Source: Bacteroidota bacterium
GTDB lineage: Bacteria; Bacteroidota; Bacteroidia; Bacteroidales; NBLH01
DNA: 64,000 nucleotides
Assembly (NCBI GenBank): GCA_025361565.1
Contig: JANYKN010000189.1
Location: 62,001 to 126,000 of the forward strand
Direction: 5' to 3'
The notes beneath the pieces were generated by a model. It was given only the letters and a program-made list of their open reading frames with translations. It ran no database searches and was not told where the DNA came from. Both the position numbers and the translations under genes were made by a program. Positions within the stretch are counted from its first letter, which is position 1; each line of letters begins with the position of its first letter. Positions 1 through 64,000 of this stretch are shown piece by piece.

Positions 1-965
1 TTCTAAATGAACCAAGTGAAATAGTTGTTCTCAACGATACAATTGTTTCAGGTATTCACTTTAGAGGTGGAACCATCCTTGGAACTACAACCAAAGGAGG
101 GCCATTTGCATGGCCTATTAAGGACAATGACGGAAATTGGTCCGAAGCAGATCGTTCAGATGAAATGCTGCGCAAACTTCAATATCTTGGTGTGGAAGCA
201 GTAATCAATATTGGTGGCGATGGATCTCAAAAAATTTCACAGCTATTATATGAAAAAGGGCTTAATGTTATTGGAGTTCCCAAAACTATTGATAATGATT
301 TGTCAGCAACTGATTTAACATTTGGTTTTCAAACAGCTGTGCAAATTGCAACCGAATCAGTAGATAAACTGGTTACAACTGCTGCCAGTCACAGCCGGGT
401 AATGATTATGGAAGTAATGGGTAGGGAGGCTGGTTGGATTGCACTTCATTCAGCAATTGCAGGTGGTGCAGATGTGTGCATTATTCCAGAAATACCATAT
501 GATCCTGCGCTTGTTGTTAAACATATTAAAAAACGTTACAAACAAGGTGGTGGATTTGCAATTATTGTAATTGCCGAAGGTGCTAAAAATGTACATGGTG
601 AGGGAGTTAAAAAAAATAGTGTAGAGATTGGAAATCCCAATAGCCGCTTAGGAGGGGTTGCCTACAAACTTGAAAACGAACTCAAGCAAGCTGAATTGCC
701 TTTCGATATAAGGGTTACTGTGTTGGGCCATTTGCAAAGGGGTGGTGTTCCAATTGCTTACGATAGAGTTTTGGCTTCACAGTTTGGTATAAAAGCGTTT
801 GAGATGGTACTGAATAAAGAGTTTGGTAAAATGGTGGCATTCCGTCAGCCAGATGTTATTTCAGTTCCTTTTACAGAAGCGATTAGTCAATATAATTATG
901 TCAAACATGATAATTATCTCATCAATACTGCCCGTGGATTAGGGATAAGTTTGGGTGATGAATAG
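1..965 (+). CDS. pfkA: 6-phosphofructokinase, 5' partial
   Basis: Phosphorylates fructose 6-phosphate to the 1,6-bisphosphate in the cytoplasm, the committed step of glycolysis. The reading frame is open from base 3, so the gene begins outside the window and the ATG at 165 is internal. Visible PFK signatures are GGTILGTT (from about base 69), NIGGDGSQ, the catalytic PKTIDND and VMGREAGW, and near the C-terminus LGHLQRGG. The phosphate-donor position is Gly (GGDGS), as in ATP-dependent enzymes, but the following loop is PKT rather than the PGT of E. coli PfkA. That Gly/Lys pair is seen in a subgroup that includes ATP enzymes related to the PPi-dependent clade. ATP is therefore the more likely donor, but this is inference. 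A strong terminator follows 20 bases after the stop. Confidence 0.93.
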   Translation, partial: LNEPSEIVVLNDTIVSGIHFRGGTILGTTTKGGPFAWPIKDNDGNWSEADRSDEMLRKLQYLGVEAVINIGGDGSQKISQLLYEKGLNVIGVPKTIDNDLSATDLTFGFQTAVQIATESVDKLVTTAASHSRVMIMEVMGREAGWIALHSAIAGGADVCIIPEIPYDPALVVKHIKKRYKQGGGFAIIVIAEGAKNVHGEGVKKNSVEIGNPNSRLGGVAYKLENELKQAELPFDIRVTVLGHLQRGGVPIAYDRVLASQFGIKAFEMVLNKEFGKMVAFRQPDVISVPFTEAISQYNYVKHDNYLINTARGLGISLGDE

Positions 966-984
966 TTTATCGAATAAATCAAAG

Positions 985-1021
985 AAGCTGTTTCAATATT
1001 AATGTTGAGACAGCTTTTTTT
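985..1021 (+). terminator. Rho-independent terminator of the phosphofructokinase gene
   Basis: Twelve-base arms (985-996 and 1005-1016, one G-T pair) close a short AT loop and run into a T-tract at 1015-1021, just after the pfk stop codon. Confidence 0.85.
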
Positions 1022-1383
1022 GTACCAATTATAGATTTGAAATTCAAAAATTATCCAAAATATCTAATCCTGCACTTAAACTTATTATGGAATTTACTGT
1101 TCCTAAAACGAACTTGGAATTCATCCAATCATAAGTAAACTGCACATAGACAGAGAATAAAAGCAAAATTGCAATTACCTTTGCAAGGTTTTTTTAGATA
1201 TTCCTTTTCAGATAACAGTTTATATTTATAGATTTGCCAAAATTTAATTATCATTTTTTAATAACTTTTATGTGCATTTTAATTGCAAAAATATAATACA
1301 ACCACCTTCTCTTGAGGTGGTTGTTCCTTTAATAAATAAACACAGGAAAACAAATGCCATAATTATTAATTAATAAAATTTTT
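1022..1383. other. gene-free spacer with one hairpin
   Basis: No credible reading frame on either strand. The stretch is AT-rich and holds a perfect 10-base inverted repeat (1298-1307 and 1315-1324, arms ACAACCACCT and AGGTGGTTGT, 7-base loop) 60 bases before the cytochrome gene. The T-tract after it is poor, so it could be a weak terminator or a leader hairpin. Nothing else is recognisable. Confidence 0.5.
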
Positions 1384-1806
1384 ATGCTGAAAAAAATTAA
1401 TAAGTTGATTATGATCGCATCGCTTGTGCTTATAACTGGAACTATTTTTGCTCAGAATGCTTTGGATATTCAAGGAATCACTTCAGAAGATAAACTTCCT
1501 AAAAGCTGTGTCGATTGTCATACAAAAGATACCTATACTGATTATCGGGTTAATGCGATTTTAAATAATAGAGGAAATCACCCAGATATAACCACCGTTG
1601 TAAAAATAATTCCGAATGATTGTGTTAAATGCCATAAACCCAATACTAGCGCAGGTGATTTGAGCGACCGTTTACATTTTTCTCATATTGGTAACCCAAA
1701 AGAGAACTCTTATATCCAAGTTATGAAGGCTGGTTGTATGGGTTGTCACACATTTGACAATAAATCCGGTAAAATAAATATCAAATCCGTTCCTGTTAAT
1801 TGGTAA
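1384..1806 (+). CDS. small exported triheme cytochrome c
   Basis: Predicted periplasmic electron carrier. The 140-residue product starts with a signal peptide (charged MLKKINK, then a hydrophobic stretch to about residue 23, ending TIFAQ). It contains three haem-attachment motifs: CVDCH at about 43, CVKCH at about 80 and CMGCH at about 118. Scattered histidines (for example in RGNHPD and LHFSHIG) could be distal ligands. The spacing resembles small multihaem cytochromes of the c7/c3 type but does not fit a named subfamily I can identify. It stands alone, with no reductase or maturation gene beside it, so its redox partner cannot be inferred. The ATG at 1384 directly precedes the signal peptide. 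Confidence 0.8.
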   Translation: MLKKINKLIMIASLVLITGTIFAQNALDIQGITSEDKLPKSCVDCHTKDTYTDYRVNAILNNRGNHPDITTVVKIIPNDCVKCHKPNTSAGDLSDRLHFSHIGNPKENSYIQVMKAGCMGCHTFDNKSGKINIKSVPVNW

Positions 1807-2118
1807 ATAGGATTGATTCAAAAAAAAAATTAAGTTTGAGTTCATATTCGGAAGACGAAAACCACTAAGTGTTTATTGGTAAATCTCTGATTTTCAAACT
1901 TTAGCATCCTTTATATCATATTTCTGCCTATATTCTTTTTTATATTTATCCAACATTCTTCGGTGTCAACTCAATCGAACACTTAAATAGGCTGTAATTG
2001 AAAAATTTCGACCTTTTATTCGCCTTTTTATAATACGGTCAACAAAGTATTAAAAAAATTCCCCAAAAAACACATCAAAAACTCCTATATTTACCCAAAA
2101 CAAAAACCCAATCAATAA
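1807..2118. other. gene-free spacer upstream of hsdM
   Basis: AT-rich, no supported gene. A Bacteroidota-like -7 element close to TAnnTTTG (TATATTTA, 2086-2093) lies 26 bases before the hsdM ATG and may be its promoter. A 20-codon frame on the minus strand (about 1903-1962) resembles no family I recognise. Confidence 0.4.
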
Positions 2119-3690
2119 ATGTCAGAAGACCAAAAAAAGCAGTTAGAACAACAACTCTGGAATATTGCCAACACCTTGCGTGGCAAAATGAATGCGGATG
2201 AATTTCGTGATTATATCCTGGGTTTTATTTTCTATAAATACCTTTCGGAAAAAATGTATCGATATGCCGATTCCATATTAAAACAGGACGGTATCAAGTA
2301 TTCCGAAATCAAAGAGGAAACTGCAAAAGGAAAAGAATATATCGAAGCCATCAAGGAAGAAGCCCTGGAGAAATTGGGTTATTTTCTGAAGCCTTCCGAA
2401 TTGTTTAGCGAAGTGGCTAAACGTGGCAATAATGGTAAAGAAGGCAAGGAAAGTTTCATTTTGGAGGACTTACAAAAAATCCTCACCAATATTGAACAAA
2501 GTACAATGGGAACTGCCAGCGAGGACGATTTTGACAATCTATTTGAAGACCTCGACCTGACCAGTACCAAATTAGGAAGAACAGAATCAGCCAAAAACGA
2601 AATCATTTCAAAGGTTTTGGCTCATCTTGATAAAATTGATTTTCAGCTCGATAACAACGAACTGGATATTTTGGGCGATGCTTATGAATACCTGATTGGC
2701 CAGTTTGCCAGCGGTGCAGGAAAAAAAGCAGGTGAATTTTACACTCCCCAAGGTGTTAGTAAAGTATTGGCCAGGATTGTTACCACTGGTAAAAGCAAAC
2801 TGAAATCTGCCTATGATCCAACATGCGGTTCTGGTTCACTTTTATTGCGTGTTGCCAAAGAAGTAAAAGAAGTTGGCGACTTTTACGGACAGGAACTCAA
2901 CCGAACAACCTACAACCTTTGCCGAATGAATATGATTCTGCACGATGTACATTACCGTAAATTCGATATCAGGCAGGAAGATACGCTTGAAAGACCTCAA
3001 CACATTGATAAAAGATTTGAAGCTGTTGTGGCTAACCCTCCATTTTCGGCACAATGGAGTGCAAGTCCACTGTTTATGAGCGATGACCGTTTTAGCCAAT
3101 ACGGAAAATTAGCACCTTCGAGCAAAGCAGATTTTGCCTTTGTACAACACATGATTTACCAATTGGCAGAGAACGGAACAATGGCCATTGTACTGCCTCA
3201 CGGTGTTTTATTTCGTGGAGGTGCAGAACAACACATTCGTAAATACCTGATTGAAGACCGAAATTACCTGGATGCCGTTATTGGATTACCTGCCAATATC
3301 TTTTATGGAACCAGCATTCCAACTTGTATCCTGGTATTTAAAAAATGCCGCGAAAACCCCGAAGATGTTTTGTTTATTGATGCCAGCCAGCATTTTGAAA
3401 AGGTTAAAACACAAAATAACCTCAGGGATGAGGACATTGATAAGATAATTGAAACCTACCGCAACCGCAGCGAAGAAGAAAAATATAGCAAGCGAATTCA
3501 ACTACAAAATATTGCTTCGCAGGATTACAACTTGAATATCCCAAGATACGTTGACACTTTTGAAGCTGAAGACAGCATTGATATCAACAAATTGGCAGCT
3601 GAGCTTGTGGAACTTGACAAACAAATAATCGAAACCGATAAAACGATAGCTGGATTTTGCAAAGAATTGAATATTTCAACACCCTTCTAA
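2119..3690 (+). CDS. hsdM: type I restriction-modification system, methyltransferase subunit HsdM
   Basis: N6-adenine DNA methyltransferase that modifies host sites and forms the core of the HsdR-M-S complex. The 523-residue protein has the helical HsdM N-terminal domain (about 9-150). The SAM-binding motif I follows (DPTCGSGSLLL, about 234-244), and the catalytic motif IV NPPF is at about 306-309. Length and order match the family, and nothing is broken. It opens the island that ends with hsdR at 12806. hsdS lies 2.5 kb downstream, separated by a GxxExxY cassette and BRO/KilA-N genes. The stop codon at 3688-3690 is followed after 2 bases by the left end of that cassette, so the insertion left hsdM intact. 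Confidence 0.95.
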   Translation: MSEDQKKQLEQQLWNIANTLRGKMNADEFRDYILGFIFYKYLSEKMYRYADSILKQDGIKYSEIKEETAKGKEYIEAIKEEALEKLGYFLKPSELFSEVAKRGNNGKEGKESFILEDLQKILTNIEQSTMGTASEDDFDNLFEDLDLTSTKLGRTESAKNEIISKVLAHLDKIDFQLDNNELDILGDAYEYLIGQFASGAGKKAGEFYTPQGVSKVLARIVTTGKSKLKSAYDPTCGSGSLLLRVAKEVKEVGDFYGQELNRTTYNLCRMNMILHDVHYRKFDIRQEDTLERPQHIDKRFEAVVANPPFSAQWSASPLFMSDDRFSQYGKLAPSSKADFAFVQHMIYQLAENGTMAIVLPHGVLFRGGAEQHIRKYLIEDRNYLDAVIGLPANIFYGTSIPTCILVFKKCRENPEDVLFIDASQHFEKVKTQNNLRDEDIDKIIETYRNRSEEEKYSKRIQLQNIASQDYNLNIPRYVDTFEAEDSIDINKLAAELVELDKQIIETDKTIAGFCKELNISTPF

Positions 3691-3692
3691 TT

Positions 3693-4236
3693 GTCAGCAT
3701 TAAGATTTTTAGGATTAAAGGATGATAGGATTATGAAATACGAAGATATAACGCATAAAATAATTGGTTGTGCAATGAAAGTGCATAGCATTTTAGGAAA
3801 TGGTTTTCAGGAAGTAATTTATCAGAGAGCTTTAGCCATAGAAATGTCAAATCAAGACTTGGGTTATAAGAGAGAAATGGAAATGACCATTTTTTATGAA
3901 GGCATTGATATTGGAACCAGAAGGGTCGATTTTTTTGTTGAAGATAATATTATGGTTGAATTAAAGGCGCATATAAAATTGGAAGATGTTCATCTAGCCC
4001 AAGCAATGAATTACTGTCAGGCATACAATTTACCAATAGGATTGCTTATAAATTTTGGTGCAAAAAGCCTTGAATTTAAAAGGGTATACAACGTAAATCA
4101 CCCAGACAATAAGGATTACATCAAAAATAATCCTAAAAAGTTAGGTTAAAGATTAAACTGATTAATCTAAAATAGGTTGGTTCATTCAGAAGCAGAAATC
4201 CTTAAATTATAAAATCTTAAAAATCATAATTAAGAC
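3693..4236 (+). mobile_element. GxxExxY cassette with imperfect inverted-repeat ends
   Basis: A 544-base unit beginning GTCAGCATTAAGATTTTTAG (3693-3712) and ending AAAATCATAATTAAGAC (to 4236). The left end (3693-3735) and the reverse complement of the right end (4195-4236) share TAGGATT/AAGATT, AAGGAT and GTC in the same order. The only gene inside is the GxxExxY protein. The same two ends, without the gene, occur back to back inside hsdS at 6872-6965. I infer a mobile or formerly mobile palindrome-ended cassette that carries its own nuclease-like protein. No transposase is visible. Confidence 0.55.
3733..4149 (+). CDS. GxxExxY family protein, PD-(D/E)XK nuclease-like
   Basis: Protein of 138 residues with the motif that names the family: GFQEVIY at residues 24-30 (G-x-x-E-x-x-Y). 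The candidate metal-binding/nuclease residues are Asp66, Glu76 and Lys78 (RRVDFFVEDNIMVELKAH), the D...E-x-K pattern of PD-(D/E)XK enzymes. Then follow QAMNYCQAYNLPIGLLINFG and a C-terminal FKRV. The family is common in Bacteroidota, and its biochemical role is not established to my knowledge. The frame also runs from a TTG at 3691, but family members start at the MKYEDITHKIIG region, so ATG 3733 is chosen. Bases 3693-3732 are the cassette end. The gene fills a palindrome-ended unit between hsdM and the first BRO gene. A homing-like role is a guess. Confidence 0.85.
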   Translation: MKYEDITHKIIGCAMKVHSILGNGFQEVIYQRALAIEMSNQDLGYKREMEMTIFYEGIDIGTRRVDFFVEDNIMVELKAHIKLEDVHLAQAMNYCQAYNLPIGLLINFGAKSLEFKRVYNVNHPDNKDYIKNNPKKLG

Positions 4237-4238
4237 AA

Positions 4239-4553
4239 ATGAAAGACACAATAAAAATATTTGAAGATAAAAAAATCCGCACCCTTTGGGATGATGAACA
4301 GGAGAAATGGTATATCTCAATTGTAGACGTAGTTAGCGTATTAACCGAAAGTGTAGATCCTACTGCTTATTGGCGAAAGTTAAAGCAAAGACTCAAAGAA
4401 GAAGGAAATGAAACCGTGACGAATTGTCACGGTTTGAAAATGCAAGCACCAGACGGTAAAATGCGCATGACCGATGTTGCTGATACCGAACAACTTTTCA
4501 GGCTGGTGCAATTTATACTATCGCCAAAGGCAGTGGCTTTTATCAAAAAATAA
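4239..4553 (+). CDS. BRO family N-terminal (phage antirepressor-like) protein, truncated copy
   Basis: Encodes 104 residues starting MKDTIKIFEDKKIRTLW, the BRO-N domain found in phage antirepressors. It is nearly the same as the first 100 residues of the second BRO gene at 5430. Similarity ends at SPKAVAF, after which only IKK and a stop remain, so the SPKAEPFKLWLAQ continuation and the whole C-terminal half are lost. The break lies next to the KilA-N gene, which starts 8 bases after the stop, suggesting that a recombination or insertion event removed the 3' part. Codons at 4411-4435 form a perfect 10-base inverted repeat. Function of this fragment is doubtful. Confidence 0.75.
   Translation: MKDTIKIFEDKKIRTLWDDEQEKWYISIVDVVSVLTESVDPTAYWRKLKQRLKEEGNETVTNCHGLKMQAPDGKMRMTDVADTEQLFRLVQFILSPKAVAFIKK
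4411..4435. repeat. perfect inverted repeat inside first BRO gene
   Basis: Arms AAACCGTGAC (4411-4420) and GTCACGGTTT (4426-4435) with loop GAATT. It sits at the same codons as the differently spelled repeat in the second BRO gene (5608-5632). Confidence 0.9.
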
Positions 4554-4561
4554 ATAGAATT

Positions 4562-5317
4562 ATGGCAAAAAATAAAACCATCAATGTAAAAGGAACAGAA
4601 ATCACCATTTTTAAGGGAAATGAATCGGATTTTATTTCACTTACTGATATAGCTCGATATAAAGATGCCAATAACATGGATGCAATTATCCAAAATTGGC
4701 TTAGGAATAGAAACACCGTTGAGTTATTGGGCTTTTGGGAAACAATGTATAATCCCGATTTTAAACCCCTCGAATTCGAGGGGTTTAGAAAACAAGCCGG
4801 ATTGAATAGTTTTGTGCTTACGCCAAAAAAAGGGATTGAAACAACCAATGCAATTGGAATCACTTCAAAATCGGGCCGCTATGGTGGCACTTTTGCTCAT
4901 AAAGATATTGCTTTTGAGTTTGCATCATGGATTTCAATTGAATTTAAATTGTACATAATCAAAGAATTTCAGCGCCTGAAAGATGATGAAAACGACCGAC
5001 TTAAATTAACATGGAACCTCCACCGCACACTTTCAAAAATAAATTACAGGATACATACCGATTCAATCAAACAAAATATTATTCCTGAAAATGTAACCAA
5101 AGAACAGGCAAACAGCATTTATGCAAACGAAGCCGATGTGCTTAACGTGGCTTTATTTGGCAAAACAGCCAAACAATGGCGCGATGCAAACCCTGGTAAT
5201 GAAGGAAATATCAGGGACCAGGCCACCATTGAACAATTATTCGTACTGGCCAATATTGAAAGTATGAACGCCGAATTTATCAGGATGAATTTATCTCAAA
5301 GCGAAAGATTGATATAA
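4562..5317 (+). CDS. KilA-N domain protein
   Basis: A 251-residue KilA-N domain DNA-binding protein of the type found in phages and in Bacteroidota type I restriction loci. Signature stretches are SLTDIARYKD (about 26-35), IIQNWLRNRNTVELLG (about 42-57), AGLNSFVLTPKKGIE (about 79-93) and GRYGGTFAHKDIAFEFASW (about 105-123). IEFKLYIIKEFQRLK (about 126-140) ends the domain. The helical C-terminal part contains FGKTAKQWRDANPGNEGNIRDQA, a feature of the long KilA-N subgroup. It lies between two BRO genes. A regulatory or phage-response role is inferred from family and context only. A perfect 26-base palindrome lies in its coding sequence at 4762-4787. Confidence 0.88.
   Translation: MAKNKTINVKGTEITIFKGNESDFISLTDIARYKDANNMDAIIQNWLRNRNTVELLGFWETMYNPDFKPLEFEGFRKQAGLNSFVLTPKKGIETTNAIGITSKSGRYGGTFAHKDIAFEFASWISIEFKLYIIKEFQRLKDDENDRLKLTWNLHRTLSKINYRIHTDSIKQNIIPENVTKEQANSIYANEADVLNVALFGKTAKQWRDANPGNEGNIRDQATIEQLFVLANIESMNAEFIRMNLSQSERLI
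4762..4787. repeat. perfect 26-base palindrome inside the KilA-N gene
   Basis: Thirteen-base arms without loop, centred on GAATTC (arm TAAACCCCTCGAA). It encodes FKPLEFEGF in the linker between conserved KilA-N segments. Confidence 0.9.
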
Positions 5318-5429
5318 CTTAACCAGATTGCTATAGTACAATTGAAATCACTCACCGCCAATTCTAGCGTTAAGAATTTGAAATAGATGGAAAGAGCTAA
5401 ATATTGCAACAAATTTAATTTACAGAAAA

Positions 5430-6268
5430 ATGACCAAACAAGATACAATTAAAATATTTGAAGACAAAAAAGTCCGTACCCTTTGGGATGATGAACAGGA
5501 GAAATGGTATTTTTCAATTATAGATGTAATTGAAATTCTTACTCAAACAGACAGACCAAGAAAGTATTGGAGTGATCTTAAAGCAAAACTAAAGAAAGAA
5601 GGAAGTGAACTGTCCGAAAAAATCGGACAGTTGAAATTAAAGGCTGAAGATGGTAAATCACGCATGACCGATGTGGCCGATACCGAACAACTTTTCAGGC
5701 TGATACAATCCATTCCATCGCCAAAAGCAGAGCCTTTTAAACTTTGGCTGGCACAAATTGCAAGTGAGCGACTTGACGAAATGCAGGATCCCGAATTGAC
5801 CATAGACAGGGCATTGGAGCAATATTTACGCCTGGGCTACAGCGAAAACTGGATTAACCAGCGCCTCAAAAGCATTGAAATTCGCAAAGAACTGACCGAT
5901 GAATGGAAAAAACGGGGCTTAAAGGAAGGAGTGCAGTTTGCCACATTAACCGATATTATAACCAAAGCCTGGGCCGACAAACCACCAAAGAATATAAAGT
6001 ACTCAAAGGTTTGAAAAAAGAAAACCTGCGCGACAACATGACCAACACCGAACTGATTTTAAACATGTTGGCCGAAGCCTCCACCAAAGACATTTCGCAG
6101 GCAGTAAACCCCGAAACCTATGCAGAAAGCCAGAAAGTGGCCAAACAAGGCGGCAATGTGGCCAAAGTAGCACGGTTGGAACTCGAAGCCAAAACAGGTA
6201 AAAAAGTGGTTACCGCATTAAATGCCAAAACAGCATTGAAAAAGAAAAATAATGAAATCAGCGAATAA
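5430..6268 (+). pseudogene. BRO family antirepressor-like gene with a -1 frameshift
   Basis: The 5' frame (5430-6014) encodes the BRO-N domain (TIKIFEDKKVRTLW, MTDVADTEQLFRLIQ, IPSPKAEPFKLWLAQIASER) and most of the C-terminal region to LTDIITKAWADK. There the expected TTKEYKVLKGLKKENLRDNM continues in another frame (about 5976-6268), ending NAKTALKKKNNEISE. The change sits at GACAAACC around 5978-5985: one extra A would restore a continuous protein of about 279 residues. It may be a true inactivating deletion or a sequencing error in an A-run. No canonical slippery heptamer is present. The end overlaps the hsdS start by 17 bases. This is the full-length paralogue of the truncated copy at 4239. 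Confidence 0.82.
5608..5632. repeat. perfect inverted repeat inside second BRO gene
   Basis: Arms AACTGTCCGA (5608-5617) and TCGGACAGTT (5623-5632) with loop AAAAA. It has the same arm and loop lengths and the same codon position as the repeat in the first BRO gene, but a different sequence. Confidence 0.9.
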
Positions 6269-7520
6269 AAACACCAGTACAGAGCGCAGCCGAAGCATAC
6301 CCCAATTGCGTTTTCCTGAATTTAAAGGGGAATGGGAAAAGAAAAAATTGGGGGAAATTGCGGAAATCAATCCTTCAAATAAAACCTTACCGGATGATTT
6401 TATTTACATTGATTTGGAGAGCGTTGTTAGTGGGGAATTATTAAAAGAAAACTTAATAAATAAAAATGACGCTCCAAGTAGAGCACAGAGAGTTTTAGAT
6501 AATGAAGATGTATTATTTCAAATGGTCAGACCTTATCAAAAGAACAATTTTTATTTTAATAGAATTGGAAACTATGTAGCTTCAACTGGGTATGCTCAAA
6601 TAAGAACAAAACAAAATTCAATGTTTGTTTTTCAATATTTACATTTTCAAAAATTTGTTGATAAGGTAATTGAAAGATGCACCGGGACTAGTTATCCTGC
6701 AATAAACTCAACGGATTTATCAAATATTTTAATATCACTCCCATCCCTCCCCGAACAAACCCACATCGCCCAATTCTTCACCTCCATAGACCAAAAAATA
6801 AGCCAACTCAAACAAAAGAAAAACCTTTTGGAGCAATACAAAAAAGGTGTGATGCAAAAAATCTTCAAGCCGTCAGCATTAGGATACATAGGATTAAAAG
6901 ATGAAAGGATTATTGAAGAAAATGAAATCCTTCAATCATCAAATCCTAAAAATCATAATCTAGACAGTTTGCGCTTTAAGGATGAGGATGGAGAGGAGTT
7001 TCCTGAGTGGGAAGAGAAGAAGTTGGGGGAAGTGGGAAAGTTTTTTGCAGGTGGAGATTTAGACAAATTAGATTACAGCAAAGTTAAAGATGAAAATCAC
7101 ATTTATCCTATTTATGCGAATGGAACAGGTGAGGGTATTTATGGTTATGCAACAACTTTTCAGTATAATTCAAATTGTGTAACAGTAAGTGGAAGAGGTA
7201 ATTTAGGAAATGCAAATGCAAGAATTCAAAAGTTTAATGCAATAGTTAGGTTAATTGTTATTGAACCTAAAGAATTTATGAATCCCAAATTTTTAGAAGA
7301 GATAATAAATAATACAAAATTTGCTATTGAAAGCACAGGAGTTCCCCAATTGACAGTTCCTCAAATTATTTCCTACAAAATACTTATTCCTTGCCTTGCA
7401 GAACAAACCAAAATCGCCAATTTCCTTACTGCCATTGATGAAAAAATAAGCCATTGCAGCAAGCAGATTCAAAAAACGGAGCAGTGGAAAAAGGGATTGT
7501 TGCAGAAGATGTTTGTTTGA
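6252..7520 (+). CDS. hsdS: type I restriction-modification specificity subunit HsdS
   Basis: DNA-recognition subunit with two target recognition domains that read the two halves of the site. In the 422-residue protein, TRD1 begins PQLRFPEFKGEWEKKKLGE (about 17). It ends at LPSLPEQTHIAQFF, followed by coiled helix CR1 (IDQKISQLKQKKNLLEQYKK, about 175-200). TRD2 begins LRFKDEDGEEFPEWEEKKLG (about 240) and ends with the second helix (AIDEKISHCSKQIQKTEQWKKG) at the C-terminus. Between CR1 and TRD2 lies an unusual 33-residue insert, PSALGYIGLKDERI...NHNLDS. It is the translation of a palindromic DNA element related to the GxxExxY cassette ends (6872-6965). The N-terminus also contains STERSRS, the translation of a common Bacteroidota repeat. 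Both insertions keep the frame. The gene starts inside the end of the BRO gene. Confidence 0.95.
   Translation: MKSANKNTSTERSRSIPQLRFPEFKGEWEKKKLGEIAEINPSNKTLPDDFIYIDLESVVSGELLKENLINKNDAPSRAQRVLDNEDVLFQMVRPYQKNNFYFNRIGNYVASTGYAQIRTKQNSMFVFQYLHFQKFVDKVIERCTGTSYPAINSTDLSNILISLPSLPEQTHIAQFFTSIDQKISQLKQKKNLLEQYKKGVMQKIFKPSALGYIGLKDERIIEENEILQSSNPKNHNLDSLRFKDEDGEEFPEWEEKKLGEVGKFFAGGDLDKLDYSKVKDENHIYPIYANGTGEGIYGYATTFQYNSNCVTVSGRGNLGNANARIQKFNAIVRLIVIEPKEFMNPKFLEEIINNTKFAIESTGVPQLTVPQIISYKILIPCLAEQTKIANFLTAIDEKISHCSKQIQKTEQWKKGLLQKMFV
6276..6297 (+). repeat. in-frame fragment of a GAGCGCAGYCGAAG-type Bacteroidota repeat
   Basis: Bases AGTACAGAGCGCAGCCGAAG near the hsdS start, read as STERSRS. From memory this sequence type is dispersed in Bacteroidota genomes. 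A related palindrome with GAGCGGAGTCGAAG occurs at 40318-40373. Confidence 0.5.
6872..6965. repeat. solo palindromic element inserted in frame in hsdS
   Basis: Starts GTCAGCATTAGGATACATAG and ends CCTAAAAATCATAATCTAGAC. The two halves are imperfect inverted repeats (GTC...TAGGATT..AAGATGAAAGGAT against the reverse complement GTC...TAGGATTTGATGATTGAAGGAT). Both halves match the two ends of the GxxExxY cassette at 3693-4236. It codes for a peptide without stop codons. Confidence 0.7.
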
Positions 7521-7563
7521 TTTTTTGATTTTGGCCAAATATTGAGGCTTAAAATTAGGATTT

Positions 7564-7604
7564 CGGTTTACTTTTTCTTAATTTTGTGCAATATTCGTAA
7601 ACCG
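7564..7604 (+). promoter_or_regulatory. promoter and operator of the XRE/ImmA-PIN pair
   Basis: A TAATTTTG -7 element (7579-7586, consensus TAnnTTTG) lies between the half-sites CGGTTTAC (7564-7571) and GTAAACCG (7597-7604), a perfect inverted repeat with 33-base centre spacing. The arrangement suggests autorepression by the XRE protein that starts at 7619. Confidence 0.55.
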
Positions 7605-7618
7605 CCAAAACAAAAATC

Positions 7619-8671
7619 ATGAAAGAGATATTTGCCTACCGCCTCAAAAATGCAAGGTTAATGAATGGATTTTCGTTACAGGATCTTGCTGAAAAAGTGG
7701 GTGTATCGAAACCCATGATAGCCAAATACGAAAAGGCACAATCCATGCCCGATAGTCCTCATTTAATCCTTTTAGCCCAAATGCTTGGTGTAAAGCCCGA
7801 TTATTTTTTTCAGCCTGCAAGCATTTCATTGAATCATGTCAATTTCAGGAAAAAATCAAAATATTCTGAAAAGCAAATCAAAAGCCTGAAAGCCAAGATC
7901 CTGAGTCAAATGGAAAATTACCTGGGCATTGAGGACGTTTTAGCCATTCAGTCTGAATTTACCAATCCATTGAAGGATTATGAAATTTCAGGCGGCGCAG
8001 ATATCGAAATAACTGCTGTTGAATTACGCAAAATATGGAACCTGGGTGATGATCCAATTTACAATGTAATTACCCTTTTAGAATCGAATGAAATTAAAGT
8101 AATAGAAATAGATGAGCCGGATCAGGATTTGTTTGATGGGGTTTCGGCACTAATAGACAATAAATATCCGATTATTGCCATCAACAAAAATTTCCCGGTA
8201 GAACGCAAACGGTTTACCTTGCTTCATGAGCTGGGACATTTGGTTTTAAACCTTACTCATTTTAATGAAAAGGAGCAGGAAAATCACTGTCACCGGTTTG
8301 CGGGAGCAATGCTTTTGCCCCAAAACACTATAATTAAAGAAATTGGCAATTACAGGGATCATTTAAGCCTGAATGAATTATTCAATTTTCAGAAACTTTA
8401 TGGTATAAGCGTTTCAGCTATAATTTATAGATTAACTGATTTAGACGTTATATCAGATGCAAAAAAAAGAAGATATTTTGTTGATAGAAACAGCATTCCT
8501 GGCTTTAAAGAATCAGTTGACAGGGTGCGTTTTTCGGGCGATGAATCATCCGGACGGTTTATCAGTTTAGTTTACCGGGCACTTTCGCAGGAAATTATTA
8601 CCATCAGCAAGGCTTCGTCATTGCTTAATAACAGTATTGAAGAAGTAAGAAACAATTTAGCAATCATTTAA
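7619..8671 (+). CDS. XRE-family regulator fused to ImmA/IrrE (M78) metalloprotease domain
   Basis: The 350-residue protein joins an N-terminal Cro/C1-type helix-turn-helix (about 5-60; FSLQDLAEKVGVSKPMIAKYEKAQ) to an ImmA/IrrE-type zinc peptidase domain. The zinc motif is HELGH at 203-207, with a following ENHCHRFAGAMLLP segment that supplies the usual third ligand region. Such fusions act as regulators in mobile elements and toxin-antitoxin-like pairs, where the protease domain inactivates a repressor. The gene is followed after 4 bases by a PIN-domain gene, so the two are almost certainly co-transcribed as a two-gene unit. A perfect inverted repeat around its promoter suggests autoregulation. 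It lies inside the restriction island between hsdS and hsdR. Confidence 0.9.
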   Translation: MKEIFAYRLKNARLMNGFSLQDLAEKVGVSKPMIAKYEKAQSMPDSPHLILLAQMLGVKPDYFFQPASISLNHVNFRKKSKYSEKQIKSLKAKILSQMENYLGIEDVLAIQSEFTNPLKDYEISGGADIEITAVELRKIWNLGDDPIYNVITLLESNEIKVIEIDEPDQDLFDGVSALIDNKYPIIAINKNFPVERKRFTLLHELGHLVLNLTHFNEKEQENHCHRFAGAMLLPQNTIIKEIGNYRDHLSLNELFNFQKLYGISVSAIIYRLTDLDVISDAKKRRYFVDRNSIPGFKESVDRVRFSGDESSGRFISLVYRALSQEIITISKASSLLNNSIEEVRNNLAII

Positions 8672-8675
8672 TACC

Positions 8676-9182
8676 TTGGCTTTGAAGATAGTAGTAAACG
8701 ATGCAAATATTCTGATAGACCTTGCGGATATTGATTTGTTGGACGAATTAACGAAATTGGATTTTGAGCTTCATACCAATGATTTGATAATTGCCGAAAT
8801 AGTAAATCCAAATCAGCTAAAGAAAATTCAGAAAATTATTGATGACAACAAATTATTTGTAGCCTCAGTAAAAGCCGAAGAATACTTGGAGATAATGAAA
8901 TTACAGACCAAAAACCTGAGTTTTGAAGATTGCTCTATTTGGCATTATACCAAAAAATTGAATGGAATTTTGTTGTCTGGTGATGGAAATTTGAGGAAAA
9001 TAGCAAAATCAGCTGGTTTAGAAGTAAAAGGAATATTTTTTATATTTGACCAATTGGTTGATAATAAAATTATTAGCTTTATAACGGCAATTGAAAAATT
9101 AAACAAACTCCGTTCTATAAATACCAGGTTGCCTCAAGAGGAGATTGAAAAAAGGATAAAGGCTTGGAGTGAAAATAATTAA
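8676..9182 (+). CDS. PIN-domain-like protein, putative toxin ribonuclease
   Basis: A 168-residue protein with four acidic residues at the positions expected for a PIN nuclease: Asp9 (NDANILIDL), Glu41 (IIAEIVN), Asp85 (LSFEDCSIW) and Asp103 (LLSGDGNLRKIA). PIN proteins are metal-dependent RNases, often toxins of type II systems. The partner here is the XRE/ImmA-IrrE protein immediately upstream, an arrangement known for PIN-like genes next to ImmA/IrrE genes. The start is a TTG at 8676, four bases after the upstream stop. No ATG occurs before the essential DANILIDL motif, so TTG is the only sensible start. Toxicity is inferred, not shown. A strong terminator follows. Confidence 0.8.
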   Translation: MALKIVVNDANILIDLADIDLLDELTKLDFELHTNDLIIAEIVNPNQLKKIQKIIDDNKLFVASVKAEEYLEIMKLQTKNLSFEDCSIWHYTKKLNGILLSGDGNLRKIAKSAGLEVKGIFFIFDQLVDNKIISFITAIEKLNKLRSINTRLPQEEIEKRIKAWSENN

Positions 9183-9194
9183 ACGTTGTAAAAG

Positions 9195-9229
9195 CAAAAA
9201 ACGCAGAGCTTCAAGGCCTGCGTTTTTTG
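9195..9229 (+). terminator. Rho-independent terminator after the PIN gene
   Basis: Arms CAAAAAACGCAG (9195-9206) and CTGCGTTTTTTG (9218-9229) pair perfectly, and more T-rich sequence follows. The A/T symmetry lets it work in both directions. Confidence 0.85.
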
Positions 9230-9330
9230 TTTTCCTTCGTCCATGCGATAGGATGGGCTTTTAGCAAATATATGAGAAATACTTTTTCGTTAAGTTTTTC
9301 TAATAGAATATTAAAAAATAAACCTATAAG

Positions 9331-9390
9331 TTGATTTGGACTAATTTATTCATATATTTGTCTCTAAAGTATGCCATTATTAGCATAATG
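9331..9390 (+). promoter_or_regulatory. promoter and candidate operator of the HigA-like regulator
   Basis: TTG (9331-9333), 19 bases, then TATATTTG (9353-9360) matches the Bacteroidota -33/-7 promoter. Just downstream are overlapping inverted repeats: TATGC/GCATA (9370-9374, 9383-9387) and CATTAT/ATAATG (9375-9380, 9385-9390). This is a plausible autoregulatory site. Confidence 0.55.
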
Positions 9391-9419
9391 AAGTTAAATC
9401 GGAATTGAGCCAAAGCCAA

Positions 9420-9746
9420 ATGACCAATAAAGAAAAATTTTTAGCATTAGTGAATTGGGAAGATTCCACATTTTTGGAGAAAACAAAATGGAGGATTGAA
9501 AACCGTGCTTGGTTAAGGCGCTCTCAAGGCATTGCTTTGAAAGTCTTAATCCGTCTTGACGAGCTAAAAATTACCCAAAAAGATTTGGCTGAAAAAATGA
9601 ATGTTTCTGCCCAAATTGTAAATAAATGGGTTAAAGGAAGTGAAAATCTTACACTTGAAACCATTTCAAAATTGGAGAAAGCTTTAGATATACAATTGAT
9701 GATTGTACCAAAAGATGATTCAAACGCAGACCAAATAATTAGTTAA
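9420..9746 (+). CDS. HigA-like helix-turn-helix transcriptional regulator
   Basis: Small DNA-binding protein of 108 residues. A C-terminal Cro/C1-type helix-turn-helix ([20 protein letters not shown], then [20 protein letters not shown]) follows an N-terminal helical part with [20 protein letters not shown]. This layout is typical of HigA-type antitoxins and orphan XRE regulators in Bacteroidota. No HigB toxin is adjacent on either side, so it is probably an orphan regulator. ATG 9420 is preferred over the in-frame TTG 9405 because the promoter and operator-like repeats end at 9390 and the protein aligns sensibly from MTNKEKF. It could control hsdR, 222 bases downstream, but that is only suggested by position. 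Confidence 0.82.
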
Positions 9747-9968
9747 TCCAAGTTTTTGCTTCAATAAACATCCTATTTAACGAATATCTTCCACACACAA
9801 TTAATTATAAATGAATTTATTAATCATCATTTGTTTCCCAATTTGGAAGAATAAACTGGCAGTTGAATCGCTCATGAAGTTTTCTTGAATTAAGTGTATA
9901 TATTTGCATTGTTAGTATCTGATTTGCATATCATTTGAATTGCATTCGGGTCATTTTTAAAGATAGTA

Positions 9969-12806
9969 ATGGCAAAACAACCCGAACAAATTTTAGAAGA
10001 CAATCTGATAATTCAACTTCAAAAGCTGGGCTATGCTTATCTTGCTATCAATGACGAAAAGGATTTGCTTGCCAACCTTAAAGCTCAATTAGAAAAGCAC
10101 AACAACATTACTTTTACAGCCAAAGAATTTGACAGGGTTTTAAATATCCTGAGTAAAGGTTCGGTATTTGAAAAAGCAAAAACACTCAGGGAAAAACAAC
10201 ATATTGTAAAGGATAACGGTGAAAGCCTGTACTTTGAGTTTATAGAACAGGAAAACTGGTGTCAAAACCTTTTTCAGGTTACCAGGCAAGTAAGCATGGA
10301 AGGTACTTACAAAAACCGTTACGATGTTACTTTGCTTATCAATGGTTTGCCCCTGGTTCAAATTGAACTCAAACGCAGAGGAATAGAATTAAAAGAGGCT
10401 TTTAACCAGATAAACCGCTATCAGCGTCATTCGTTTGGTGCTTCCATTGGATTGTTTCAATACGTGCAAATATTTGTCATAAGCAATGGGGTAAATACAA
10501 AATATTACGCCAACAATAAATACCAATCCTTTAAACAAACTTTTTACTGGAGCCAGAACGACAATAAAACCATTACCCAACTGGAACAATTTACTTTTTG
10601 CTTTTTAGATACCTGCCATGTCTCTAAAATGATTTGCAAGTACATTGTTCTAAGCGAGGCCTATAAAATATTGATGGTTTTGCGGCCTTATCAGTTTTTT
10701 GCAGTTGAAGCTTTGATTGGAAAGGTAAAAGACACCAATAAAAACGGCTATATATGGCATACCACAGGTTCAGGCAAAACTTTGACTTCATTCAAGGCCA
10801 GCCAGATATTGATGAACTTGCCCCAGGTTAAAAAAGTGGTTTTTGTTGTCGACCGCAAAGATTTGGATTTCCAAACCACCAAAGAATTCAACAGCTTTAG
10901 CAAAGGTAGCATTGACGGAACTGACAATACCAATGCCCTTGTAAAACAGTTTTCGGATGATACCAAATTGATAGTTACTACTATTCAGAAATTAAATACT
11001 GCCATCAGTAAAAAGCAGTATTTATACCGAATGGATAAATTGAAAGATGAGCGGATTGTATTTATTTTCGATGAATGCCATCGTTCACAGTTTGGCGAAA
11101 CCCACGCCAGGATTAAATCCTTCTTCAACAATATCCAACTGTTTGGTTTTACAGGAACACCCATTTTTGCTGATAATGCGGTTAAAAACGAACATGGTAA
11201 ACGCACCACCAAAGAACTGTTTGGTGATTGTTTGCACAAATATGTAATTACCGATGCCATTAAAGACGAAAATGTATTGAAGTTTTCGGTTGAATATGTG
11301 GGCAGATACAAACAAAAAGAAGATAGTAAAACCAATATAGATATTGAAGTTGAGGACATTGACACCAAAGAGTTAATGGAATCGCCAATCCGATTGGGTA
11401 AAATTACCGATTACATTTTAGCGCATCATTACCGTAAAACTTACAACAAGGAATTCACAGCCATGTTTTGTGTGAGCAGCATTGAAACTTTGATTAAGTA
11501 TTACGATTTATTTCAATCCAAAAAAGAAGCAGGGCTTCACAATTTAAAGATTGCTACCATTTTTAGCTATGCAGCCAACGAAGATGATAAATCGGCCAAT
11601 GGTTTTATACCTGAAGAATTATCTGTTTTTGAAGAACCAAAGGTTTTATATGGACTGCAAGCCCACAGCAGGGAAAAGCTAGATGAGTTTATTGGGCATT
11701 ACAATAAAATGTTCGAAACCAATTTTTCAACCAGGGATAGCGAATCGTTTTACAACTATTACAACGATATTTCAAAAAAGGTAAAAGAACGCAAAATTGA
11801 CATACTGTTGGTTGTGAATATGTATCTCACAGGCTTTGACAGCACGACATTAAACACCATGTATGTTGACAAAAACCTCAAATATCATGGTTTGGTTCAG
11901 GCATATTCAAGAACCAACAGAATATTGAACGAGCAAAAATCACAAGGTAATATAGTAGTTTTCCGTAATCTCAAGCAAGCAACGGATGATGCCATTGCCT
12001 TGTTCAGCAACAAAGATGCAAAAGACATTATCATTGTTGAGCCTTACGAAGATTACGTTAAGAAATTTGACCAGGCTTTTAAAGATTTATTGAAAGTTAC
12101 CCCTTCGGTAAACAGTGTTAATGAACTGGAAAGTGAGCTGGAAGAGTTGGAATTTATCAAAGCATTTAGAGAATTGATGCGCTTGAAAAATGTTTTGAGC
12201 ACTTTTGCCGATTTTAGCTTTGATAACCTGGAGATGGACGAACAGCTTTTTGAAGATTATAAAAGTAAATATTTAGATCTTTACGATAAAGTAAAAACCA
12301 ACCACCAGAAGGAAAAAGTTTCAATACTGGAAGATGTTGATTTTGAACTCGAACTCATCCATCGAGACGAAATAAATGTAGCTTACATTCTTAAATTATT
12401 GGCCAACCTAAAAGGCAAAGACCAGGATAAAAGGCGAAAAGAAATCATTGATTTGCTTACAGGCGAAGTTAATTTGAGGAGCAAACGTGAATTGATTGAA
12501 AAATTCATTTTGGAAAATTTACCCCATGTTGCTGATTCCAATGATATTCCAGACACCTTTGAAAAATTCTGGAATGAAGAACAACTAATCGCTTTCAAAA
12601 AGTTATGCCAGGAAGAAAACCTGTCTTCAGGCAAAGTAGAAAAAATAATAGAAGGTTACCTTTTTGCCGAAAGAGAACCATTGCGTGATGAAGTCCTGGA
12701 TTTAATTGAAGGTGAAAAACCCACCATTTTAGAAAGGAAAAAAGTAGGCGACAGAATCCTGAGCAAAATAATGAAGTTTGTGGATACTTTTATTAATGGG
12801 ATGTAA
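9969..12806 (+). CDS. hsdR: type I restriction endonuclease subunit HsdR
   Basis: ATP-dependent translocase and nuclease subunit that cuts unmodified DNA when bound to HsdM/HsdS. The 945-residue protein has the N-terminal PD-(D/E)XK nuclease (Asp119 in RYDVTLLI, Glu133 and Lys135 in QIELKRRG). Superfamily 2 helicase motifs follow: Walker A HTTGSGKT (about 264-271), motif II DECHRSQFG (about 368-376) and motif III LFGFTGTP. The later motif MYLTGFDSTTLNTMYVDK precedes the QAYSRTNRI arginine-finger region (motif VI). The helical C-terminal part binds the methylase core. All key residues are present, so restriction activity is expected. It is separated from hsdS by the XRE/ImmA-PIN pair and a HigA-like gene. 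Confidence 0.95.
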   Translation: MAKQPEQILEDNLIIQLQKLGYAYLAINDEKDLLANLKAQLEKHNNITFTAKEFDRVLNILSKGSVFEKAKTLREKQHIVKDNGESLYFEFIEQENWCQNLFQVTRQVSMEGTYKNRYDVTLLINGLPLVQIELKRRGIELKEAFNQINRYQRHSFGASIGLFQYVQIFVISNGVNTKYYANNKYQSFKQTFYWSQNDNKTITQLEQFTFCFLDTCHVSKMICKYIVLSEAYKILMVLRPYQFFAVEALIGKVKDTNKNGYIWHTTGSGKTLTSFKASQILMNLPQVKKVVFVVDRKDLDFQTTKEFNSFSKGSIDGTDNTNALVKQFSDDTKLIVTTIQKLNTAISKKQYLYRMDKLKDERIVFIFDECHRSQFGETHARIKSFFNNIQLFGFTGTPIFADNAVKNEHGKRTTKELFGDCLHKYVITDAIKDENVLKFSVEYVGRYKQKEDSKTNIDIEVEDIDTKELMESPIRLGKITDYILAHHYRKTYNKEFTAMFCVSSIETLIKYYDLFQSKKEAGLHNLKIATIFSYAANEDDKSANGFIPEELSVFEEPKVLYGLQAHSREKLDEFIGHYNKMFETNFSTRDSESFYNYYNDISKKVKERKIDILLVVNMYLTGFDSTTLNTMYVDKNLKYHGLVQAYSRTNRILNEQKSQGNIVVFRNLKQATDDAIALFSNKDAKDIIIVEPYEDYVKKFDQAFKDLLKVTPSVNSVNELESELEELEFIKAFRELMRLKNVLSTFADFSFDNLEMDEQLFEDYKSKYLDLYDKVKTNHQKEKVSILEDVDFELELIHRDEINVAYILKLLANLKGKDQDKRRKEIIDLLTGEVNLRSKRELIEKFILENLPHVADSNDIPDTFEKFWNEEQLIAFKKLCQEENLSSGKVEKIIEGYLFAEREPLRDEVLDLIEGEKPTILERKKVGDRILSKIMKFVDTFINGM

Positions 12807-12842
12807 TGCTTGATTCAAAAAAAATGAAATCTCACCAAAACT

Positions 12843-12875
12843 AAAAAACCCTGATAAAATAATTTATCAGGGTTT
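12843..12875 (-). terminator. terminator of the tRNA-fMet gene
   Basis: Thirteen-base perfect arms (12846-12858, 12863-12875). On the minus strand the hairpin ends in six T, directly downstream of the tRNA. On the plus strand, after hsdR, the T-tract is poor. Confidence 0.8.
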
Positions 12876-12879
12876 CTAG

Positions 12880-12952
12880 TAGCGAGGACAGGACTCGAAC
12901 CTGCGGCCTCCGGGTTATGAGCCCGACGAGCTACCAACTGCTCTACCTCGCA
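12880..12952 (-). tRNA. initiator tRNA-fMet (anticodon CAU)
   Basis: The minus strand folds into a cloverleaf. The acceptor pairs GCGAGG/CCTCGC, the D arm is GAGC...GCTC, the anticodon stem is CGGG/CCCG with loop CTCATAA, and the T arm contains GGTTCGAGTCC. The anticodon CAU is complementary to ATG at 12917-12919. Initiator hallmarks are the lack of a 1-72 pair (U1 opposite U72), the A11-U24 pair and the three G-C pairs closing the anticodon loop. CCA is not encoded. Confidence 0.95.
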
Positions 12953-13108
12953 ATATATCTTATGTTTAGAACTTACTTTTTAATCGACTGCAAAGATAAG
13001 GCTTTTAATTGGATTTTGAAAATTTTTGCAAAATATATTTGACATTTGCAAGATTACTTATTCAATATTATATCTTAAGTCGTTTTATATCATGTTTTTA
13101 TATACTCG

Positions 13109-14980
13109 TCAGTTTTTAACTATTTTCATTACTGTTTCATTCTTTTTCTCGTTTAAAACAATAAAATAACTGCCCACTTTCAAGTCCGTTAAATCAAAAT
13201 TAAATGATTTTGAAGATTCTGTTTTACCAAACTCTTTCACTTTTTGACCTGACAAATTGTAAAAAACAACAGATTCAAAAACTGAATTATGATAAGTTCT
13301 CACTGTTAATATATCTTTAACTGGATTTGGCGAAATAAGTATTGTTTCTTTTTCCGAAGCAAGTTTTAGCTGCTGAATAATAGCTGGTTTACAAACAATC
13401 CAAACATCGGGGTCAAAATAAATTGAACTGACCTTAAAATCCAGCTCCCATGGAAACTCTTGTCCCGAAATGGTATTATTAAAAAATAATACGGTGTCTT
13501 TACCTTCTCCTACAAAGCGTATTGGAATCTTTAATTCAAAAAAATCAACCGAAGGATCCGATTGTTTTTGGTCTATTTTCACAATTCCAAAGTTTAAATT
13601 ATCCTGTCCCCATGTAATTGTGTATTCAGGAAAACCTTGCCCATATATCCAATCATGGAAAAATTTATTCAAGTCCATTCCACTTTCTTGCTCCATATGT
13701 TTCTGAAAGTCTTCTGTAGTTGCAAAAGCATTTGCCAGCTTTTCATCATGTAAATAAGCCCTCATTCCCCTGAAAAATGCCGAATCTCCAACTTCCCATC
13801 GCAACATATGCAGCACCATTCCACCTTTGGTATATGAAAGTCTCGAATCGAAAATACGATAAACAGAAGTAGTATCATCCACATAAACAGAACCGTTTGG
13901 TTCGCTGGTAATTAAATCTATTTCGTTTTTTTTCCAGCTATTCCAATTATCTGATATAATACCATTTTCGATACAAAGCGATTCACAATAAGTAGCAAAA
14001 CCTTCGTTTAACCAAATGTTTTTCCAGCCTGAACATGTAATATAATCACCAAACCATTGGTGGCTAAGTTCATGGGCTATTAAATTAATGTCAAAACTCC
14101 ACATAAAACTCATGGTTTGGTGTTCCATGCCCCCACCCCAACCAAATTGGGCATGTCCGTACTTTTCATCCGCAAAAGGATAGTTCATGAACAATCTGTT
14201 ATAGAGTTGCATAACGGGAATGGTAGAAGGGGTCTGCTCTTTGGCCGTCATCAAGTTTTCCGGATAAACATAATTAAGAACTTGGATAGAATCGTTCACT
14301 CCTACGGGCACATAATCCGAATAAACTGCATAATTTGTAAGTGCAAAAGCCACCAGATAGGCCTCTATGGGGTGACGGTGCTTCCAATGTGTATACATTT
14401 TACCATCCTTTATCACTTCCGAAACCAAAACACCATTCGACGCTGCTTTGTATTCCACCGGATGTATAATCACAATATCAATAGAATCAACCTTATCATT
14501 CAATGCCTGCTTACATGGCCACCAATCTTTTGCACCAAATGGCTCCGATAATGTCCACATAATTGGCGTGCCTTTGTGGGTGTTTGTTGCAAAAGCCCCA
14601 AATCCGTCCGACTTACTGGGCATTCCATGATATTGTATTGATATTGAGTCTAATGTATTTATATTTAGAATATATGGCAAATTAATCACTAATAAATCAT
14701 TTGAATGGTTAAAGATTAATTTCTGACTGTGATAAACTACCGAATCAACTGTTAATGCTGTTGAAAGATCAAAATCAATGTGATTTACTTGATCAACTGA
14801 AGTTTTAAAATAGGTAGTAACTCTTCCTTTGATAAAATAAATGGCAGGATCAACCTCAAACTGCAGATAATGGTAGGTTATATTATAATTTGTGCCTGTG
14901 CTTTTTTTAACAGCATCTTGAGCATAAGATAGTTTTAAAGCTGATAAAAAAGCAATGAGAAATATAAATTTTGTTTTCAT
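13109..14980 (-). CDS. exported M1-family metallopeptidase with type IX secretion sorting domain
   Basis: Zinc aminopeptidase of the M1 (gluzincin) family. The 623-residue precursor has a signal peptide (MKTKFIFLIAFLSALKLSYA) and the M1 N-terminal beta domain. The exopeptidase loop GGGMEHQ (about 282-288) replaces the usual GxMEN. Zinc ligands are His303, His307 (HELSH) and Glu326 (NEGFA), with the canonical 18-residue spacing. The C-terminal 75 residues, beginning ISPNPVKDILTVRTY and ending GSYFIVLNEKKNETVMKIVK, form a T9SS type A sorting domain. The enzyme should therefore be exported to the cell surface or medium. It stands alone and probably helps digest peptides. The ATG at 14980 directly precedes the signal peptide. 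Confidence 0.93.
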   Translation of the reverse strand: MKTKFIFLIAFLSALKLSYAQDAVKKSTGTNYNITYHYLQFEVDPAIYFIKGRVTTYFKTSVDQVNHIDFDLSTALTVDSVVYHSQKLIFNHSNDLLVINLPYILNINTLDSISIQYHGMPSKSDGFGAFATNTHKGTPIMWTLSEPFGAKDWWPCKQALNDKVDSIDIVIIHPVEYKAASNGVLVSEVIKDGKMYTHWKHRHPIEAYLVAFALTNYAVYSDYVPVGVNDSIQVLNYVYPENLMTAKEQTPSTIPVMQLYNRLFMNYPFADEKYGHAQFGWGGGMEHQTMSFMWSFDINLIAHELSHQWFGDYITCSGWKNIWLNEGFATYCESLCIENGIISDNWNSWKKNEIDLITSEPNGSVYVDDTTSVYRIFDSRLSYTKGGMVLHMLRWEVGDSAFFRGMRAYLHDEKLANAFATTEDFQKHMEQESGMDLNKFFHDWIYGQGFPEYTITWGQDNLNFGIVKIDQKQSDPSVDFFELKIPIRFVGEGKDTVLFFNNTISGQEFPWELDFKVSSIYFDPDVWIVCKPAIIQQLKLASEKETILISPNPVKDILTVRTYHNSVFESVVFYNLSGQKVKEFGKTESSKSFNFDLTDLKVGSYFIVLNEKKNETVMKIVKN

Positions 14981-15179
14981 TTTAAACCATTTTGAATGAA
15001 AGAATAACGACTTGCAAGTTATTTATATTTTTGATATTACGATTAATTTCAAGAAAGTGATATTAAGATTGATTTCAAGTCGATTCATCAACCTTCAAAT
15101 ATCGATATTAATTTAACCCAGTACTATTTTCCAGAATTAGTCCAAAATCTATTACATTTGCCAATTTACATCAAATCAT

Positions 15180-15611
15180 ATGGTCAAACCAGAAAAAACA
15201 GTTATTGAGTTCATCACCAAACACCATGTACTTACTTTAGCCACTTCATGCAATAATCAACCTTACTGCGCCAATTGTTTTTATGCTTTCCTCAATGATG
15301 AAATTGCATTTGTTTTTACTTCGGATTTGGATACCAAGCATATACAAGATACATTACAACAAAATTTTGTGGCTGGTTCGGTAGTTCTTGAAACTAGTGT
15401 AGTTGGCAAAATACAGGGAATCCAGTTTAATGGCACTCTATATAAGCCTGAAAATGAAATGCTTGACAAGGCCAATAAGGCATATATCAAACGCTTTCCT
15501 TTTGCAGCATTGATGAATACTACTTTATGGGTACTCAAATTAAGCTTTATTAAGATGACCGATAACCGGCTTGGTTTTGGTAAAAAACTAATTTGGAAGT
15601 CCGAAAATTGA
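15180..15611 (+). CDS. pyridoxamine 5'-phosphate oxidase-like (YhbP/PPOX) family protein
   Basis: A 143-residue protein with the split-barrel flavin-binding pattern of PPOX-like proteins: IEFITKHHVLTLATSCNNQPYC, FVFTSDLDTKHIQDTLQQ, then VVGKIQGIQFNGTLYKPE. It ends LSFIKMTDNRLGFGKKLIWK, a C-terminus seen in the YhbP-like branch. The family binds flavin or haem and is generally of unknown substrate. It is not the biosynthetic PdxH, which is longer. It has its own spacer on both sides, with a divergent M1 peptidase upstream, and no context that suggests a partner. Confidence 0.8.
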   Translation: MVKPEKTVIEFITKHHVLTLATSCNNQPYCANCFYAFLNDEIAFVFTSDLDTKHIQDTLQQNFVAGSVVLETSVVGKIQGIQFNGTLYKPENEMLDKANKAYIKRFPFAALMNTTLWVLKLSFIKMTDNRLGFGKKLIWKSEN

Positions 15612-16041
15612 TTGTCTGATAAATTATATCTTATTTTTTTTTATCTTGCATAAAACTTTAAAAATCAGGCTATATGGTTATCTAATCATGAATTCAATCA
15701 GACTTTTTACAATGGAGCTACTGAAAAAGTAAATGGATTGAGGTTTTGAATGGACCTAAAACTAAAATCTGGATGAAAAGATAAAATGTAAGTCAAATTT
15801 TCGCTTGAATATCTGAAAGATTTTGGTATTTGGGTTTTAAAATAATGTCTGCAATATAAATTGAAGAATATCTCTATTAGAAAATATTATTTTTAGAAAA
15901 TAAATTGGTATTTTTCGTAAAATTTAAACAAGACAGTTATCATTGAATTGATTTTGTGAAATCATTTTTTGGCTAATTAAAAAAACACAATTTTAACCTA
16001 AAATATTCATTAACTTTTGAATATTTATTACAATAAAAAGA
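15612..16041. other. gene-free AT-rich spacer
   Basis: No supported gene on either strand, no clear terminator hairpin and no tRNA. The last 100 bases should hold the promoter of the acyl-CoA ligase, but no good TAnnTTTG element is evident. Confidence 0.4.
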
Positions 16042-17982
16042 ATGAAAAGAACGGTGCTTGGAATGCTTGAAAAAGCAGCTAAAGATTATGGAAATGTTGG
16101 ATATACTTACGAGAAATCTGATGAAGGTTGGATAAAAAAGACTTTTTCGGAGGTCGAAAATGATTCCAATTATTTAGGTAGTTATTTTATTGCTTCAGGT
16201 ATTCAAAAAGAAGATAAAATAGCTATATTATCCGAAGGTAGAATTGGATGGGTAACAGGTGAATATGGACTTTTAAAGGCAGGAGCCGTTTCTGTGCCAT
16301 TATCCATTAAACTTATGCCTGATGAAGTACTATTTCGTTTAAATCATTCCGGAGCAAAAGGTATTTTCCTATCGCACAACACATTTGAAAAAATTGCTCC
16401 AATTTGGGATAAAATTGAACATAAAAACTTTAAAATATATTATCTCGATAATGACATTGAGAAAATCAGGGAAGATGCCCATGAGTTTAATATAGAGCTT
16501 GATAAAGATGTGTCCACTTTTTCAAAAATGATTGAGGAAGGTAAAGCAATCTATGAAAAAGATCCCAATCCTTTAAAATCTGTAGTTGAAAATATCATGG
16601 AAAATGATGTGGTTACCATTTCGTATACATCAGGAACAACCGGTAATCCAAAAGGAATTATGCTAACACAGCTCAATTATTATGCGAATAGCAACGACGC
16701 GATGGATTTTTTTCAACTTCCCGAAGGGTTCAGAACATTGTTGGTTTTGCCATTGGATCATTCTTTTGCACATACCGTTGGTATTTATATTTCCCTTTTA
16801 AAAGGTATAGCCATTTACTTTGTTGATGCACGAGGAGGAAGTGTGAATACATTAAAGAATATCCCAATCAATTTAAAAGAAGTATCACCTGATTTCCTTT
16901 TAACTGTGCCAGCTTTAACTGGAAACTTTATGAAAAAGATTTCTGATGGAATTAAGGAAAAAGGAGGATTTATTGATTGGCTATTCAATGCAGGATTAAA
17001 TGCAGGGATTAGAATTAACGGCAATGGATTTAAAAAAGCAGACATATTTACCCAAATTATTAATTATGTACCTTATAAAATAGCAAATGCTTTGATTTTC
17101 AAAAAAGTACGCTCCATATTTGGTGATAATCTTCAATTTTGTGTGGGAGGAGGTGCCTTGTTAGATAGCAAACAACAAAAGTTTTTTTACACCTTGGGAG
17201 TTCCTGTTTATCAAGGTTATGGACTGACAGAAGCAACACCGATCATTTCGGCAAATGCAGTTCACCTGCATAAATTAGGAACTTCTGGGCCAGTAATACC
17301 AGGCATTACATGCAAAATTGTTGATCCAGACCGCAAAGAACTGCCAAAAGGTCAAAAAGGAGAAATCGTTATAAAAGGAAATAACGTAATGGCTGGTTAC
17401 TATAAAAACGAAAAAGCCTCCAAAGAAGTTATTGATGGTGAATGGCTTTTTACAGGCGATATGGGCTATATTGAAGATGACAATTTTTTAATGGTTGTTG
17501 GACGCGAAAAAGCATTGCTAATTTCGGAAGATGGCGAAAAATATTCACCCGAAGAAATTGAAGAAGCTATCGTAAACTGTTCTCCATTAATTAACCAGGT
17601 TATGGTATACAATGATCATAAAAAATTCACTACCGCCATTGTCACACTTGATTTACCAAATATTAAGAAATTAATTAAAGATAAACATATTACCGATGAA
17701 GAAGTGCTGATGAAAGAAATAAAAAATTCATTTTATCGGTTTAAATATGAAAAAGATTACGTTAATAAGTTTCCTGAAAAATGGATTCCATCAGTTTTTA
17801 GTATCGTAGAAGAACCTTTTACAGAGGGGAATAAAATGATCAATTCAACTCTTAAAATGGTTAGGTATAAAATCATTGAAGCCTATCAACAAAATATCAA
17901 TGAAATGTATAATAATGGAAGAACTACCAGCGTTAGCCCCAAAAATGAGGATATCGTAAAAAATTTACTGCCATTCCATTAA
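16042..17982 (+). CDS. AMP-dependent long-chain acyl-CoA synthetase
   Basis: Adenylate-forming ligase that activates a fatty acid with ATP and joins it to coenzyme A. The 646-residue protein shows the AMP-binding P-loop SYTSGTTGNPKGIML (about 194-208), the adenine-pocket motif GYGLTEATPIIS (about 392-403), and GEWLFTGDMGYIE. The hinge region GREKALLISEDGEKYSPEEIE follows. Length and motif order fit the FadD/long-chain family, including the VNTLKNIP and FKKVRSIFGDNLQFCVGGGALL segments of the ACSL-type branch. The exact chain length is not readable from sequence. The two SiaC-like genes follow 80 bases downstream behind their own promoter element, so a functional link is not implied. Confidence 0.9.
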   Translation: MKRTVLGMLEKAAKDYGNVGYTYEKSDEGWIKKTFSEVENDSNYLGSYFIASGIQKEDKIAILSEGRIGWVTGEYGLLKAGAVSVPLSIKLMPDEVLFRLNHSGAKGIFLSHNTFEKIAPIWDKIEHKNFKIYYLDNDIEKIREDAHEFNIELDKDVSTFSKMIEEGKAIYEKDPNPLKSVVENIMENDVVTISYTSGTTGNPKGIMLTQLNYYANSNDAMDFFQLPEGFRTLLVLPLDHSFAHTVGIYISLLKGIAIYFVDARGGSVNTLKNIPINLKEVSPDFLLTVPALTGNFMKKISDGIKEKGGFIDWLFNAGLNAGIRINGNGFKKADIFTQIINYVPYKIANALIFKKVRSIFGDNLQFCVGGGALLDSKQQKFFYTLGVPVYQGYGLTEATPIISANAVHLHKLGTSGPVIPGITCKIVDPDRKELPKGQKGEIVIKGNNVMAGYYKNEKASKEVIDGEWLFTGDMGYIEDDNFLMVVGREKALLISEDGEKYSPEEIEEAIVNCSPLINQVMVYNDHKKFTTAIVTLDLPNIKKLIKDKHITDEEVLMKEIKNSFYRFKYEKDYVNKFPEKWIPSVFSIVEEPFTEGNKMINSTLKMVRYKIIEAYQQNINEMYNNGRTTSVSPKNEDIVKNLLPFH

Positions 17983-17990
17983 TTTTTTTA

Positions 17991-17998
17991 TATCTTTG
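17991..17998 (+). promoter_or_regulatory. -7 element (TAnnTTTG) upstream of the SiaC-like pair
   Basis: TATCTTTG matches the Bacteroidota -7 consensus, 66 bases before the first SiaC-like ATG. A -33 TTTG is not obvious, so this is a moderate call. Confidence 0.4.
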
Positions 17999-18063
17999 AA
18001 AAATCAATAAAATAGCATTTTTCAAATATTGATATAATAAACGCAGATTAGCTGTTTTTTTTG

Positions 18064-18438
18064 ATGAAGGAATTTATAATGGAGGAGGGCAAATTAAGGC
18101 CCGGGGCACATTTTAATAGTGATGAAGGAACAATAGACCTTCACGGAAGATCTTTGCTGGAATTTGCAGAAGACGTTTTTGAGCCTATGAATAAATGGCT
18201 TGAAGAATATTCAAAAAATCCCAGAAAAGAAACAACTATAAATATTTCGCTTGAATATTTTAATTCAAGTTCTGCCAAAGCCTTGGTCCGGTTTCTCTAT
18301 ATTGCTAAATCCCTTATGGAAAAAAGTATTATTACGATAAATTATTACTTTGATGATGAGAATGTTCTTGAATATGGAAGAGATTTTTCTGAAGTTCTAG
18401 GCATTCCTTTTAATTTTATAGAAAAGAATTATCATTAA
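18064..18438 (+). CDS. SiaC-like (DUF1987) regulatory phosphoprotein, first copy
   Basis: A 124-residue protein of the DUF1987/SiaC family, STAS-like regulators. In Pseudomonas SiaC is switched by phosphorylation at a Thr in the FN-S/T-S motif. Here the motif is LEYFNSSSAKAL (Ser68-Ser70), preceded by GTIDLHGRSLLEFAEDVF and followed by YYFDDENVLEYGRDFSEVLGIPFNF, the usual conserved tail. The kinase/phosphatase partners (SiaB, SiaA) are not encoded nearby. A close paralogue follows 12 bases downstream, so the two are co-transcribed. ATG 18064 is used. An internal ATG at 18079 is also possible, and the preceding TTG at 18061 is less likely. Confidence 0.85.
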   Translation: MKEFIMEEGKLRPGAHFNSDEGTIDLHGRSLLEFAEDVFEPMNKWLEEYSKNPRKETTINISLEYFNSSSAKALVRFLYIAKSLMEKSIITINYYFDDENVLEYGRDFSEVLGIPFNFIEKNYH

Positions 18439-18450
18439 TAACCAGACGAA

Positions 18451-18858
18451 ATGGAAAGATTACTGGTTGGTGCTTCTTCAAAAACGCCACTCGTCCATTT
18501 GGATGCAGATAAAGGTTTAATTGAACTCAAAGGTCGTTCTACTCCTGAAGATATTGATAAAGTTTATCTTCCGGTTCTTACATGGATTGATGCATATTTG
18601 AAAAACCCAAATTCTGTAACAACTGTTAATTTCCATTTTGAATATTTTAATTCGAGCACTACAAAAGCGTTAATGCGTGTAATCAATAAGTTGGTCGTTG
18701 CCCACAAACAGGAAATCACTCAATTAATTATCAACTGGCTATATTTCGATGAAGATATGTTGGAATATGGTGAAGATTTTCAAGACCTTGCAGGAATTGA
18801 ATTCAACTTTATAGAAAGTGATTATTCAAATATTGATTACGAGATTAAAAACTATTAA
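18451..18858 (+). CDS. SiaC-like (DUF1987) regulatory phosphoprotein, second copy
   Basis: A 135-residue paralogue of the preceding protein. Shared segments are GLIELKGRSTPEDIDKVYLP, FHFEYFNSSTTKALMRV with candidate phosphoacceptors Ser69/Thr70/Thr71, and the tail YFDEDMLEYGEDFQDLAGIEF. The phosphoacceptor stretch reads FNSSTTK here and FNSSSAK in the first copy, so the two could be modified differently. As a tandem pair they may form alternative or heteromeric switch proteins controlled by a SpoIIE-type phosphatase encoded elsewhere. The context gives no output pathway. A hairpin that ends in T residues follows at 18898. Confidence 0.85.
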   Translation: MERLLVGASSKTPLVHLDADKGLIELKGRSTPEDIDKVYLPVLTWIDAYLKNPNSVTTVNFHFEYFNSSTTKALMRVINKLVVAHKQEITQLIINWLYFDEDMLEYGEDFQDLAGIEFNFIESDYSNIDYEIKNY

Positions 18859-18897
18859 GCCAACCTAAATACAGCTTTATAAATTTTATACAAACCG

Positions 18898-18923
18898 GGC
18901 ATGGAAAAACTTCATGCCTTTTG
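18898..18923 (+). terminator. probable terminator after the SiaC-like pair
   Basis: Six-base arms GGCATG (18898-18903) and CATGCC (18913-18918), then TTTT. It sits between convergent transcription units. Confidence 0.5.
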
Positions 18924-18979
18924 ATTTTATAAATATGCCCTTGCCTAAATCCTTACAAATAATGTAAATAGATCTCAAG

Positions 18980-19969
18980 TTACTTCTTTTTAAAAATCCG
19001 AATCATTCCTTTTCCCGGGTCAAGCACAAAAATGCGATCTTTTGAATCTACCGCCAAGTCCAATCCGGTAGTGCCTTCAATAAATTGATCAGATGAAGCA
19101 ACAACACATTTAAAATCGCCATTTGCAGAATGTATTTTAACCCTTTCAATTCCTTTTTCACTGGTAACAAAGGATCCGTCCGAAAGCATTGCAATATTGG
19201 TTGGATTGCAACAACCACTAAAACCATCAACAGTCATCGAAGTTTTCTTAAACATCGAGATTAATTCTCCATCTTTTGTATAGGATTCAAATTCATGACG
19301 TCCGGTATTAACAGCCCAAATTTCGTTTTGATGCCCAATTAAAACATCAAAATATGGACTTGGTATAAAAAAACCAGGAATGCCTTTGTTTGGATCTTTT
19401 TTACCAATTTGATTGATTAATTGTCCTTTAAAATTATATCGATGAACAATTTTGTTACCTGCATCAGCAATAAAAACGGAGGAATCATCAACTGCAACAC
19501 AAGTTATAAATGGAAGTCCGGGAATTCTATCCCACTTTGTGATTAGTTTTCCTGATGAATCCCAAATTTCCAGATGATCCTTAAAGCCCAAATAAAGTTC
19601 TCCTTTTGAACCAGTTGCAATACATCCAGCTTTGCCATCAATTTTGAAAGAATTTATTGAATCCCCATTGCGATTATAGTGGAACACTTTGTCATCAGCT
19701 GTAACATAAATATTATCTCTTTTATCAATTGAAATTCCGTATAGTTTTGACGCATTTGGTTTTATTTGAAAACTTTCATGGTAACATAAAAGATTGGTAT
19801 CCACCTTTTTCAAATTTTTTATATTGTATTCGTATTGATTTTCGACATTGTTTACATTTTTAAAGAACAAATCATACGACATTACTGCTATAATGGCTAA
19901 CAATAATAAAAGTGCTGCACCAATGAATAGTTTCTGTTTCATCTTTAAATCATATAAGCATTTAATCAT
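18980..19969 (-). CDS. membrane-anchored NHL/beta-propeller-like protein
   Basis: A 329-residue protein with an N-terminal membrane anchor (about 13-33, FIGAALLLLLAIIAVM) followed by repeats of the six-bladed NHL type. Examples are LYGISIDKRDNIYVTADDKV, ITCVAVDDSSVFIADAGNKIVHRYN, PTNIAMLSDGSFVTSEKG and LDLAVDSKDRIFVLDPGKGMIRIF. Such propellers usually bind proteins or carbohydrates. No catalytic residues are evident. It is the last gene of a minus-strand cluster with three PQQ-like propeller proteins. Its ATG abuts the TGA of the previous gene, which suggests translational coupling. A second ATG at 19942 (MKQKLF) is an alternative start. Confidence 0.72.
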   Translation of the reverse strand: MIKCLYDLKMKQKLFIGAALLLLLAIIAVMSYDLFFKNVNNVENQYEYNIKNLKKVDTNLLCYHESFQIKPNASKLYGISIDKRDNIYVTADDKVFHYNRNGDSINSFKIDGKAGCIATGSKGELYLGFKDHLEIWDSSGKLITKWDRIPGLPFITCVAVDDSSVFIADAGNKIVHRYNFKGQLINQIGKKDPNKGIPGFFIPSPYFDVLIGHQNEIWAVNTGRHEFESYTKDGELISMFKKTSMTVDGFSGCCNPTNIAMLSDGSFVTSEKGIERVKIHSANGDFKCVVASSDQFIEGTTGLDLAVDSKDRIFVLDPGKGMIRIFKKK

Positions 19970-21403
19970 TCAATTTTTTGCCCTGACATCAATACAAACC
20001 ATTTGTTTTGAATCCCTCATTAAAAGTCTGCCGTCGGCTATTGCGATTGGCCCCCAGGCATCTTGTCCATCAATTATCCTTGCATTGTCCAAAGGGATAT
20101 ATTTTTGTGTACTGGCTTTTGCAATGGTCAATGTACCATCATCATTCAAAATAAAGAATTTACCATCGGCAATAATATAAGGGCCAAGGCCAAAACGATC
20201 ATTTTTACCACTTGTCCACAATATTTTAGTGCAATCGCCTTGTTTACTGCAGACCAGTTGATTTCGCTGAGCACCTGCATCCTTAGGTAAAATGGCAAAA
20301 ACAAAACCATTATAAAGCAATGGTGTTTGCTGTTCAGAGGCAATACCTTCGGTTGGTTTATATTTTTTCAGAACTTGGACTGTGAAATTCGCTCCATCTT
20401 TCTTTAATTGTAAAACAGCTGAACCAACTCCATAACCTGCAGTAATAAGTATTTTTCCATTATCCATGATTAATGGCGACGGTGCAATTACCGATGGTGA
20501 ACATTCAGTAGTTTTCCATAAAACTTTGCCTCTGTCGTTTCCATCGGCTGAAATGCCACAAATACCTCCAACAGCAGCATATACATACATTTTCTTCCCA
20601 CCAAATACCATTGGCATTACCGATGAATGCGACATTTGCCATTTGTCTGGATTTGGAGTTTCCCAAACTACTTTGCCACTTGCGCAATCCACTGCAATAA
20701 GGATTGCTTTTCCTCCAGGCGCGAGTATTGCGGTGTCATTGTCGATTATTGGACATTGCCCTGTGTACCAAAATGGAATTACAGAATTGTAATTTTTTAT
20801 CATATCGATTCCCCACAGAAAGTTTCCTGTTTTAGGATTGGCGCACATTACATGTCCACGAGGACCAATTGTAACAATATAATTTTCGGAAATAGCAGGT
20901 ATAGTTCTAGACATTCCATGATTACGTTTAACATGGACTTTATATGAACGCTTCCAAAGTTCCTTTCCTGTTTCGAGAGAAAAACACCGCAATGCATCGT
21001 TTTTCGCTTTTTCTTCGTAATCAAGAATATATACTTTCCCATTGAAAATAACCGGCGCAGCATGTCCTTCTCCTAAATTAACTTTCCACAATATTTTTGG
21101 ACCTTCAGTTCCCCATTTATCAATTAGTTTAATTTTTTCTTTGTTGATATTATCAAAATCGGCTCCCCTAAAACGTGTCCATTTTCCTGTAAGTTGATAT
21201 TCTTCAGATGAAAATTGTTCGAATTTTTCACCGATTATTACATTTTCAGAAGATACCTCATTGCTATCGGGCCTGTTGTCCAATCCAGGCAGGCTTGCGG
21301 ATAAATCCTGCACTGGATTATAAAAAAACCAGAACAAAAATGTAGCGATAGCAATGATTCCTAAAGCAATCAGTATATATTTTTCTTTCAATATTCGGTG
21401 CAT
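19970..21403 (-). CDS. PQQ-binding-like beta-propeller protein, membrane-anchored
   Basis: A 477-residue protein with an N-terminal membrane helix (about 9-27, YILIALGIIAIATFLFWFFY) and then eight-bladed PQQ-type propeller repeats. Blade signatures include GKVYILDYEEKAKNDALRCF, LETGKELWKRSY, GHVMCANPKTGNFLW, DCASGKVVWETPNP and GICGISADGNDRGKVLWKT. No signs of quinoprotein dehydrogenase active-site residues were recognised, so it is better called PQQ-like than an enzyme. It is the third of four propeller genes transcribed away from a divergent ECF sigma gene. Its larger size and its anchor separate it from the two secreted paralogues upstream. Confidence 0.82.
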   Translation of the reverse strand: MHRILKEKYILIALGIIAIATFLFWFFYNPVQDLSASLPGLDNRPDSNEVSSENVIIGEKFEQFSSEEYQLTGKWTRFRGADFDNINKEKIKLIDKWGTEGPKILWKVNLGEGHAAPVIFNGKVYILDYEEKAKNDALRCFSLETGKELWKRSYKVHVKRNHGMSRTIPAISENYIVTIGPRGHVMCANPKTGNFLWGIDMIKNYNSVIPFWYTGQCPIIDNDTAILAPGGKAILIAVDCASGKVVWETPNPDKWQMSHSSVMPMVFGGKKMYVYAAVGGICGISADGNDRGKVLWKTTECSPSVIAPSPLIMDNGKILITAGYGVGSAVLQLKKDGANFTVQVLKKYKPTEGIASEQQTPLLYNGFVFAILPKDAGAQRNQLVCSKQGDCTKILWTSGKNDRFGLGPYIIADGKFFILNDDGTLTIAKASTQKYIPLDNARIIDGQDAWGPIAIADGRLLMRDSKQMVCIDVRAKN

Positions 21404-21429
21404 ATCTTCTTATAAAAGAGCAAACTATC

Positions 21430-22680
21430 TTAATTTTTAATGGAATAAGCCATTAAAGCTGTACCATGCCTAACATATAAAATCCCATTTTTAATTACTG
21501 GATGAGACCAATAAGGCCCTTTTCCATAAGGTATTTTAAATGAACTGGTAATTTCAAACTTATCAGGATTGACGGGTACAAGTGCAAGGTTCCCTGTTTT
21601 TTCTTCATAACAATATAACATACCATCGGCAGAAATAATTGAACCTTTTGTTTTCCATTTGGTATCATATTTGGCTTTACCAGTTTCCCAATCAATACAG
21701 CACCAATTACCGTTGCTGTTGTTTGTCCAGTTTGATCCATAAATATATTTTCCTATTTTCAACACTCCCCCATGGTGATTATCCAGTGTTGTATCTGTCC
21801 ACAGCAGTTTAACATCCGATGCATCTTCGTTCATTTTCAGCATTGCACCAATGTGATTGTAACCTCCTGTAAAATATATTTTACCCTCAGAATATAATGG
21901 AGTGGTGCATTTGATAATAGGCGCCCAATCTTCGGGTGGTGGCATTAAAGTTTTATGATTGAATTTCCATAAAATTTTGCCATTTTCGGCATTAACTGCA
22001 AAAACATAACTTGCCGCAATATTTACAATGATATCTTTACCTGCATAATTTATCAATATGGGTGATACATATGCCAATGAATCGCCAATACTTTCGCTTT
22101 TCCAAATGATTTTACCTGTTAGTTTATCAATTGCAATGGTAGTTGTTTTCTTGCCAACAGGAGAAAAATAAAGTTTTTCACCTTTAATTAAGAGTGATTC
22201 AGCAACTCCCCAATCATTAAATTTTGTGCCTAAATCGGTGCCAGCCTTCAAAGACCATATAATTTTACCACTTGTAGCATCAATACAAGCTATATCGCCC
22301 ATTCCACTTGAAACATAGACTCTGTTTCCTTCTACGGTCGGAGTGCAACGGCTTTCGGGAAATGATTGGTTCCATGACCTTCCATAAGGAATTTTCCATT
22401 TTAGTTTGCCATTTAAATCCAAAGCTATTAAAACATCCGTTGAGTCAACTTTTCCAGTAAGATAAACTGAGTTGTTGGCAATGGCTACCGATGAATGCCC
22501 ATCAGGCAAACTGTCATTGAACCAGAGCATTTTGGGTCCTTCGGCAGGCCATATTTTAAGCAAACCGGTTTCGTTGTACACGCCTGTTCGCCCTGGGCCT
22601 CTCCATTCCGAAAATTCCTGTGAATAAACTTTGCTAATAAATAAGCTAAAAATGATTGCAATTAGGGTTAACTTCTTCAT
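21430..22680 (-). CDS. secreted PQQ-binding-like beta-propeller protein
   Basis: A 416-residue protein with a signal peptide (MKKLTLIAIIFSLFISKVYSQ) and repeated PQQ blades: EWRGPGRTGVYNETGLLK, VLIALDLNGKLKWKIPYG, IACIDATSGKIIWSLKAG and TIAIDKLTGKIIWKSES. FAVNAENGKILWKFNHKT and WCCIDWETGKAKYDTKW complete the series. The start EWRGPGRTG is typical of outer-membrane-biogenesis-like or sulfatase-associated propeller proteins in Bacteroidota and Planctomycetes. It is clearly a paralogue of the gene at 22707, which has the same blade order. No enzymatic residues were recognised. It is probably periplasmic, with a binding or scaffold role. Confidence 0.82.
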   Translation of the reverse strand: MKKLTLIAIIFSLFISKVYSQEFSEWRGPGRTGVYNETGLLKIWPAEGPKMLWFNDSLPDGHSSVAIANNSVYLTGKVDSTDVLIALDLNGKLKWKIPYGRSWNQSFPESRCTPTVEGNRVYVSSGMGDIACIDATSGKIIWSLKAGTDLGTKFNDWGVAESLLIKGEKLYFSPVGKKTTTIAIDKLTGKIIWKSESIGDSLAYVSPILINYAGKDIIVNIAASYVFAVNAENGKILWKFNHKTLMPPPEDWAPIIKCTTPLYSEGKIYFTGGYNHIGAMLKMNEDASDVKLLWTDTTLDNHHGGVLKIGKYIYGSNWTNNSNGNWCCIDWETGKAKYDTKWKTKGSIISADGMLYCYEEKTGNLALVPVNPDKFEITSSFKIPYGKGPYWSHPVIKNGILYVRHGTALMAYSIKN

Positions 22681-22706
22681 AATTTGATATCTAAAGGATT
22701 AATTAT

Positions 22707-23921
22707 TTATTTAGCGCCAAGAGAATAAACCATTAAAGAACTTCCATGGCGGACATACAATTTCTTATCTGCAATAACTAGATGAGCCCAATGCTGTTTT
22801 TCGCCAAAAGGCACTTTGAACCTGCTAATTTCTTTAAAACCTTCAGCTATGGTTTCAACAAGAGCCACATATCCGCCTTCGTCATAGCAATATAGTATTC
22901 CATCGGCAAAAATGATATTGCCGTTTTTTAAGAATGTTGATGAAAACAGTTCCTTGCCAGTTTTCCAATCCAGGCAAACCCATTTTCTACTTAAATCTCC
23001 TGAGCCGTAAATTTTTCCATCGAACAATACTACGCCGCCAATGCGGTTATCCAATGAAGTATTCCGCCAAACTTCGGTAATGTTGTTTCCATCATCGGAA
23101 AGTTTTAGCATTACACCGCCCTTTCCATAACCACTGACGCAGTATAAAAAACCATCGTGATACAAAGGAGTATTGGCATGAACCGAATATTGATTTGGTT
23201 GTTCGTGTGTCCATAACAGTTTGCCATCGGCTGCGTCAATTCCAATAATATGGCTTTCCATCATGGTAACAAAGATGTGCTTATTTGGCAATTTTATTAA
23301 TGCGGGAGAACAATATGCGCTTTTTTCGCCAATTCCTTTGCTTTTCCAGATTAGTTTTCCAGTATTTTTGTTGAGAGCTATTACATTGGCATCTTTTCCG
23401 CCTGGAGTGCAAAAAAGTTTATCCTCATCAACAAGCAGATTTTCAGTAATTCCCCAAACAATATTTTGGCCATCATAATCTTCAAATAGTCCGACAGACC
23501 ATAAAATAGTACCTTTTTGCGCATCAAGGCAAATCAGTTTTCCATAACTGCTAACGATATATAATTTGTCGTCAACAACCAAAGGTGTTGTTCTAACCCC
23601 TTCCCAACTTTCGAACCATTCCTTGCCGTATTCTGTTTTCCAAATCATTTTGCCTTCAAGCGAAAGAGCAATAACAAATCCGTTTGTACCATCAGTACCA
23701 CAAGTATATACCTTGTTTTTTGTTACTGCAGCCGAAGCATGTCCGGCGCCAAGTCCATCGAAATGCCATAACAGTTCTGGCCCTGTTTGTGGCCATGATT
23801 TTAACAAGCCAGTTTCGTTATAAATACCATCGCGGTTTGGTCCACGCCATTGGCTTATTTCCTGTGATGATGCACCAACGCAGCTTAACACTACCAGAAA
23901 TGATAATAAATATTTATGCAT
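22707..23921 (-). CDS. secreted PQQ-binding-like beta-propeller protein, first gene of the cluster
   Basis: A 404-residue paralogue of the next gene: signal peptide MHKYLLSFLVVLSCVGASSQ, then QWRGPNRDGIYNETGLLKSW and blades such as VIALSLEGKMIWKTEYG, LICLDAQKGTILWSVGL and VIALNKNTGKLIWKSKG. IIGIDAADGKLLWTHEQPN and WVCLDWKTGKELFSS complete the series. The frame is open for 18 more codons upstream, but these would put charged and polar residues before the signal peptide, so ATG 23921 is chosen. The 166-base gap to the divergent sigma factor must hold the promoters for both. This makes the propeller cluster a candidate regulon of that sigma factor, by position only. Confidence 0.82.
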   Translation of the reverse strand: MHKYLLSFLVVLSCVGASSQEISQWRGPNRDGIYNETGLLKSWPQTGPELLWHFDGLGAGHASAAVTKNKVYTCGTDGTNGFVIALSLEGKMIWKTEYGKEWFESWEGVRTTPLVVDDKLYIVSSYGKLICLDAQKGTILWSVGLFEDYDGQNIVWGITENLLVDEDKLFCTPGGKDANVIALNKNTGKLIWKSKGIGEKSAYCSPALIKLPNKHIFVTMMESHIIGIDAADGKLLWTHEQPNQYSVHANTPLYHDGFLYCVSGYGKGGVMLKLSDDGNNITEVWRNTSLDNRIGGVVLFDGKIYGSGDLSRKWVCLDWKTGKELFSSTFLKNGNIIFADGILYCYDEGGYVALVETIAEGFKEISRFKVPFGEKQHWAHLVIADKKLYVRHGSSLMVYSLGAK

Positions 23922-24087
23922 AACATTAGGGTTTAATTTTACCCCAAATATAGGACTAAAGGAGATAAAAACCATATTAAAATTAGGGTTGATAAAACGT
24001 TACCAGAAAATATTTGAGACATACTTTAATCCGAGCAATAATAATGGCAGTATATTGCAGTTTAATCTATTTGATTATTTTTGCACA

Positions 24088-24660
24088 ATGATTTCGCAGG
24101 TGGAACAAGACATACTCGAAGGCATTGCCGAAAGTGACGAGATGGCATTTGAAGGGCTTTTTAAGTCCCATTTTGCTGAGCTTTGTTTATATGCCACCCG
24201 ATTTGTTGGAGATATTGAAAGCGCTGAAGAAATAGTGCAGGATATTTTTTTCAATCTTTGGAATAATCGAAACAAGCTCAATATCAACACTTCAATAAAG
24301 GCTTATTTGTATGCTGCGGTTCGAAATACTTGTTTGAACTTAATCAAACATAAAAAAGTGGAAAGCAAATACCGTGAATATTTTTCAAGGCAATTGCAAC
24401 AAGATGAGCTACAAGAAGAAGATTGGATGCAAGGCGATGAATTACACGATAAAATTACCGAAACCATTGAAAAGCTTCCACCTGAGCGCAAAAAGGTATT
24501 TGTTATGAGCAGGTTTGAAAACTTAAAATACAGGGAAATTGCAGAAGAACTGAATATCTCGATAAAAACTGTTGAAAACCAAATGGGTAAAGCGCTTCAG
24601 TTTTTAAGGGAAGAATTAAAAGATTATTTGCCACTGCTCCTTTTTTTGCTTTATGGATAG
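24088..24660 (+). CDS. ECF RNA polymerase sigma factor (Bacteroidota FecI-like)
   Basis: A 190-residue sigma-70 family ECF factor. Region 2 spans AFEGLFKSHFAELCLYATRFVGDIESAEEIVQDIFFNLW and the helix AYLYAAVRNTCLNLIKH. Region 4 is PPERKKVFVMSRFENLKYREIAEELNISIKTVENQMGKALQFLREEL. It should direct polymerase to a small regulon and be held by the FecR anti-sigma factor encoded 127 bases downstream. ATG 24088 gives the standard length; an open frame back to TTG 23989 adds 33 unrelated residues. A TATTTTTG sequence at 24076-24083 fits a -7 box but would place the transcript start at the ATG, so it may be coincidental. Confidence 0.92.
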   Translation: MISQVEQDILEGIAESDEMAFEGLFKSHFAELCLYATRFVGDIESAEEIVQDIFFNLWNNRNKLNINTSIKAYLYAAVRNTCLNLIKHKKVESKYREYFSRQLQQDELQEEDWMQGDELHDKITETIEKLPPERKKVFVMSRFENLKYREIAEELNISIKTVENQMGKALQFLREELKDYLPLLLFLLYG

Positions 24661-24787
24661 GGGAAAAACGGGATTAAGTTGTCTTTGATACAGAGAATGA
24701 AATTAGAAATTAGTACTTTGACTGGCCTCAGTGCTCGATATTGTAAATTACAAAAATTAAAAGAATAAATTGTTAAAATTCTGATAG

Positions 24788-25813
24788 ATGGAAGACCAAA
24801 AGAACATCATACCCGATTATGATCTTCTTGCAAAATACTTTGCAGGCGAGGCTTCTATTGATCAAATTGAAGCAATTGAAAAATGGACAAATGAAAATCC
24901 GAAGAATAAAAAGTCGTTTGACAGTATGTATTATCTCTGGATTCAAAGTAGCCGAAAAGTTATTGAAAATCAGATCAATATAACTGAATCCTGGGCAAAA
25001 ATGAAGTTCAGGATGGAAGCTGCCAAACAAATCAAATCGGAGACTTTAAAATCTATATCTGGTTATAGACGAATAACTTATCGGGTTTTACAATTGGCCG
25101 CAGTGGTAATTTTAGGGTTGATGATTAATGCGTTGATCAAATATTTAAATCCGGAATCTAGGTCTATCTCCAAAGAATCACTGCATGCTTCAATAGAAAT
25201 AAAACTACCTGACAGCTCTGAAATTAAACTGAATAAAAACACAAAATTGATTTATCCGGAAAAGTTCAAAGACAAACAGCGATTGGTAAGACTCGAAGGT
25301 GAAGCATTTTTTAAGGTAAAACCTGATAAAGAAAAACCTTTTATTATTGAAACTGAATTTTCGCGAATCAAAGTTGTGGGAACTTCGTTTAATGTTCAGG
25401 CTTATGACACAAGCGACTTAGTGGAAGTAACCGTTGTAAGTGGAATTGTGGAATTATCGGGCACATCAAAAAATGGAGAAAAGATAGTCCTCAAAAAAGG
25501 AGAAAAGGGTATAATTGAAAAAAGCACAGGAAGACCAATCAAGGAAGAAAAAGTTGAGGAAAATGATATTTTTTGGGCAACACGAACTTTAATATTCAAG
25601 GATACAGAACTTTATGTCGCTACCGAAACCATCTCAAAAGCTTATGGCGTTGAAATTAAAATACTTAATGATAAAATTAAACATTGTAAATTGACCGTAG
25701 TTTTCCCCGATGCAAGTATTGAAGAAATCATGGAAGTATTGCGCATTACTTTTGACTTGAGTATTGAACAATCCAATAATCAATACAAACTCAATGGAAA
25801 CCACTGTAAATAA
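24788..25813 (+). CDS. FecR-family anti-sigma factor
   Basis: Single-pass inner-membrane protein of 341 residues that binds the sigma factor in the cytoplasm and a receptor STN domain in the periplasm. The N-terminal cytoplasmic part has LLAKYFAGEASIDQIEAIEKW (about 14-34). One membrane helix follows at about 99-119 (VLQLAAVVILGLMINALI). The FecR domain (about 130-228) has LPDSSEIKLNKNTKLIYPEKF, RLVRLEGEAFFKVKPDKEKPF and KVVGTSFNVQAY. The DUF4974-type C-terminal domain (about 275-335) contains SKAYGVEIKILN and LRITFDLSIEQSNNQYKLNG. The next gene, an STN protein, overlaps its last codons, so sensor and anti-sigma are translated together. Confidence 0.92.
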   Translation: MEDQKNIIPDYDLLAKYFAGEASIDQIEAIEKWTNENPKNKKSFDSMYYLWIQSSRKVIENQINITESWAKMKFRMEAAKQIKSETLKSISGYRRITYRVLQLAAVVILGLMINALIKYLNPESRSISKESLHASIEIKLPDSSEIKLNKNTKLIYPEKFKDKQRLVRLEGEAFFKVKPDKEKPFIIETEFSRIKVVGTSFNVQAYDTSDLVEVTVVSGIVELSGTSKNGEKIVLKKGEKGIIEKSTGRPIKEEKVEENDIFWATRTLIFKDTELYVATETISKAYGVEIKILNDKIKHCKLTVVFPDASIEEIMEVLRITFDLSIEQSNNQYKLNGNHCK

Positions 25814-27776
25814 GCATATCCAGCTTGTAATTTGGTGTTTTTTATTTTATTCTTTATCACTTACTTCTATTGCACAAAATACCATCCTAATCAGAAAAAT
25901 TTCAATTGATTGCCAAAATAAAAGGACAGAAGATGTTTTGGCAGAAATCAGTAAAAAAGGACGTTTTTATTTTTCGTATAGTTCAGATTTGGTCCAAAAA
26001 GACTATGTGATATCTGTAAAAGAGAAAAATATCAGTGTTCAAGATCTTATCAAACAGATATTTGGAGAGAAAATTTTACCTGTAGAAACCGGAAAATACA
26101 TTATTCTAAGGCCAAACGTTAAATCAGAAGAAGAAAAATCGATAGAAATTAAACTTCATGACGAAAGCACGCAATACACCATAACAGGCTATATCATTGA
26201 TGCAAGTACCGGCCAAAGGTTGTCAAATGCTACCATTTATGAGATTGGCAAAACAAATTCGGTTTTAACAAACATGGAAGGATATTACAGTTTAAATATC
26301 TCCACAAAAAACGATTATTTAGGTCTTGCATATTCCCGCAATCGTTTCAAAGACACCATTATAGTCGTTCAGCCGGCAAACCATTCCATCAATATGAGGT
26401 TGAAACCACAAGATCTACCACTTGAACAAATTAAAAATAAGGGTCTTGAAACTTTTGAATTAAATAGCGATTCCGTTCCACAACTTGAAGAATTGACATT
26501 TGTAAAATTTGCAGTTAAGAAAAAGCAATTCGATCTGAGTAAAAATCTTGATTTTATTGAGAACCAGCATTTCCAGGTATCACTTATCCCACAAATTGGA
26601 ACCAATAAATTAATGAGCGGAAATGTTGAAAACAACATCTCGTTCAATATACTAGGTGGATATTCCTATGCCGTAAAAGGATTTGAACTTGGATCTCTAT
26701 TTAATATTGTTAGGGAAAACGTGAGCGGAGTGCAAATAAGTGGTTTTAGCAACGTGGTGGGCGGAAACACAATTGGCCTACAGATTGCAGGATTCTCCAA
26801 CAACAACCGAAAATCAGTCAAAGGCATTCAAATTTCAGGCTTTTCAAATATGGTGCTCGATACCATTGTAGGTGTTCAAATTTCGGGTTTTAGCAATATC
26901 CTGAAAGGAAAAATGAAAGGCGTACAACTTTCCGGATTTAGCAATATAAGTACAGAAGATGTGGATGGTGTTCAAATTTCGGGATTTAATAACTATGCGC
27001 ATAAAGATGTTAATTTGGCTCAAATAACTGGTTTTGTAAATGTTGGGAGAAATATTGGTGGAGCACAAATTGCAGGATTTGTAAATTATGGATGCGGTAC
27101 AATTGGAGGGGTTCAATTGGCAGGTTTTATCAATATTGCAGAAAAAGTTAACTCAGCGCAAATTGCAGGATTTGCCAATTTATCTACAAAAGAAATTACG
27201 GGCGTTCAATTAGCTGGATTCCTGAATACTGCAAAAAAAGTGAAAGGCACGCAACTTGGGTTCATTAATATTGCAGATTCTGTAAGCGGTTTAAGCCTCG
27301 GTTTTTTGAGTATCGTTAGGAAAGGTATGCACAAATTGGAACTTTCGTCAGATGAAAATTTCTACGGATCAATCAGTTTTAAAACAGGTACCCATCGTTT
27401 TTATAATATTTTTACCAGTGGTGTCAATCTTCAAAACACCAATTATTGGGAAGTAGGCTATGGTTTGGGAACGGAGTTGAGATCAAAAAAGAAATTCTAT
27501 GTCGATTTTGATGTACTCACTTCGCAAGTGAATGAAGATTTTAATGCATTTGAAAAAATAAATATGCTTTTCAAATTCGAAACAAAGTTTGGCTGGAATT
27601 TAATTAGAAGCTCAGGCATTTCAATAGGCCCAACATTTAACTTCTTTTTCTCGGATTGGAAAGATAGCGAAGGTAATTTTATGTCAAAACTACCACCATA
27701 CGAATTGTTTACTTTTCAGGACACTGATTATAAATTGTGCGGATGGATTGGTGGTATTTTAAGTTTGAGGTTTTGA
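25794..27776 (+). CDS. STN-domain protein with carboxypeptidase-like domain and QISGFSN repeats
   Basis: A 660-residue exported protein (signal peptide ends SLTSIAQN) that I do not recognise as a named family. In order it has an STN domain (about 32-100; CQNKRTEDVLAEISKKGRFYF, ISVQDLIKQIFG), the domain that contacts FecR. A carboxypeptidase-like regulatory domain follows (about 122-190; GYIIDASTGQRLSNATIYEI). Then come about twelve 18-22-residue repeats with the core GVQISGFSN or AQIAGFxN (bases 26720-27315). The C-terminal region has aromatic-rich beta segments and ends GGILSLRF. It lacks a TonB plug and barrel of receptor size. Overlap with fecR implies it is the signal input of this sigma/anti-sigma pair. 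ATG 25794 is chosen over the TTG at 25764. Confidence 0.78.
   Translation: METTVNKHIQLVIWCFLFYSLSLTSIAQNTILIRKISIDCQNKRTEDVLAEISKKGRFYFSYSSDLVQKDYVISVKEKNISVQDLIKQIFGEKILPVETGKYIILRPNVKSEEEKSIEIKLHDESTQYTITGYIIDASTGQRLSNATIYEIGKTNSVLTNMEGYYSLNISTKNDYLGLAYSRNRFKDTIIVVQPANHSINMRLKPQDLPLEQIKNKGLETFELNSDSVPQLEELTFVKFAVKKKQFDLSKNLDFIENQHFQVSLIPQIGTNKLMSGNVENNISFNILGGYSYAVKGFELGSLFNIVRENVSGVQISGFSNVVGGNTIGLQIAGFSNNNRKSVKGIQISGFSNMVLDTIVGVQISGFSNILKGKMKGVQLSGFSNISTEDVDGVQISGFNNYAHKDVNLAQITGFVNVGRNIGGAQIAGFVNYGCGTIGGVQLAGFINIAEKVNSAQIAGFANLSTKEITGVQLAGFLNTAKKVKGTQLGFINIADSVSGLSLGFLSIVRKGMHKLELSSDENFYGSISFKTGTHRFYNIFTSGVNLQNTNYWEVGYGLGTELRSKKKFYVDFDVLTSQVNEDFNAFEKINMLFKFETKFGWNLIRSSGISIGPTFNFFFSDWKDSEGNFMSKLPPYELFTFQDTDYKLCGWIGGILSLRF
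26720..27315 (+). repeat. protein-coding tandem repeats (QISGFSN type)
   Basis: About twelve degenerate units of roughly 54-66 bases, each coding for a core such as GVQISGFSN, GLQIAGFSN, GAQIAGFVN or GVQLAGFLN. Regular spacing suggests a beta-solenoid or stacked-sheet fold. Confidence 0.8.
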
Positions 27777-27831
27777 TAATATTTCGGATTTTTATTTCTT
27801 TTATTGCAATAAATCTATTGAATTATTTTTA

Positions 27832-29358
27832 CTAATGCTTACCCATTTTAGAAAGTAAAACTTCATTCAACGGTATTTTCCTTATTTTGCTCTCAATCCA
27901 AGCTGTAAAATCGAATAATCTAAGAACCTGCTGTTCAAAAATATCATGGCTGAAAGATTCCAATTCAACTGAAATTTTCTCCCACAATATGTTCCTTTTC
28001 TTACTGGTCATTGGTAAATCTTCCTTATTTACAAAACCAAGCATAACCTTCTCTATCTGATAACCTTTATCAATATCTTTCATTTCTCTTTTTATCGAGC
28101 GGGTTTTATAACTGATCAGATCGAAATCGCCCATTTCGTTCAAAATCATCAAATCCACCAGCCGGATTGTTCTATAAAAAGGCAAGTAGAAATAATTCTT
28201 TCCTTTTAAAATTATCATGCTAAGAAATTTGTGTGCTTTTTTGTAGTCCTTATTTCCAAAAAATATCAATGCCGCATACAAACTAAGTTCAGCTTGTCTG
28301 GTAAGGCTTAATAAGTTCATTTTGTTATAAAGTGTATCCGCGTAATTTCCCATATGCGTGGCTGAAGAAATAAAATCACCTTGATCTAATTTTGGAAACA
28401 GTTCATATAAAAAAATAAGACAGTTCACATTTGCATTAAAATTTACCGATGGGCTTTCAATCTTTTTTAATTGATCGATAAAATATTCCATTCCTTCGTA
28501 ATTTCCAATACTACGTAAGCTATCGAGAACGCCTTCAAGGTTTAAAAGATAATAAATTGGAGGATTGTGCCATAAATGCTTGTTTTTTTCAAACAGGCTG
28601 TTTAATTCAATATATGATCGAAGTGCCGATTTGTAATCACCAACACTAATCAGGTAATTGGCCTGAAACAATTGATGCAGTTTATTGATCTCGAAATTTT
28701 CAAGGTTTGATGATGCTAATATACTCATTTCGCTTACTACCAAATCGTTAAGCATCATTTTTTGTTCTTGAGATCTAACATTTCCATTATATACCACCCG
28801 GTGTTTTAACAATTCATAAAGTGAAGATTGCTGATTTATCTTTCTGATAAAATTAAGTATTTCATTGATTTTATGATGTTTGTTAAGCAACGTTTTTTCA
28901 TCAACCAATGGAAAATTTAACGCCAATAAATATTCAAGCTCAAGCCTTGATGCAAGCAAAAGAGCGTAGTAGTTTTCCAATTTTTTGGAATCTTCAATCA
29001 CTTTACTCAACAAATCAAAACATTCTTCAAACAAAGATTTTTCAAAAAGGATACGAGCCTTCATAATTGAATTAAAAAGTTGATAATAACTATCTTGTTC
29101 CTTTCTCAGGTCCAGTAAGGTATCCAATAATATTTTATAAAGATATTTTACAGTTGTATCGAATGATGCTTCTTTATTCTCCAATAAAAACTTTTCCCTT
29201 AATAAATCTGCATTGATACTTCGGTTGCCAGAAATCGTATTAAAAAGCGATACATATGCAGGAATTACTTTTGTCCATTGTGCCGAAATAGTAAAAGCCT
29301 TTTTCTCGGGTCGTGTCATTGAATTAACCAGGAATATGAGTGCTTCAGATTTTAACAT
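27832..29358 (-). CDS. large helical protein, candidate regulator of the adjacent ribose locus
   Basis: A 508-residue soluble, almost entirely alpha-helical protein with TPR-like helical pairs (for example LFEECFDLLSKVIEDSKKLENYYALLLASRLELEY, and YKSALRSYIELNSLFEKNKH). It has no signal peptide or membrane segment. The N-terminus MLKSEALIFLVNSMTRPEKKAF resembles that of a Bacteroidota family of unnamed cytoplasmic proteins. I recognise no DNA-binding motif with certainty. It is transcribed divergently from the ribokinase-SusCD operon across a 190-base AT-rich gap with an inverted repeat. That is the position held by the regulator RusR in the ribose utilisation locus of Bacteroides thetaiotaomicron. 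Assigning it as a RusR-type regulator is inference from position and general character. Confidence 0.6.
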   Translation of the reverse strand: MLKSEALIFLVNSMTRPEKKAFTISAQWTKVIPAYVSLFNTISGNRSINADLLREKFLLENKEASFDTTVKYLYKILLDTLLDLRKEQDSYYQLFNSIMKARILFEKSLFEECFDLLSKVIEDSKKLENYYALLLASRLELEYLLALNFPLVDEKTLLNKHHKINEILNFIRKINQQSSLYELLKHRVVYNGNVRSQEQKMMLNDLVVSEMSILASSNLENFEINKLHQLFQANYLISVGDYKSALRSYIELNSLFEKNKHLWHNPPIYYLLNLEGVLDSLRSIGNYEGMEYFIDQLKKIESPSVNFNANVNCLIFLYELFPKLDQGDFISSATHMGNYADTLYNKMNLLSLTRQAELSLYAALIFFGNKDYKKAHKFLSMIILKGKNYFYLPFYRTIRLVDLMILNEMGDFDLISYKTRSIKREMKDIDKGYQIEKVMLGFVNKEDLPMTSKKRNILWEKISVELESFSHDIFEQQVLRLFDFTAWIESKIRKIPLNEVLLSKMGKH

Positions 29359-29422
29359 AGTATAACACTTTATATTTATATGGAAAATTAAGTAAAATTT
29401 TATAATTATCTAAATCTAAATA

Positions 29423-29465
29423 ATACCATTATATTAACATATTAATTTATAATTATATATGGTAT
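29423..29465. promoter_or_regulatory. inverted repeat in the divergent intergenic region
   Basis: ATACCAT (29423-29429) and ATGGTAT (29459-29465), each followed inward by AT-rich sequence, lie 76 bases upstream of the ribokinase promoter. A possible regulator site, though AT-rich composition makes chance plausible. Confidence 0.3.
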
Positions 29466-29512
29466 AAATATAATGTTATTTATAAGATTACAATTACTAA
29501 ATAGATGGTTTT

Positions 29513-29548
29513 TTTGAAATTTTTCGATTTAATTAAACCTTACATTTG
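29513..29548 (+). promoter_or_regulatory. promoter of the ribose/ADP-ribose operon
   Basis: TTTG (29513-29516) and TACATTTG (29541-29548), the latter a perfect TAnnTTTG -7 element. The 24-base spacing is a few bases longer than usual. The box lies 18-27 bases before the candidate ribokinase start codons. Confidence 0.55.
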
Positions 29549-29565
29549 TGTTAAATAACCTTAAA

Positions 29566-30489
29566 ATGAAATCAATGTCTGATAAAAAAATTATTGTAAT
29601 AGGTAGCTGTAATACCGATATGGTTATTAAAGCTGACAGGCTTCCTGTACCCGGGGAAACTGTAATAGGAGGCACTTTCTTTATGAACCCCGGCGGCAAA
29701 GGCGCCAATCAGGCGGTAGCAGCGGCACGATTGGGTGGTAATGTTACATTTATCTCTAAAACAGGCAATGATGTTTTTGGAAAACAATCCATCGAACTTT
29801 TTAATTCAGAAGGTATAAATACCAGTAATATTTTTTCAGATCCAAAAAATCCATCCGGTGTGGCTTTAATAACAGTTGATGCCCATGGTGAAAACTGCAT
29901 TGTAGTTGCATCAGGGGCAAATGCCTCGCTTTCGCCTGCGGATATTGAATCAGCAAAAGACGAAATTGAAAAAGGGGATCTGTTGTTAATGCAACTCGAA
30001 ATTCCACTTGAAACTGTTGAATACGCAACGGAAATGGCTTATAAAAAAGGTATCCGGGTTATTCTAAATCCTGCCCCTGCAAGAGCGCTGTCCGACAAAT
30101 TGATTAGAAGTCTATATATAATTACTCCCAACAAGAGTGAAGCTGAGATACTTTCAGGCATCAAAGTACATGACTGGGATAGCGCCAAAAAAGCTGCAGA
30201 CGTTATCAGGGCCAAAGGAGCCAATATTGTTGTAATTACCTTAGGATGCCTTGGTGCACTGATATGTGAAGGTGGAAATTATTACAAAGTGGATGCAATT
30301 AAAGTGAATGCCGTTGATACCACCGCTGCTGGTGATACATTCTGCGGAGCGCTCTGTGTTGGTATCTCAGAAGGAAATTCAATTGTTGATTCCGTTAAAA
30401 TGGCAGCAAAAGCTTCTGCACTAACAGTTACAAGAATGGGTGCACAATCCTCAATTCCATATCGTTCAGAATTATCTACTTTAATTTAG
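29566..30489 (+). CDS. rbsK: ribokinase (PfkB family)
   Basis: Phosphorylates ribose to ribose 5-phosphate in the cytoplasm. The protein of about 307 residues has the ribokinase N-terminal signature VIGSCNTDMVIKADRLPVPGET. The PfkB motif 1 FFMNPGGKGANQAVAAARLGG follows (about 40-60), with SGVALITVD, GANASLSP and NPAPARALS. The C-terminal catalytic motif is NAVDTTAAGDTFCGAL (about 247-262), in which the Asp of AGD is the base. It is the first gene of the operon with SusC, SusD, three ADP-ribosylglycohydrolases, two esterases and a sugar permease, which points to ribose as end product. Start options are ATG 29566 and ATG 29575. A GTG at 29548 overlaps the -7 box and is rejected. Confidence 0.93.
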   Translation: MKSMSDKKIIVIGSCNTDMVIKADRLPVPGETVIGGTFFMNPGGKGANQAVAAARLGGNVTFISKTGNDVFGKQSIELFNSEGINTSNIFSDPKNPSGVALITVDAHGENCIVVASGANASLSPADIESAKDEIEKGDLLLMQLEIPLETVEYATEMAYKKGIRVILNPAPARALSDKLIRSLYIITPNKSEAEILSGIKVHDWDSAKKAADVIRAKGANIVVITLGCLGALICEGGNYYKVDAIKVNAVDTTAAGDTFCGALCVGISEGNSIVDSVKMAAKASALTVTRMGAQSSIPYRSELSTLI

Positions 30490-30509
30490 AACTCAAATTT
30501 AATTTTATT

Positions 30510-33470
30510 ATGAAACAACTAACCTTTCATCTATTAAAAAAATATCTTCTAATCAGCATGAGCCTATTTTTAGGACTTATCCTGATAGAACAAAACATGA
30601 AAGCACAGGAAAATACTGCTCTTGTTTCTGGAGTTGTAACTGATATTACAGGTGGTTTACCCATGCCAGGTGTTAACGTCATGATTAAGGGTAGCCAAAC
30701 TGGAACTGTAACAAATCTAAATGGAGAGTTTTCCCTTTCTGTGCCCACAAAATCCATTTTGGTTTTCACATTTATTGGTTATCAAACCTTTGAAATTGAA
30801 ACAGGCACAGAACAAACACAAACCATTAATGTACAAATGGTTGAAGCCAGTCAAGACCTGAACGAAGTTGTAGTAATTGGGTACGGTTCTACCTTAAAAA
30901 AAGAAATTACCGGATCAATTTCGTCCATTAAATCAGATGAATTTAATAAGGGAGCTTATAGTGATGCAATGGGATTAATTCAGGGCAAAGTAGCAGGATT
31001 AAGTATCAGCAAGCCAGATGGATCGGATCCTATGGCAGGATATAAGATTATTCTCAGGGGTACAAATACATTGACATCGGGACAGGGACCACTTATTATA
31101 ATTGATGGAGTGGCTGGTGCCGAATTGAAAAACATCAATTTTGAAGATGTTGAATCTTTTGATGTATTAAAAGATGGATCAGCTGCCGCTATATATGGAA
31201 CCAGAGGAACAAACGGAGTTATCATTATTACTACAAAAAGAGCAAAATCAGGAAAAGCAACTATCGAATATTCCGGCAATGTGAGCTGTCAGGTTGCTCC
31301 AAGAAGCGTACAAACCTTAAGCCCTGATGAATTCAGATATGCAATTAATACATATGCTCCAGATAAAGCAGGCAGTATTTACGATTCAAATACCAATTGG
31401 TTTGATGAAATTACAAGGAAATCGCCAATCAGTCAAAAACATAGCTTGTCTTTAACCGGAGGTACTGAGACTTTTTCGCACAGAACAACTTTTAATGTTG
31501 AAATGAATAATGGATTATTGCGCGATAATGAATCCAATAAATATCTTTTCAAAACCAATATTAAACAAAAAGCCTTCAATGATTATTTAGAACTCGACTA
31601 CAATTTAATTTTAGGAATGAGAAATTATAAGCCTGCCAATTATGATTTATTTTACCAGGCATTCATTCAAAACCCTACTCAACCAGTTTATGATGCAACT
31701 AATACCGAGTATGGCGGATATTCAAGTCTTCCAGGTATTGAATATTATAATCCGGTAGCTATGCTAAATGAACGCCAACGAAATGGCAAAACCACAGATA
31801 TAACACCTAATGTAATTGCAAAACTAAAAATCATAAAAGGACTCAATTTTATTAATTTTCTTTCGTTTGAAGGATCTTCTTACGAAGAAACATCTTTTCG
31901 TTCACAATATTATCCAAGTAGAATTGGAAGAGATGGGGAAGCAGAAATTGCCAATGGTAGTTCTTATAAAATTCAATATGAGAGCACCCTTAATTATTCC
32001 GTTGATATCAAAAAACATACTATTCAGGCTGTAGCAGGATATTCCTATCAGGAATCGGGCTCAAATAGTAATTACATGATAAATTCCGGATTTGATACTG
32101 ATTTTTATGGAGTGAACAATATTGGAGAAGGCTCAGCCCTCCAACAAGGTCTTGGAGAAATGGGTTCCTACAAAGAATCAAATAAATTGATTGCTTTCTT
32201 TGGCCGTGTCATGTATAATTTCAACGATAAATACTTTGCAAACATTTCAATTAGAAGAGAAGGCTCTTCCAGATTTGGGGAAAACAATAAATGGGGAAAT
32301 TTTCCTGCAGCAAGCGTTGGATGGAGAATTAGCCAGGAAGGTTTTATGAAAAACGTGAAATGGCTAAAAGATTTAAAACTTAGAGCAGGATACGGAGTTA
32401 CAGGAAACCAGGATTTTGATAATTATAAATCGCTCATATTGATGGGTAAGGCCGGTAAATTCTATTACAATGGCGAATGGATTAATTCTTATCAGCCTAC
32501 ATCTAATCCAAATCCAGATTTAAGATGGGAAAGAAAACAAGAAATAAATATTGGACTTGATTTTTCAATCTTAAATAACAGGATCGGTGGTACATTGGAC
32601 ATCTATACACGTAAAAGTACAGATCTACTTTATACTTACGATGTTTCGGTACCTCCATATATTTATAATAAACTATTCACCAATGTGGGCACCATCAGTA
32701 ACCAGGGTATTGAATTCACACTTAATCTCGTTCCAATAAAAAATCAAAGTTTTAATTGGACTTCTATTTTCACCTTTAGTAAAAACACCAATAAACTTGT
32801 TAAATTCTCAAACGAAGAGTTTACCAATAAATATATCGATGTTGGTTGGATTGGAGGCTCGCTTCCACAATATTCTCAGAGAATAGAAGAAGGAAGAAGT
32901 CTGGGTTCATTTTACGGACCAGTTTGGTTAGAAGTGGATAAGAATGGAAGGGATAAATTCAAAAATCAAAATCCATTAGGAGCAGTAAGCGCTGATAAAT
33001 ATGAATATATGGGAAATGCATATCCTGCATTTACTCTTGGATGGAGCAATTCAATGAATTATAAAAAATTTGATCTTAATTTTGCTTTAAGAGCAAGTAT
33101 TGGTGGTGATGTTTTAAATCTTTATCGTGCCTATTACGAAAATTGGCAAACCATCGGCACAAGAAATATTGTACACACTCAGTTAGAAAATCCTGAATTC
33201 GTTGGAAACGCAGTTTATTCATCAAAATATGTTGAAGACGCCACATTTATAAAACTTGATAATGTTTCTCTGGGATATTTATTAAATTTTAAGTCTAAAT
33301 ATATATCAGCGATACATTTCTCTTTAACCGCTCAGGATGTATTTTGTTTAACCAAATATAAAGGTTTGGATCCTGAAGCTAATCTTAGCGGCCTGGAACC
33401 AGGAATTGAATATTTGTCGTATTATCCGAGAACAACAACTTTAACATTCGGACTTAACATTACATTCTAA
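30510..33470 (+). CDS. SusC/RagA family TonB-dependent outer-membrane transporter
   Basis: Outer-membrane importer of 986 residues for a bulky nutrient, energised by TonB. After a signal peptide (to about residue 33) comes the carboxypeptidase-like domain (VSGVVTDITGGLPMPGVNVM, about 39-58; LNGEFSLSVPTKSILVFTFIGYQ). The TonB-box-like DLNEVVVIGYG follows, then the plug with QGKVAGLSISKPDG, PLIIIDGVAG and DGSAAAIYGTRGTNGVIIIT. The beta-barrel ends ...TLTFGLNITF with the terminal Phe expected for BAM recognition. It pairs with the SusD gene 17 bases downstream. The ligand is probably ribose-containing (nucleoside or ADP-ribose-like), judged from the operon rather than from the sequence itself. 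Confidence 0.95.
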   Translation: MKQLTFHLLKKYLLISMSLFLGLILIEQNMKAQENTALVSGVVTDITGGLPMPGVNVMIKGSQTGTVTNLNGEFSLSVPTKSILVFTFIGYQTFEIETGTEQTQTINVQMVEASQDLNEVVVIGYGSTLKKEITGSISSIKSDEFNKGAYSDAMGLIQGKVAGLSISKPDGSDPMAGYKIILRGTNTLTSGQGPLIIIDGVAGAELKNINFEDVESFDVLKDGSAAAIYGTRGTNGVIIITTKRAKSGKATIEYSGNVSCQVAPRSVQTLSPDEFRYAINTYAPDKAGSIYDSNTNWFDEITRKSPISQKHSLSLTGGTETFSHRTTFNVEMNNGLLRDNESNKYLFKTNIKQKAFNDYLELDYNLILGMRNYKPANYDLFYQAFIQNPTQPVYDATNTEYGGYSSLPGIEYYNPVAMLNERQRNGKTTDITPNVIAKLKIIKGLNFINFLSFEGSSYEETSFRSQYYPSRIGRDGEAEIANGSSYKIQYESTLNYSVDIKKHTIQAVAGYSYQESGSNSNYMINSGFDTDFYGVNNIGEGSALQQGLGEMGSYKESNKLIAFFGRVMYNFNDKYFANISIRREGSSRFGENNKWGNFPAASVGWRISQEGFMKNVKWLKDLKLRAGYGVTGNQDFDNYKSLILMGKAGKFYYNGEWINSYQPTSNPNPDLRWERKQEINIGLDFSILNNRIGGTLDIYTRKSTDLLYTYDVSVPPYIYNKLFTNVGTISNQGIEFTLNLVPIKNQSFNWTSIFTFSKNTNKLVKFSNEEFTNKYIDVGWIGGSLPQYSQRIEEGRSLGSFYGPVWLEVDKNGRDKFKNQNPLGAVSADKYEYMGNAYPAFTLGWSNSMNYKKFDLNFALRASIGGDVLNLYRAYYENWQTIGTRNIVHTQLENPEFVGNAVYSSKYVEDATFIKLDNVSLGYLLNFKSKYISAIHFSLTAQDVFCLTKYKGLDPEANLSGLEPGIEYLSYYPRTTTLTFGLNITF

Positions 33471-33487
33471 TACAAAATTAAAACTGA

Positions 33488-35002
33488 ATGGTCATGAATA
33501 AAAAAATAATCATATTAATCAATTTCATATTGATATTGAGCTTCTTATCCTGCACAGATTTAACCGAACAAGTATATTCTGATATTCCTCTTAATCAATT
33601 TTTCAATACTGAGAAAGATGTATTAATGAATGCAGGACGTGCCTATACCAAACTTCAAAGCTATCCCGAAGAGTTTAGTTTGTGGACTCTTGATGAGATT
33701 GCATCTGATGAAATGGTGGCTCCAGGTCGTGATGATGGATTTGTTTGGGATGGAGGCCGTTGGGATCAAATACAAAAACATAATGTTAATCCTACCAATA
33801 AAATTCTAACCCTTGCCTGGGGATTTGTATTCGAAGGTATCAGCGCATGCAACGAAGTACTTTATGAAACTGAATCATCTCCAATTGAATTTGAAGGAAA
33901 AGATAAAATTGTAGCCGAAATTAAAGTATTAAGAGCTTTTTTTTATTATTGGGCAATCGATAATTGGGGAAATGTTCCCTTTTCAATCGATTTTACTGAT
34001 AGAACTTTACCAGAACAAAAAGACAGGTTGTTCATTTACAGTTTCCTGATAGACGAAATCACTAGTAATGTAGACAAACTTCAGCAAATGCCAGATGCTT
34101 CATATTATGGAAGGGTTACACAAGGAATGGCTTATACCCTTCTTGCTAAGATTTACATGAATGCTCTGGAATGGACAGGAACTGCTAAATGGCAGGAAGC
34201 TATTGACGCTTGTGATAAAGTTATAAGCACAAACGCATATCAAATTGAAGATGATTATTTTACAAATTTCAAAGTCAATAATGAAATATCTACCGAAAAC
34301 ATTTTTGTAATACCAATGCATTCAATCTATACCAAAGATAATTTCTATTGGTATACACTAACACTTAATGATGCAAGCCGTGCTACATTTGACTTCAAAG
34401 GCAATATGTGGGATGAATTTGTACTTGAGCCTGGTTATTTGGATAAATATGCAACTAACGATATTCGTCAAAAAGCTTTCCTGTTTGGCCAGCAAAAAGA
34501 TAAAAATGGGATTGACATTGTAATCGACGGAGAACCTTTTATTTATACTCCAACTGTTGACAATTATATGTCACGAAAAAAATGGGAAGGTGCAAGATGT
34601 TGCAAGTATGAATATCAACCCAACCTGGAATATTATGTGAATGATATGGAAAATGATTATGTTATTTTCAGATATGCCGATGTTTTACTTACCAAATTAG
34701 AAGCTTTAAATAGGCTTGGAAGAGCAAGTGAAATGCTTGCAGACCCGGATTTGAATAAAATTCATACCAGGGCTGGTCTTGATCCTTATACGATTGCAGA
34801 TCTTACCGATACAGAATTATTAAATGAATTGGGTCGCGAATTTGCATGGGAAGGCCATAGAAGGCAAGATCAAATACGATTTGGAGTTTGGGGAGATACA
34901 TGGTGGAGTAAACCTGCATCAGGGCCAAATGCTAAACTATTTCCAATTCCAATATCAGTGATAAACGCAAATCAGAATCTGATTCAAAACCCTGGTTACT
35001 AA
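33488..35002 (+). CDS. SusD/RagB family nutrient-binding outer-membrane lipoprotein
   Basis: Surface lipoprotein that caps the SusC transporter and captures the ligand. The 504-residue protein has a lipobox LSFLSC with the lipidated Cys at about 22. Typical SusD helices follow (EKDVLMNAGRAYTKLQSYP, FEGISACNEVLYE, EIKVLRAFFYYWAIDNWGNVPF). The middle has TPR-like YTLLAKIYMNALEWTGTAKWQEAIDACDKV, and the conserved C-terminal part is FRYADVLLTKLEALNRLG then REFAWEGHRRQDQIRFG. Either ATG (33488 or 33494) gives the same mature protein. It follows susC directly and precedes the glycohydrolases by 10 bases. Confidence 0.95.
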   Translation: MVMNKKIIILINFILILSFLSCTDLTEQVYSDIPLNQFFNTEKDVLMNAGRAYTKLQSYPEEFSLWTLDEIASDEMVAPGRDDGFVWDGGRWDQIQKHNVNPTNKILTLAWGFVFEGISACNEVLYETESSPIEFEGKDKIVAEIKVLRAFFYYWAIDNWGNVPFSIDFTDRTLPEQKDRLFIYSFLIDEITSNVDKLQQMPDASYYGRVTQGMAYTLLAKIYMNALEWTGTAKWQEAIDACDKVISTNAYQIEDDYFTNFKVNNEISTENIFVIPMHSIYTKDNFYWYTLTLNDASRATFDFKGNMWDEFVLEPGYLDKYATNDIRQKAFLFGQQKDKNGIDIVIDGEPFIYTPTVDNYMSRKKWEGARCCKYEYQPNLEYYVNDMENDYVIFRYADVLLTKLEALNRLGRASEMLADPDLNKIHTRAGLDPYTIADLTDTELLNELGREFAWEGHRRQDQIRFGVWGDTWWSKPASGPNAKLFPIPISVINANQNLIQNPGY

Positions 35003-35012
35003 ATTGATTGAA

Positions 35013-37022
35013 ATGCAAAAGAAATTCAGGATATATATTTTATTTATTTTAATCTCTGTTCTGTGTTTTTCGCAGCTTAGCTTATCTCAAAGTAAAACTT
35101 ACAAAATAAAAGTAAGTGAGCTAAGGGATAAGATTGCTGCTGCATGGATTGGCCAGATGATAGGCAATATGTATGGATTGCCACATGAAGGAAAATATAT
35201 ACTAACGCCCGGTCCCGAAAAATGGCCTTATGGTTATAGCAAAAGTCTGGACAAATTAAAAAAATACGAAGGTGCTTTTTCCGACGATGACACGGATGTA
35301 GAATACATGTATCTTTTAAAGATGGAAAAATTTGGAATAGAACCATCCTACGAGCAATTAAGGGAAGCATGGATGTATCACATCAGGGACAGGGTTTGGC
35401 TGGCAAACCGCGGCGCACTTGGACTCATGCATTTTGGATATACTCCGCCTTTTACAGGGAGTAAAGACATTAATCCACATTGGTTCCAGATTGATCCACA
35501 GCTTATCAATGAGATTTGGGCCTATACAGCTCCCTGTATGGTAAAATATGCCTCTGAAAAGTCAGATTGGGCAGCACGTATTACAAGCGACGATTGGGGT
35601 ATTGAGCCAACCATTCATTATGGAGCTATGTATGCAGCTGCTTTTTTCGAAAAAGATATCAGAAAACTGATTGAAATCGGTTTAAAAGAGCTTCCTCAAA
35701 ATGGTCGTTATGCTCAAACTGTGCGCGATATGATTGTATTGCATGATAAATATCCGAATAACTGGCAAGAAGCAAGAAGAGAAATGTCTGATAAATATTA
35801 CGTTACAGAACCTGATATGACCAAAACCATTTGGAATGCCAATTTAAATGGGGCTTGCGCTATTCTGGCCATGTTGTATGGTAATGGCCAATTTCAGCGT
35901 ACACTGGACCTGTCATGTGCCATGGGTTTCGATGCAGATAATCAGGCAGCAACCGTTGCAGGTTTGTTAGGCGTTATAAATGGAATGAAGGGATTACCAG
36001 AAAATCTGTATCTTCCGATTGAAGGTTGGAAGTTGCCTTTTAATGACCGATATATTAATATTACCCGCTATGATCTTCCTGATGCCAGCATCAATGATAT
36101 GATAGACAGAACTTTGAAAGCAAGTATCAATCTGATAATTGCAAAAGGTGGAAAAATAAGTGGAAACAAAGGAAAAGAAACTATAACAATCAATAGCAAT
36201 GCAACATTTGATTCTCCACTTGAATTCTCAATTGGTCCACCACCTAGAATCGAAGTGGGTCAAACAATTGATTATAATTATTATAGCTCAACCAATAAAA
36301 ATTATAGTTGGAAATTAATTTCAGGCAAGCTGCCTGAAGGACTTCAATTTGATAAAGGCCATTTATCAGGGAAAACCTCAATTCCGGGAGTTTATCCCAT
36401 TAGTCTACAGTTGGAAAATAAAGGAAAAACCATTCGAAAATATTTCGAAATATTGGTCAGAAATATAAATATTGCACCTGAGGCTGATTCTGTGATTGCA
36501 AACATCAGAACATTAAATGAAGCTGTACTTGATTCGTGCTGGTATACCTTTGGCAAATCGATGTACGCCAAAAATGTAGATGTAATCCGCGATGGCAAAA
36601 TCTCAGGGCCTGGTTCTGTATTCTATAGCCTGGCCGAAAAATCCAATTTGCCAAAAGTTGATTATTATGGATATGCATGGAAACTGGAGCAAGATATTGA
36701 TATGATTGCTTTCCACACAGGTTGTATGGAAGAATTCGGTGGGTGGTTCACTTCCTTAAATGTTCAGTATATGGATGAAAAAGGTAAATGGCAAGCGGTT
36801 GAGAAAACGACAATAAATCCTCCACTACCTGAAACAGACAATGTATTTTATCAACCACATTTTGTCGAATATATTTTGCGTTTCAATCCAGTCAAAACAA
36901 AGGCAATCCGTATAATTGGTGATGCTAAAATACAATCGCACTGGAATAAATACACAAAAAATGTATCTGGATTTACATCAATTACCGAATTAAGTGTTTA
37001 TCAATCAACACAAGAGAAATAA
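35013..37022 (+). CDS. exported ADP-ribosylglycohydrolase-family protein with Ig-like and C-terminal domains
   Basis: Exported protein of 669 residues. The N-terminal domain (about 35-385) belongs to the ADP-ribosylglycohydrolase (DraG/ARH) family. IAAAWIGQMIGNMYGLPHEG is followed by the metal-binding acidic stretch FSDDDTDVEYMYLL (about 90-103). The second metal site is GFDADNQAATVAGLLG. A small putative Ig-like domain follows (about 420-490; YSWKLISGKLPEGLQFDKG). Next comes a C-terminal region of roughly 180 residues, with ADSVIANIRTLNEAVLDSCW and AIRIIGDAKI, that resembles a carbohydrate-binding jelly roll. Family enzymes hydrolyse ADP-ribose or similar N-/O-glycosidic links. The signal peptide makes this one periplasmic or surface-located. 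ATG 35013 is preferred to TTG 35004. It is one of three related enzymes in the operon. Confidence 0.85.
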   Translation: MQKKFRIYILFILISVLCFSQLSLSQSKTYKIKVSELRDKIAAAWIGQMIGNMYGLPHEGKYILTPGPEKWPYGYSKSLDKLKKYEGAFSDDDTDVEYMYLLKMEKFGIEPSYEQLREAWMYHIRDRVWLANRGALGLMHFGYTPPFTGSKDINPHWFQIDPQLINEIWAYTAPCMVKYASEKSDWAARITSDDWGIEPTIHYGAMYAAAFFEKDIRKLIEIGLKELPQNGRYAQTVRDMIVLHDKYPNNWQEARREMSDKYYVTEPDMTKTIWNANLNGACAILAMLYGNGQFQRTLDLSCAMGFDADNQAATVAGLLGVINGMKGLPENLYLPIEGWKLPFNDRYINITRYDLPDASINDMIDRTLKASINLIIAKGGKISGNKGKETITINSNATFDSPLEFSIGPPPRIEVGQTIDYNYYSSTNKNYSWKLISGKLPEGLQFDKGHLSGKTSIPGVYPISLQLENKGKTIRKYFEILVRNINIAPEADSVIANIRTLNEAVLDSCWYTFGKSMYAKNVDVIRDGKISGPGSVFYSLAEKSNLPKVDYYGYAWKLEQDIDMIAFHTGCMEEFGGWFTSLNVQYMDEKGKWQAVEKTTINPPLPETDNVFYQPHFVEYILRFNPVKTKAIRIIGDAKIQSHWNKYTKNVSGFTSITELSVYQSTQEK

Positions 37023-37025
37023 AAC

Positions 37026-38660
37026 ATGGAGAAAAACAACAAGATATATTTACTTCTATTTTTGCTAAGCTTCATTTTGGCTTTCTCTTCTTGTTCTGAA
37101 AAGAATAATAAAGATGGTCTAAAGAAAGCTTCTTATATTATCTCAAAAGAAGAACTAAAGGAAAAAATCAAAGGAGGATGGGCTGGTCAAACCATTGGCG
37201 TTGTTTATGGTGCCCCGGTTGAATTCAAATATCAGGGATCGATTATTCCTGACTATCAGAATATTCCATGGCACGAAGGATATGTAAAATATTGGTGGGA
37301 TAAAAAACCGGGCCTTTTCGATGATATTTATACCGATTTGAATTTTGTCGATGTCTTTGAAAAATATGGCCTTAACGTTTCCATGGATACCATTGCAAAT
37401 CATTGGGCAGGAACAGCTTACCATTTGGCTCATGCAAACCAGGCTTCGAGGTATAATATATTGAATGGAATTATGCCTCCTCAATCAGGTAACTGGAAAA
37501 ATAATCCCCATGCCGATGATTTGGATTTTCAAATTGAATCGGATTTTATTGGTTTGATGGCGCCTGGAATGGTTAATTCAGCAACAGAAATTGCAAATCG
37601 AGTTGGACATATCATGAACAGTGGTGATGGATGGTATGGTGGTGTATTTGTTTCAGCTTTATATTCTTTGGCTTTTGTCACAGATGATGTGAACGAAATA
37701 GTGGAACAAGCTATAAAAACCATTCCTGAAAAAACCAAATTTCACAATTGTATTGCTGATGTTATCGGATGGCACAAACAATATCCAGATAACTGGCAGG
37801 CTTGTTGGTTTGAATTGCAAAAAAAATGGAATAATGATGTTGGTTGTCCAAAAGGAGTTTTTCTTTCTTTTGATATTGATGCCAAAATAAATTCTGCTTA
37901 CGTTGCCATCGGGCTTTTGTATGGTAAAGGAAATTTCACAAAATCAGTTGATATTGCAGCGCGATGTGGACAAGATGCAGATTGCAATCCAGCAACCGTT
38001 GGTGGTGTGTTGGGTGTAATGCTTGGATATTCAAAAATTCCTGCTTTCTGGCTTAAACCGCTTCAGGAAATTGAACTTTTAAAATTCGAAGGATCGCCTA
38101 TTTCATTGAGTACTGCTTATAACTTAAGCTACAAACATGCCTTGGAAACCATCAAACTTGCCGGTGGTTCAATCAATAAGGATAGCATTTCGATTCCTTT
38201 TTCAGAACCTATGCCAGTAGCTTTTGAACAGAATTTCGAAAAAACCTTTCCTACTTTTCGTGATAGGTTTGATAAATCTTTCACCGATGAACTTTTGTAC
38301 GATTTTGTAGGAAATGGATTTATTTTCTACGGAAATCTGGTAAAAACCTCTAAAATTGATAAAGATTATATCGATAGGGTTTCAAAAAGAGTTGGTTCAG
38401 AAGTATTTGGACTTGCAGAAACCGATGATACCTATGTTGCTGAATTGGAATTATATATTGATGGAAAATTAGACCAAAAAATAAAAATGCCAATGAAAAA
38501 TACTTCGCGCAGGCTTGAACCTGCATGGAAATATCAACTAACTGAAGGTAAACACAATGTAAGGCTTAAATGGCTAAATCCTGATAAGGATTACGAAATA
38601 AGGATTAATGATATTGTGATTTATTCCGAAAAACAAGCCAAAAGTAATTTGCCAAAATAA
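37026..38660 (+). CDS. ADP-ribosylglycohydrolase-family lipoprotein, second copy
   Basis: A 544-residue lipoprotein (lipobox ILAFSSC, Cys at about 23). The catalytic domain (about 45-375) shows KGGWAGQTIGVVYGAP, the first acidic cluster GLFDDIYTDLNFVDVFE and the characteristic NNPHADDLDFQIESDFIGL. The second metal site is CGQDADCNPATVGGVLGVML. The DDxYxDL form of motif 1 differs from the DDDTD of the preceding protein, so this and the next protein form a separate subgroup. The remaining 150 residues form an uncharacterised domain ending in beta-rich LKWLNPDKDYEIRINDIVIY. It resembles the single glycohydrolase gene of known rus loci in placement. Substrate is not established: ADP-ribose, nucleoside or another riboside are all possible. 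Confidence 0.85.
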   Translation: MEKNNKIYLLLFLLSFILAFSSCSEKNNKDGLKKASYIISKEELKEKIKGGWAGQTIGVVYGAPVEFKYQGSIIPDYQNIPWHEGYVKYWWDKKPGLFDDIYTDLNFVDVFEKYGLNVSMDTIANHWAGTAYHLAHANQASRYNILNGIMPPQSGNWKNNPHADDLDFQIESDFIGLMAPGMVNSATEIANRVGHIMNSGDGWYGGVFVSALYSLAFVTDDVNEIVEQAIKTIPEKTKFHNCIADVIGWHKQYPDNWQACWFELQKKWNNDVGCPKGVFLSFDIDAKINSAYVAIGLLYGKGNFTKSVDIAARCGQDADCNPATVGGVLGVMLGYSKIPAFWLKPLQEIELLKFEGSPISLSTAYNLSYKHALETIKLAGGSINKDSISIPFSEPMPVAFEQNFEKTFPTFRDRFDKSFTDELLYDFVGNGFIFYGNLVKTSKIDKDYIDRVSKRVGSEVFGLAETDDTYVAELELYIDGKLDQKIKMPMKNTSRRLEPAWKYQLTEGKHNVRLKWLNPDKDYEIRINDIVIYSEKQAKSNLPK

Positions 38661-38664
38661 AAGA

Positions 38665-40233
38665 ATGATGAAAAATGAAATGAAAAATATTTTCCTTCTA
38701 TTGCTTATCCTTTTGATTTCTTCGTGCGGAAGTAAAAGTAAAACCTCATCGGAACTTCCCGATAAAGTTACTTTATCCGAAAAGGTACTGAAAGACAAAA
38801 TCAAAGGTGGTTGGGCTGGTCAAACCATTGGCTGTACTTTTGGGGGACCAACAGAATTCAAATTTAAAGGAACCATGATTCAGGATTATCAGAATTTAAT
38901 TTGGTACGATACGTACATCAAAGAAATTTTTGAATCAGATCCAGGCCTTTACGACGATGTTTACATGGATTTAACTTTTGTTGAAGTGCTTGAAAGAGTT
39001 GGCCTCGAAGCCCCTGCTGATTCATTTGCCATTTCATTTGCAAAAGACGATTATAAATTATGGCATGCAAACCAAGTTGCGCGATACAATATTTTGAGTG
39101 GAATAATGCCACCCGCTTCCGGTAATTGGATGAATAATCCACACGCCGATGATATTGACTTTCAGATAGAAGCTGATTTTATTGGAATGATGACTCCCGG
39201 AATGATTAATACAGCCAACGTTTACAGTGATCGTGTTGGTCATATTATGAACTATGGCGACGGCTGGTATGGTGGAGCTTTTATGGCTGCCATGTATTCA
39301 ACTGCCTTTATATCTGACGATTTGGATTTTATTGTTTCACAAGGTTTAAAATCAATTCCGCAGAAAAGTAAATTTTATCAGGCAATAAGCGATGTAATCA
39401 AGTGGCACAAACAATATCCAGATGATTGGAAAAAATGCTGGTTTGAATTTGAAAAAAAGAATACCTCAGAAAAAGGCTGTCCCGAAGGAGTTTTCAACGC
39501 ATTTAATATCGATGCAAGTGTAAATGCAGCTTATGTGGTTATGGGTTTATTGTATGGCCAAAAAGATTTTTTCAAAACAATGAATATTGCTACACGCTGT
39601 GGACAGGATTCAGATTGCAACCCAGCAACTGCCGCTGGTATTCTAGGAGTTATTCTTGGTTATGATAAAATTCCTGCTTATTGGAAACCTGCGATTGAAA
39701 TGGTTCAAGATCTGAAATTTCCTTATACAGAGCTCACGTTGAAAAAAATATATGATGTAAGCTACAAGCATGCCATTGAGTTGATTACAAAAAATGGAGG
39801 CGAAATTGTAAACGGAAACATTAGCATAAAAATTCAAAAACCCGTAACTTTAAGATTAGAACAATCTTTTGAAGGAATTTATCCAACTAAAGAGTTATTG
39901 GTAAGAAAAGATTTTTTGGAGGAACCCATCAAATTGGATTTTACAGGTAATGGAATTGTTGTGTTGGGAAATGTTAAAAGTCAGTGCGGAGTATCAAAAA
40001 GTGATTATGTAGCTAATCTTGAAGTATATATTGACGGTTTAAAAACAGATCAAGTCAAAATGCCCTATGATTATATTATCCGTAAATACGATATCTACCA
40101 TAAATATTTGTTGAAAAACGGCAACCATCATATCGAAATAAAATGGTTGAATCAGAATCCTGATTTTAGGATTACCTTGAAATCATATGTAGTTTATAGT
40201 GATAAGCCAGAAAAACCATTTAAAATGAATTGA
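38665..40233 (+). CDS. ADP-ribosylglycohydrolase-family lipoprotein, third copy
   Basis: A 522-residue lipoprotein (LLILLISSC lipobox) and close paralogue of the gene before it. It has KGGWAGQTIGCTFGGP, GLYDDVYMDLTFVEVLE, NNPHADDIDFQIEADFIG, VGHIMNYGDGWYGGAF and CGQDSDCNPATAAGILGVIL. The second metal site therefore reads GQDSDCN against GQDADCN in copy two. The start is 4 bases after the upstream stop, so the genes are co-translated. Retention of both copies with intact metal motifs suggests slightly different substrates. The C-terminal domain again ends with IKWLNQNPDFRITLKSYVVY. It is followed by an intergenic palindrome and then by the esterase genes. Confidence 0.85.
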   Translation: MMKNEMKNIFLLLLILLISSCGSKSKTSSELPDKVTLSEKVLKDKIKGGWAGQTIGCTFGGPTEFKFKGTMIQDYQNLIWYDTYIKEIFESDPGLYDDVYMDLTFVEVLERVGLEAPADSFAISFAKDDYKLWHANQVARYNILSGIMPPASGNWMNNPHADDIDFQIEADFIGMMTPGMINTANVYSDRVGHIMNYGDGWYGGAFMAAMYSTAFISDDLDFIVSQGLKSIPQKSKFYQAISDVIKWHKQYPDDWKKCWFEFEKKNTSEKGCPEGVFNAFNIDASVNAAYVVMGLLYGQKDFFKTMNIATRCGQDSDCNPATAAGILGVILGYDKIPAYWKPAIEMVQDLKFPYTELTLKKIYDVSYKHAIELITKNGGEIVNGNISIKIQKPVTLRLEQSFEGIYPTKELLVRKDFLEEPIKLDFTGNGIVVLGNVKSQCGVSKSDYVANLEVYIDGLKTDQVKMPYDYIIRKYDIYHKYLLKNGNHHIEIKWLNQNPDFRITLKSYVVYSDKPEKPFKMN

Positions 40234-40246
40234 AGGAAATAATTAT

Positions 40247-40405
40247 AACTCAGTTATTAATACAAAATTTATAAATTAAGGTTCATAGATGAAGATGCAT
40301 TCATTATTCAAAAACGTTTCGACTTCGCTCAACGTGCAGCTTGCGCAAAACGTGCACCCTGAGCGGAGTCGAAGGGTATTTTCTTAACCTGACAAAACTG
40401 AGTTA
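40247..40405. repeat. dispersed palindromic repeat nested in a second inverted repeat
   Basis: The core palindrome has 21-base arms at 40318-40338 (TTCGACTTCGCTCA...) and 40353-40373 (...TGAGCGGAGTCGAA), with 18 of 21 positions paired. This sequence type is widely dispersed in Bacteroidota. Around it, AACTCAGTT (40247-40256 region) and AACTGAGTT (40396-40405 region) form an outer inverted repeat. It lies between the third glycohydrolase and the first esterase gene. Confidence 0.7.
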
Positions 40406-40437
40406 ATTATTATTGAAATTATCATACAATCAAAAAA

Positions 40438-42075
40438 ATGAAACTAACTATCAATAAAACCGGATTATTCCTGCTTTTGTTCACAACAATGGCAATACTA
40501 TGTTCCAGTTTCTGGGGTTGTAAAAAAGATCCAATTGCTCCAATTGTTCCGATTGATACCATTGACAGCATAAAGCCTTTTGTCCGTTTATTGGAAAACG
40601 AAACCATTCAAAGCAAAATATTCAATCGTGAACTTAATTATGAAGTATTACTACCTGAAAATTATGACAAATCAACTGATTCATACCCAGTTGTTTATTT
40701 GCTTCACGGCTTTGGCGATAATCAGACTTCGTGGACTAAGTACGGTTTAATAAAATACTATTCCGATTTATATGCCTCAGAAATTGTCCCCATGATTTTT
40801 GTAATGCCACAGGGATTCAACACTTATTATGTAAACAGATACGATGGCAGTGTACCTTATATGGATTTTTTCACAACTGAACTTGTTCCTGCCATAGATT
40901 CAATTTATCGTACAAAAAAAGATAAAACACAACGTGCAGTTATGGGTTTTTCAATGGGAGGATATGGCGCATTAATTCTGCCAGTCAAAAACCCTGATAT
41001 TTTTAGTATTGGCGTTCCTCTAAGCATGTCGTTTCGCACAGATGAACAATATCTAGCTGAACCTCAAGACGTTTTTAATAATCAATGGGGACTTATTTTT
41101 GGAGGATTCGGAACCTCAGGTACTTCGAGATTAACCGACTATTTTAAAGACTACAGTCCATTCTATTTCTTTAATCAAAGCGATTTATCCCAGTATTCTG
41201 GTTTACATATATTTATGGATTGTGGCGATGATGAAGAATCTCTTTCAGTTACAAACGGTGCTTTGCATAACCTTATGCGCGACACTGAAATTCCTCATGA
41301 ATACCGAGTTAGAAATGGTGCTCATTCCTGGGATTACTGGCATAAATCCCTGCATGAAGCATTAAATTTTATAAGTGATGGTTTTGAAGGTGTAAATTAT
41401 CCCGAAAATCCTGAACCAGTGAGTATTGGAACACCTATCGCTCCTGAAAAATATACATTGGAAAATCTGAACGGTACAGAACTACAAATTGGTATCTTTA
41501 AACCTTCAACTTATGATTCTGATGCCAATTTATATCCGGTCATTTTCTTTATCCATGATTATCAGGGCTCAACTCGTTCAGAAAATGCAATAAAAATTAT
41601 TTCACTTTTGAATAATAATATGCTGACTGGTAAAATTCCAAACTCTTTAATTGTTGAAATTCCTGAAGTATCGAATGAAATTACCTCATCCATATTTACA
41701 AATATAATAGTCCAAATCAATACAAATTATCGCATTGTTGCTGATAAAAAAGGCAGAGTTCTGATTGGAAACGGAATTGGAGGCACAGATGTTTGCTCCC
41801 TGATTCCAGATTTTAAAAATATATTTAATGGTTGTTTTCTTTTTGATGCCAAACTTAATGCTGATGTACAAGCTGTTGCAGATACGTATTACTACATTGA
41901 TTTAACTGACAAATCCGATAATTATCAAGGTAATTACAATCTTTATCTAAATCTAAGGGAAAAGGGTAATAGTCATGAGTATCGCATACGGCAAGGTACC
42001 TCATCGCTGCAATCTAACTTAAATGGATTGAATGAATCAATGAATTATTTATCCGCAAAATTAAAAAATCTTTAA
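40438..42075 (+). CDS. lipoprotein with tandem esterase-D-like domains, second one degenerate
   Basis: A 545-residue lipoprotein (SSFWGC lipobox). The first alpha/beta-hydrolase domain (about 55-315) is of the esterase D/feruloyl esterase/antigen 85 family. It shows VVYLLHGFGDNQTSWTKYG, the nucleophile elbow GFSMGGYGALILPVKNP (Ser at about 165), acid region DCGDDEESL and His in RNGAHSWDYWHKSL. The second, related domain (about 330-540) has lost the nucleophile: the elbow reads GNGIGGTD, and the His region is RQGTSSLQ. So one domain should be active and one is structural. It probably removes acyl or ester groups from material handled by the ribose locus; the real substrate is unknown. Confidence 0.85.
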   Translation: MKLTINKTGLFLLLFTTMAILCSSFWGCKKDPIAPIVPIDTIDSIKPFVRLLENETIQSKIFNRELNYEVLLPENYDKSTDSYPVVYLLHGFGDNQTSWTKYGLIKYYSDLYASEIVPMIFVMPQGFNTYYVNRYDGSVPYMDFFTTELVPAIDSIYRTKKDKTQRAVMGFSMGGYGALILPVKNPDIFSIGVPLSMSFRTDEQYLAEPQDVFNNQWGLIFGGFGTSGTSRLTDYFKDYSPFYFFNQSDLSQYSGLHIFMDCGDDEESLSVTNGALHNLMRDTEIPHEYRVRNGAHSWDYWHKSLHEALNFISDGFEGVNYPENPEPVSIGTPIAPEKYTLENLNGTELQIGIFKPSTYDSDANLYPVIFFIHDYQGSTRSENAIKIISLLNNNMLTGKIPNSLIVEIPEVSNEITSSIFTNIIVQINTNYRIVADKKGRVLIGNGIGGTDVCSLIPDFKNIFNGCFLFDAKLNADVQAVADTYYYIDLTDKSDNYQGNYNLYLNLREKGNSHEYRIRQGTSSLQSNLNGLNESMNYLSAKLKNL

Positions 42076-42084
42076 AAGTTAGTT

Positions 42085-43647
42085 ATGAAAAACTTTTTGA
42101 CTATACTATTCAGTTTTCTTGTAATCCAAACCTCATTTTCGAAAGTAATTGAGCCGCGGATTTTGGAAAGCATGAGCATGTATAGTAAAATTTTAGGTCA
42201 GGAAGTGAAATATTCCATTTGTCTGCCCAACGCTTATTTTAAAAATAAAAACTCTTATCCCGTAGTTTATTTGTTGCATGGCTTGGGCGATGACGAAACT
42301 TCGTGGCTCGAATACGGAAGGATTAGCCAGATTGCAGACAATGAAACTGCAAAAGGCGAAATTGCTCCCATGATTTTCGTTATTCCACAAGGTTTCCGGA
42401 CTTATTATGTGAATGATTATGCCAATACTTTCAGGTATCAGGATATGTTTGTTCAGGAACTTATTCCTTTTATCGATAGTCTCTATCGCACCAAAGCAGA
42501 TAAAAACCATCGTGCAACCATGGGTTATTCTATGGGCGGATTTGGTGCTCTTATTTTGCCGGTTAAAAACCCTGAAGTTTTCAGCATTTGTGTTCCTTTA
42601 AGCATTTCTATCAGAACGGACAACCAATATATGGAAGAAGACGCCAAAGAATGGGACAAACAATGGGGAAGTATTTTTGGAGGAGTTGGAAAAACTGGCA
42701 ACGAAAGAATAACAGATTATTACAAGCAAAATTGCCCAATACATATTTTTTCAGAAACTGATTTATCTAAATTGAAAGACCTGAAAATCTATATCGACAA
42801 TGGTGATGATGAATACACTCTTTGCCGCAGTAACGAAGAATTGCATATATTATTAAGAGACAAGGGATTCCCCCATGAATTCAGGGTCCGTAACGGTGGC
42901 CACGAGTTTTCTTATTGGCGCGAAGCCTTACCAAATGGTTTGCAATTTATTAGCGATGCCTTTGAAGGCAAGGCTTATCGTGGCGATCAGAAAATTGGCG
43001 ATATTCAGAAATTAAAACCTTTTAAATCTCTTAGATCTATTACATTAAAAAATAATTCATTCAATGTTTATGTTCCGGATGAATATGAATTGACTACTCG
43101 AAATTATCCTGTTCTTTATATAATCGGCAATTTTCAAAATCAGGAAAAGGAAAAAATAGCTGGCATGATTAATCAAGGCATTGAAAACATGAGTTTTCCA
43201 CCAACGATTGTCGTTTTTATTCCTGATAATGAAGAATTATTGAACGAAGATTTCTTTTCATCCATTGAAAAACAATTTAGAATACGTGAAGGTTTCCGTT
43301 TTCGATCTTTAATAGGTTTTGAAAAAGGAGGCGCAATTGCATTCAAACAAGCTCTGAATCCCGAACATTTCACTTCATGTGTAATTTTTGATGCTTTGCT
43401 TGATAAAGATGAACTTCAAAAATCATTGGATGCAATTAAAGAGAAATCACTAAAAAAAACCTGGTTTTTTATTTCAGCTCCCGATAAAAGTATGACTTAC
43501 AAAGTAAATGGAAATATCCACATGCAGTTTCGTGATAAGGACATTTACCATGAGTACCGGGTTAGCGAAGGAAAAGGAGGATTCGGTTGGTTTATGGATA
43601 AATTACCGGAAAGCTTATTATTTATTGCAGAGAAATTTCATAATTAA
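42085..43647 (+). CDS. exported tandem esterase-D-like protein, second copy
   Basis: A 520-residue paralogue of the preceding protein, with a signal peptide (MKNFLTILFSFLVIQTSFS) but no lipobox, hence soluble periplasmic. The first domain has VVYLLHGLGDDETSWLEYG, nucleophile elbow GYSMGGFGALILPVKNP, acid DNGDDEYTL and His in RNGGHEFSYWREAL. The C-terminal domain again keeps the fold but not the nucleophile (GFEKGGAIAFKQALNP has Glu-Lys where Ser is needed). The shared loss in both paralogues shows that the degeneration predates the duplication. The start is 9 bases after the upstream stop. Confidence 0.85.
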   Translation: MKNFLTILFSFLVIQTSFSKVIEPRILESMSMYSKILGQEVKYSICLPNAYFKNKNSYPVVYLLHGLGDDETSWLEYGRISQIADNETAKGEIAPMIFVIPQGFRTYYVNDYANTFRYQDMFVQELIPFIDSLYRTKADKNHRATMGYSMGGFGALILPVKNPEVFSICVPLSISIRTDNQYMEEDAKEWDKQWGSIFGGVGKTGNERITDYYKQNCPIHIFSETDLSKLKDLKIYIDNGDDEYTLCRSNEELHILLRDKGFPHEFRVRNGGHEFSYWREALPNGLQFISDAFEGKAYRGDQKIGDIQKLKPFKSLRSITLKNNSFNVYVPDEYELTTRNYPVLYIIGNFQNQEKEKIAGMINQGIENMSFPPTIVVFIPDNEELLNEDFFSSIEKQFRIREGFRFRSLIGFEKGGAIAFKQALNPEHFTSCVIFDALLDKDELQKSLDAIKEKSLKKTWFFISAPDKSMTYKVNGNIHMQFRDKDIYHEYRVSEGKGGFGWFMDKLPESLLFIAEKFHN

Positions 43648-43686
43648 CTTAAATATATATGATGTTAATTAATAAAACAAACAAAT

Positions 43687-43770
43687 CCCTTCAAGCGGTT
43701 GAAAAGCCTTTGAAGTGGTTGAGCGATATTAACCACTTCGAGGGATTGAAACCACTCAAAGGGCATTTTT
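43687..43770. repeat. four copies of a 14-base motif as nested hairpins
   Basis: The motif CCYTYRAAGYGGTT occurs at 43687-43700 and 43707-43720 on the plus strand. It recurs inverted at 43731-43744 and 43750-43763. The inner pair gives a perfect 9-base stem (GAAGTGGTT/AACCACTTC) and the outer pair an imperfect 14-base stem. CATTTTT follows, so it may act as an attenuator or partial terminator before the permease gene. Confidence 0.75.
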
Positions 43771-43794
43771 AAATCAACTTAAAACCTGAATATT

Positions 43795-44802
43795 ATGTTT
43801 ATTGTAGAAAGTTATTCTTTAGCTGTTGTTCTCTGTTTCGTAACCATGTTTTGCTGGGGCTCCTGGGGAAATACTCAAAAACTGGCTGCCAAAACCTGGC
43901 GCTACGAGCTTTTTTACTGGGATTATGTACTCGGTATTGTTTTCTTTTCAATTCTGCTTGGTTTTACACTGGGTAGCTTTGGCGAGCAAGGCCGCAGTTT
44001 CACAGCAGATCTTATGCAAGTGAGCAGTGGCAATATGGGCAGTGCATTTTTTGGAGGTATCGTATTTAACGCTTCCAACATTTTATTGGCAGCAGCAATT
44101 TCAATTTCCGGTATGTCTGTGGCCTTTCCTTTGGGAGTAGGAATTGCTCTGGTGCTCGGTGTTTTCATCAATTATTTTTCAGCACCCAAAGGTGATCCAA
44201 TCCTTCTGTTTATTGGCGTTTTTGCCATTATGATTGCCATTGTTTTCAATGGAATAGCTTCAGGCAAAATGTCAAAAGCAAGTGAGCAAAAAACAGGGAA
44301 TAAAGGCATTTGGATTGCATTAAGTGCTGGTATTCTAATGTCCTTTTTCTACAGGTTTGTAGCTGCAGCAATAGACATGAACAACTTCGAAATGCCCGAA
44401 GCTGGTAAAGCTACACCTTATACCGCTTTCTTTATATTTGCGTTGGGTATGCTTGCCAGTAATTTCATTTTCAATACTTTATTAATGAAAAAACCATTTG
44501 TTGGCGAACCGGTTTCCTACAAAGATTATTTTGGTGGAACAATTTCAACACACATGGTAGGTGTTTTTGGCGGACTGGTCTGGGGATTGGGAACTGCACT
44601 AAGTTATATTGCAGCCGGAAAAGCAGGAGCAGCTATTTCTTATGGGCTTGGACAAGGCGCCACAATGGTTGCAGCACTTTGGGGTGTTTTTATCTGGAAA
44701 GAATTCAAAGGCTCTACAAAAGGAGTCAATCAAATGCTTTTTCTAATGTTTTTATTATTTACTGCCGGGCTGGTTCTAATAATTGCTTCAGGTGGTAATT
44801 AA
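43795..44802 (+). CDS. sugar permease of the GRP/RhaT-like DMT type, probable ribose transporter
   Basis: Inner-membrane protein of 335 residues with about ten membrane helices. Characteristic stretches are CFVTMFCWGSWGNTQKLA near the N-terminus, FNASNILLAAAISISGMSVAFPLGVGIALVLG, and SYGLGQGATMVAALWGVFIWKEF. The last is a C-terminal signature of glucose/ribose permeases in the drug/metabolite superfamily. It closes the operon that starts with ribokinase, so ribose is the most likely substrate, like RusT in Bacteroides thetaiotaomicron. Its start lies 31 bases after a four-arm hairpin cluster that may reduce read-through. A tandem repeat follows the stop. Confidence 0.85.
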   Translation: MFIVESYSLAVVLCFVTMFCWGSWGNTQKLAAKTWRYELFYWDYVLGIVFFSILLGFTLGSFGEQGRSFTADLMQVSSGNMGSAFFGGIVFNASNILLAAAISISGMSVAFPLGVGIALVLGVFINYFSAPKGDPILLFIGVFAIMIAIVFNGIASGKMSKASEQKTGNKGIWIALSAGILMSFFYRFVAAAIDMNNFEMPEAGKATPYTAFFIFALGMLASNFIFNTLLMKKPFVGEPVSYKDYFGGTISTHMVGVFGGLVWGLGTALSYIAAGKAGAAISYGLGQGATMVAALWGVFIWKEFKGSTKGVNQMLFLMFLLFTAGLVLIIASGGN

Positions 44803-44848
44803 GTATCTCGGGATTTATCACGATTGTATCTTGGGATTTATCACGATT
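44803..44848 (+). repeat. two tandem 23-base direct repeats
   Basis: GTATCTCGGGATTTATCACG... (44803-44825) is followed at once by a copy with one mismatch (44826-44848), immediately after the permease stop codon. Confidence 0.85.
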
Positions 44849-44979
44849 GTTTAAGATTATGTTTTTTTAACCACTTACAAACGGCCTAAATGCCGTAATA
44901 CTTTTTAAACTTGAAACTTAAATTTTCATTAAACTTTGATTAAATGATATTTACAATAATTCCTTTTATTAACTAAACA

Positions 44980-46017
44980 ATGATTATTATGAAAAAAATG
45001 ATGCGTTTTTTAATGATTGCTATTTTATTGGCAACAGTGTTAACATCCTGTAAAAAGGACCCAACAGATCCGCCTGCTGTTACTACAACTGATGTAACAG
45101 CTATAACAGGTACCACTGCAACTTCAGGTGGCGAAGTAACTTCAGAAGGAAGCTCAACAGTAACTGAACGTGGTGTTTGCTGGGGAACAGTTGCTAATCC
45201 AACCATTGCCGACTCAAAAACAAGCGATGGAACAGGTGTTGGTGTATTTACAGGCAGTATTACAGGCTTAACCCCAGGAACCGTATATCACGTAAGGGCT
45301 TTCGCAACCAATTCACACGGTACATCTTATGGTGCCGATGTTGAGTTCTCTACTTCTTTTTTAATTAAATCTATTGAATTTAATACTGGAGATATTGAGA
45401 AGTGGGAATTCTTTTATGATGCTACTACAAAAAAAATCACATATTTTGATGATTATTGGAATGCAGCTCTTGATAAAACATTAACTTACGACTATTCAGT
45501 ACCAGGTAAGTTAACCCTTATGAATGGTGTTGATGTTTATAATACATATGATCTTAATGCACAAGGTTATATAATCAAAGATTACAACAATGGTCACACT
45601 TTTGAATACAATTCAGACGGTTATCTTACTAAATATAATGAATATTGGGGTGGGGCTGTCGATAATATTTATGAGATGGAAATTACCAATGGCAATATCA
45701 CCAAAATTACAAAATTTGCAGCAGATGGTGTTACTTTGAAAAAAACAAAAACGTTTACTTACACTGTAGGTGATAATGTTAATGGTATCCATCAGGCTAA
45801 TGCTACAGACTCTGAATGGAAACCGATGGGTAATTTATATGGAAAACCAAGTGCCAAATTACTAGATTACCTTGAATATTGGACACCTTCAGATCTAACT
45901 GTATATAAATCAAGCTTAAGCTATGTATTCGATTCGAAAAATAGGCCTTCTGTAGTTACTAAAACATTCTCTTCAGGCCCAGGTTCCGAAGTTTGGACGT
46001 ATACTTATTTTGAATAG
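44980..46017 (+). CDS. lipoprotein with one fibronectin III-like domain, function unknown
   Basis: A 345-residue lipoprotein (lipobox ATVLTSC; Cys at about 24). The first half is a fibronectin-III-like domain of the kind common in Bacteroidota surface proteins: VTTTDVTAITGTTATSGGEV, RGVCWGTVANPTIADSK, GSITGLTPGTVYHVRAFATN. The second half (about 125-345) is rich in aromatic residues and short beta segments (YDATTKKITYFDDYWNAAL, KYNEYWGGAVDNIYEMEITNG, TKTFTYTVGDN). This resembles the YD/RHS-like DUF4595-type repeats of other Bacteroidota lipoproteins. No enzyme motif is visible. Start candidates at 44980 and 44989 give the same mature protein. A strong terminator follows. Confidence 0.75.
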   Translation: MIIMKKMMRFLMIAILLATVLTSCKKDPTDPPAVTTTDVTAITGTTATSGGEVTSEGSSTVTERGVCWGTVANPTIADSKTSDGTGVGVFTGSITGLTPGTVYHVRAFATNSHGTSYGADVEFSTSFLIKSIEFNTGDIEKWEFFYDATTKKITYFDDYWNAALDKTLTYDYSVPGKLTLMNGVDVYNTYDLNAQGYIIKDYNNGHTFEYNSDGYLTKYNEYWGGAVDNIYEMEITNGNITKITKFAADGVTLKKTKTFTYTVGDNVNGIHQANATDSEWKPMGNLYGKPSAKLLDYLEYWTPSDLTVYKSSLSYVFDSKNRPSVVTKTFSSGPGSEVWTYTYFE

Positions 46018-46085
46018 TAAAAATTGTCCGGAGGTTTAAAATAGTAAAATCCTTTTGAACCTCTATTTTTAATTATTGTTTGTTT

Positions 46086-46124
46086 AAAGAAGTTAACTAG
46101 CATTATTTAGTTAACTTCTTTTTA
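46086..46124 (+). terminator. Rho-independent terminator
   Basis: Fourteen-base perfect arms AAAGAAGTTAACTA (46086-46099) and TAGTTAACTTCTTT (46108-46121), followed by T residues, 69 bases after the lipoprotein stop. Confidence 0.88.
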
Positions 46125-46224
46125 TAAAGTACTTAATTATAGTTATTTAAAAAACTATTTCCACTTCTTTCAAAATATTGTTTTATTCTAAATTCTGTTT
46201 TATTAAATAGCCAATACCTTCACC

Positions 46225-47709
46225 ATGATTTCAAAAAAACACATCGGATTACTCATTGGATTAGTCGTTTTCTTTATCATTCTTTTACTTCCTGAACCTT
46301 CAGGAATGTCAGTATCTGCAAAGAATGCAGCGGGTGTTTCTTTATTAATGGCCATCTGGTGGATTTCGGAGGCAATTCCCATTTATGCAACCGCATTGGT
46401 TCCCATGGTCTTTTTCCCCATTTTAAAGATTATGCCTGCCGGCGATACCGCCATCAATTATGGCCACGATTTTGTTTTGATGACTATTTCCGGTTTTTTT
46501 CTGGCAAAAGCCATTGAAGCCCAAAACCTCCATTCTAGAATTGCACTGGTTCTAATCAATGCCCTTGGAAGCAGTAGACCAAGAATATTGCTTAGTATTA
46601 TGATTGCAACAACTTTTTTATCCATGTGGATTGCCAATGTAACTACCGCCCTATTGATGCTTCCTATTGGAATGGCCATTATCCTCAAAGAGGAAAGCAT
46701 GGGAAACTCAAATCCCAAATTCGGTACAGCATTGATGTTAGGTATCGCCTATTCTGCCAGCATTGGAGGATTAGGAACAATAATCGGTTCTCCTACCAAT
46801 ATGATTTTTACCGGAATTATGGCCAAACTTTATCCGGAAGCTCCTCCAATTGGCTTTTTTACCTGGATGAAAGTTGGTGTTCCACTTATTCTTATTTTTC
46901 TTCCACTGGTTTGGTATTATATTGTTAAATTCTTTAAAATTCAGGGCAATATTCCTGGCAACAAAGAAATGATCCATGAGGAAATGCTCAAACTAGGTAA
47001 AATGTCGAAAGGTGAAAAAAGGGTATTGATGATTTTTATTTTTACTACTGTAGGATGGATTTTTAGGGAAGATTTTGTAATTAATCAATTCGTTATTCCT
47101 GGCTGGGCCAATTTATTCGGAATTAGCGAATATGTAAAAGATAGCACGGTTGGTATGATGGCTGCCCTACTTTTGTTTGCCTTACCTGCTGAGAATAATA
47201 AACGGATTCTCGATTGGAAAACTGCCGTGCAGATTCCATGGGGTGTTGGGATAATTATTGGGGGTGGTTATGCCATGGCCGGAAGCTTTAAAATTACTGG
47301 CTTGGCGGATTGGATTGGGATGCAACTTTCATTTTTCAGCAATTTTCCTACCATCATTGTTCTTATTGTGGTAATTGCTTTCGTTCTTTTATTCACAGAA
47401 CTAAACCCCAATACGGCAACTGTAAATATTTTCCTTCCGGTTTTGGGCGCAATGGCAGTGGCAGGACATATCAATCCATTACTTTTAATGATTCCGGCAA
47501 CTTTTGCAAGTTCAATGGCTTTTATTATGCCTGCAGGTACCGGCCCAAATACGGTAATTTTTGGAAGTAACCGTGTTACAGCACAAGACATGGCAAAATG
47601 TGGTTCCGGAATTAAAATTATGAGCCTGATTCTGCTCACATTATTGGCTTACTTTTTTATTATTCCTATTTTGGGAATTGAAAGGACATTGCCTGTTTGG
47701 GCTCACTAA
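46225..47709 (+). CDS. SLC13/DASS-family sodium-dependent anion transporter
   Basis: Inner-membrane symporter of 494 residues with about 11-13 membrane helices. DASS features are WWISEAIPIYATALVPMVFFP (about 41-61), IGGLGTIIGSPTNMIFTG (about 185-202, the SNT-type sodium/substrate clamp) and a second clamp LFTELNPNTATVNIFLPVL (about 391-409) with MPAGTGPNTVIFGS (about 435-448). Family members move di- or tricarboxylates, and some move sulfate. The citrate/succinate group is most likely, but the substrate cannot be fixed from sequence. It stands alone between two terminators. Confidence 0.9.
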   Translation: MISKKHIGLLIGLVVFFIILLLPEPSGMSVSAKNAAGVSLLMAIWWISEAIPIYATALVPMVFFPILKIMPAGDTAINYGHDFVLMTISGFFLAKAIEAQNLHSRIALVLINALGSSRPRILLSIMIATTFLSMWIANVTTALLMLPIGMAIILKEESMGNSNPKFGTALMLGIAYSASIGGLGTIIGSPTNMIFTGIMAKLYPEAPPIGFFTWMKVGVPLILIFLPLVWYYIVKFFKIQGNIPGNKEMIHEEMLKLGKMSKGEKRVLMIFIFTTVGWIFREDFVINQFVIPGWANLFGISEYVKDSTVGMMAALLLFALPAENNKRILDWKTAVQIPWGVGIIIGGGYAMAGSFKITGLADWIGMQLSFFSNFPTIIVLIVVIAFVLLFTELNPNTATVNIFLPVLGAMAVAGHINPLLLMIPATFASSMAFIMPAGTGPNTVIFGSNRVTAQDMAKCGSGIKIMSLILLTLLAYFFIIPILGIERTLPVWAH

Positions 47710-47741
47710 ACATCATATTTGAATGAAACTAATTTTTAACT

Positions 47742-47779
47742 AAAAAAGTCAGATAATCCAATGGATATCTGACTTTTTT
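47742..47779. terminator. bidirectional terminator between the DASS transporter and glmS
   Basis: AAAAAAGTCAGATA and TATCTGACTTTTTT are perfect complements around a short loop. A/T runs on both sides serve the two convergent genes. Confidence 0.88.
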
Positions 47780-47796
47780 TTGTAAAAGATGACTTT

Positions 47797-49632
47797 CTAC
47801 TCAACTGTAACCGATTTTGCCAAATTCCTTGGCTGATCAACATCACATCCGCGTAAAACGGCAATATGATATGAAAGTAGTTGTAGTGGCACAATGGTTA
47901 GCAATGCAGCCAATGATGATTCGGTTCCTGGAACTTCAAGTACATGGTCTGCCATATTTCGTATTACTGTATCACCTTGAGTTACAACGGCAATCACAAT
48001 TCCATTACGTGCTTTAACTTCCTGGATATTGCTTACAATTTTTTCGTAAGATCTGTCTTTGGTTGCAATAACAACAACCGGCATGTTTTTATCAATCAAT
48101 GCAATAGGTCCATGTTTCATTTCTGCTGCCGGATATCCTTCGGCATGGATATAGGATATTTCTTTCAGCTTTAATGCTCCTTCAAGTGCTACTGGAAACA
48201 GATATCCACGTCCCAGGTATAAGAAGTTGGTTGCATCTTTATATAATTCTGCAATTTTTTTGTATTCACTATTCAGTTTTAACGCTTCCTCTATTTTTCC
48301 CGGAATATTGCTTAATTCCTTAATGAGTTTATAATAAATTTCATTTGATATGGTGTTTCTCTTTTTGCTGAGCAAAAGCGCCATCATTGCTAAAACAGTA
48401 ACTTGTGCAGTAAAAGCTTTTGTGGAAGCTACTCCAATTTCAGGCCCGGCGTGAGTATAAACACCTGCATGTGTTTCGCGCGGAATACTGGAACCCACAA
48501 CATTACAAATACCTAATACCAGTGCTTTGTTTTCTTTGGCCAAACTTATTGCTGCAAGCGTGTCAGCGGTTTCGCCGCTCTGACTGATTGCAATGATTAC
48601 ATCATCAGGATAAATAACCGGGTTACGGTATCTGAATTCCGAAGCATATTCAACTTCAACAGGTATGCGAGCATATTCTTCAATCAAATATTCTCCAACC
48701 AATCCTGCATGCCAGGATGTTCCGCAGCCAATGATGATAATTCTTCTGGCATTTACAATTTTGTCCATCACTTCCCAAAGTCCACCAAGATGTATACTTT
48801 TTAAATCAGCAGAAATCCTACCTCTAAAAGTATCTTGAATTGACCGTGGTTGTTCGAATATTTCTTTAAGCATAAAATGCTCAAAACCATTTTTTTCAAT
48901 TTCTCCAATATTGAGTTGAAGCTCTTGAATCTTTGGAGTCAATTCAACATCTTCAATGGTTTTTATAATCAATTCATTTCTCTTGATTATTGCAACATTA
49001 TCGTTGTTAAGATAAATTACGCTTTTAGTATGCTCAACTATTGGAGTTGCATCAGAAGCTATAAAATATTCATCATTCCCTATTCCAATAACAAGGGGAC
49101 TTCCTTTTCGGGCAGCAATAAGTTGATCAGGCTCTTTGGTGCATGAAACAACAATTCCATAAGCCCCAATTACTTTTGATAAGGCAAGGCGTACAGCCAT
49201 TTCAGCACTTACTTTCCCTTTTAAATAATTGTATTCTATTAGATTTACAAGTACTTCTGTATCTGTTTCACTCTTAAAAGTATATCCGTTGGCGAGAAGT
49301 TTGGTTTTTAAAGTGGAGTAGTTTTCGATAATGCCATTATGGATAAGCGTAAAAATGCCATTAGTCGAAGTGTGTGGATGTGCATTTACGTCATTTGGTT
49401 CTCCATGAGTTGCCCAGCGGGTGTGGCCAAAACCAATTGTGCCGGTAACATCAACATCAACGGTGTATTGAACCAAATCGCTAACTTTCCCTTGTTTTTT
49501 AAAGATATGGGTATCCCCGTTGATAATAGCAATACCAGCAGAATCATATCCTCTGTATTCGAGTCTTTTTAGACCATTTATAAGAATAGGATAAGCTTGC
49601 TTAAGGCCTATATATCCGACTATTCCACACAT
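47797..49632 (-). CDS. glmS: glutamine-fructose-6-phosphate aminotransferase (isomerising)
   Basis: Makes glucosamine 6-phosphate from fructose 6-phosphate and glutamine, the first step toward UDP-GlcNAc for peptidoglycan and lipid A. The 611-residue protein begins MCGIVGYIG with the catalytic Cys2 of the class II glutaminase domain. RWATHGEPNDVNAHPH and the glutamine-site motif FTLIHNGIIENY follow. Two SIS sugar-binding domains come next (IIIGCGTSWHAGLVGEYLIEE with AISQSGETADTLAAI; YLGRGYLFPVALEGALKLKEISYIHAEGY). The C-terminus DQPRNLAKSVTVE is the usual end with the conserved Lys. The 141-base leader carries no recognisable glmS ribozyme. Confidence 0.97.
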   Translation of the reverse strand: MCGIVGYIGLKQAYPILINGLKRLEYRGYDSAGIAIINGDTHIFKKQGKVSDLVQYTVDVDVTGTIGFGHTRWATHGEPNDVNAHPHTSTNGIFTLIHNGIIENYSTLKTKLLANGYTFKSETDTEVLVNLIEYNYLKGKVSAEMAVRLALSKVIGAYGIVVSCTKEPDQLIAARKGSPLVIGIGNDEYFIASDATPIVEHTKSVIYLNNDNVAIIKRNELIIKTIEDVELTPKIQELQLNIGEIEKNGFEHFMLKEIFEQPRSIQDTFRGRISADLKSIHLGGLWEVMDKIVNARRIIIIGCGTSWHAGLVGEYLIEEYARIPVEVEYASEFRYRNPVIYPDDVIIAISQSGETADTLAAISLAKENKALVLGICNVVGSSIPRETHAGVYTHAGPEIGVASTKAFTAQVTVLAMMALLLSKKRNTISNEIYYKLIKELSNIPGKIEEALKLNSEYKKIAELYKDATNFLYLGRGYLFPVALEGALKLKEISYIHAEGYPAAEMKHGPIALIDKNMPVVVIATKDRSYEKIVSNIQEVKARNGIVIAVVTQGDTVIRNMADHVLEVPGTESSLAALLTIVPLQLLSYHIAVLRGCDVDQPRNLAKSVTVE

Positions 49633-49773
49633 AATTGTAAGTATAAATTAACGAATGCAATTAAGTCTATTTGCTGGAACTATCAAAAAAAGTTTGATGA
49701 ACCTATTTGTTCCATTGACTTTATGCAAAAGAAATGTAGTATAATAGAAAATTCGAATTTATTTTGTGTCTCT

Positions 49774-51039
49774 TTACAATTTTGTTAATGTAAGAGCCAG
49801 TTTCATTGGTGATGAATGTTTACCGCTTGATAATACAATTCTCGATGGAATTATATTACCGTCTTTTACCATCAATACAAAACCATTATTTTTTCTTTTG
49901 CCAGTTATAATTTTCTGTGTAATAAATGATATATCAAAAATATACTGATTACTTGAATACTTAACTCCTAAATATTCATTACTTAAAAGATATTCGCTTA
50001 AAAATTCAAGTTTGCCCTCATCATTAATGGCATATAACACAACATTTGTAGGTGGTGAATATATACTCTGTGTAGAAATAGTTGAAGGGTCTGCGTTAAT
50101 AATGAGTTCTGCCCTGTTAACTCCCCAAGTACCTTGATTCTTTAATAAATCCAAATATGGAAATTGAATCTTAACTTTTAATCCTGAGCCACCTTGTAAA
50201 TAAACGACAGAATCTTCATGTGCTTCAGGGTTTACAAGATCTGCTATAAAATCGGGTGAATTGTATTGCTGATCGAATAAATTAAAACGTGAACAGGTAT
50301 TTGATACAGTAAATTTATATTGCAAAGAATCAGTAGTACTGTTATGATAATAAAGCGATAACCGGGTATCACTGTGAAATAGATTAAAAGCAGAAATAGA
50401 AGCATCAATTGTAGAATTGGTGCTTATTAAAAACCCTTTAAAAAAGGTTGCAAATGTTGTATCTTTCCAATCTGCAACATTATCAAATAATTTTCGTCCA
50501 AATTCAAGTGGGAGCTTAAGAACCAATAAACTATCACTTTCTGGTTTAAAAGTGAGATCGACTGGTACCTCCAGCGATAGTGGTATAGGTCCCAAAGTGG
50601 AAGGATCCAAATTACTAAAATAGGAAGAATCAACTCTCACCCTTTCTGTTATTTCAGAAATATTGATAGTCTGTACAACTGATTTGTTTCCAAAAACGGT
50701 ATCGTATCTCAAATATAAAACAACTGAGTCCAAAACGGGATCAGTTCCAAAACTAGGCACAGTCAAAGGGCTTATTTCCATAACGAATGATGCTTTGAAA
50801 TCACCAAAAATTGGATCAATATAACTACCCAATAAACCATCTGAAATATTACTGGTAAGCAGGGAGTCGATTTTGTAAGTGCGGGCCACTACCCTGAAAG
50901 TATCAACTGCTGAAGTCTTTATCAAATAATCTTCAGGAACAATGTCTAGTCCTGCATCCGATGACTTATTACAACTAAAAAAAAATGCTGAAAACAGCAT
51001 AATTATCGAAATAACTGAAAATCCAAGCTTATTGTACAT
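49774..51039 (-). CDS. DUF4270 family lipoprotein
   Basis: A 421-residue lipoprotein (lipobox SAFFFSC). DUF4270 features are GLDIVPEDYLIKTSAVDTFRVVARTYKIDSL, then GLLGSYIDPIFGDFKASFVMEI and DPVLDSVVLYLRYD, with LEVPVDLTFKPESDSLL later on. The family is confined to Bacteroidota and has no experimentally settled role that I know of; a surface or outer-membrane location is expected. It is transcribed with the GT5-domain gene that ends 5 bases upstream of its start, a neighbour pair that recurs next to panC in this phylum. Gene order is glgA-like, then DUF4270, then glmS on the minus strand. Confidence 0.88.
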   Translation of the reverse strand: MYNKLGFSVISIIMLFSAFFFSCNKSSDAGLDIVPEDYLIKTSAVDTFRVVARTYKIDSLLTSNISDGLLGSYIDPIFGDFKASFVMEISPLTVPSFGTDPVLDSVVLYLRYDTVFGNKSVVQTINISEITERVRVDSSYFSNLDPSTLGPIPLSLEVPVDLTFKPESDSLLVLKLPLEFGRKLFDNVADWKDTTFATFFKGFLISTNSTIDASISAFNLFHSDTRLSLYYHNSTTDSLQYKFTVSNTCSRFNLFDQQYNSPDFIADLVNPEAHEDSVVYLQGGSGLKVKIQFPYLDLLKNQGTWGVNRAELIINADPSTISTQSIYSPPTNVVLYAINDEGKLEFLSEYLLSNEYLGVKYSSNQYIFDISFITQKIITGKRKNNGFVLMVKDGNIIPSRIVLSSGKHSSPMKLALTLTKL

Positions 51040-51044
51040 TTATT

Positions 51045-51863
51045 TTATCTTTTATCGTCTTTATAAACTGTATCGTAAAACTCTGAATAAGCACTAAGAT
51101 ACTCTTCTTCATTTTTGTATGGTAAAACGGGAATTTTACAATTATTGATATAATCCTCCAGCTCTTTATTAATCGATTGACTTCCCTGAATAATTCCATC
51201 GGAATATTCTATGGCTAATTTGCTTATATTTACATAGTTTGCATCTTCAACCAATTTTGTATCATCCGAAGAAATTCCTCTTAGTTTTAATTTTTTTCTG
51301 AAATTTGGATCTAGTTTTTCACTGAAATCATCATTATAAACAGAATAAATTACTTTTGAATCGTGAAATAAGGGATCATCATGGAAGGCTTTCTTAATAT
51401 AAATCGGAACCAAAGAGGTTATCCAACCATGGCAATGAATAATATCGGGCGACCATCTTAATTTTTTCACAGTTTCAATCACACCTCTTGTAAAGAAAAT
51501 AGCTCTTTCGTCATTATCTTCATAAAAGCCACTCTCGGGATCCGTGAACATGTTCTTCCTTTGAAAATAATCATCGTTATCAATAAAATATACCTGCATT
51601 CTTGCCGATTGTATCGAAGCAACCTTGATGATTAATGAGTGGTCTGAATCATCAATAATAATATTCATACCAGAAAGCCTGATTACTTCGTGTAACTGGT
51701 TTCTTCTTTCATTTACCACACCATATTTTGGCATAAATGCCCTAATTTCTTTTCCTGTTTCCTGAATACCTTGAGGTAAGTGACGACCAATGGTCGACAT
51801 TTCGGAATCAGGGAGGTAAGGAGAAATTTCCTGAGAGATAAATAATACTTTAGTTTTTTCCAT
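51045..51863 (-). CDS. stand-alone glycogen/starch synthase N-terminal (GT5) domain protein
   Basis: A 272-residue protein that matches only the N-terminal Rossmann domain of glycogen/starch synthases. It has VLFISQEISPYLPDSEMSTIGRHLPQGIQ, the place where full enzymes bind ADP-glucose (KxGG), here reduced to S-E-M-S. EIRAFMPKYGVV, PDIIHCHGWITSLVPIYIKK and KVIYSVYNDDF follow. The C-terminal catalytic GT-B domain is absent, so it is not a complete synthase and may be regulatory or structural. Its short length is normal for this Bacteroidota gene next to panC. ATG 51863 (MEKTKVLF) is preferred to ATG 51917, which adds a cysteine- and tyrosine-rich unrelated stretch inside the promoter region. 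Confidence 0.82.
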   Translation of the reverse strand: MEKTKVLFISQEISPYLPDSEMSTIGRHLPQGIQETGKEIRAFMPKYGVVNERRNQLHEVIRLSGMNIIIDDSDHSLIIKVASIQSARMQVYFIDNDDYFQRKNMFTDPESGFYEDNDERAIFFTRGVIETVKKLRWSPDIIHCHGWITSLVPIYIKKAFHDDPLFHDSKVIYSVYNDDFSEKLDPNFRKKLKLRGISSDDTKLVEDANYVNISKLAIEYSDGIIQGSQSINKELEDYINNCKIPVLPYKNEEEYLSAYSEFYDTVYKDDKR

Positions 51864-51945
51864 TCCCAGCTTTTGTGAGCAATATTTGAACATGCAAAAG
51901 TAGTAAAAAATCGCCAAATCTTCAACTTATAATAATAGACCTTTT

Positions 51946-51973
51946 TTTGTATGCTTATAATTTTGTTACTTTG
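51946..51973 (+). promoter_or_regulatory. probable panC promoter
   Basis: TTTG (51946-51949), 17 bases, then TTACTTTG-like TACTTTG (51967-51973), one base shorter than the TAnnTTTG consensus. It lies 23 bases before the panC ATG in the divergent gap with the GT5-domain gene. Confidence 0.4.
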
Positions 51974-51996
51974 CAGTATAATTGAGCACAAAAAAC

Positions 51997-52851
51997 ATGA
52001 AAGTTATTAACAAGGTAGAGGAATTAACTGTTGAACTGAATATTTTTCGAAGTAAAGGTTTATCTATTGGATTTGTTCCTACTATGGGTGCGCTTCATCA
52101 AGGGCATTTATCATTGATTGAAACGGCAGGTAAAGAAAATGATTTGGTTGTGATGAGTATTTTTGTGAATCCTACTCAATTTAATAATAGTGAAGATTTA
52201 AAAAAGTATCCAAGAGATCTGAATAAAGATATTGAATTAATTAAGAAATCTGCTTGCTCTATAGTTTTTGCACCCGATGAAAAAGATATTTATCCGGATG
52301 AAAATTCAAAGAAATCAGATTTTAATTTTGGTTTATTGACAAAGATAATGGAAGGTAAGTTCAGACCTTCGCACTTTGATGGTGTAGCAATGGTTGTAAA
52401 AAGATTATTTGAAATTGTACAGCCTTCTAAAGCTTATTTTGGCCAAAAAGACATTCAACAATTTCTGGTTATCAATCATTTAAATAATCATTATTTAGCC
52501 GATTTGAAAATTACCTTGGTAAAATGCCCAATTATTAGGGAACCTGATGGTTTGGCAATGAGTTCGAGAAATTTATTGTTGAATGATGACAGCAGGAAAA
52601 GTGCAGGATTAATAGCTAAAACATTAATTCAAGCAAAAGAAAATTACAAAAGCTTTTCAGTGGAAGAACTTAAAAAATGGGTTATTGATAATATAAATAA
52701 GGACACAAAGTTAAAAGTAGAATATTTTGAACTTGTTAATGATCCTGACCTCGAAGAAATTAAAATATGGGATAAAAATAAAAAAATACTTGCCTGTATA
52801 GCAGTTTTTGCAGGAAGTATCCGTTTGATAGATAATATTTATTTCAATTAA
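51997..52851 (+). CDS. panC: pantoate-beta-alanine ligase
   Basis: Condenses pantoate and beta-alanine with ATP to pantothenate in coenzyme A synthesis. The protein of about 284 residues carries FVPTMGALHQGHLSLIETA with the HxGH nucleotide motif. SIFVNPTQFNNSEDLKKYPR and FGLLTKIMEGKFRPSHFDGVAMVV follow, with KAYFGQKDIQQFLVI and the KMSKS-like REPDGLAMSSRN. All active-site segments are present. ATG 51997 (MKVINKV) is chosen; the TTG at 51982 lies in the leader. It forms an operon with panD, which starts 27 bases after its stop and supplies beta-alanine. Confidence 0.96.
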   Translation: MKVINKVEELTVELNIFRSKGLSIGFVPTMGALHQGHLSLIETAGKENDLVVMSIFVNPTQFNNSEDLKKYPRDLNKDIELIKKSACSIVFAPDEKDIYPDENSKKSDFNFGLLTKIMEGKFRPSHFDGVAMVVKRLFEIVQPSKAYFGQKDIQQFLVINHLNNHYLADLKITLVKCPIIREPDGLAMSSRNLLLNDDSRKSAGLIAKTLIQAKENYKSFSVEELKKWVIDNINKDTKLKVEYFELVNDPDLEEIKIWDKNKKILACIAVFAGSIRLIDNIYFN

Positions 52852-52878
52852 TTTGAATTGAAAACAAACAAGGTTAAA

Positions 52879-53232
52879 ATGAATATAAACGTAGTAAAAT
52901 CTAAAATCCATAAAGTTTCTGTTACAGAAGCAAATCTGCAATATGTTGGGAGCATTTCAATTGATGAAGATTTAATGGATGCTGCCAATATCATTGAAAA
53001 CGAAAAAGTACAAATTGTAAATGTAAATAATGGCGAACGGTTTGAAACTTATGTAATTAAAGGCACCAGGGGATCTGGAATGATTTGCCTGAATGGACCG
53101 GCAGCACGTAAAGTAGCAGTAGGCGATGTAATAATTATTATATCATATGCAAGTATGGATTTTGAAGAAGCCAAAACATTTAAACCCTGGCTTGTATTTC
53201 CGGATACTGAATCGAACCGCTTGGTAGATTAA
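52879..53232 (+). CDS. panD: aspartate 1-decarboxylase precursor
   Basis: Pyruvoyl enzyme that makes beta-alanine from aspartate for the pantothenate pathway. Counting from ATG 52879, the self-cleavage site is Gly24-Ser25 (YVGSISID) and the substrate-binding Lys is Lys9 (VVKSKIHKV), exactly as in E. coli PanD. Other conserved segments are [19 protein letters not shown], the loop [20 protein letters not shown] and ISYASMD. The product is 117 residues. An upstream TTG (52858) would shift the cleavage site and is rejected. It is co-transcribed with panC. Confidence 0.96.
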
Positions 53233-53321
53233 ATTATTAATTTTGAACTTTTTTAAAGCCAATTAAAGTGTTTATTTCCTTTGATCATATAGTCATTCAA
53301 TCATTTACGCATTCATTCTAA

Positions 53322-53810
53322 ATGGATAAATTTGAATTTTTAAGTACCAAAATAATAACAAAAGATCAATTAGCTACTTTACTACATCTCCTTAAATTTA
53401 AAGGAAAAAAAATTGTTTTTTCAAATGGCTGTTTTGATATCCTTCATCGCGGACATATCGAATATTTAGCAAAAGCCTCAAGTTTAGGAGACTGCATGAT
53501 AATTGGCTTGAATACCGATGCCTCTGTAAAAAGGCTTAAAGGCCATAACAGACCAGTTCAGGACGAAGTTTCACGAGCCATGGTTATGGCTTCATTGCGT
53601 TTTGTTGATTATGTTGTTTTATTCGATGAAGACACTCCATATGATTTAATTCAGTTCATAAAACCCGATATCCTGGTTAAAGGGAGCGATTATAAAGAAG
53701 ATGACATAGTGGGTGCAGATATTGTGAAAAAAAATGGCGGAAAAGTAGTAACCATTGATTTGGTTGATGGTTATTCAACTACATCAATCATAGAGCGTTC
53801 AAAAAAATAG
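53322..53810 (+). CDS. rfaE2: D-glycero-beta-D-manno-heptose 1-phosphate adenylyltransferase
   Basis: Nucleotidyltransferase that makes ADP-heptose for lipopolysaccharide core, equivalent to the C-terminal domain of HldE. The 162-residue protein shows [20 protein letters not shown] with the HxGH motif (about 45-48). [36 protein letters not shown] and [21 protein letters not shown] follow, ending [13 protein letters not shown] with the ISSII-like motif. As a stand-alone domain it needs a separate heptose kinase (HldE1), which is not in the window. It lies between panCD and radA, 14 bases before radA. Confidence 0.93.
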
Positions 53811-53823
53811 GTAGAAACCAATA

Positions 53824-55188
53824 ATGGCAAAACTAAAAACCCACTTTGCATGCCAGAATTGCGGTGCAAGTTCACCCAAATGGGTAGGTAAATGTTCTTC
53901 GTGTGGGGAATGGAATTCTTTTGCAGAAGAAGTAATAATCCCTAAAACAGGAAGATACGCCAACGATGCAATCATTCAGGAAAAAAACTCAAAACCTGTT
54001 CTAATTTCAGAACTTGTACAAGAAAACGAAAAAAGAATCGATACCGGCAACGGCGAACTAAACAGGGTTTTAGGCGGCGGCCTTGTGCATGGATCAGTTG
54101 TTCTGATTGGAGGAGAGCCAGGTATTGGAAAGTCTACACTGATTTTACAGATTGCACTGAAAATTCCCAATTTAAAAACGCTCTACATTTCGGGCGAAGA
54201 AAGCAGCCAGCAAATTAAGTTAAGGGCAGATAGAATTCACAAAGGCGAAACTTCTTGCTATGTATTGAGTGAAACATTGCTTGAAAATATATTTTTACAT
54301 ATTCAAGAATTTAAACCAGATTTATTGGTATTCGACTCTATTCAAACCATTTATACCGATAAAATTGAATCATCGCCTGGTACAGTTTCACAAATTAGGG
54401 AATGTACAACGCTTATTTTACAGTATTGCAAAAGCAATTCAGTCCCTGCATTTTTGATAGGACATATTACTAAGGACGGGAGTCTTGCCGGGCCTAAAAT
54501 TCTGGAACACATTGTTGATACAGTGTTACAGTTCGAAGGTGATCGAAATAATTTGTACCGAATTTTGCGGGCTGCAAAAAACCGTTTTGGTTCCACTTCA
54601 GAAATGGGAATCTACGAAATGGCAGGCAACGGACTACGCGAAGTTTTGAACCCCAGTGAATTATTGATTTCAAACCTTGACGAAAACCTGAGTGGCATCA
54701 GTATTTCGGCCAGCGTGGAAGGAATGCGTCCATTTATGATTGAAGTTCAGTCGCTGGTAAGTACCGCAGCATATGGTACACCGCAAAGATCTTCAACAGG
54801 TTTTGATTTACGCAGGTTGAATATGCTACTAGCCGTTCTGGAAAAAAGAGCGGGCTTCAGATTATCAGTTAAAGATGTTTTCCTTAACATTACAGGTGGA
54901 ATCAAAGTTGATGATCCTGCCTTTGATTTAGCGATAATTATCGCTATACTTTCATCAGATTTGGATTTTCCTATTGATAGAGACATTTGCTTTGCTGGAG
55001 AAATAGGGCTTTCGGGAGAAATTCGTTCCGTTCAACGTATTGATCAGCGCATTGCCGAAGCTGAGCGATTGGGCTTTAAAAAGTTTTTTGTATCGAAATA
55101 TTCTAAGATTGAAAACCTGAAAAAAAATTCTATCGAAATTATTCCGGTTGGAAAAGTTGGAGATGTCCTTAAAAAATTATTTACCTAA
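53824..55188 (+). CDS. radA: DNA repair protein RadA
   Basis: RecA-related ATPase (454 residues) that helps branch migration during recombinational repair. Features in order: the C4 zinc finger CQNCGASSPKWVGKCSSCGEW (about 9-29), Walker A GGEPGIGKSTL (about 96-106), Walker B LLVFDSIQTIY, and the RadA-specific motif KNRFGSTSEMGIYEM (about 252-266). The C-terminal Lon-protease-like domain contains INITGGIKVDDPAFDLAI-type sequence and FAGEIGLSGEIRSV. It is complete and normal in length. It follows the heptose adenylyltransferase and converges with the response regulator gene. Confidence 0.96.
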   Translation: MAKLKTHFACQNCGASSPKWVGKCSSCGEWNSFAEEVIIPKTGRYANDAIIQEKNSKPVLISELVQENEKRIDTGNGELNRVLGGGLVHGSVVLIGGEPGIGKSTLILQIALKIPNLKTLYISGEESSQQIKLRADRIHKGETSCYVLSETLLENIFLHIQEFKPDLLVFDSIQTIYTDKIESSPGTVSQIRECTTLILQYCKSNSVPAFLIGHITKDGSLAGPKILEHIVDTVLQFEGDRNNLYRILRAAKNRFGSTSEMGIYEMAGNGLREVLNPSELLISNLDENLSGISISASVEGMRPFMIEVQSLVSTAAYGTPQRSSTGFDLRRLNMLLAVLEKRAGFRLSVKDVFLNITGGIKVDDPAFDLAIIIAILSSDLDFPIDRDICFAGEIGLSGEIRSVQRIDQRIAEAERLGFKKFFVSKYSKIENLKKNSIEIIPVGKVGDVLKKLFT

Positions 55189-55215
55189 CTGAATTTCTTT
55201 GTTTTCTTGCTGAAG

Positions 55216-55857
55216 TTAAATATCAACAATTCCATTTTTAATAGCAAAAATAACAAGACTCGCTGTATTATTTGAATTGGTTTTGAGCAAAATATTTTCT
55301 CTGTGCTTGTCAACCGTTCGTTTACTAAGTCGAAGTAAATGAGCAATTTCAATGTTTGATAATCCTTTGCAGATATGATAGAGAACTTCTCTTTCACGCT
55401 CACTTAGATCATAAGTTTTCGGCAAATTTTTCTTTTTGTTCGAATTTTGAAGAATATTGTACATTATTTCTTGTGAGAAAAAGCTTTTTCCGGAACCAAC
55501 AAGCATAATCGCAGATTCAACTTCCTGTATTTCTGAATCTTTAAAAAGAAAACCTTTAACTCCAGCATCAATCATACTGGTATAATATGCTTCATCTCCA
55601 TACATGGATAATGCAATTATTTTTAAATCGGGATAAAGTTCAAGTGCCTTTATTGTAGTTTGAATCCCATCCATTTCAGGCATTTCAATATCCATAAAAA
55701 CAATATCAGGAGATTGATCTTCCAGTGCTTTAATAAATTCCAATCCACTGGGCGCTTCATGAACTTCAACTACACAATCAAGGTTTTGAAGCAATAATTT
55801 CAAGCCTTCCCGAAAAAGTTTATGATCATCAACCAAAAATATTCGATATTTATCCAT
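55216..55857 (-). CDS. NarL/FixJ-type response regulator
   Basis: A 213-residue two-component transcription factor. The receiver domain (about 4-120) has the acidic pair Asp10-Asp11 (FLVDDHKLFREGL), phosphoacceptor Asp56 (DIVFMDIEMPEMDG) and a Lys in GVKGFLFKDSEI. The C-terminal LuxR helix-turn-helix (about 148-208) reads LSEREREVLYHICKGLSNIEIAHLLRLSKRTVDKHRENIL. It is translated right after its histidine kinase, separated by one base. The regulated genes cannot be read from the window. Confidence 0.93.
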   Translation of the reverse strand: MDKYRIFLVDDHKLFREGLKLLLQNLDCVVEVHEAPSGLEFIKALEDQSPDIVFMDIEMPEMDGIQTTIKALELYPDLKIIALSMYGDEAYYTSMIDAGVKGFLFKDSEIQEVESAIMLVGSGKSFFSQEIMYNILQNSNKKKNLPKTYDLSEREREVLYHICKGLSNIEIAHLLRLSKRTVDKHRENILLKTNSNNTASLVIFAIKNGIVDI

Positions 55858-55858
55858 T

Positions 55859-56806
55859 TCAATTTACTTTAAGTGATATTGTTACACAAAGACCGCTGTC
55901 GGGTTCACTTTCTATCTCAATTTTACCATCGAGTGATTTCACTCTTGATTTAATGTTTGAGTAGCCCATTCCTTTTGAAAGATTGTCAATTGTTTTATCA
56001 TCAAACCCAATTCCATTATCAAAATAAACCAGGTTTAAATGTGTGTTTTCTTCAAAAATATCAATTGAAATGTTACTTGCCTCAGCATGTTTTATTGTAT
56101 TGGTAACTAGCTCACAAACAACACGATATAATACAACTTCGACATTATAATCATATCTTTTATTCTCGATATTACTATTCAGTATTATGTGTGGACTTTC
56201 ATCGGTAGAAAACTTGGAAATAAAAGATTTAATTGCTTTTAATAGGCCAAAATTATTAAGGATATGTGGACTTAGTTTATTAGAGATTTCTTTAAGCGAA
56301 ACCAAAGATTCATCGATAAGCATGGCTGTATTTTCAACAATTTTCCGTTCATTTTCTGCTGTTTTTGAACGTGAAAGTGCAGAAATTGCCATTTTTATTG
56401 ACGAAAGCAGAGGACCCATTCCATCATGAAGTTCTTTTGCGAATTTCTGTCTTTCATTTTCTTCTGTTTTGATAATTGCCGAAAGAACTTTTGATTCATT
56501 GTGTTTCCTTAAATCATCAAGTTGTTTTTGAAAATTGAAAATCCGTTTAATAAAAATAACTCCGACCAACATTAAAATAGAAATTACAAAGGCAATCCAA
56601 TTATCCCATCTTACTCTTGGGCTGAAGTGAGAGACTGCAAATATTTCGGATAGTTCAAAGTATCTCCTGATAGCCATTAGCAAAAAACCGGAGGAAATTA
56701 GAATCCACGATATATTGTATTTGGTCCTTTTAATCAGACTAATGGCAATAACGGCGGCTGATACCTGCAATAAAACAGAAATAATTAAGGCTATTCTTAT
56801 AAACAT
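55859..56806 (-). CDS. membrane sensor histidine kinase (HisKA_3/DesK-NarX type)
   Basis: A 315-residue kinase with about three N-terminal membrane helices (about 5-23, 32-50 and 70-88) and no large extracytoplasmic sensor domain. A short coiled segment precedes the dimerisation helix KFAKELHDGMGPLLSSIKMA with the phosphoacceptor His127. The HATPase_c domain follows (about 218-315): VVCELVTNTIKHAEASNI (N-box), VYFDNGIGFDD, GMGYSNIKSRVKSLDGKIEI and ITISLKVN. The signal is probably intramembrane or cytoplasmic. It is paired with the LuxR-type regulator downstream. Confidence 0.92.
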   Translation of the reverse strand: MFIRIALIISVLLQVSAAVIAISLIKRTKYNISWILISSGFLLMAIRRYFELSEIFAVSHFSPRVRWDNWIAFVISILMLVGVIFIKRIFNFQKQLDDLRKHNESKVLSAIIKTEENERQKFAKELHDGMGPLLSSIKMAISALSRSKTAENERKIVENTAMLIDESLVSLKEISNKLSPHILNNFGLLKAIKSFISKFSTDESPHIILNSNIENKRYDYNVEVVLYRVVCELVTNTIKHAEASNISIDIFEENTHLNLVYFDNGIGFDDKTIDNLSKGMGYSNIKSRVKSLDGKIEIESEPDSGLCVTISLKVN

Positions 56807-57121
56807 ACTTTCTTTTGAGCAAAATTAGCGAATTGTATCGAAATACCGCATATTATGTCTCAAAATCAAGAATTCAAAACGCTTTTTCAAACCACTTGAT
56901 GGGTCTAATTCCAAAAACATAACTATAAAAGTGCGATCTGGAAATTTTAGGAAATAATAATAAGGAAGGTGAAATTTTATAAATTATAGAATTTAAACTT
57001 CTTATAATCAAATTGATAGATTCAATTTATTGAAATGGGTGAGAATTAATCATTCAAAAAAAACAAAGAGAATCCATCTAATTGAACGCAATAAAACAGG
57101 ATTCTCTTTGCTCATACTTTT
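56807..57121. other. gene-free spacer with the terminator of the ACP-like gene
   Basis: No supported gene. Upstream of the kinase it is AT-rich; its right end holds the hairpin listed separately. Confidence 0.45.
57052..57110 (-). terminator. terminator of the ACP-like gene
   Basis: Perfect 12-base arms CAAAGAGAATCC (57064-57075) and GGATTCTCTTTG (57099-57110). On the minus strand the hairpin is followed by eight T and lies 12 bases after the stop codon. The 23-base loop is long. Confidence 0.75.
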
Positions 57122-57373
57122 TCAATTTAATCCTCCAAAGTTGGCTGTTCTGTTGTATAAATAATCAACAGTTTTATCAATTGTTTTTAGATTTGGAACA
57201 TCATTATCTGGAATTGAGATATTAAAACTGTTTTCGAGATAATATAAATAGCAAGCCTCATCGAACTGATCCAGCTTTAATTCCTCATTAAATATAGTAA
57301 ACAAATTAATGTGGTTACGTTCCAATCCTACATTGCGGAGGATTTTGTAGAGTTTCATTTTAATCCTTTTCAT
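57122..57373 (-). CDS. acyl-carrier-protein-like small protein lacking the phosphopantetheine serine
   Basis: A protein of 83 residues (from ATG 57373; 78 from ATG 57358) with the helix pattern of acyl carrier proteins. The segment FNEELKLDQFDEACYLYYLE aligns with the F..DLGxDSLD.VEL helix II of ACPs. It is followed by NSFNISIPDNDVPNLKTIDKTVDYLYN, which matches the EEFGIEIPDED..KI.TV.D.V.Y tail very well. The attachment Ser of DSL is replaced by Gln (DQF), so it cannot carry phosphopantetheine at that place. It may be a degenerate or purely structural/regulatory ACP-fold protein. No fatty-acid or polyketide genes are adjacent. It has its own terminator. Confidence 0.6.
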   Translation of the reverse strand: MKRIKMKLYKILRNVGLERNHINLFTIFNEELKLDQFDEACYLYYLENSFNISIPDNDVPNLKTIDKTVDYLYNRTANFGGLN

Positions 57374-57838
57374 GGTATTCAATTTTATGGTTAATATACT
57401 ATAGATGAAAAAAAACAACAAAAGGTCTAGTCCTAATTAAATTATTTTTGCTTTTTTTTATTAAACGCTAAAATGTATCCATTTAATGTATACAAATGTT
57501 ACTATTTGCATCTTTATTTTATTGAATTCGTCTAATGAACCATTTTTAGTCACAAAACTGCTTTTTATGTAGACGAATGAATTTTTATTATAGGACAATA
57601 AAGCAGGATTTTTCCCCTATCTTATCTTAAAATAAAATAGTTGGAAGGATTACTGAAAAATTTGTAGGATTTTGATTTACAAAATGTTGTTTTTGCGTAT
57701 TTTCTTTATAAAAGTCAATTTACGTTAAAATAAATCATTTTATAAATTGCAGTTCATGAGCGCTTTAAACAATCATAAGCTTATCAAATTAGTGCTCCTC
57801 ATTTCATTATTCTGCACAAACTTGCTCTGATTTTTAAA
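57374..57838. other. gene-free AT-rich spacer
   Basis: No supported coding sequence, no RNA gene and no strong hairpin. It contains the leader of the ACP-like gene at its left end and the region downstream of the TPR gene at its right. Confidence 0.4.
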
Positions 57839-59179
57839 TTATTTACCTAAACTCACAACTCTTTCTGTGGCATAATTTACCCTGATACTGTCTGATTCTC
57901 CAGCAAGTTTTAAATATTCATTAAAAGAGTTGAGAGCTTCTTTTTTCTTTTTCAATTTATCATAAGATAAGGCTAAATCGTAATGAATGCTGGCTTTGTT
58001 TTCATATTTTAGTGCATTGACGTAGTCAATAATTGCTTTTTCGTGCTTTTGAATTTCAGCATATAAAATAGCTCTGTTGTAATTATTTAGATAATAGTCT
58101 GGTTTTAACTCAATTGATTTGCTGTAATCTTTTTCCGCTTCCTTAAATTTCTTTAATTTATAATATTCATAGCCACGGTTGTTATATGAATTGTAATCAT
58201 CGTCTTTCATTTCAATACTTTTTGTGTAATTGATTATTGATTCCTTTATTTTTCCTTGAATATCAAGGATATATGCTAGATTAAAATAGCTTAAATTATC
58301 CGGTTCAAGTTCAGTTACCAAATAATAGTCCATATAGGCAGAATCATATTCAGAAAGTTGAACATATGCCCACGCCCTTGCTTCGAGCAATACCCTGTCG
58401 TTGGGTTTGTTAGCCAGTGCCAGCTTGTAATGCTCTACAGCACTTCTGTAATCGCCTTTATCAAAAGCTGATTTTGCATTTTCTTCATGCTGCCCAAAAT
58501 AGGTCGGATTATTTTTAATGATATATTCATATTCTTCTTCTGCAAGTTGCGGCTGCTTCTGTTTTAAATAAATAAGTCGTCGTAGATTATGATATTCTAC
58601 TTCACTTTGAAGCAAGCCTATAGCTATATTTATATTTTCAAGTGCTTGATTGTATGCACTATCAAGATAATAAATATTTGCCAGGCGATAATAAATTTCA
58701 TGATTCCCTTTATTTGATTCAAGTGCTTTATTAAAAAAATAAATTGTAGAGTCTTTCATTCCCATCAAACTATAAATTTGCCCCAATTCGAGATATACAT
58801 GATCTGGATAATCAGCATATTGTGCATAATCGCTAAGCGTTTTTATTGCTAAAGCAGAATCACCGGTTGCCTGGTATACATTTGCCAAATCGAAATAGGC
58901 TGAGCTAAAAGTGGAATCAATGGCTAAAACTTTTCTGAAATCTTTAATTGCGAGTTCATAATTTTGTTGTGCTTTATAATTTAATGCCCTGATATTCAAT
59001 GATTCGACATTGGTTGTATCCGTTGAACCAGTGAAAGCACAATAAATTTTATAAAATACAGGAGAAGTACCAACGGCGAAAAGTTCCTGTTTTTTCGATG
59101 CTCCTGATGTAATATACGCCGTATAATAGGCTAGAAATATAACTAATAAAGTCAGTATAAATTTTTTCATGGCATTCAC
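57839..59179 (-). CDS. exported or anchored tetratricopeptide repeat protein
   Basis: A 446-residue protein with an N-terminal hydrophobic segment (about 5-24, FILTLLVIFLAYYTAYITSG) that is a signal peptide or anchor. About ten TPR units follow. Examples are NYELAIKDFRKVLAIDSTFSSAYFDLANVYQATGDSALAIK, GDYRSAVEHYKLALANKPNDRVLLEARAWAYVQ and FKEAEKDYSKSIELKPDYYLNNYNRAILYAE. TPR arrays hold protein complexes together. No catalytic domain is present and the neighbours give no pathway. Location is probably periplasmic. Start ATG 59179 or ATG 59170 make no functional difference. Confidence 0.85.
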   Translation of the reverse strand: MNAMKKFILTLLVIFLAYYTAYITSGASKKQELFAVGTSPVFYKIYCAFTGSTDTTNVESLNIRALNYKAQQNYELAIKDFRKVLAIDSTFSSAYFDLANVYQATGDSALAIKTLSDYAQYADYPDHVYLELGQIYSLMGMKDSTIYFFNKALESNKGNHEIYYRLANIYYLDSAYNQALENINIAIGLLQSEVEYHNLRRLIYLKQKQPQLAEEEYEYIIKNNPTYFGQHEENAKSAFDKGDYRSAVEHYKLALANKPNDRVLLEARAWAYVQLSEYDSAYMDYYLVTELEPDNLSYFNLAYILDIQGKIKESIINYTKSIEMKDDDYNSYNNRGYEYYKLKKFKEAEKDYSKSIELKPDYYLNNYNRAILYAEIQKHEKAIIDYVNALKYENKASIHYDLALSYDKLKKKKEALNSFNEYLKLAGESDSIRVNYATERVVSLGK

Positions 59180-59633
59180 GTCTGTGTTTCAGGATTAAAT
59201 TTAATGAAAATATTTATCATGATCATCCTTAAGTAATATAAATTATTCAAGTTTTTTAAATATTAAAAATACCATCTTATCAATTATATTTACTGTTTTA
59301 ATAAACACTCTGTTTTTAAGAACTTTGTTATAATAAACTATCTCGCCGCAAGCGGACGAGGTATTGATGTGAAAAGATTTTCTTATATTTCGCTGCAAGC
59401 AGCGGGGAATAAGACCAAAGATCCCTACAAGCTACGCTTTCGGGATCAGTTCGACTGAATAATTTTAATGCGTCTTCGACTTTTAAAATAATTGTCTCAC
59501 TGATTTAACAGTCTTTTAAAATCGAACTTCAGCTCTAAAATCAAATGAAAATAAGAAATTAAAATTGAGCAGTAATAATTGAAAAAGTGCCAAATATTTC
59601 GTATATTGTTAGGATGTTCAAAATGTACAAACT
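59180..59633. other. gene-free spacer with a cluster of small hairpins
   Basis: No supported gene. The middle part (59342-59458) is distinctly richer in GC than its surroundings and folds as four consecutive hairpins, listed as a repeat. The last 100 bases should contain the promoter of the universal stress gene. Confidence 0.5.
59342..59458. repeat. intergenic cluster of four short hairpins
   Basis: CTCGCCGC-AA-GCGG-A-CGAG (59342-59360); CGCTGC-AA-GCAGCG (59391-59404); GATCCC...GGGATC (59420-59447); and TCAGT-TCG-ACTGA (59446-59458). The GC-richer composition suggests an inserted dispersed repeat. Confidence 0.65.
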
Positions 59634-60743
59634 ATGGAAAACCGATATATTACCATTGCAACATTGAATAAATCCGATTCAGGATTATTCAGCAAACAAC
59701 TTGAAAATAAACACATTAATTGCATACTTACTGAAGCCAAAGCCGTAAAAGTTAACGAACAGGATGGAGTTCGTATCAAAGTAATGGAAAAAGACAGGAA
59801 AGTAGCAATTCATGAACTTGATGAATTTAGAAGCACTTATGGAATTAAAGAATTTGAGCAAGATATTTTTTCTCATGAAATTGAGCGTATTTTAGTTCCC
59901 GTTGATTTTTCGGAATATTCAAAAAATGCTTGCCAGTATGCGATCGGTTTGGCCAGGGTACTAGATGCAGAAGTTATGCTTTTGCATGCCTATTATTTTC
60001 CGGTAATTAACGCTATTGATTATGGCGATGGCTTAAATTACGTAGTTGCATTAAACGACACAATTTCTGAAATTGCCGATAAAGCCCGCGAAGGATTATT
60101 AAAGTTGTATGAAGAACTTTCAACAGAAATTAAAATTAAGAATTATGTAAATGTCAAACTTAATTTCACATTGGCAAATGGTAATCCTGTAAATGAGATT
60201 ATGAATATGTATCACAAATACAGACCCGATTTAATTGTAATGGGAACCCAGGGAAAAACAAAATTGGCAAAAGAACAACTTGGAAGTGTTGCTGCCAGCA
60301 CAATTAACGATACAAAGGTTCCTGTTCTAACTATCCCTGAAATATCAAAATTTAAAGGAATTGGAAAAGTAAATATATTATACGCCACAAACTTTGATGA
60401 TTCAGATTACAAAGCCATAAAAAAATTGATGACGTTGGTTTATCTTTTCGAAGTGAAAATTTATTTTGTCCACATAGGTAAAAAAGATGAAGTTAGCCTG
60501 ATAAAAATTGATTCATTAAAAGATTTGTTTAATAATCTGTATCCTGGTTATGATTTTGAATGTTTAATTGTTGAACATGAAGATATTCTACAAACTCTTC
60601 AACAATTTATTATAGATCGTTCAATCGACTTAATTGCAATGACAACACATAAGCGGAATTTTATCAAACAGATTTTTTATCCGAGCATGACCAAGAAAAT
60701 GCTTTTCCAAACAGATACGCCTATGTTGACTTTTCATGCTTAA
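59634..60743 (+). CDS. universal stress protein with N-terminal DUF2007-like segment and two Usp domains
   Basis: A 369-residue cytoplasmic protein. Residues 1-70 (ITIATLNKSDSGLFSKQLEN, VNEQDGVRIKVMEKDRKVAI) resemble DUF2007 signal-transducing domains. The first UspA domain (about 83-235) has RILVPVDFSEYSKNACQYAI and the ATP-binding type loop DLIVMGTQGKTKLAKEQLGSVAASTI. The second domain (about 243-369) is shorter and less conserved (NILYATNFDDSDYKAIKKLM; DLIAMTTHKRNFIKQIFYPS) and may not bind ATP. Tandem Usp proteins respond to stress or growth arrest. The DUF2007 fusion is a less common arrangement. It converges with the next gene with only 15 bases between stops. Confidence 0.88.
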   Translation: MENRYITIATLNKSDSGLFSKQLENKHINCILTEAKAVKVNEQDGVRIKVMEKDRKVAIHELDEFRSTYGIKEFEQDIFSHEIERILVPVDFSEYSKNACQYAIGLARVLDAEVMLLHAYYFPVINAIDYGDGLNYVVALNDTISEIADKAREGLLKLYEELSTEIKIKNYVNVKLNFTLANGNPVNEIMNMYHKYRPDLIVMGTQGKTKLAKEQLGSVAASTINDTKVPVLTIPEISKFKGIGKVNILYATNFDDSDYKAIKKLMTLVYLFEVKIYFVHIGKKDEVSLIKIDSLKDLFNNLYPGYDFECLIVEHEDILQTLQQFIIDRSIDLIAMTTHKRNFIKQIFYPSMTKKMLFQTDTPMLTFHA

Positions 60744-60758
60744 CAATATTTTTAAGTT

Positions 60759-63700
60759 TTAAAAATTAGCCTTCAACTGAACATTGCCGTTGTGGATTGT
60801 TTGGCCAAGTTCAGATGTGCGACCATTATAGCCAAGACTTAGATAAAATACTTTTGAAAGTTTTTGATTGTAGCTGATGGTCCAAATCAAATTTTTGCCA
60901 ACCTTTAAACCTTCCAACATTTCGTAAGCCACTGATGTTGATGTTTCTGCGTTATAGTTTACCAGAACAAAACTTAAATCGGCCTGAATATTAACTTTTG
61001 TTGAAAGAACCTTATTTATATTTAGTTTTATTTCGCTGAGGCGGCTATTCTCTGTGCCGATTTTATTGTTTTTCAGCGATATCCTGTAAAGAATAGTAGA
61101 ATAGAAAGACTCTCCTGGCTGCAATTGCAAGCTCACCTCATTCGACTTATTTTTTATTTGATAGTTTTTCCAACTAAAATATTCACTTGTCAGACTTTGT
61201 TCACCCAACAAGGCAGTATTAAATAAAGTCAACAGGTTCATCATCTTCCATCTTAGCCGCAGGGAATGATTGAGAATGATCCGGTTATCTGTTCCATTCA
61301 CAAGCAGGCTCTTGTTGATATTGTTTTCGAAAAGGTAATCGGCTTGCCATTTTCTGTTCACACTTTTTAATGAAAAGTTATTCCGAATCATCATAACCCG
61401 ACTAATTAAATAACGATTATCTTTCAAATCTGGAATAAAATTAGGATGATCTGACTTTTGCAATAACCTATATGCGAACTGATCCGAAAATAATGAAAGA
61501 AAACCCCTAATACCCACTTTCTTTAGCCAAACGCGATCGGGCTGAATTAAAAATGACTGGTTCATTTGCGTTGTATATGCTCTAACATATTCATTTCCGG
61601 GCATAAATAATCTAATGTAATTAGCTTCATCAACAAATTTTGCAAATTCAAACTCGTCTAATTCTTTGATATTGTTCTTGTTATAATCAATCCAGGTATA
61701 TTGCCCCTGCCCTTTCTGAACTTCAACATATATATACTCCTTTTTTATTTCAAGCCCGGAACCCGTTTCATAAAAAAAGCTATAGTTTATGGAACCTTTA
61801 GCCAATTGAACATTTATTTCTTGTCGTCCTGATAAAATTTCTTCAGTCTTTTTTTCAAAATTTGACGAATCGATATACTCCAAATTTCTGTAGGTTAGAA
61901 GATTCTTTATTTTCAATGATTTATTTCGAACCATATTTATTCCCGCTTGTGCAGTATTCGCTATGGAATAGGATTGCAAATTATTTGAAACCGGAAAATA
62001 GTCATGCCGGTATTTATAACTTGCAAAATATTTATTGAGTGAAGAATCCGGTTCATTAACAAAAACAGTATACTCCGAAAACTTGAAACTTGACATCAAT
62101 AAACTATCTGCTGGAATAAAATGACGTGTATTTTGTTCTGTTTCTTCAGAAACACCAATCGTAATAAATTTTAGGTGTTCTGAAAGAATTGTTTTGTGCC
62201 TGAGAAATTCAGATTCATTTGAAATATCATTGGTATTCAAAAAACTTGTATTAGACTCAAACTTAAATCCTTTAAATTTTAGTTCTGAATCAAAAGATGC
62301 TTTTTTACCAGCATAATTATTTGACCTAAGCATATAATTTCCAGTAAAATTAATAAAACCAAGATCTTTTTTTTGAAATATTATGCCGCCAGTTATGCGC
62401 TGCTCCTGCCAGGAATTAATTTGAGCAGGCAAGTTCCAATCACGCTCAAATTCAACATCATAGAAATTCTCTATTGGTTTAAATTTTTTATCGCCCATCT
62501 GATAATTCGCAAATACTTTGAATTGAATATTATTGGTATCCCTATTTAGTAATCCCTGTTCAATGTTAAGTTTTAATGCGTATCCTTTGTCATCACCGTT
62601 ATCCTTTGATGAATAAGTATTTACATCATAGTTTGTGAAAGCCATCTCAAAACCACTTGAAGCAAATTTTCCTATCTTAAAATTGCCACCAATAGTTGCC
62701 ATTGTGCTTTTTTTTGGAGTTATAAAGATTGCAATTGGTTCATAAGCTCCTTGCTTTATCCCATTTACAGGAGAAAACCATTCGTAAACTTTTCCATTAG
62801 CGTTATTTAATATTGGTTTGTAATTTCCATTATTTTCGCCTACATACGAAAATCCCAATTGATAAATAGCATTTAAAGAATTGGTAGAATATTGATAAAT
62901 ACTATCATAGATTTGTCCATTGATGACGGTATCTTTTTGTAGGTACAAAATTTTGTCATTTCCAAAATCAACTTGTTTTATATATGGAGCAATGGCCAAC
63001 TGAATACTATCTCCTACCGATGCCAAAAAAGATTTGGTTTTATTGTCATAATTTTCAGATAAAGGATCGTTATTATTGTCTTTTTCAGTATAAATGTTAA
63101 ACCAAAAAGAAGCATTTTTACCTTGTAAATAATTCGTTTGAAAAGCCTGAAGTCTGGGATAAAACTGTTGCGCATATTCAAATTCAACAATTATCCTCGA
63201 ATCTTTTGATATCGGTTGGTTGCTTGTAAAAACAATTTCGGCAGAATTATAATCAATTACATAATCGAATTTTTCACCTCGAGCAAGCAACCGTCCGTCC
63301 ATATAAACTTTTTCAGAATTCGATAAGATAATTATATAAGTCTCATTATTAGCCCCGAATAAACGATAAGGCCCTTGATTCCCTTCAATTCCTTGTATCT
63401 TTAGCCTTGTATATTTTCCTTTTGCCAAACCAGCGCTTAATTCAGATTTCAACGAGAATTGCTTTGATTTTCCTAAATCAAAGCCCGAATACATTTGAAG
63501 ACCTCTGGCTTGCTTTTTCAATTCCATAAAATATCCATGAGGTTTATCCAATTCAATATCACCGAGTTTGATGCCTGATTTTTTAGTAAACAAATGGATA
63601 TAGATTTTGTCAAATTCTTGGATCTGTTGCGTATTTCCTTCTGGTTGAATAGGTAAATTATTATCAGAAATGGCTGCAAGTATCGAAACTTCATCATTAA

Positions 63701-64000
63701 TCTTTCCGGATAACTGCAGGTTTAGGTTCGATAGACTTACCAAGTCACGTTGATTACCAAAAGCTAAACCGCGAGAAATACTTCCATTTTTATCTAGTTT
63801 ATCATCATCGGTAAAACCATTCCCTATTTCGGAATCATCAGCTTGATTTTTCTGCTTTAAATGAAAGTTGCCAATAATAAGCGCGGTATCTTTATGTTTA
63901 TACGTTTCCGAAATATCCATTGGTAATATTCTATACTTAAGATGAATGCTTTTAAAAGCATTTTCATTATTATGCTTCTTAATAATGAGTTGAGATTTAG
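60759..64000 (-). CDS. large outer-membrane beta-barrel-like protein, 5' partial
   Basis: The minus-strand frame stays open to the window edge, so the ATG at 63920 is probably internal and about 1079 residues of the C-terminal part are visible. The sequence is rich in alternating beta strands throughout and ends NVQLKANF, a terminal Phe as in BAM-inserted barrels. The first part contains DLVSLSNLNLQLSGKINDEV, KIYIHLFTKKSGIKLGDIEL, IEGNQGPYRLFGANNETYII and EKVYMDGRLLARGEKFDYVIDY. These motifs recur in unnamed Bacteroidota surface proteins. I do not recognise a named family. It has no neighbour that reveals its role. Confidence 0.72.
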   Translation of the reverse strand, partial: KSQLIIKKHNNENAFKSIHLKYRILPMDISETYKHKDTALIIGNFHLKQKNQADDSEIGNGFTDDDKLDKNGSISRGLAFGNQRDLVSLSNLNLQLSGKINDEVSILAAISDNNLPIQPEGNTQQIQEFDKIYIHLFTKKSGIKLGDIELDKPHGYFMELKKQARGLQMYSGFDLGKSKQFSLKSELSAGLAKGKYTRLKIQGIEGNQGPYRLFGANNETYIIILSNSEKVYMDGRLLARGEKFDYVIDYNSAEIVFTSNQPISKDSRIIVEFEYAQQFYPRLQAFQTNYLQGKNASFWFNIYTEKDNNNDPLSENYDNKTKSFLASVGDSIQLAIAPYIKQVDFGNDKILYLQKDTVINGQIYDSIYQYSTNSLNAIYQLGFSYVGENNGNYKPILNNANGKVYEWFSPVNGIKQGAYEPIAIFITPKKSTMATIGGNFKIGKFASSGFEMAFTNYDVNTYSSKDNGDDKGYALKLNIEQGLLNRDTNNIQFKVFANYQMGDKKFKPIENFYDVEFERDWNLPAQINSWQEQRITGGIIFQKKDLGFINFTGNYMLRSNNYAGKKASFDSELKFKGFKFESNTSFLNTNDISNESEFLRHKTILSEHLKFITIGVSEETEQNTRHFIPADSLLMSSFKFSEYTVFVNEPDSSLNKYFASYKYRHDYFPVSNNLQSYSIANTAQAGINMVRNKSLKIKNLLTYRNLEYIDSSNFEKKTEEILSGRQEINVQLAKGSINYSFFYETGSGLEIKKEYIYVEVQKGQGQYTWIDYNKNNIKELDEFEFAKFVDEANYIRLFMPGNEYVRAYTTQMNQSFLIQPDRVWLKKVGIRGFLSLFSDQFAYRLLQKSDHPNFIPDLKDNRYLISRVMMIRNNFSLKSVNRKWQADYLFENNINKSLLVNGTDNRIILNHSLRLRWKMMNLLTLFNTALLGEQSLTSEYFSWKNYQIKNKSNEVSLQLQPGESFYSTILYRISLKNNKIGTENSRLSEIKLNINKVLSTKVNIQADLSFVLVNYNAETSTSVAYEMLEGLKVGKNLIWTISYNQKLSKVFYLSLGYNGRTSELGQTIHNGNVQLKANF

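Follow-up and report, generated by a model that had tools for sequence, protein, structure and literature searches.

The closest systems in print to the elements described here are the REP/RAYT pairs and the CGTC-tagged REPs, both treated in the consulted sections of PMC3733652. As far as those sections go, REPs are 20–40 bp long and GTAG-tagged, and their gene encodes a Y1 transposase. REP/REPtron systems share with the present elements small dispersed palindromes, a palindrome-flanked gene, and copies inside genes (PMC3733652, same sections). In contrast, the solitary palindromes (solos) described here are rows of words of about 70–140 bp, and the gene encodes a predicted PD-(D/E)XK nuclease; at the locus under study, the enclosed gene matches PF13366 only and the solo is 94 bp long, running GTC...GAC. 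CGTC-tagged REPs, found in Bacteroidetes, Chlorobi, and others, are likewise palindromic and are reported without a dedicated transposase in the sections consulted. Their stems of 8–9 bp, loops of 4–5 bases, and CCA tail (PMC3733652, same sections) set them apart by description from the present elements, whose arms extend about 40 bp from TTGTC.

MITEs and insertion sequences resemble the present elements in having terminal inverted repeats and in occurring in gene-bearing and gene-less forms. Such repeats are present around relatives and in the element of the window (the whole stretch of 64,000 nucleotides that was analyzed, from a Bacteroidota bacterium). However, no transposase gene was found in the window's element, which is filled by the PF13366 frame alone. 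The Rickettsia palindromic elements, about 150 bp in length and known from Rickettsia, insert in frame into protein-coding genes (PMC10969869, in the part consulted); they are likened to the present elements by this insertion habit, not by sequence. Open PMC literature naming GxxExxY or its accessions is scarce and, in the portions consulted, does not deal with mobility; no description of GxxExxY mobility was found in it.

The first-pass annotation had proposed a mobile unit that occurs in long and short forms, a reading supported by solos in other genomes and by junctions found in three states. The unit in the window is very probably such a mobile element. It lies in a type I restriction island comprising hsdM, two BRO-N genes, a KilA-N gene, hsdS, and hsdR (9969–12806). 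The type I methyltransferase gene hsdM (2119–3690, forward strand) ends with its stop codon at 3688–3690, and a BRO-N gene (4239–4553, forward strand) starts with its ATG at 4239. The 548 bases between them open with TTGTC and close with GACAA, and the long-form element (3691–4238, forward strand) thus occupies the entire gap, abutting both the stop and the ATG. Direct reading places GTC at 3693–3695 and GAC at 4234–4236, slightly inside the likely element ends, and so bears out the earlier description of a GxxExxY gene enclosed by imperfect GTC...GAC inverted ends between the hsdM stop and the BRO start.

On the forward strand, the cassette consists of a left arm (3693–3732) with four GATT-type words spaced 8–9 bp apart, the GxxExxY gene (3733–4149, ATG at 3733), and a right arm (about 4197–4236) of the same type in inverted complement. 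Both arms were delimited from the sequence, the repeat search, and the consensus of relatives. The GxxExxY frame is open from TTG at 3691 onward, through the left arm, and by reading frames and profile matches it is the sole gene of the cassette. In the repeat search, direct repeats were recovered for the left arm (66 nt, 74%) and for the right arm (50 nt, 82%), and the cassette's left arm pairs with the right arm of the solo as an inverted repeat over 44 nt, with 75% complementarity.

The BRO and KilA-N genes of the island carry palindromes of their own. The BRO genes at 4239–4553 and 5430–6268 are near-duplicates in DNA (stretches of 89% and 80%); the first is short (104 aa), and the second splits into two overlapping frames near 5903–6014. 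Both harbor a 25-bp palindrome at the same codons but with different letters (4411–4435 and 5608–5632), and BRO genes of two other loci (L054, L103) have other palindromes at those codons, while those of L041 and L283 have none. The KilA-N gene contains a perfect 26-bp palindrome (4762–4787), and locus L067 has a different, 32-bp palindrome at the same codons. It seems that the coding palindrome is kept in these genes as its letters change.

The short form, in which the arms are joined without the gene, is found at 6872–6965 (forward strand), as the first-pass annotation had noted and as the sequence and repeat search confirm; folding and linker comparison also identify it. It lies in frame within hsdS (6252–7520, forward strand, Methylase_S match), where it encodes 34 residues of the central linker. 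These residues (206–239) stand against a three-residue linker in 12 of the 21 listed relatives, the paralogue of the same genome among them. Modeled as DNA (z −3.8) and as RNA (z −4.8), the solo outfolds every one of 200 dinucleotide shuffles. The in-frame insertion habit of the Rickettsia elements is thus seen in the window's HsdS, and the HsdS proteins of two loci from other organisms (L039, L046) similarly have palindrome-coded central-linker stretches, SELGLEGLEDDRI and SELRKKGLKDDRI. The cassette and the solo of the window share the start GTCAGCATTA, which occurs in none of the 54 left arms of the relatives listed (most have GTCTGAA). On the basis of this shared start, the two look like close kin.

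The protein encoded by the cassette matches PF13366 (E 3.9e-38, 130.9 bits against a curated cut-off of 22) and TIGR04256 (E 2.8e-39, 134.1 bits against a curated cut-off of 35). The PD-(D/E)XK-like residues pointed out earlier, D66, E76, and K78 (numbered from the ATG at 3733), do not vary in any of the 68 aligned sequences, and Q90, Y94, G24, E27, and Y30 are likewise kept across this alignment. A PDB sequence search with the protein gave no match. The AlphaFold2 model (mean pLDDT 90.7) gives nuclease folds among its structure matches, with SSO0001, which we take to be a Cas4, as the best (Foldseek E 1e-4; Z 9.2, rmsd 3.1, 100 residues); the remaining matches, all with Z below 8, were left out as kinship evidence. 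The GxxExxY protein is thus a predicted Cas4/RecB-like PD-(D/E)XK nuclease, similar to these enzymes in fold and in its D...ExK and QxxxY residues. Cas4 proteins harbor four cysteines of an iron–sulfur cluster. In contrast, no invariant or nearly invariant cysteine occurs among the columns of the 68-sequence alignment, and the GxxExxY protein is therefore not filed as a Cas4; its gene also differs in being enclosed by palindromic arms. Relatives in other phyla reach up to 90% identity among the matches listed.

Conserved termini recur around other GxxExxY genes. Loci were collected by protein similarity alone, and the best 80 of at least 583 confirmed candidates were analyzed. Fuzzy end patterns, derived by reading the flanks of these same 80 loci, match the left end in 62, the right end in 61, and both ends in 54. 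Since this makes the patterns dependent on the loci in which they are scored, a strict 16-base terminus was counted as well: 53 matches fall within 300 bp of the genes against 13 elsewhere, a 32.6-fold density, and the complement control gives 0. The strict terminus is near the gene in 33 of these best 80 loci and points outward in 18 of 28 upstream and 22 of 25 downstream matches. A pattern-free comparison of flank pairs gives a modest signal: relative to 1,194 control pairs, 34 of 87 loci score above the 99th percentile, and 13 loci exceed every control. The absence of conserved termini, named in the first-pass annotation as grounds for discarding its reading, is thus contradicted by the loci with both ends, and flanks read elsewhere show other word types enclosing further GxxExxY subfamilies. 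The association of arms with the gene is seen in more than one phylum.

Carriage by phages or plasmids was rejected: none of 50,697 phage records matched, and among 72,556 plasmid records there were 8 matches. Type A arms, one of which is repeated, occur on a Dolichospermum (cyanobacterial) plasmid (L308), next to genes for a helicase and for VapC, with no GxxExxY gene annotated between the arms. Rfam returned one sub-threshold match, to an unrelated family. At locus L093, a possible duplicated flank was noted by eye.

The arms are built from short words. Type A left arms (n = 25), aligned from GTC, read GTCTGAATTAgGATTt.TagGATT.aAgGAT.atAGgATTa, and type A right arms (n = 27), in reverse complement, read GTCTGAATTAgGATTT.T.GGATT....GATT.tAGGATT.t; type B arms read GTCTgAACC.TGATT...a.GATT and similar. 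GATT recurs every 8–9 bases, and the flanks of the 80 loci show an excess of self-identity at lags 8, 9, 16, and 17 relative to 2,580 control windows. A strict 10-bp helical repeat was accordingly rejected for these loci, the excess lying at lags 8–9 and 16–17 instead. The words are conserved and the spacers are variable, from which we infer recognition by a protein. In type A, the arms within a locus are no more alike than arms between loci (p 0.64), i.e., no compensation is seen; in type B, likeness within loci is seen (p 2e-4), although subtypes may cause it.

Word sets differ among GxxExxY subfamilies. The best-scoring loci of 30 sampled genomes have mostly other words when read by eye (e.g., CACAGAG, CACGGAG, CGCAAAG, and CAGATT), and ACGAATT arms belong to yet another subfamily. 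The genome of the window has six other GxxExxY copies; by eye, one (C83) has type A ends, one (C71) has type B ends, and the remaining four have other words, partly one-sided. On the protein tree, in which 65 of 125 inner branches are open and word-type labels are rough, arm type is clustered (32 changes against 69.8 when shuffled). Physical linkage alone would also give such clustering.

Gene-less palindromes were read in several other genomes. A set of 13 elements comprises 11 solos of 70–139 bp and two long forms of 510 and 667 bp, and all seven tested solos fold better than shuffles (z −3.5 to −11.9). Of 395 sampled genomes of the window's phylum, 186 have PF13366, 65 have the A/B terminus (reversed control, 7), and 31 have a triple CTCYGYG pattern (reversed control, 2). 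Together with the empty complement control, these counts led to the rejection of a chance origin of the ends. Of the 65 genomes with the A/B terminus, 41 also have PF13366, where 33.7 are expected within taxonomic families (p 0.0013); the same is true of 28 of the 31 CTCYGYG genomes (23.8 expected likewise, p 0.023) and of 67 of the 94 genomes with either pattern (55.8 expected likewise, p 5e-5). A/B ends occur without a PF13366 match in 24 of the 65 genomes, 17 of which belong to one genus.

Solos also occur in particular arrangements. Among loci L193–L195, solos form clusters and tandem rows within 45 kb in one genome, and in another genome three of them belong to repeated units of about 200–400 bases. 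In four species of one genus (L161, L162, L165, and L168), the 3′ end of a uvrA-like gene, presumably uvrA itself, carries solos that are missing from other species of that genus.

A different enzyme could move the palindromes, for instance a Y1 (RAYT-type) transposase encoded elsewhere, with GxxExxY as trapped cargo. REPs are moved by RAYT transposases according to the consulted sections of PMC3733652, and Y1_Tnp, present in 210 of 296 genomes, is associated with the palindromes (OR 3.2, p 7e-4). However, the association of PF13366 in the same 296 genomes is at least as strong (OR 3.9, p 1.5e-6), and the enclosed gene is GxxExxY in locus after locus. Movement by another enzyme of this kind is considered quite unlikely. 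The simplest reading, since GxxExxY is the sole gene inside, is that the nuclease is itself the mover, and we lean toward a family of mobile elements with long and short forms that would be moved by their own nuclease.

The elements tend to sit flush between genes. By mechanical reading frames, on which all of these counts rest, an ATG or GTG starts within four bases of 30 of 61 right ends, 21 of these beginning an open frame of at least 80 codons; for left ends the figure is 6 of 62, and for random positions it is 11%. Of 54 left ends, 18 follow the stop codon of a frame on the same strand by 1–7 bases, and in 7 further ones the frame is terminated by the element's own GTCTGA or GTCTAA. Selection against broken genes would leave wider intergenic sites too.

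Orthologous junctions occur in occupied and empty states. In genus g10, 101 genomes were screened with the joined flanks of five sites, and picked loci among the matches listed were read at two sites, S1 and S2. Of 26 loci at S1, 10 have cassettes with CACAGAG/CACAAAG-like arms, 5 have cassettes with ACGAATT-like arms directly after the same stop codon, 4 have an overlapping stop and start (TAATG), and 5 have a gap of about 20–30 bases with no element. Three proteins of the CACAGAG-like kind and five of the ACGAATT-like kind are 37–40% identical, indicating two arrivals in one junction. Two further S1 loci, from two species (L245, L246), have a left-arm remnant together with another hairpin, built of CAAGGTTTT/AAAACCTTG words. 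At S2 (22 loci), 6 have long inserts, one with extra sequence, 8 have short forms of one word type and 2 of another, 5 have no element, and 1 was not aligned; the long form was called by length and end sequences in L247–L250 and L265–L268.

At the 3′ end of hsdM, 20 loci were read. An element follows hsdM in the window, in L285 and L301, and, from the set of 80 loci, in L039, L048, and L062, with L062 and L301 alike at this junction. The start of hsdS lies at most three bases from hsdM, or overlaps it, in L286, L290, L292, L296, L297, L299, and L303, the last being the paralogue in the window's own genome, at whose empty junction three bases separate hsdM from hsdS. Gaps of 9–50 bases without this element are found in L287–L289, L291, L293–L295, and L298, and L300 and L302 were left unassigned. 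In L054, hsdM is followed by BRO with one base between them, the empty counterpart of the window's junction. L295 and L299 have another repeat at the hsdM/hsdS junction, starting CGTCATTGCGAG or CGTCATCGCGAG and lying within the frame in L299.

Insertion sites are many and different, and some junctions are reused. The presence and absence at orthologous junctions called for by the first-pass annotation is seen between species rather than between strains, so that its borders cannot be read cleanly; neither of the two refuting outcomes named there overturned its reading. The empty sites (the two in g10, hsdM, and three in genus g60) are too diverged for a target duplication to be read.

These junctions also bear on a homing mechanism, in which GxxExxY would be a homing-type nuclease gene that cuts palindromes lacking it and inserts a copy of itself at their center, the palindromes themselves spreading by some other route. 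The location of the gene between the two arms of a palindrome would fit such a scheme, as would the arrangement in L040 and L047 (a full palindrome, then the gene, then a right arm) and the occurrence of long and short forms at S2 in different species. However, the short forms at S2 differ in their words from the long forms there, and the long forms at S1 face empty junctions (TAATG) rather than solos, which makes homing an unlikely explanation.

Alternatively, the unit may no longer be mobile and instead represent a host-useful or defense gene carried with restriction operons, with its hairpins acting as RNA or as regulatory sites. In line with this, many species retain cassettes at one site, the RNA form of the palindromes folds strongly, and hsd homologues lie near 25 of the 80 loci (the best 80 of at least 583). 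Yet none of the 30 loci of the phylum set has an hsd homologue nearby, and on these two counts restriction operons were rejected as a general partner. Gene-less palindromes within HsdS coding sequence, the existence of empty junctions, and a junction entered by two unlike cassettes likewise speak against a non-mobile role, which is very improbable.

In the preferred reading of an element moved by its own nuclease, the long form consists of a single GxxExxY nuclease gene with an arm on either side, amounting to about 460–600 bp in simple cases. Each arm would comprise about four short words placed 8–10 bp apart, the right arm being the inverted complement of the left, and the short form would be the two arms joined as a gene-less hairpin of about 70–140 bp. 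It is hypothesized that the Cas4/RecB-like nuclease of the long form recognizes the arms, either as duplex words or as a hairpin/cruciform, and cuts at the TTGTC/GACAA ends, thereby mobilizing the cassette that encodes it as well as short forms in trans. The words of each subfamily would determine the palindromes on which its nuclease acts, and joining may be finished by host repair or replication. Whether this extends to a phylum-spanning class of mobile elements is evenly balanced in our judgment; such a class would be moved by a lone Cas4-like PD-(D/E)XK nuclease and not by a known transposase, would take its specificity from words every 8–10 bp, would favor stop–start gaps, and would include CACAGAG-, GCAAAG-, and AGGATT-type palindromes as non-autonomous forms.

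Repeats in the HsdS linker are described as setting the gap of the recognition site (PMC3874165, in the part consulted), and an effect of the solo on specificity is plausible on this ground. Thus, solos in the HsdS linker may alter restriction specificity. If the unit is a transposable element, a single explanation would cover a large set of functionally uncharacterized genes together with many dispersed palindromes, and a nuclease family would then be able to do the work of a transposase.
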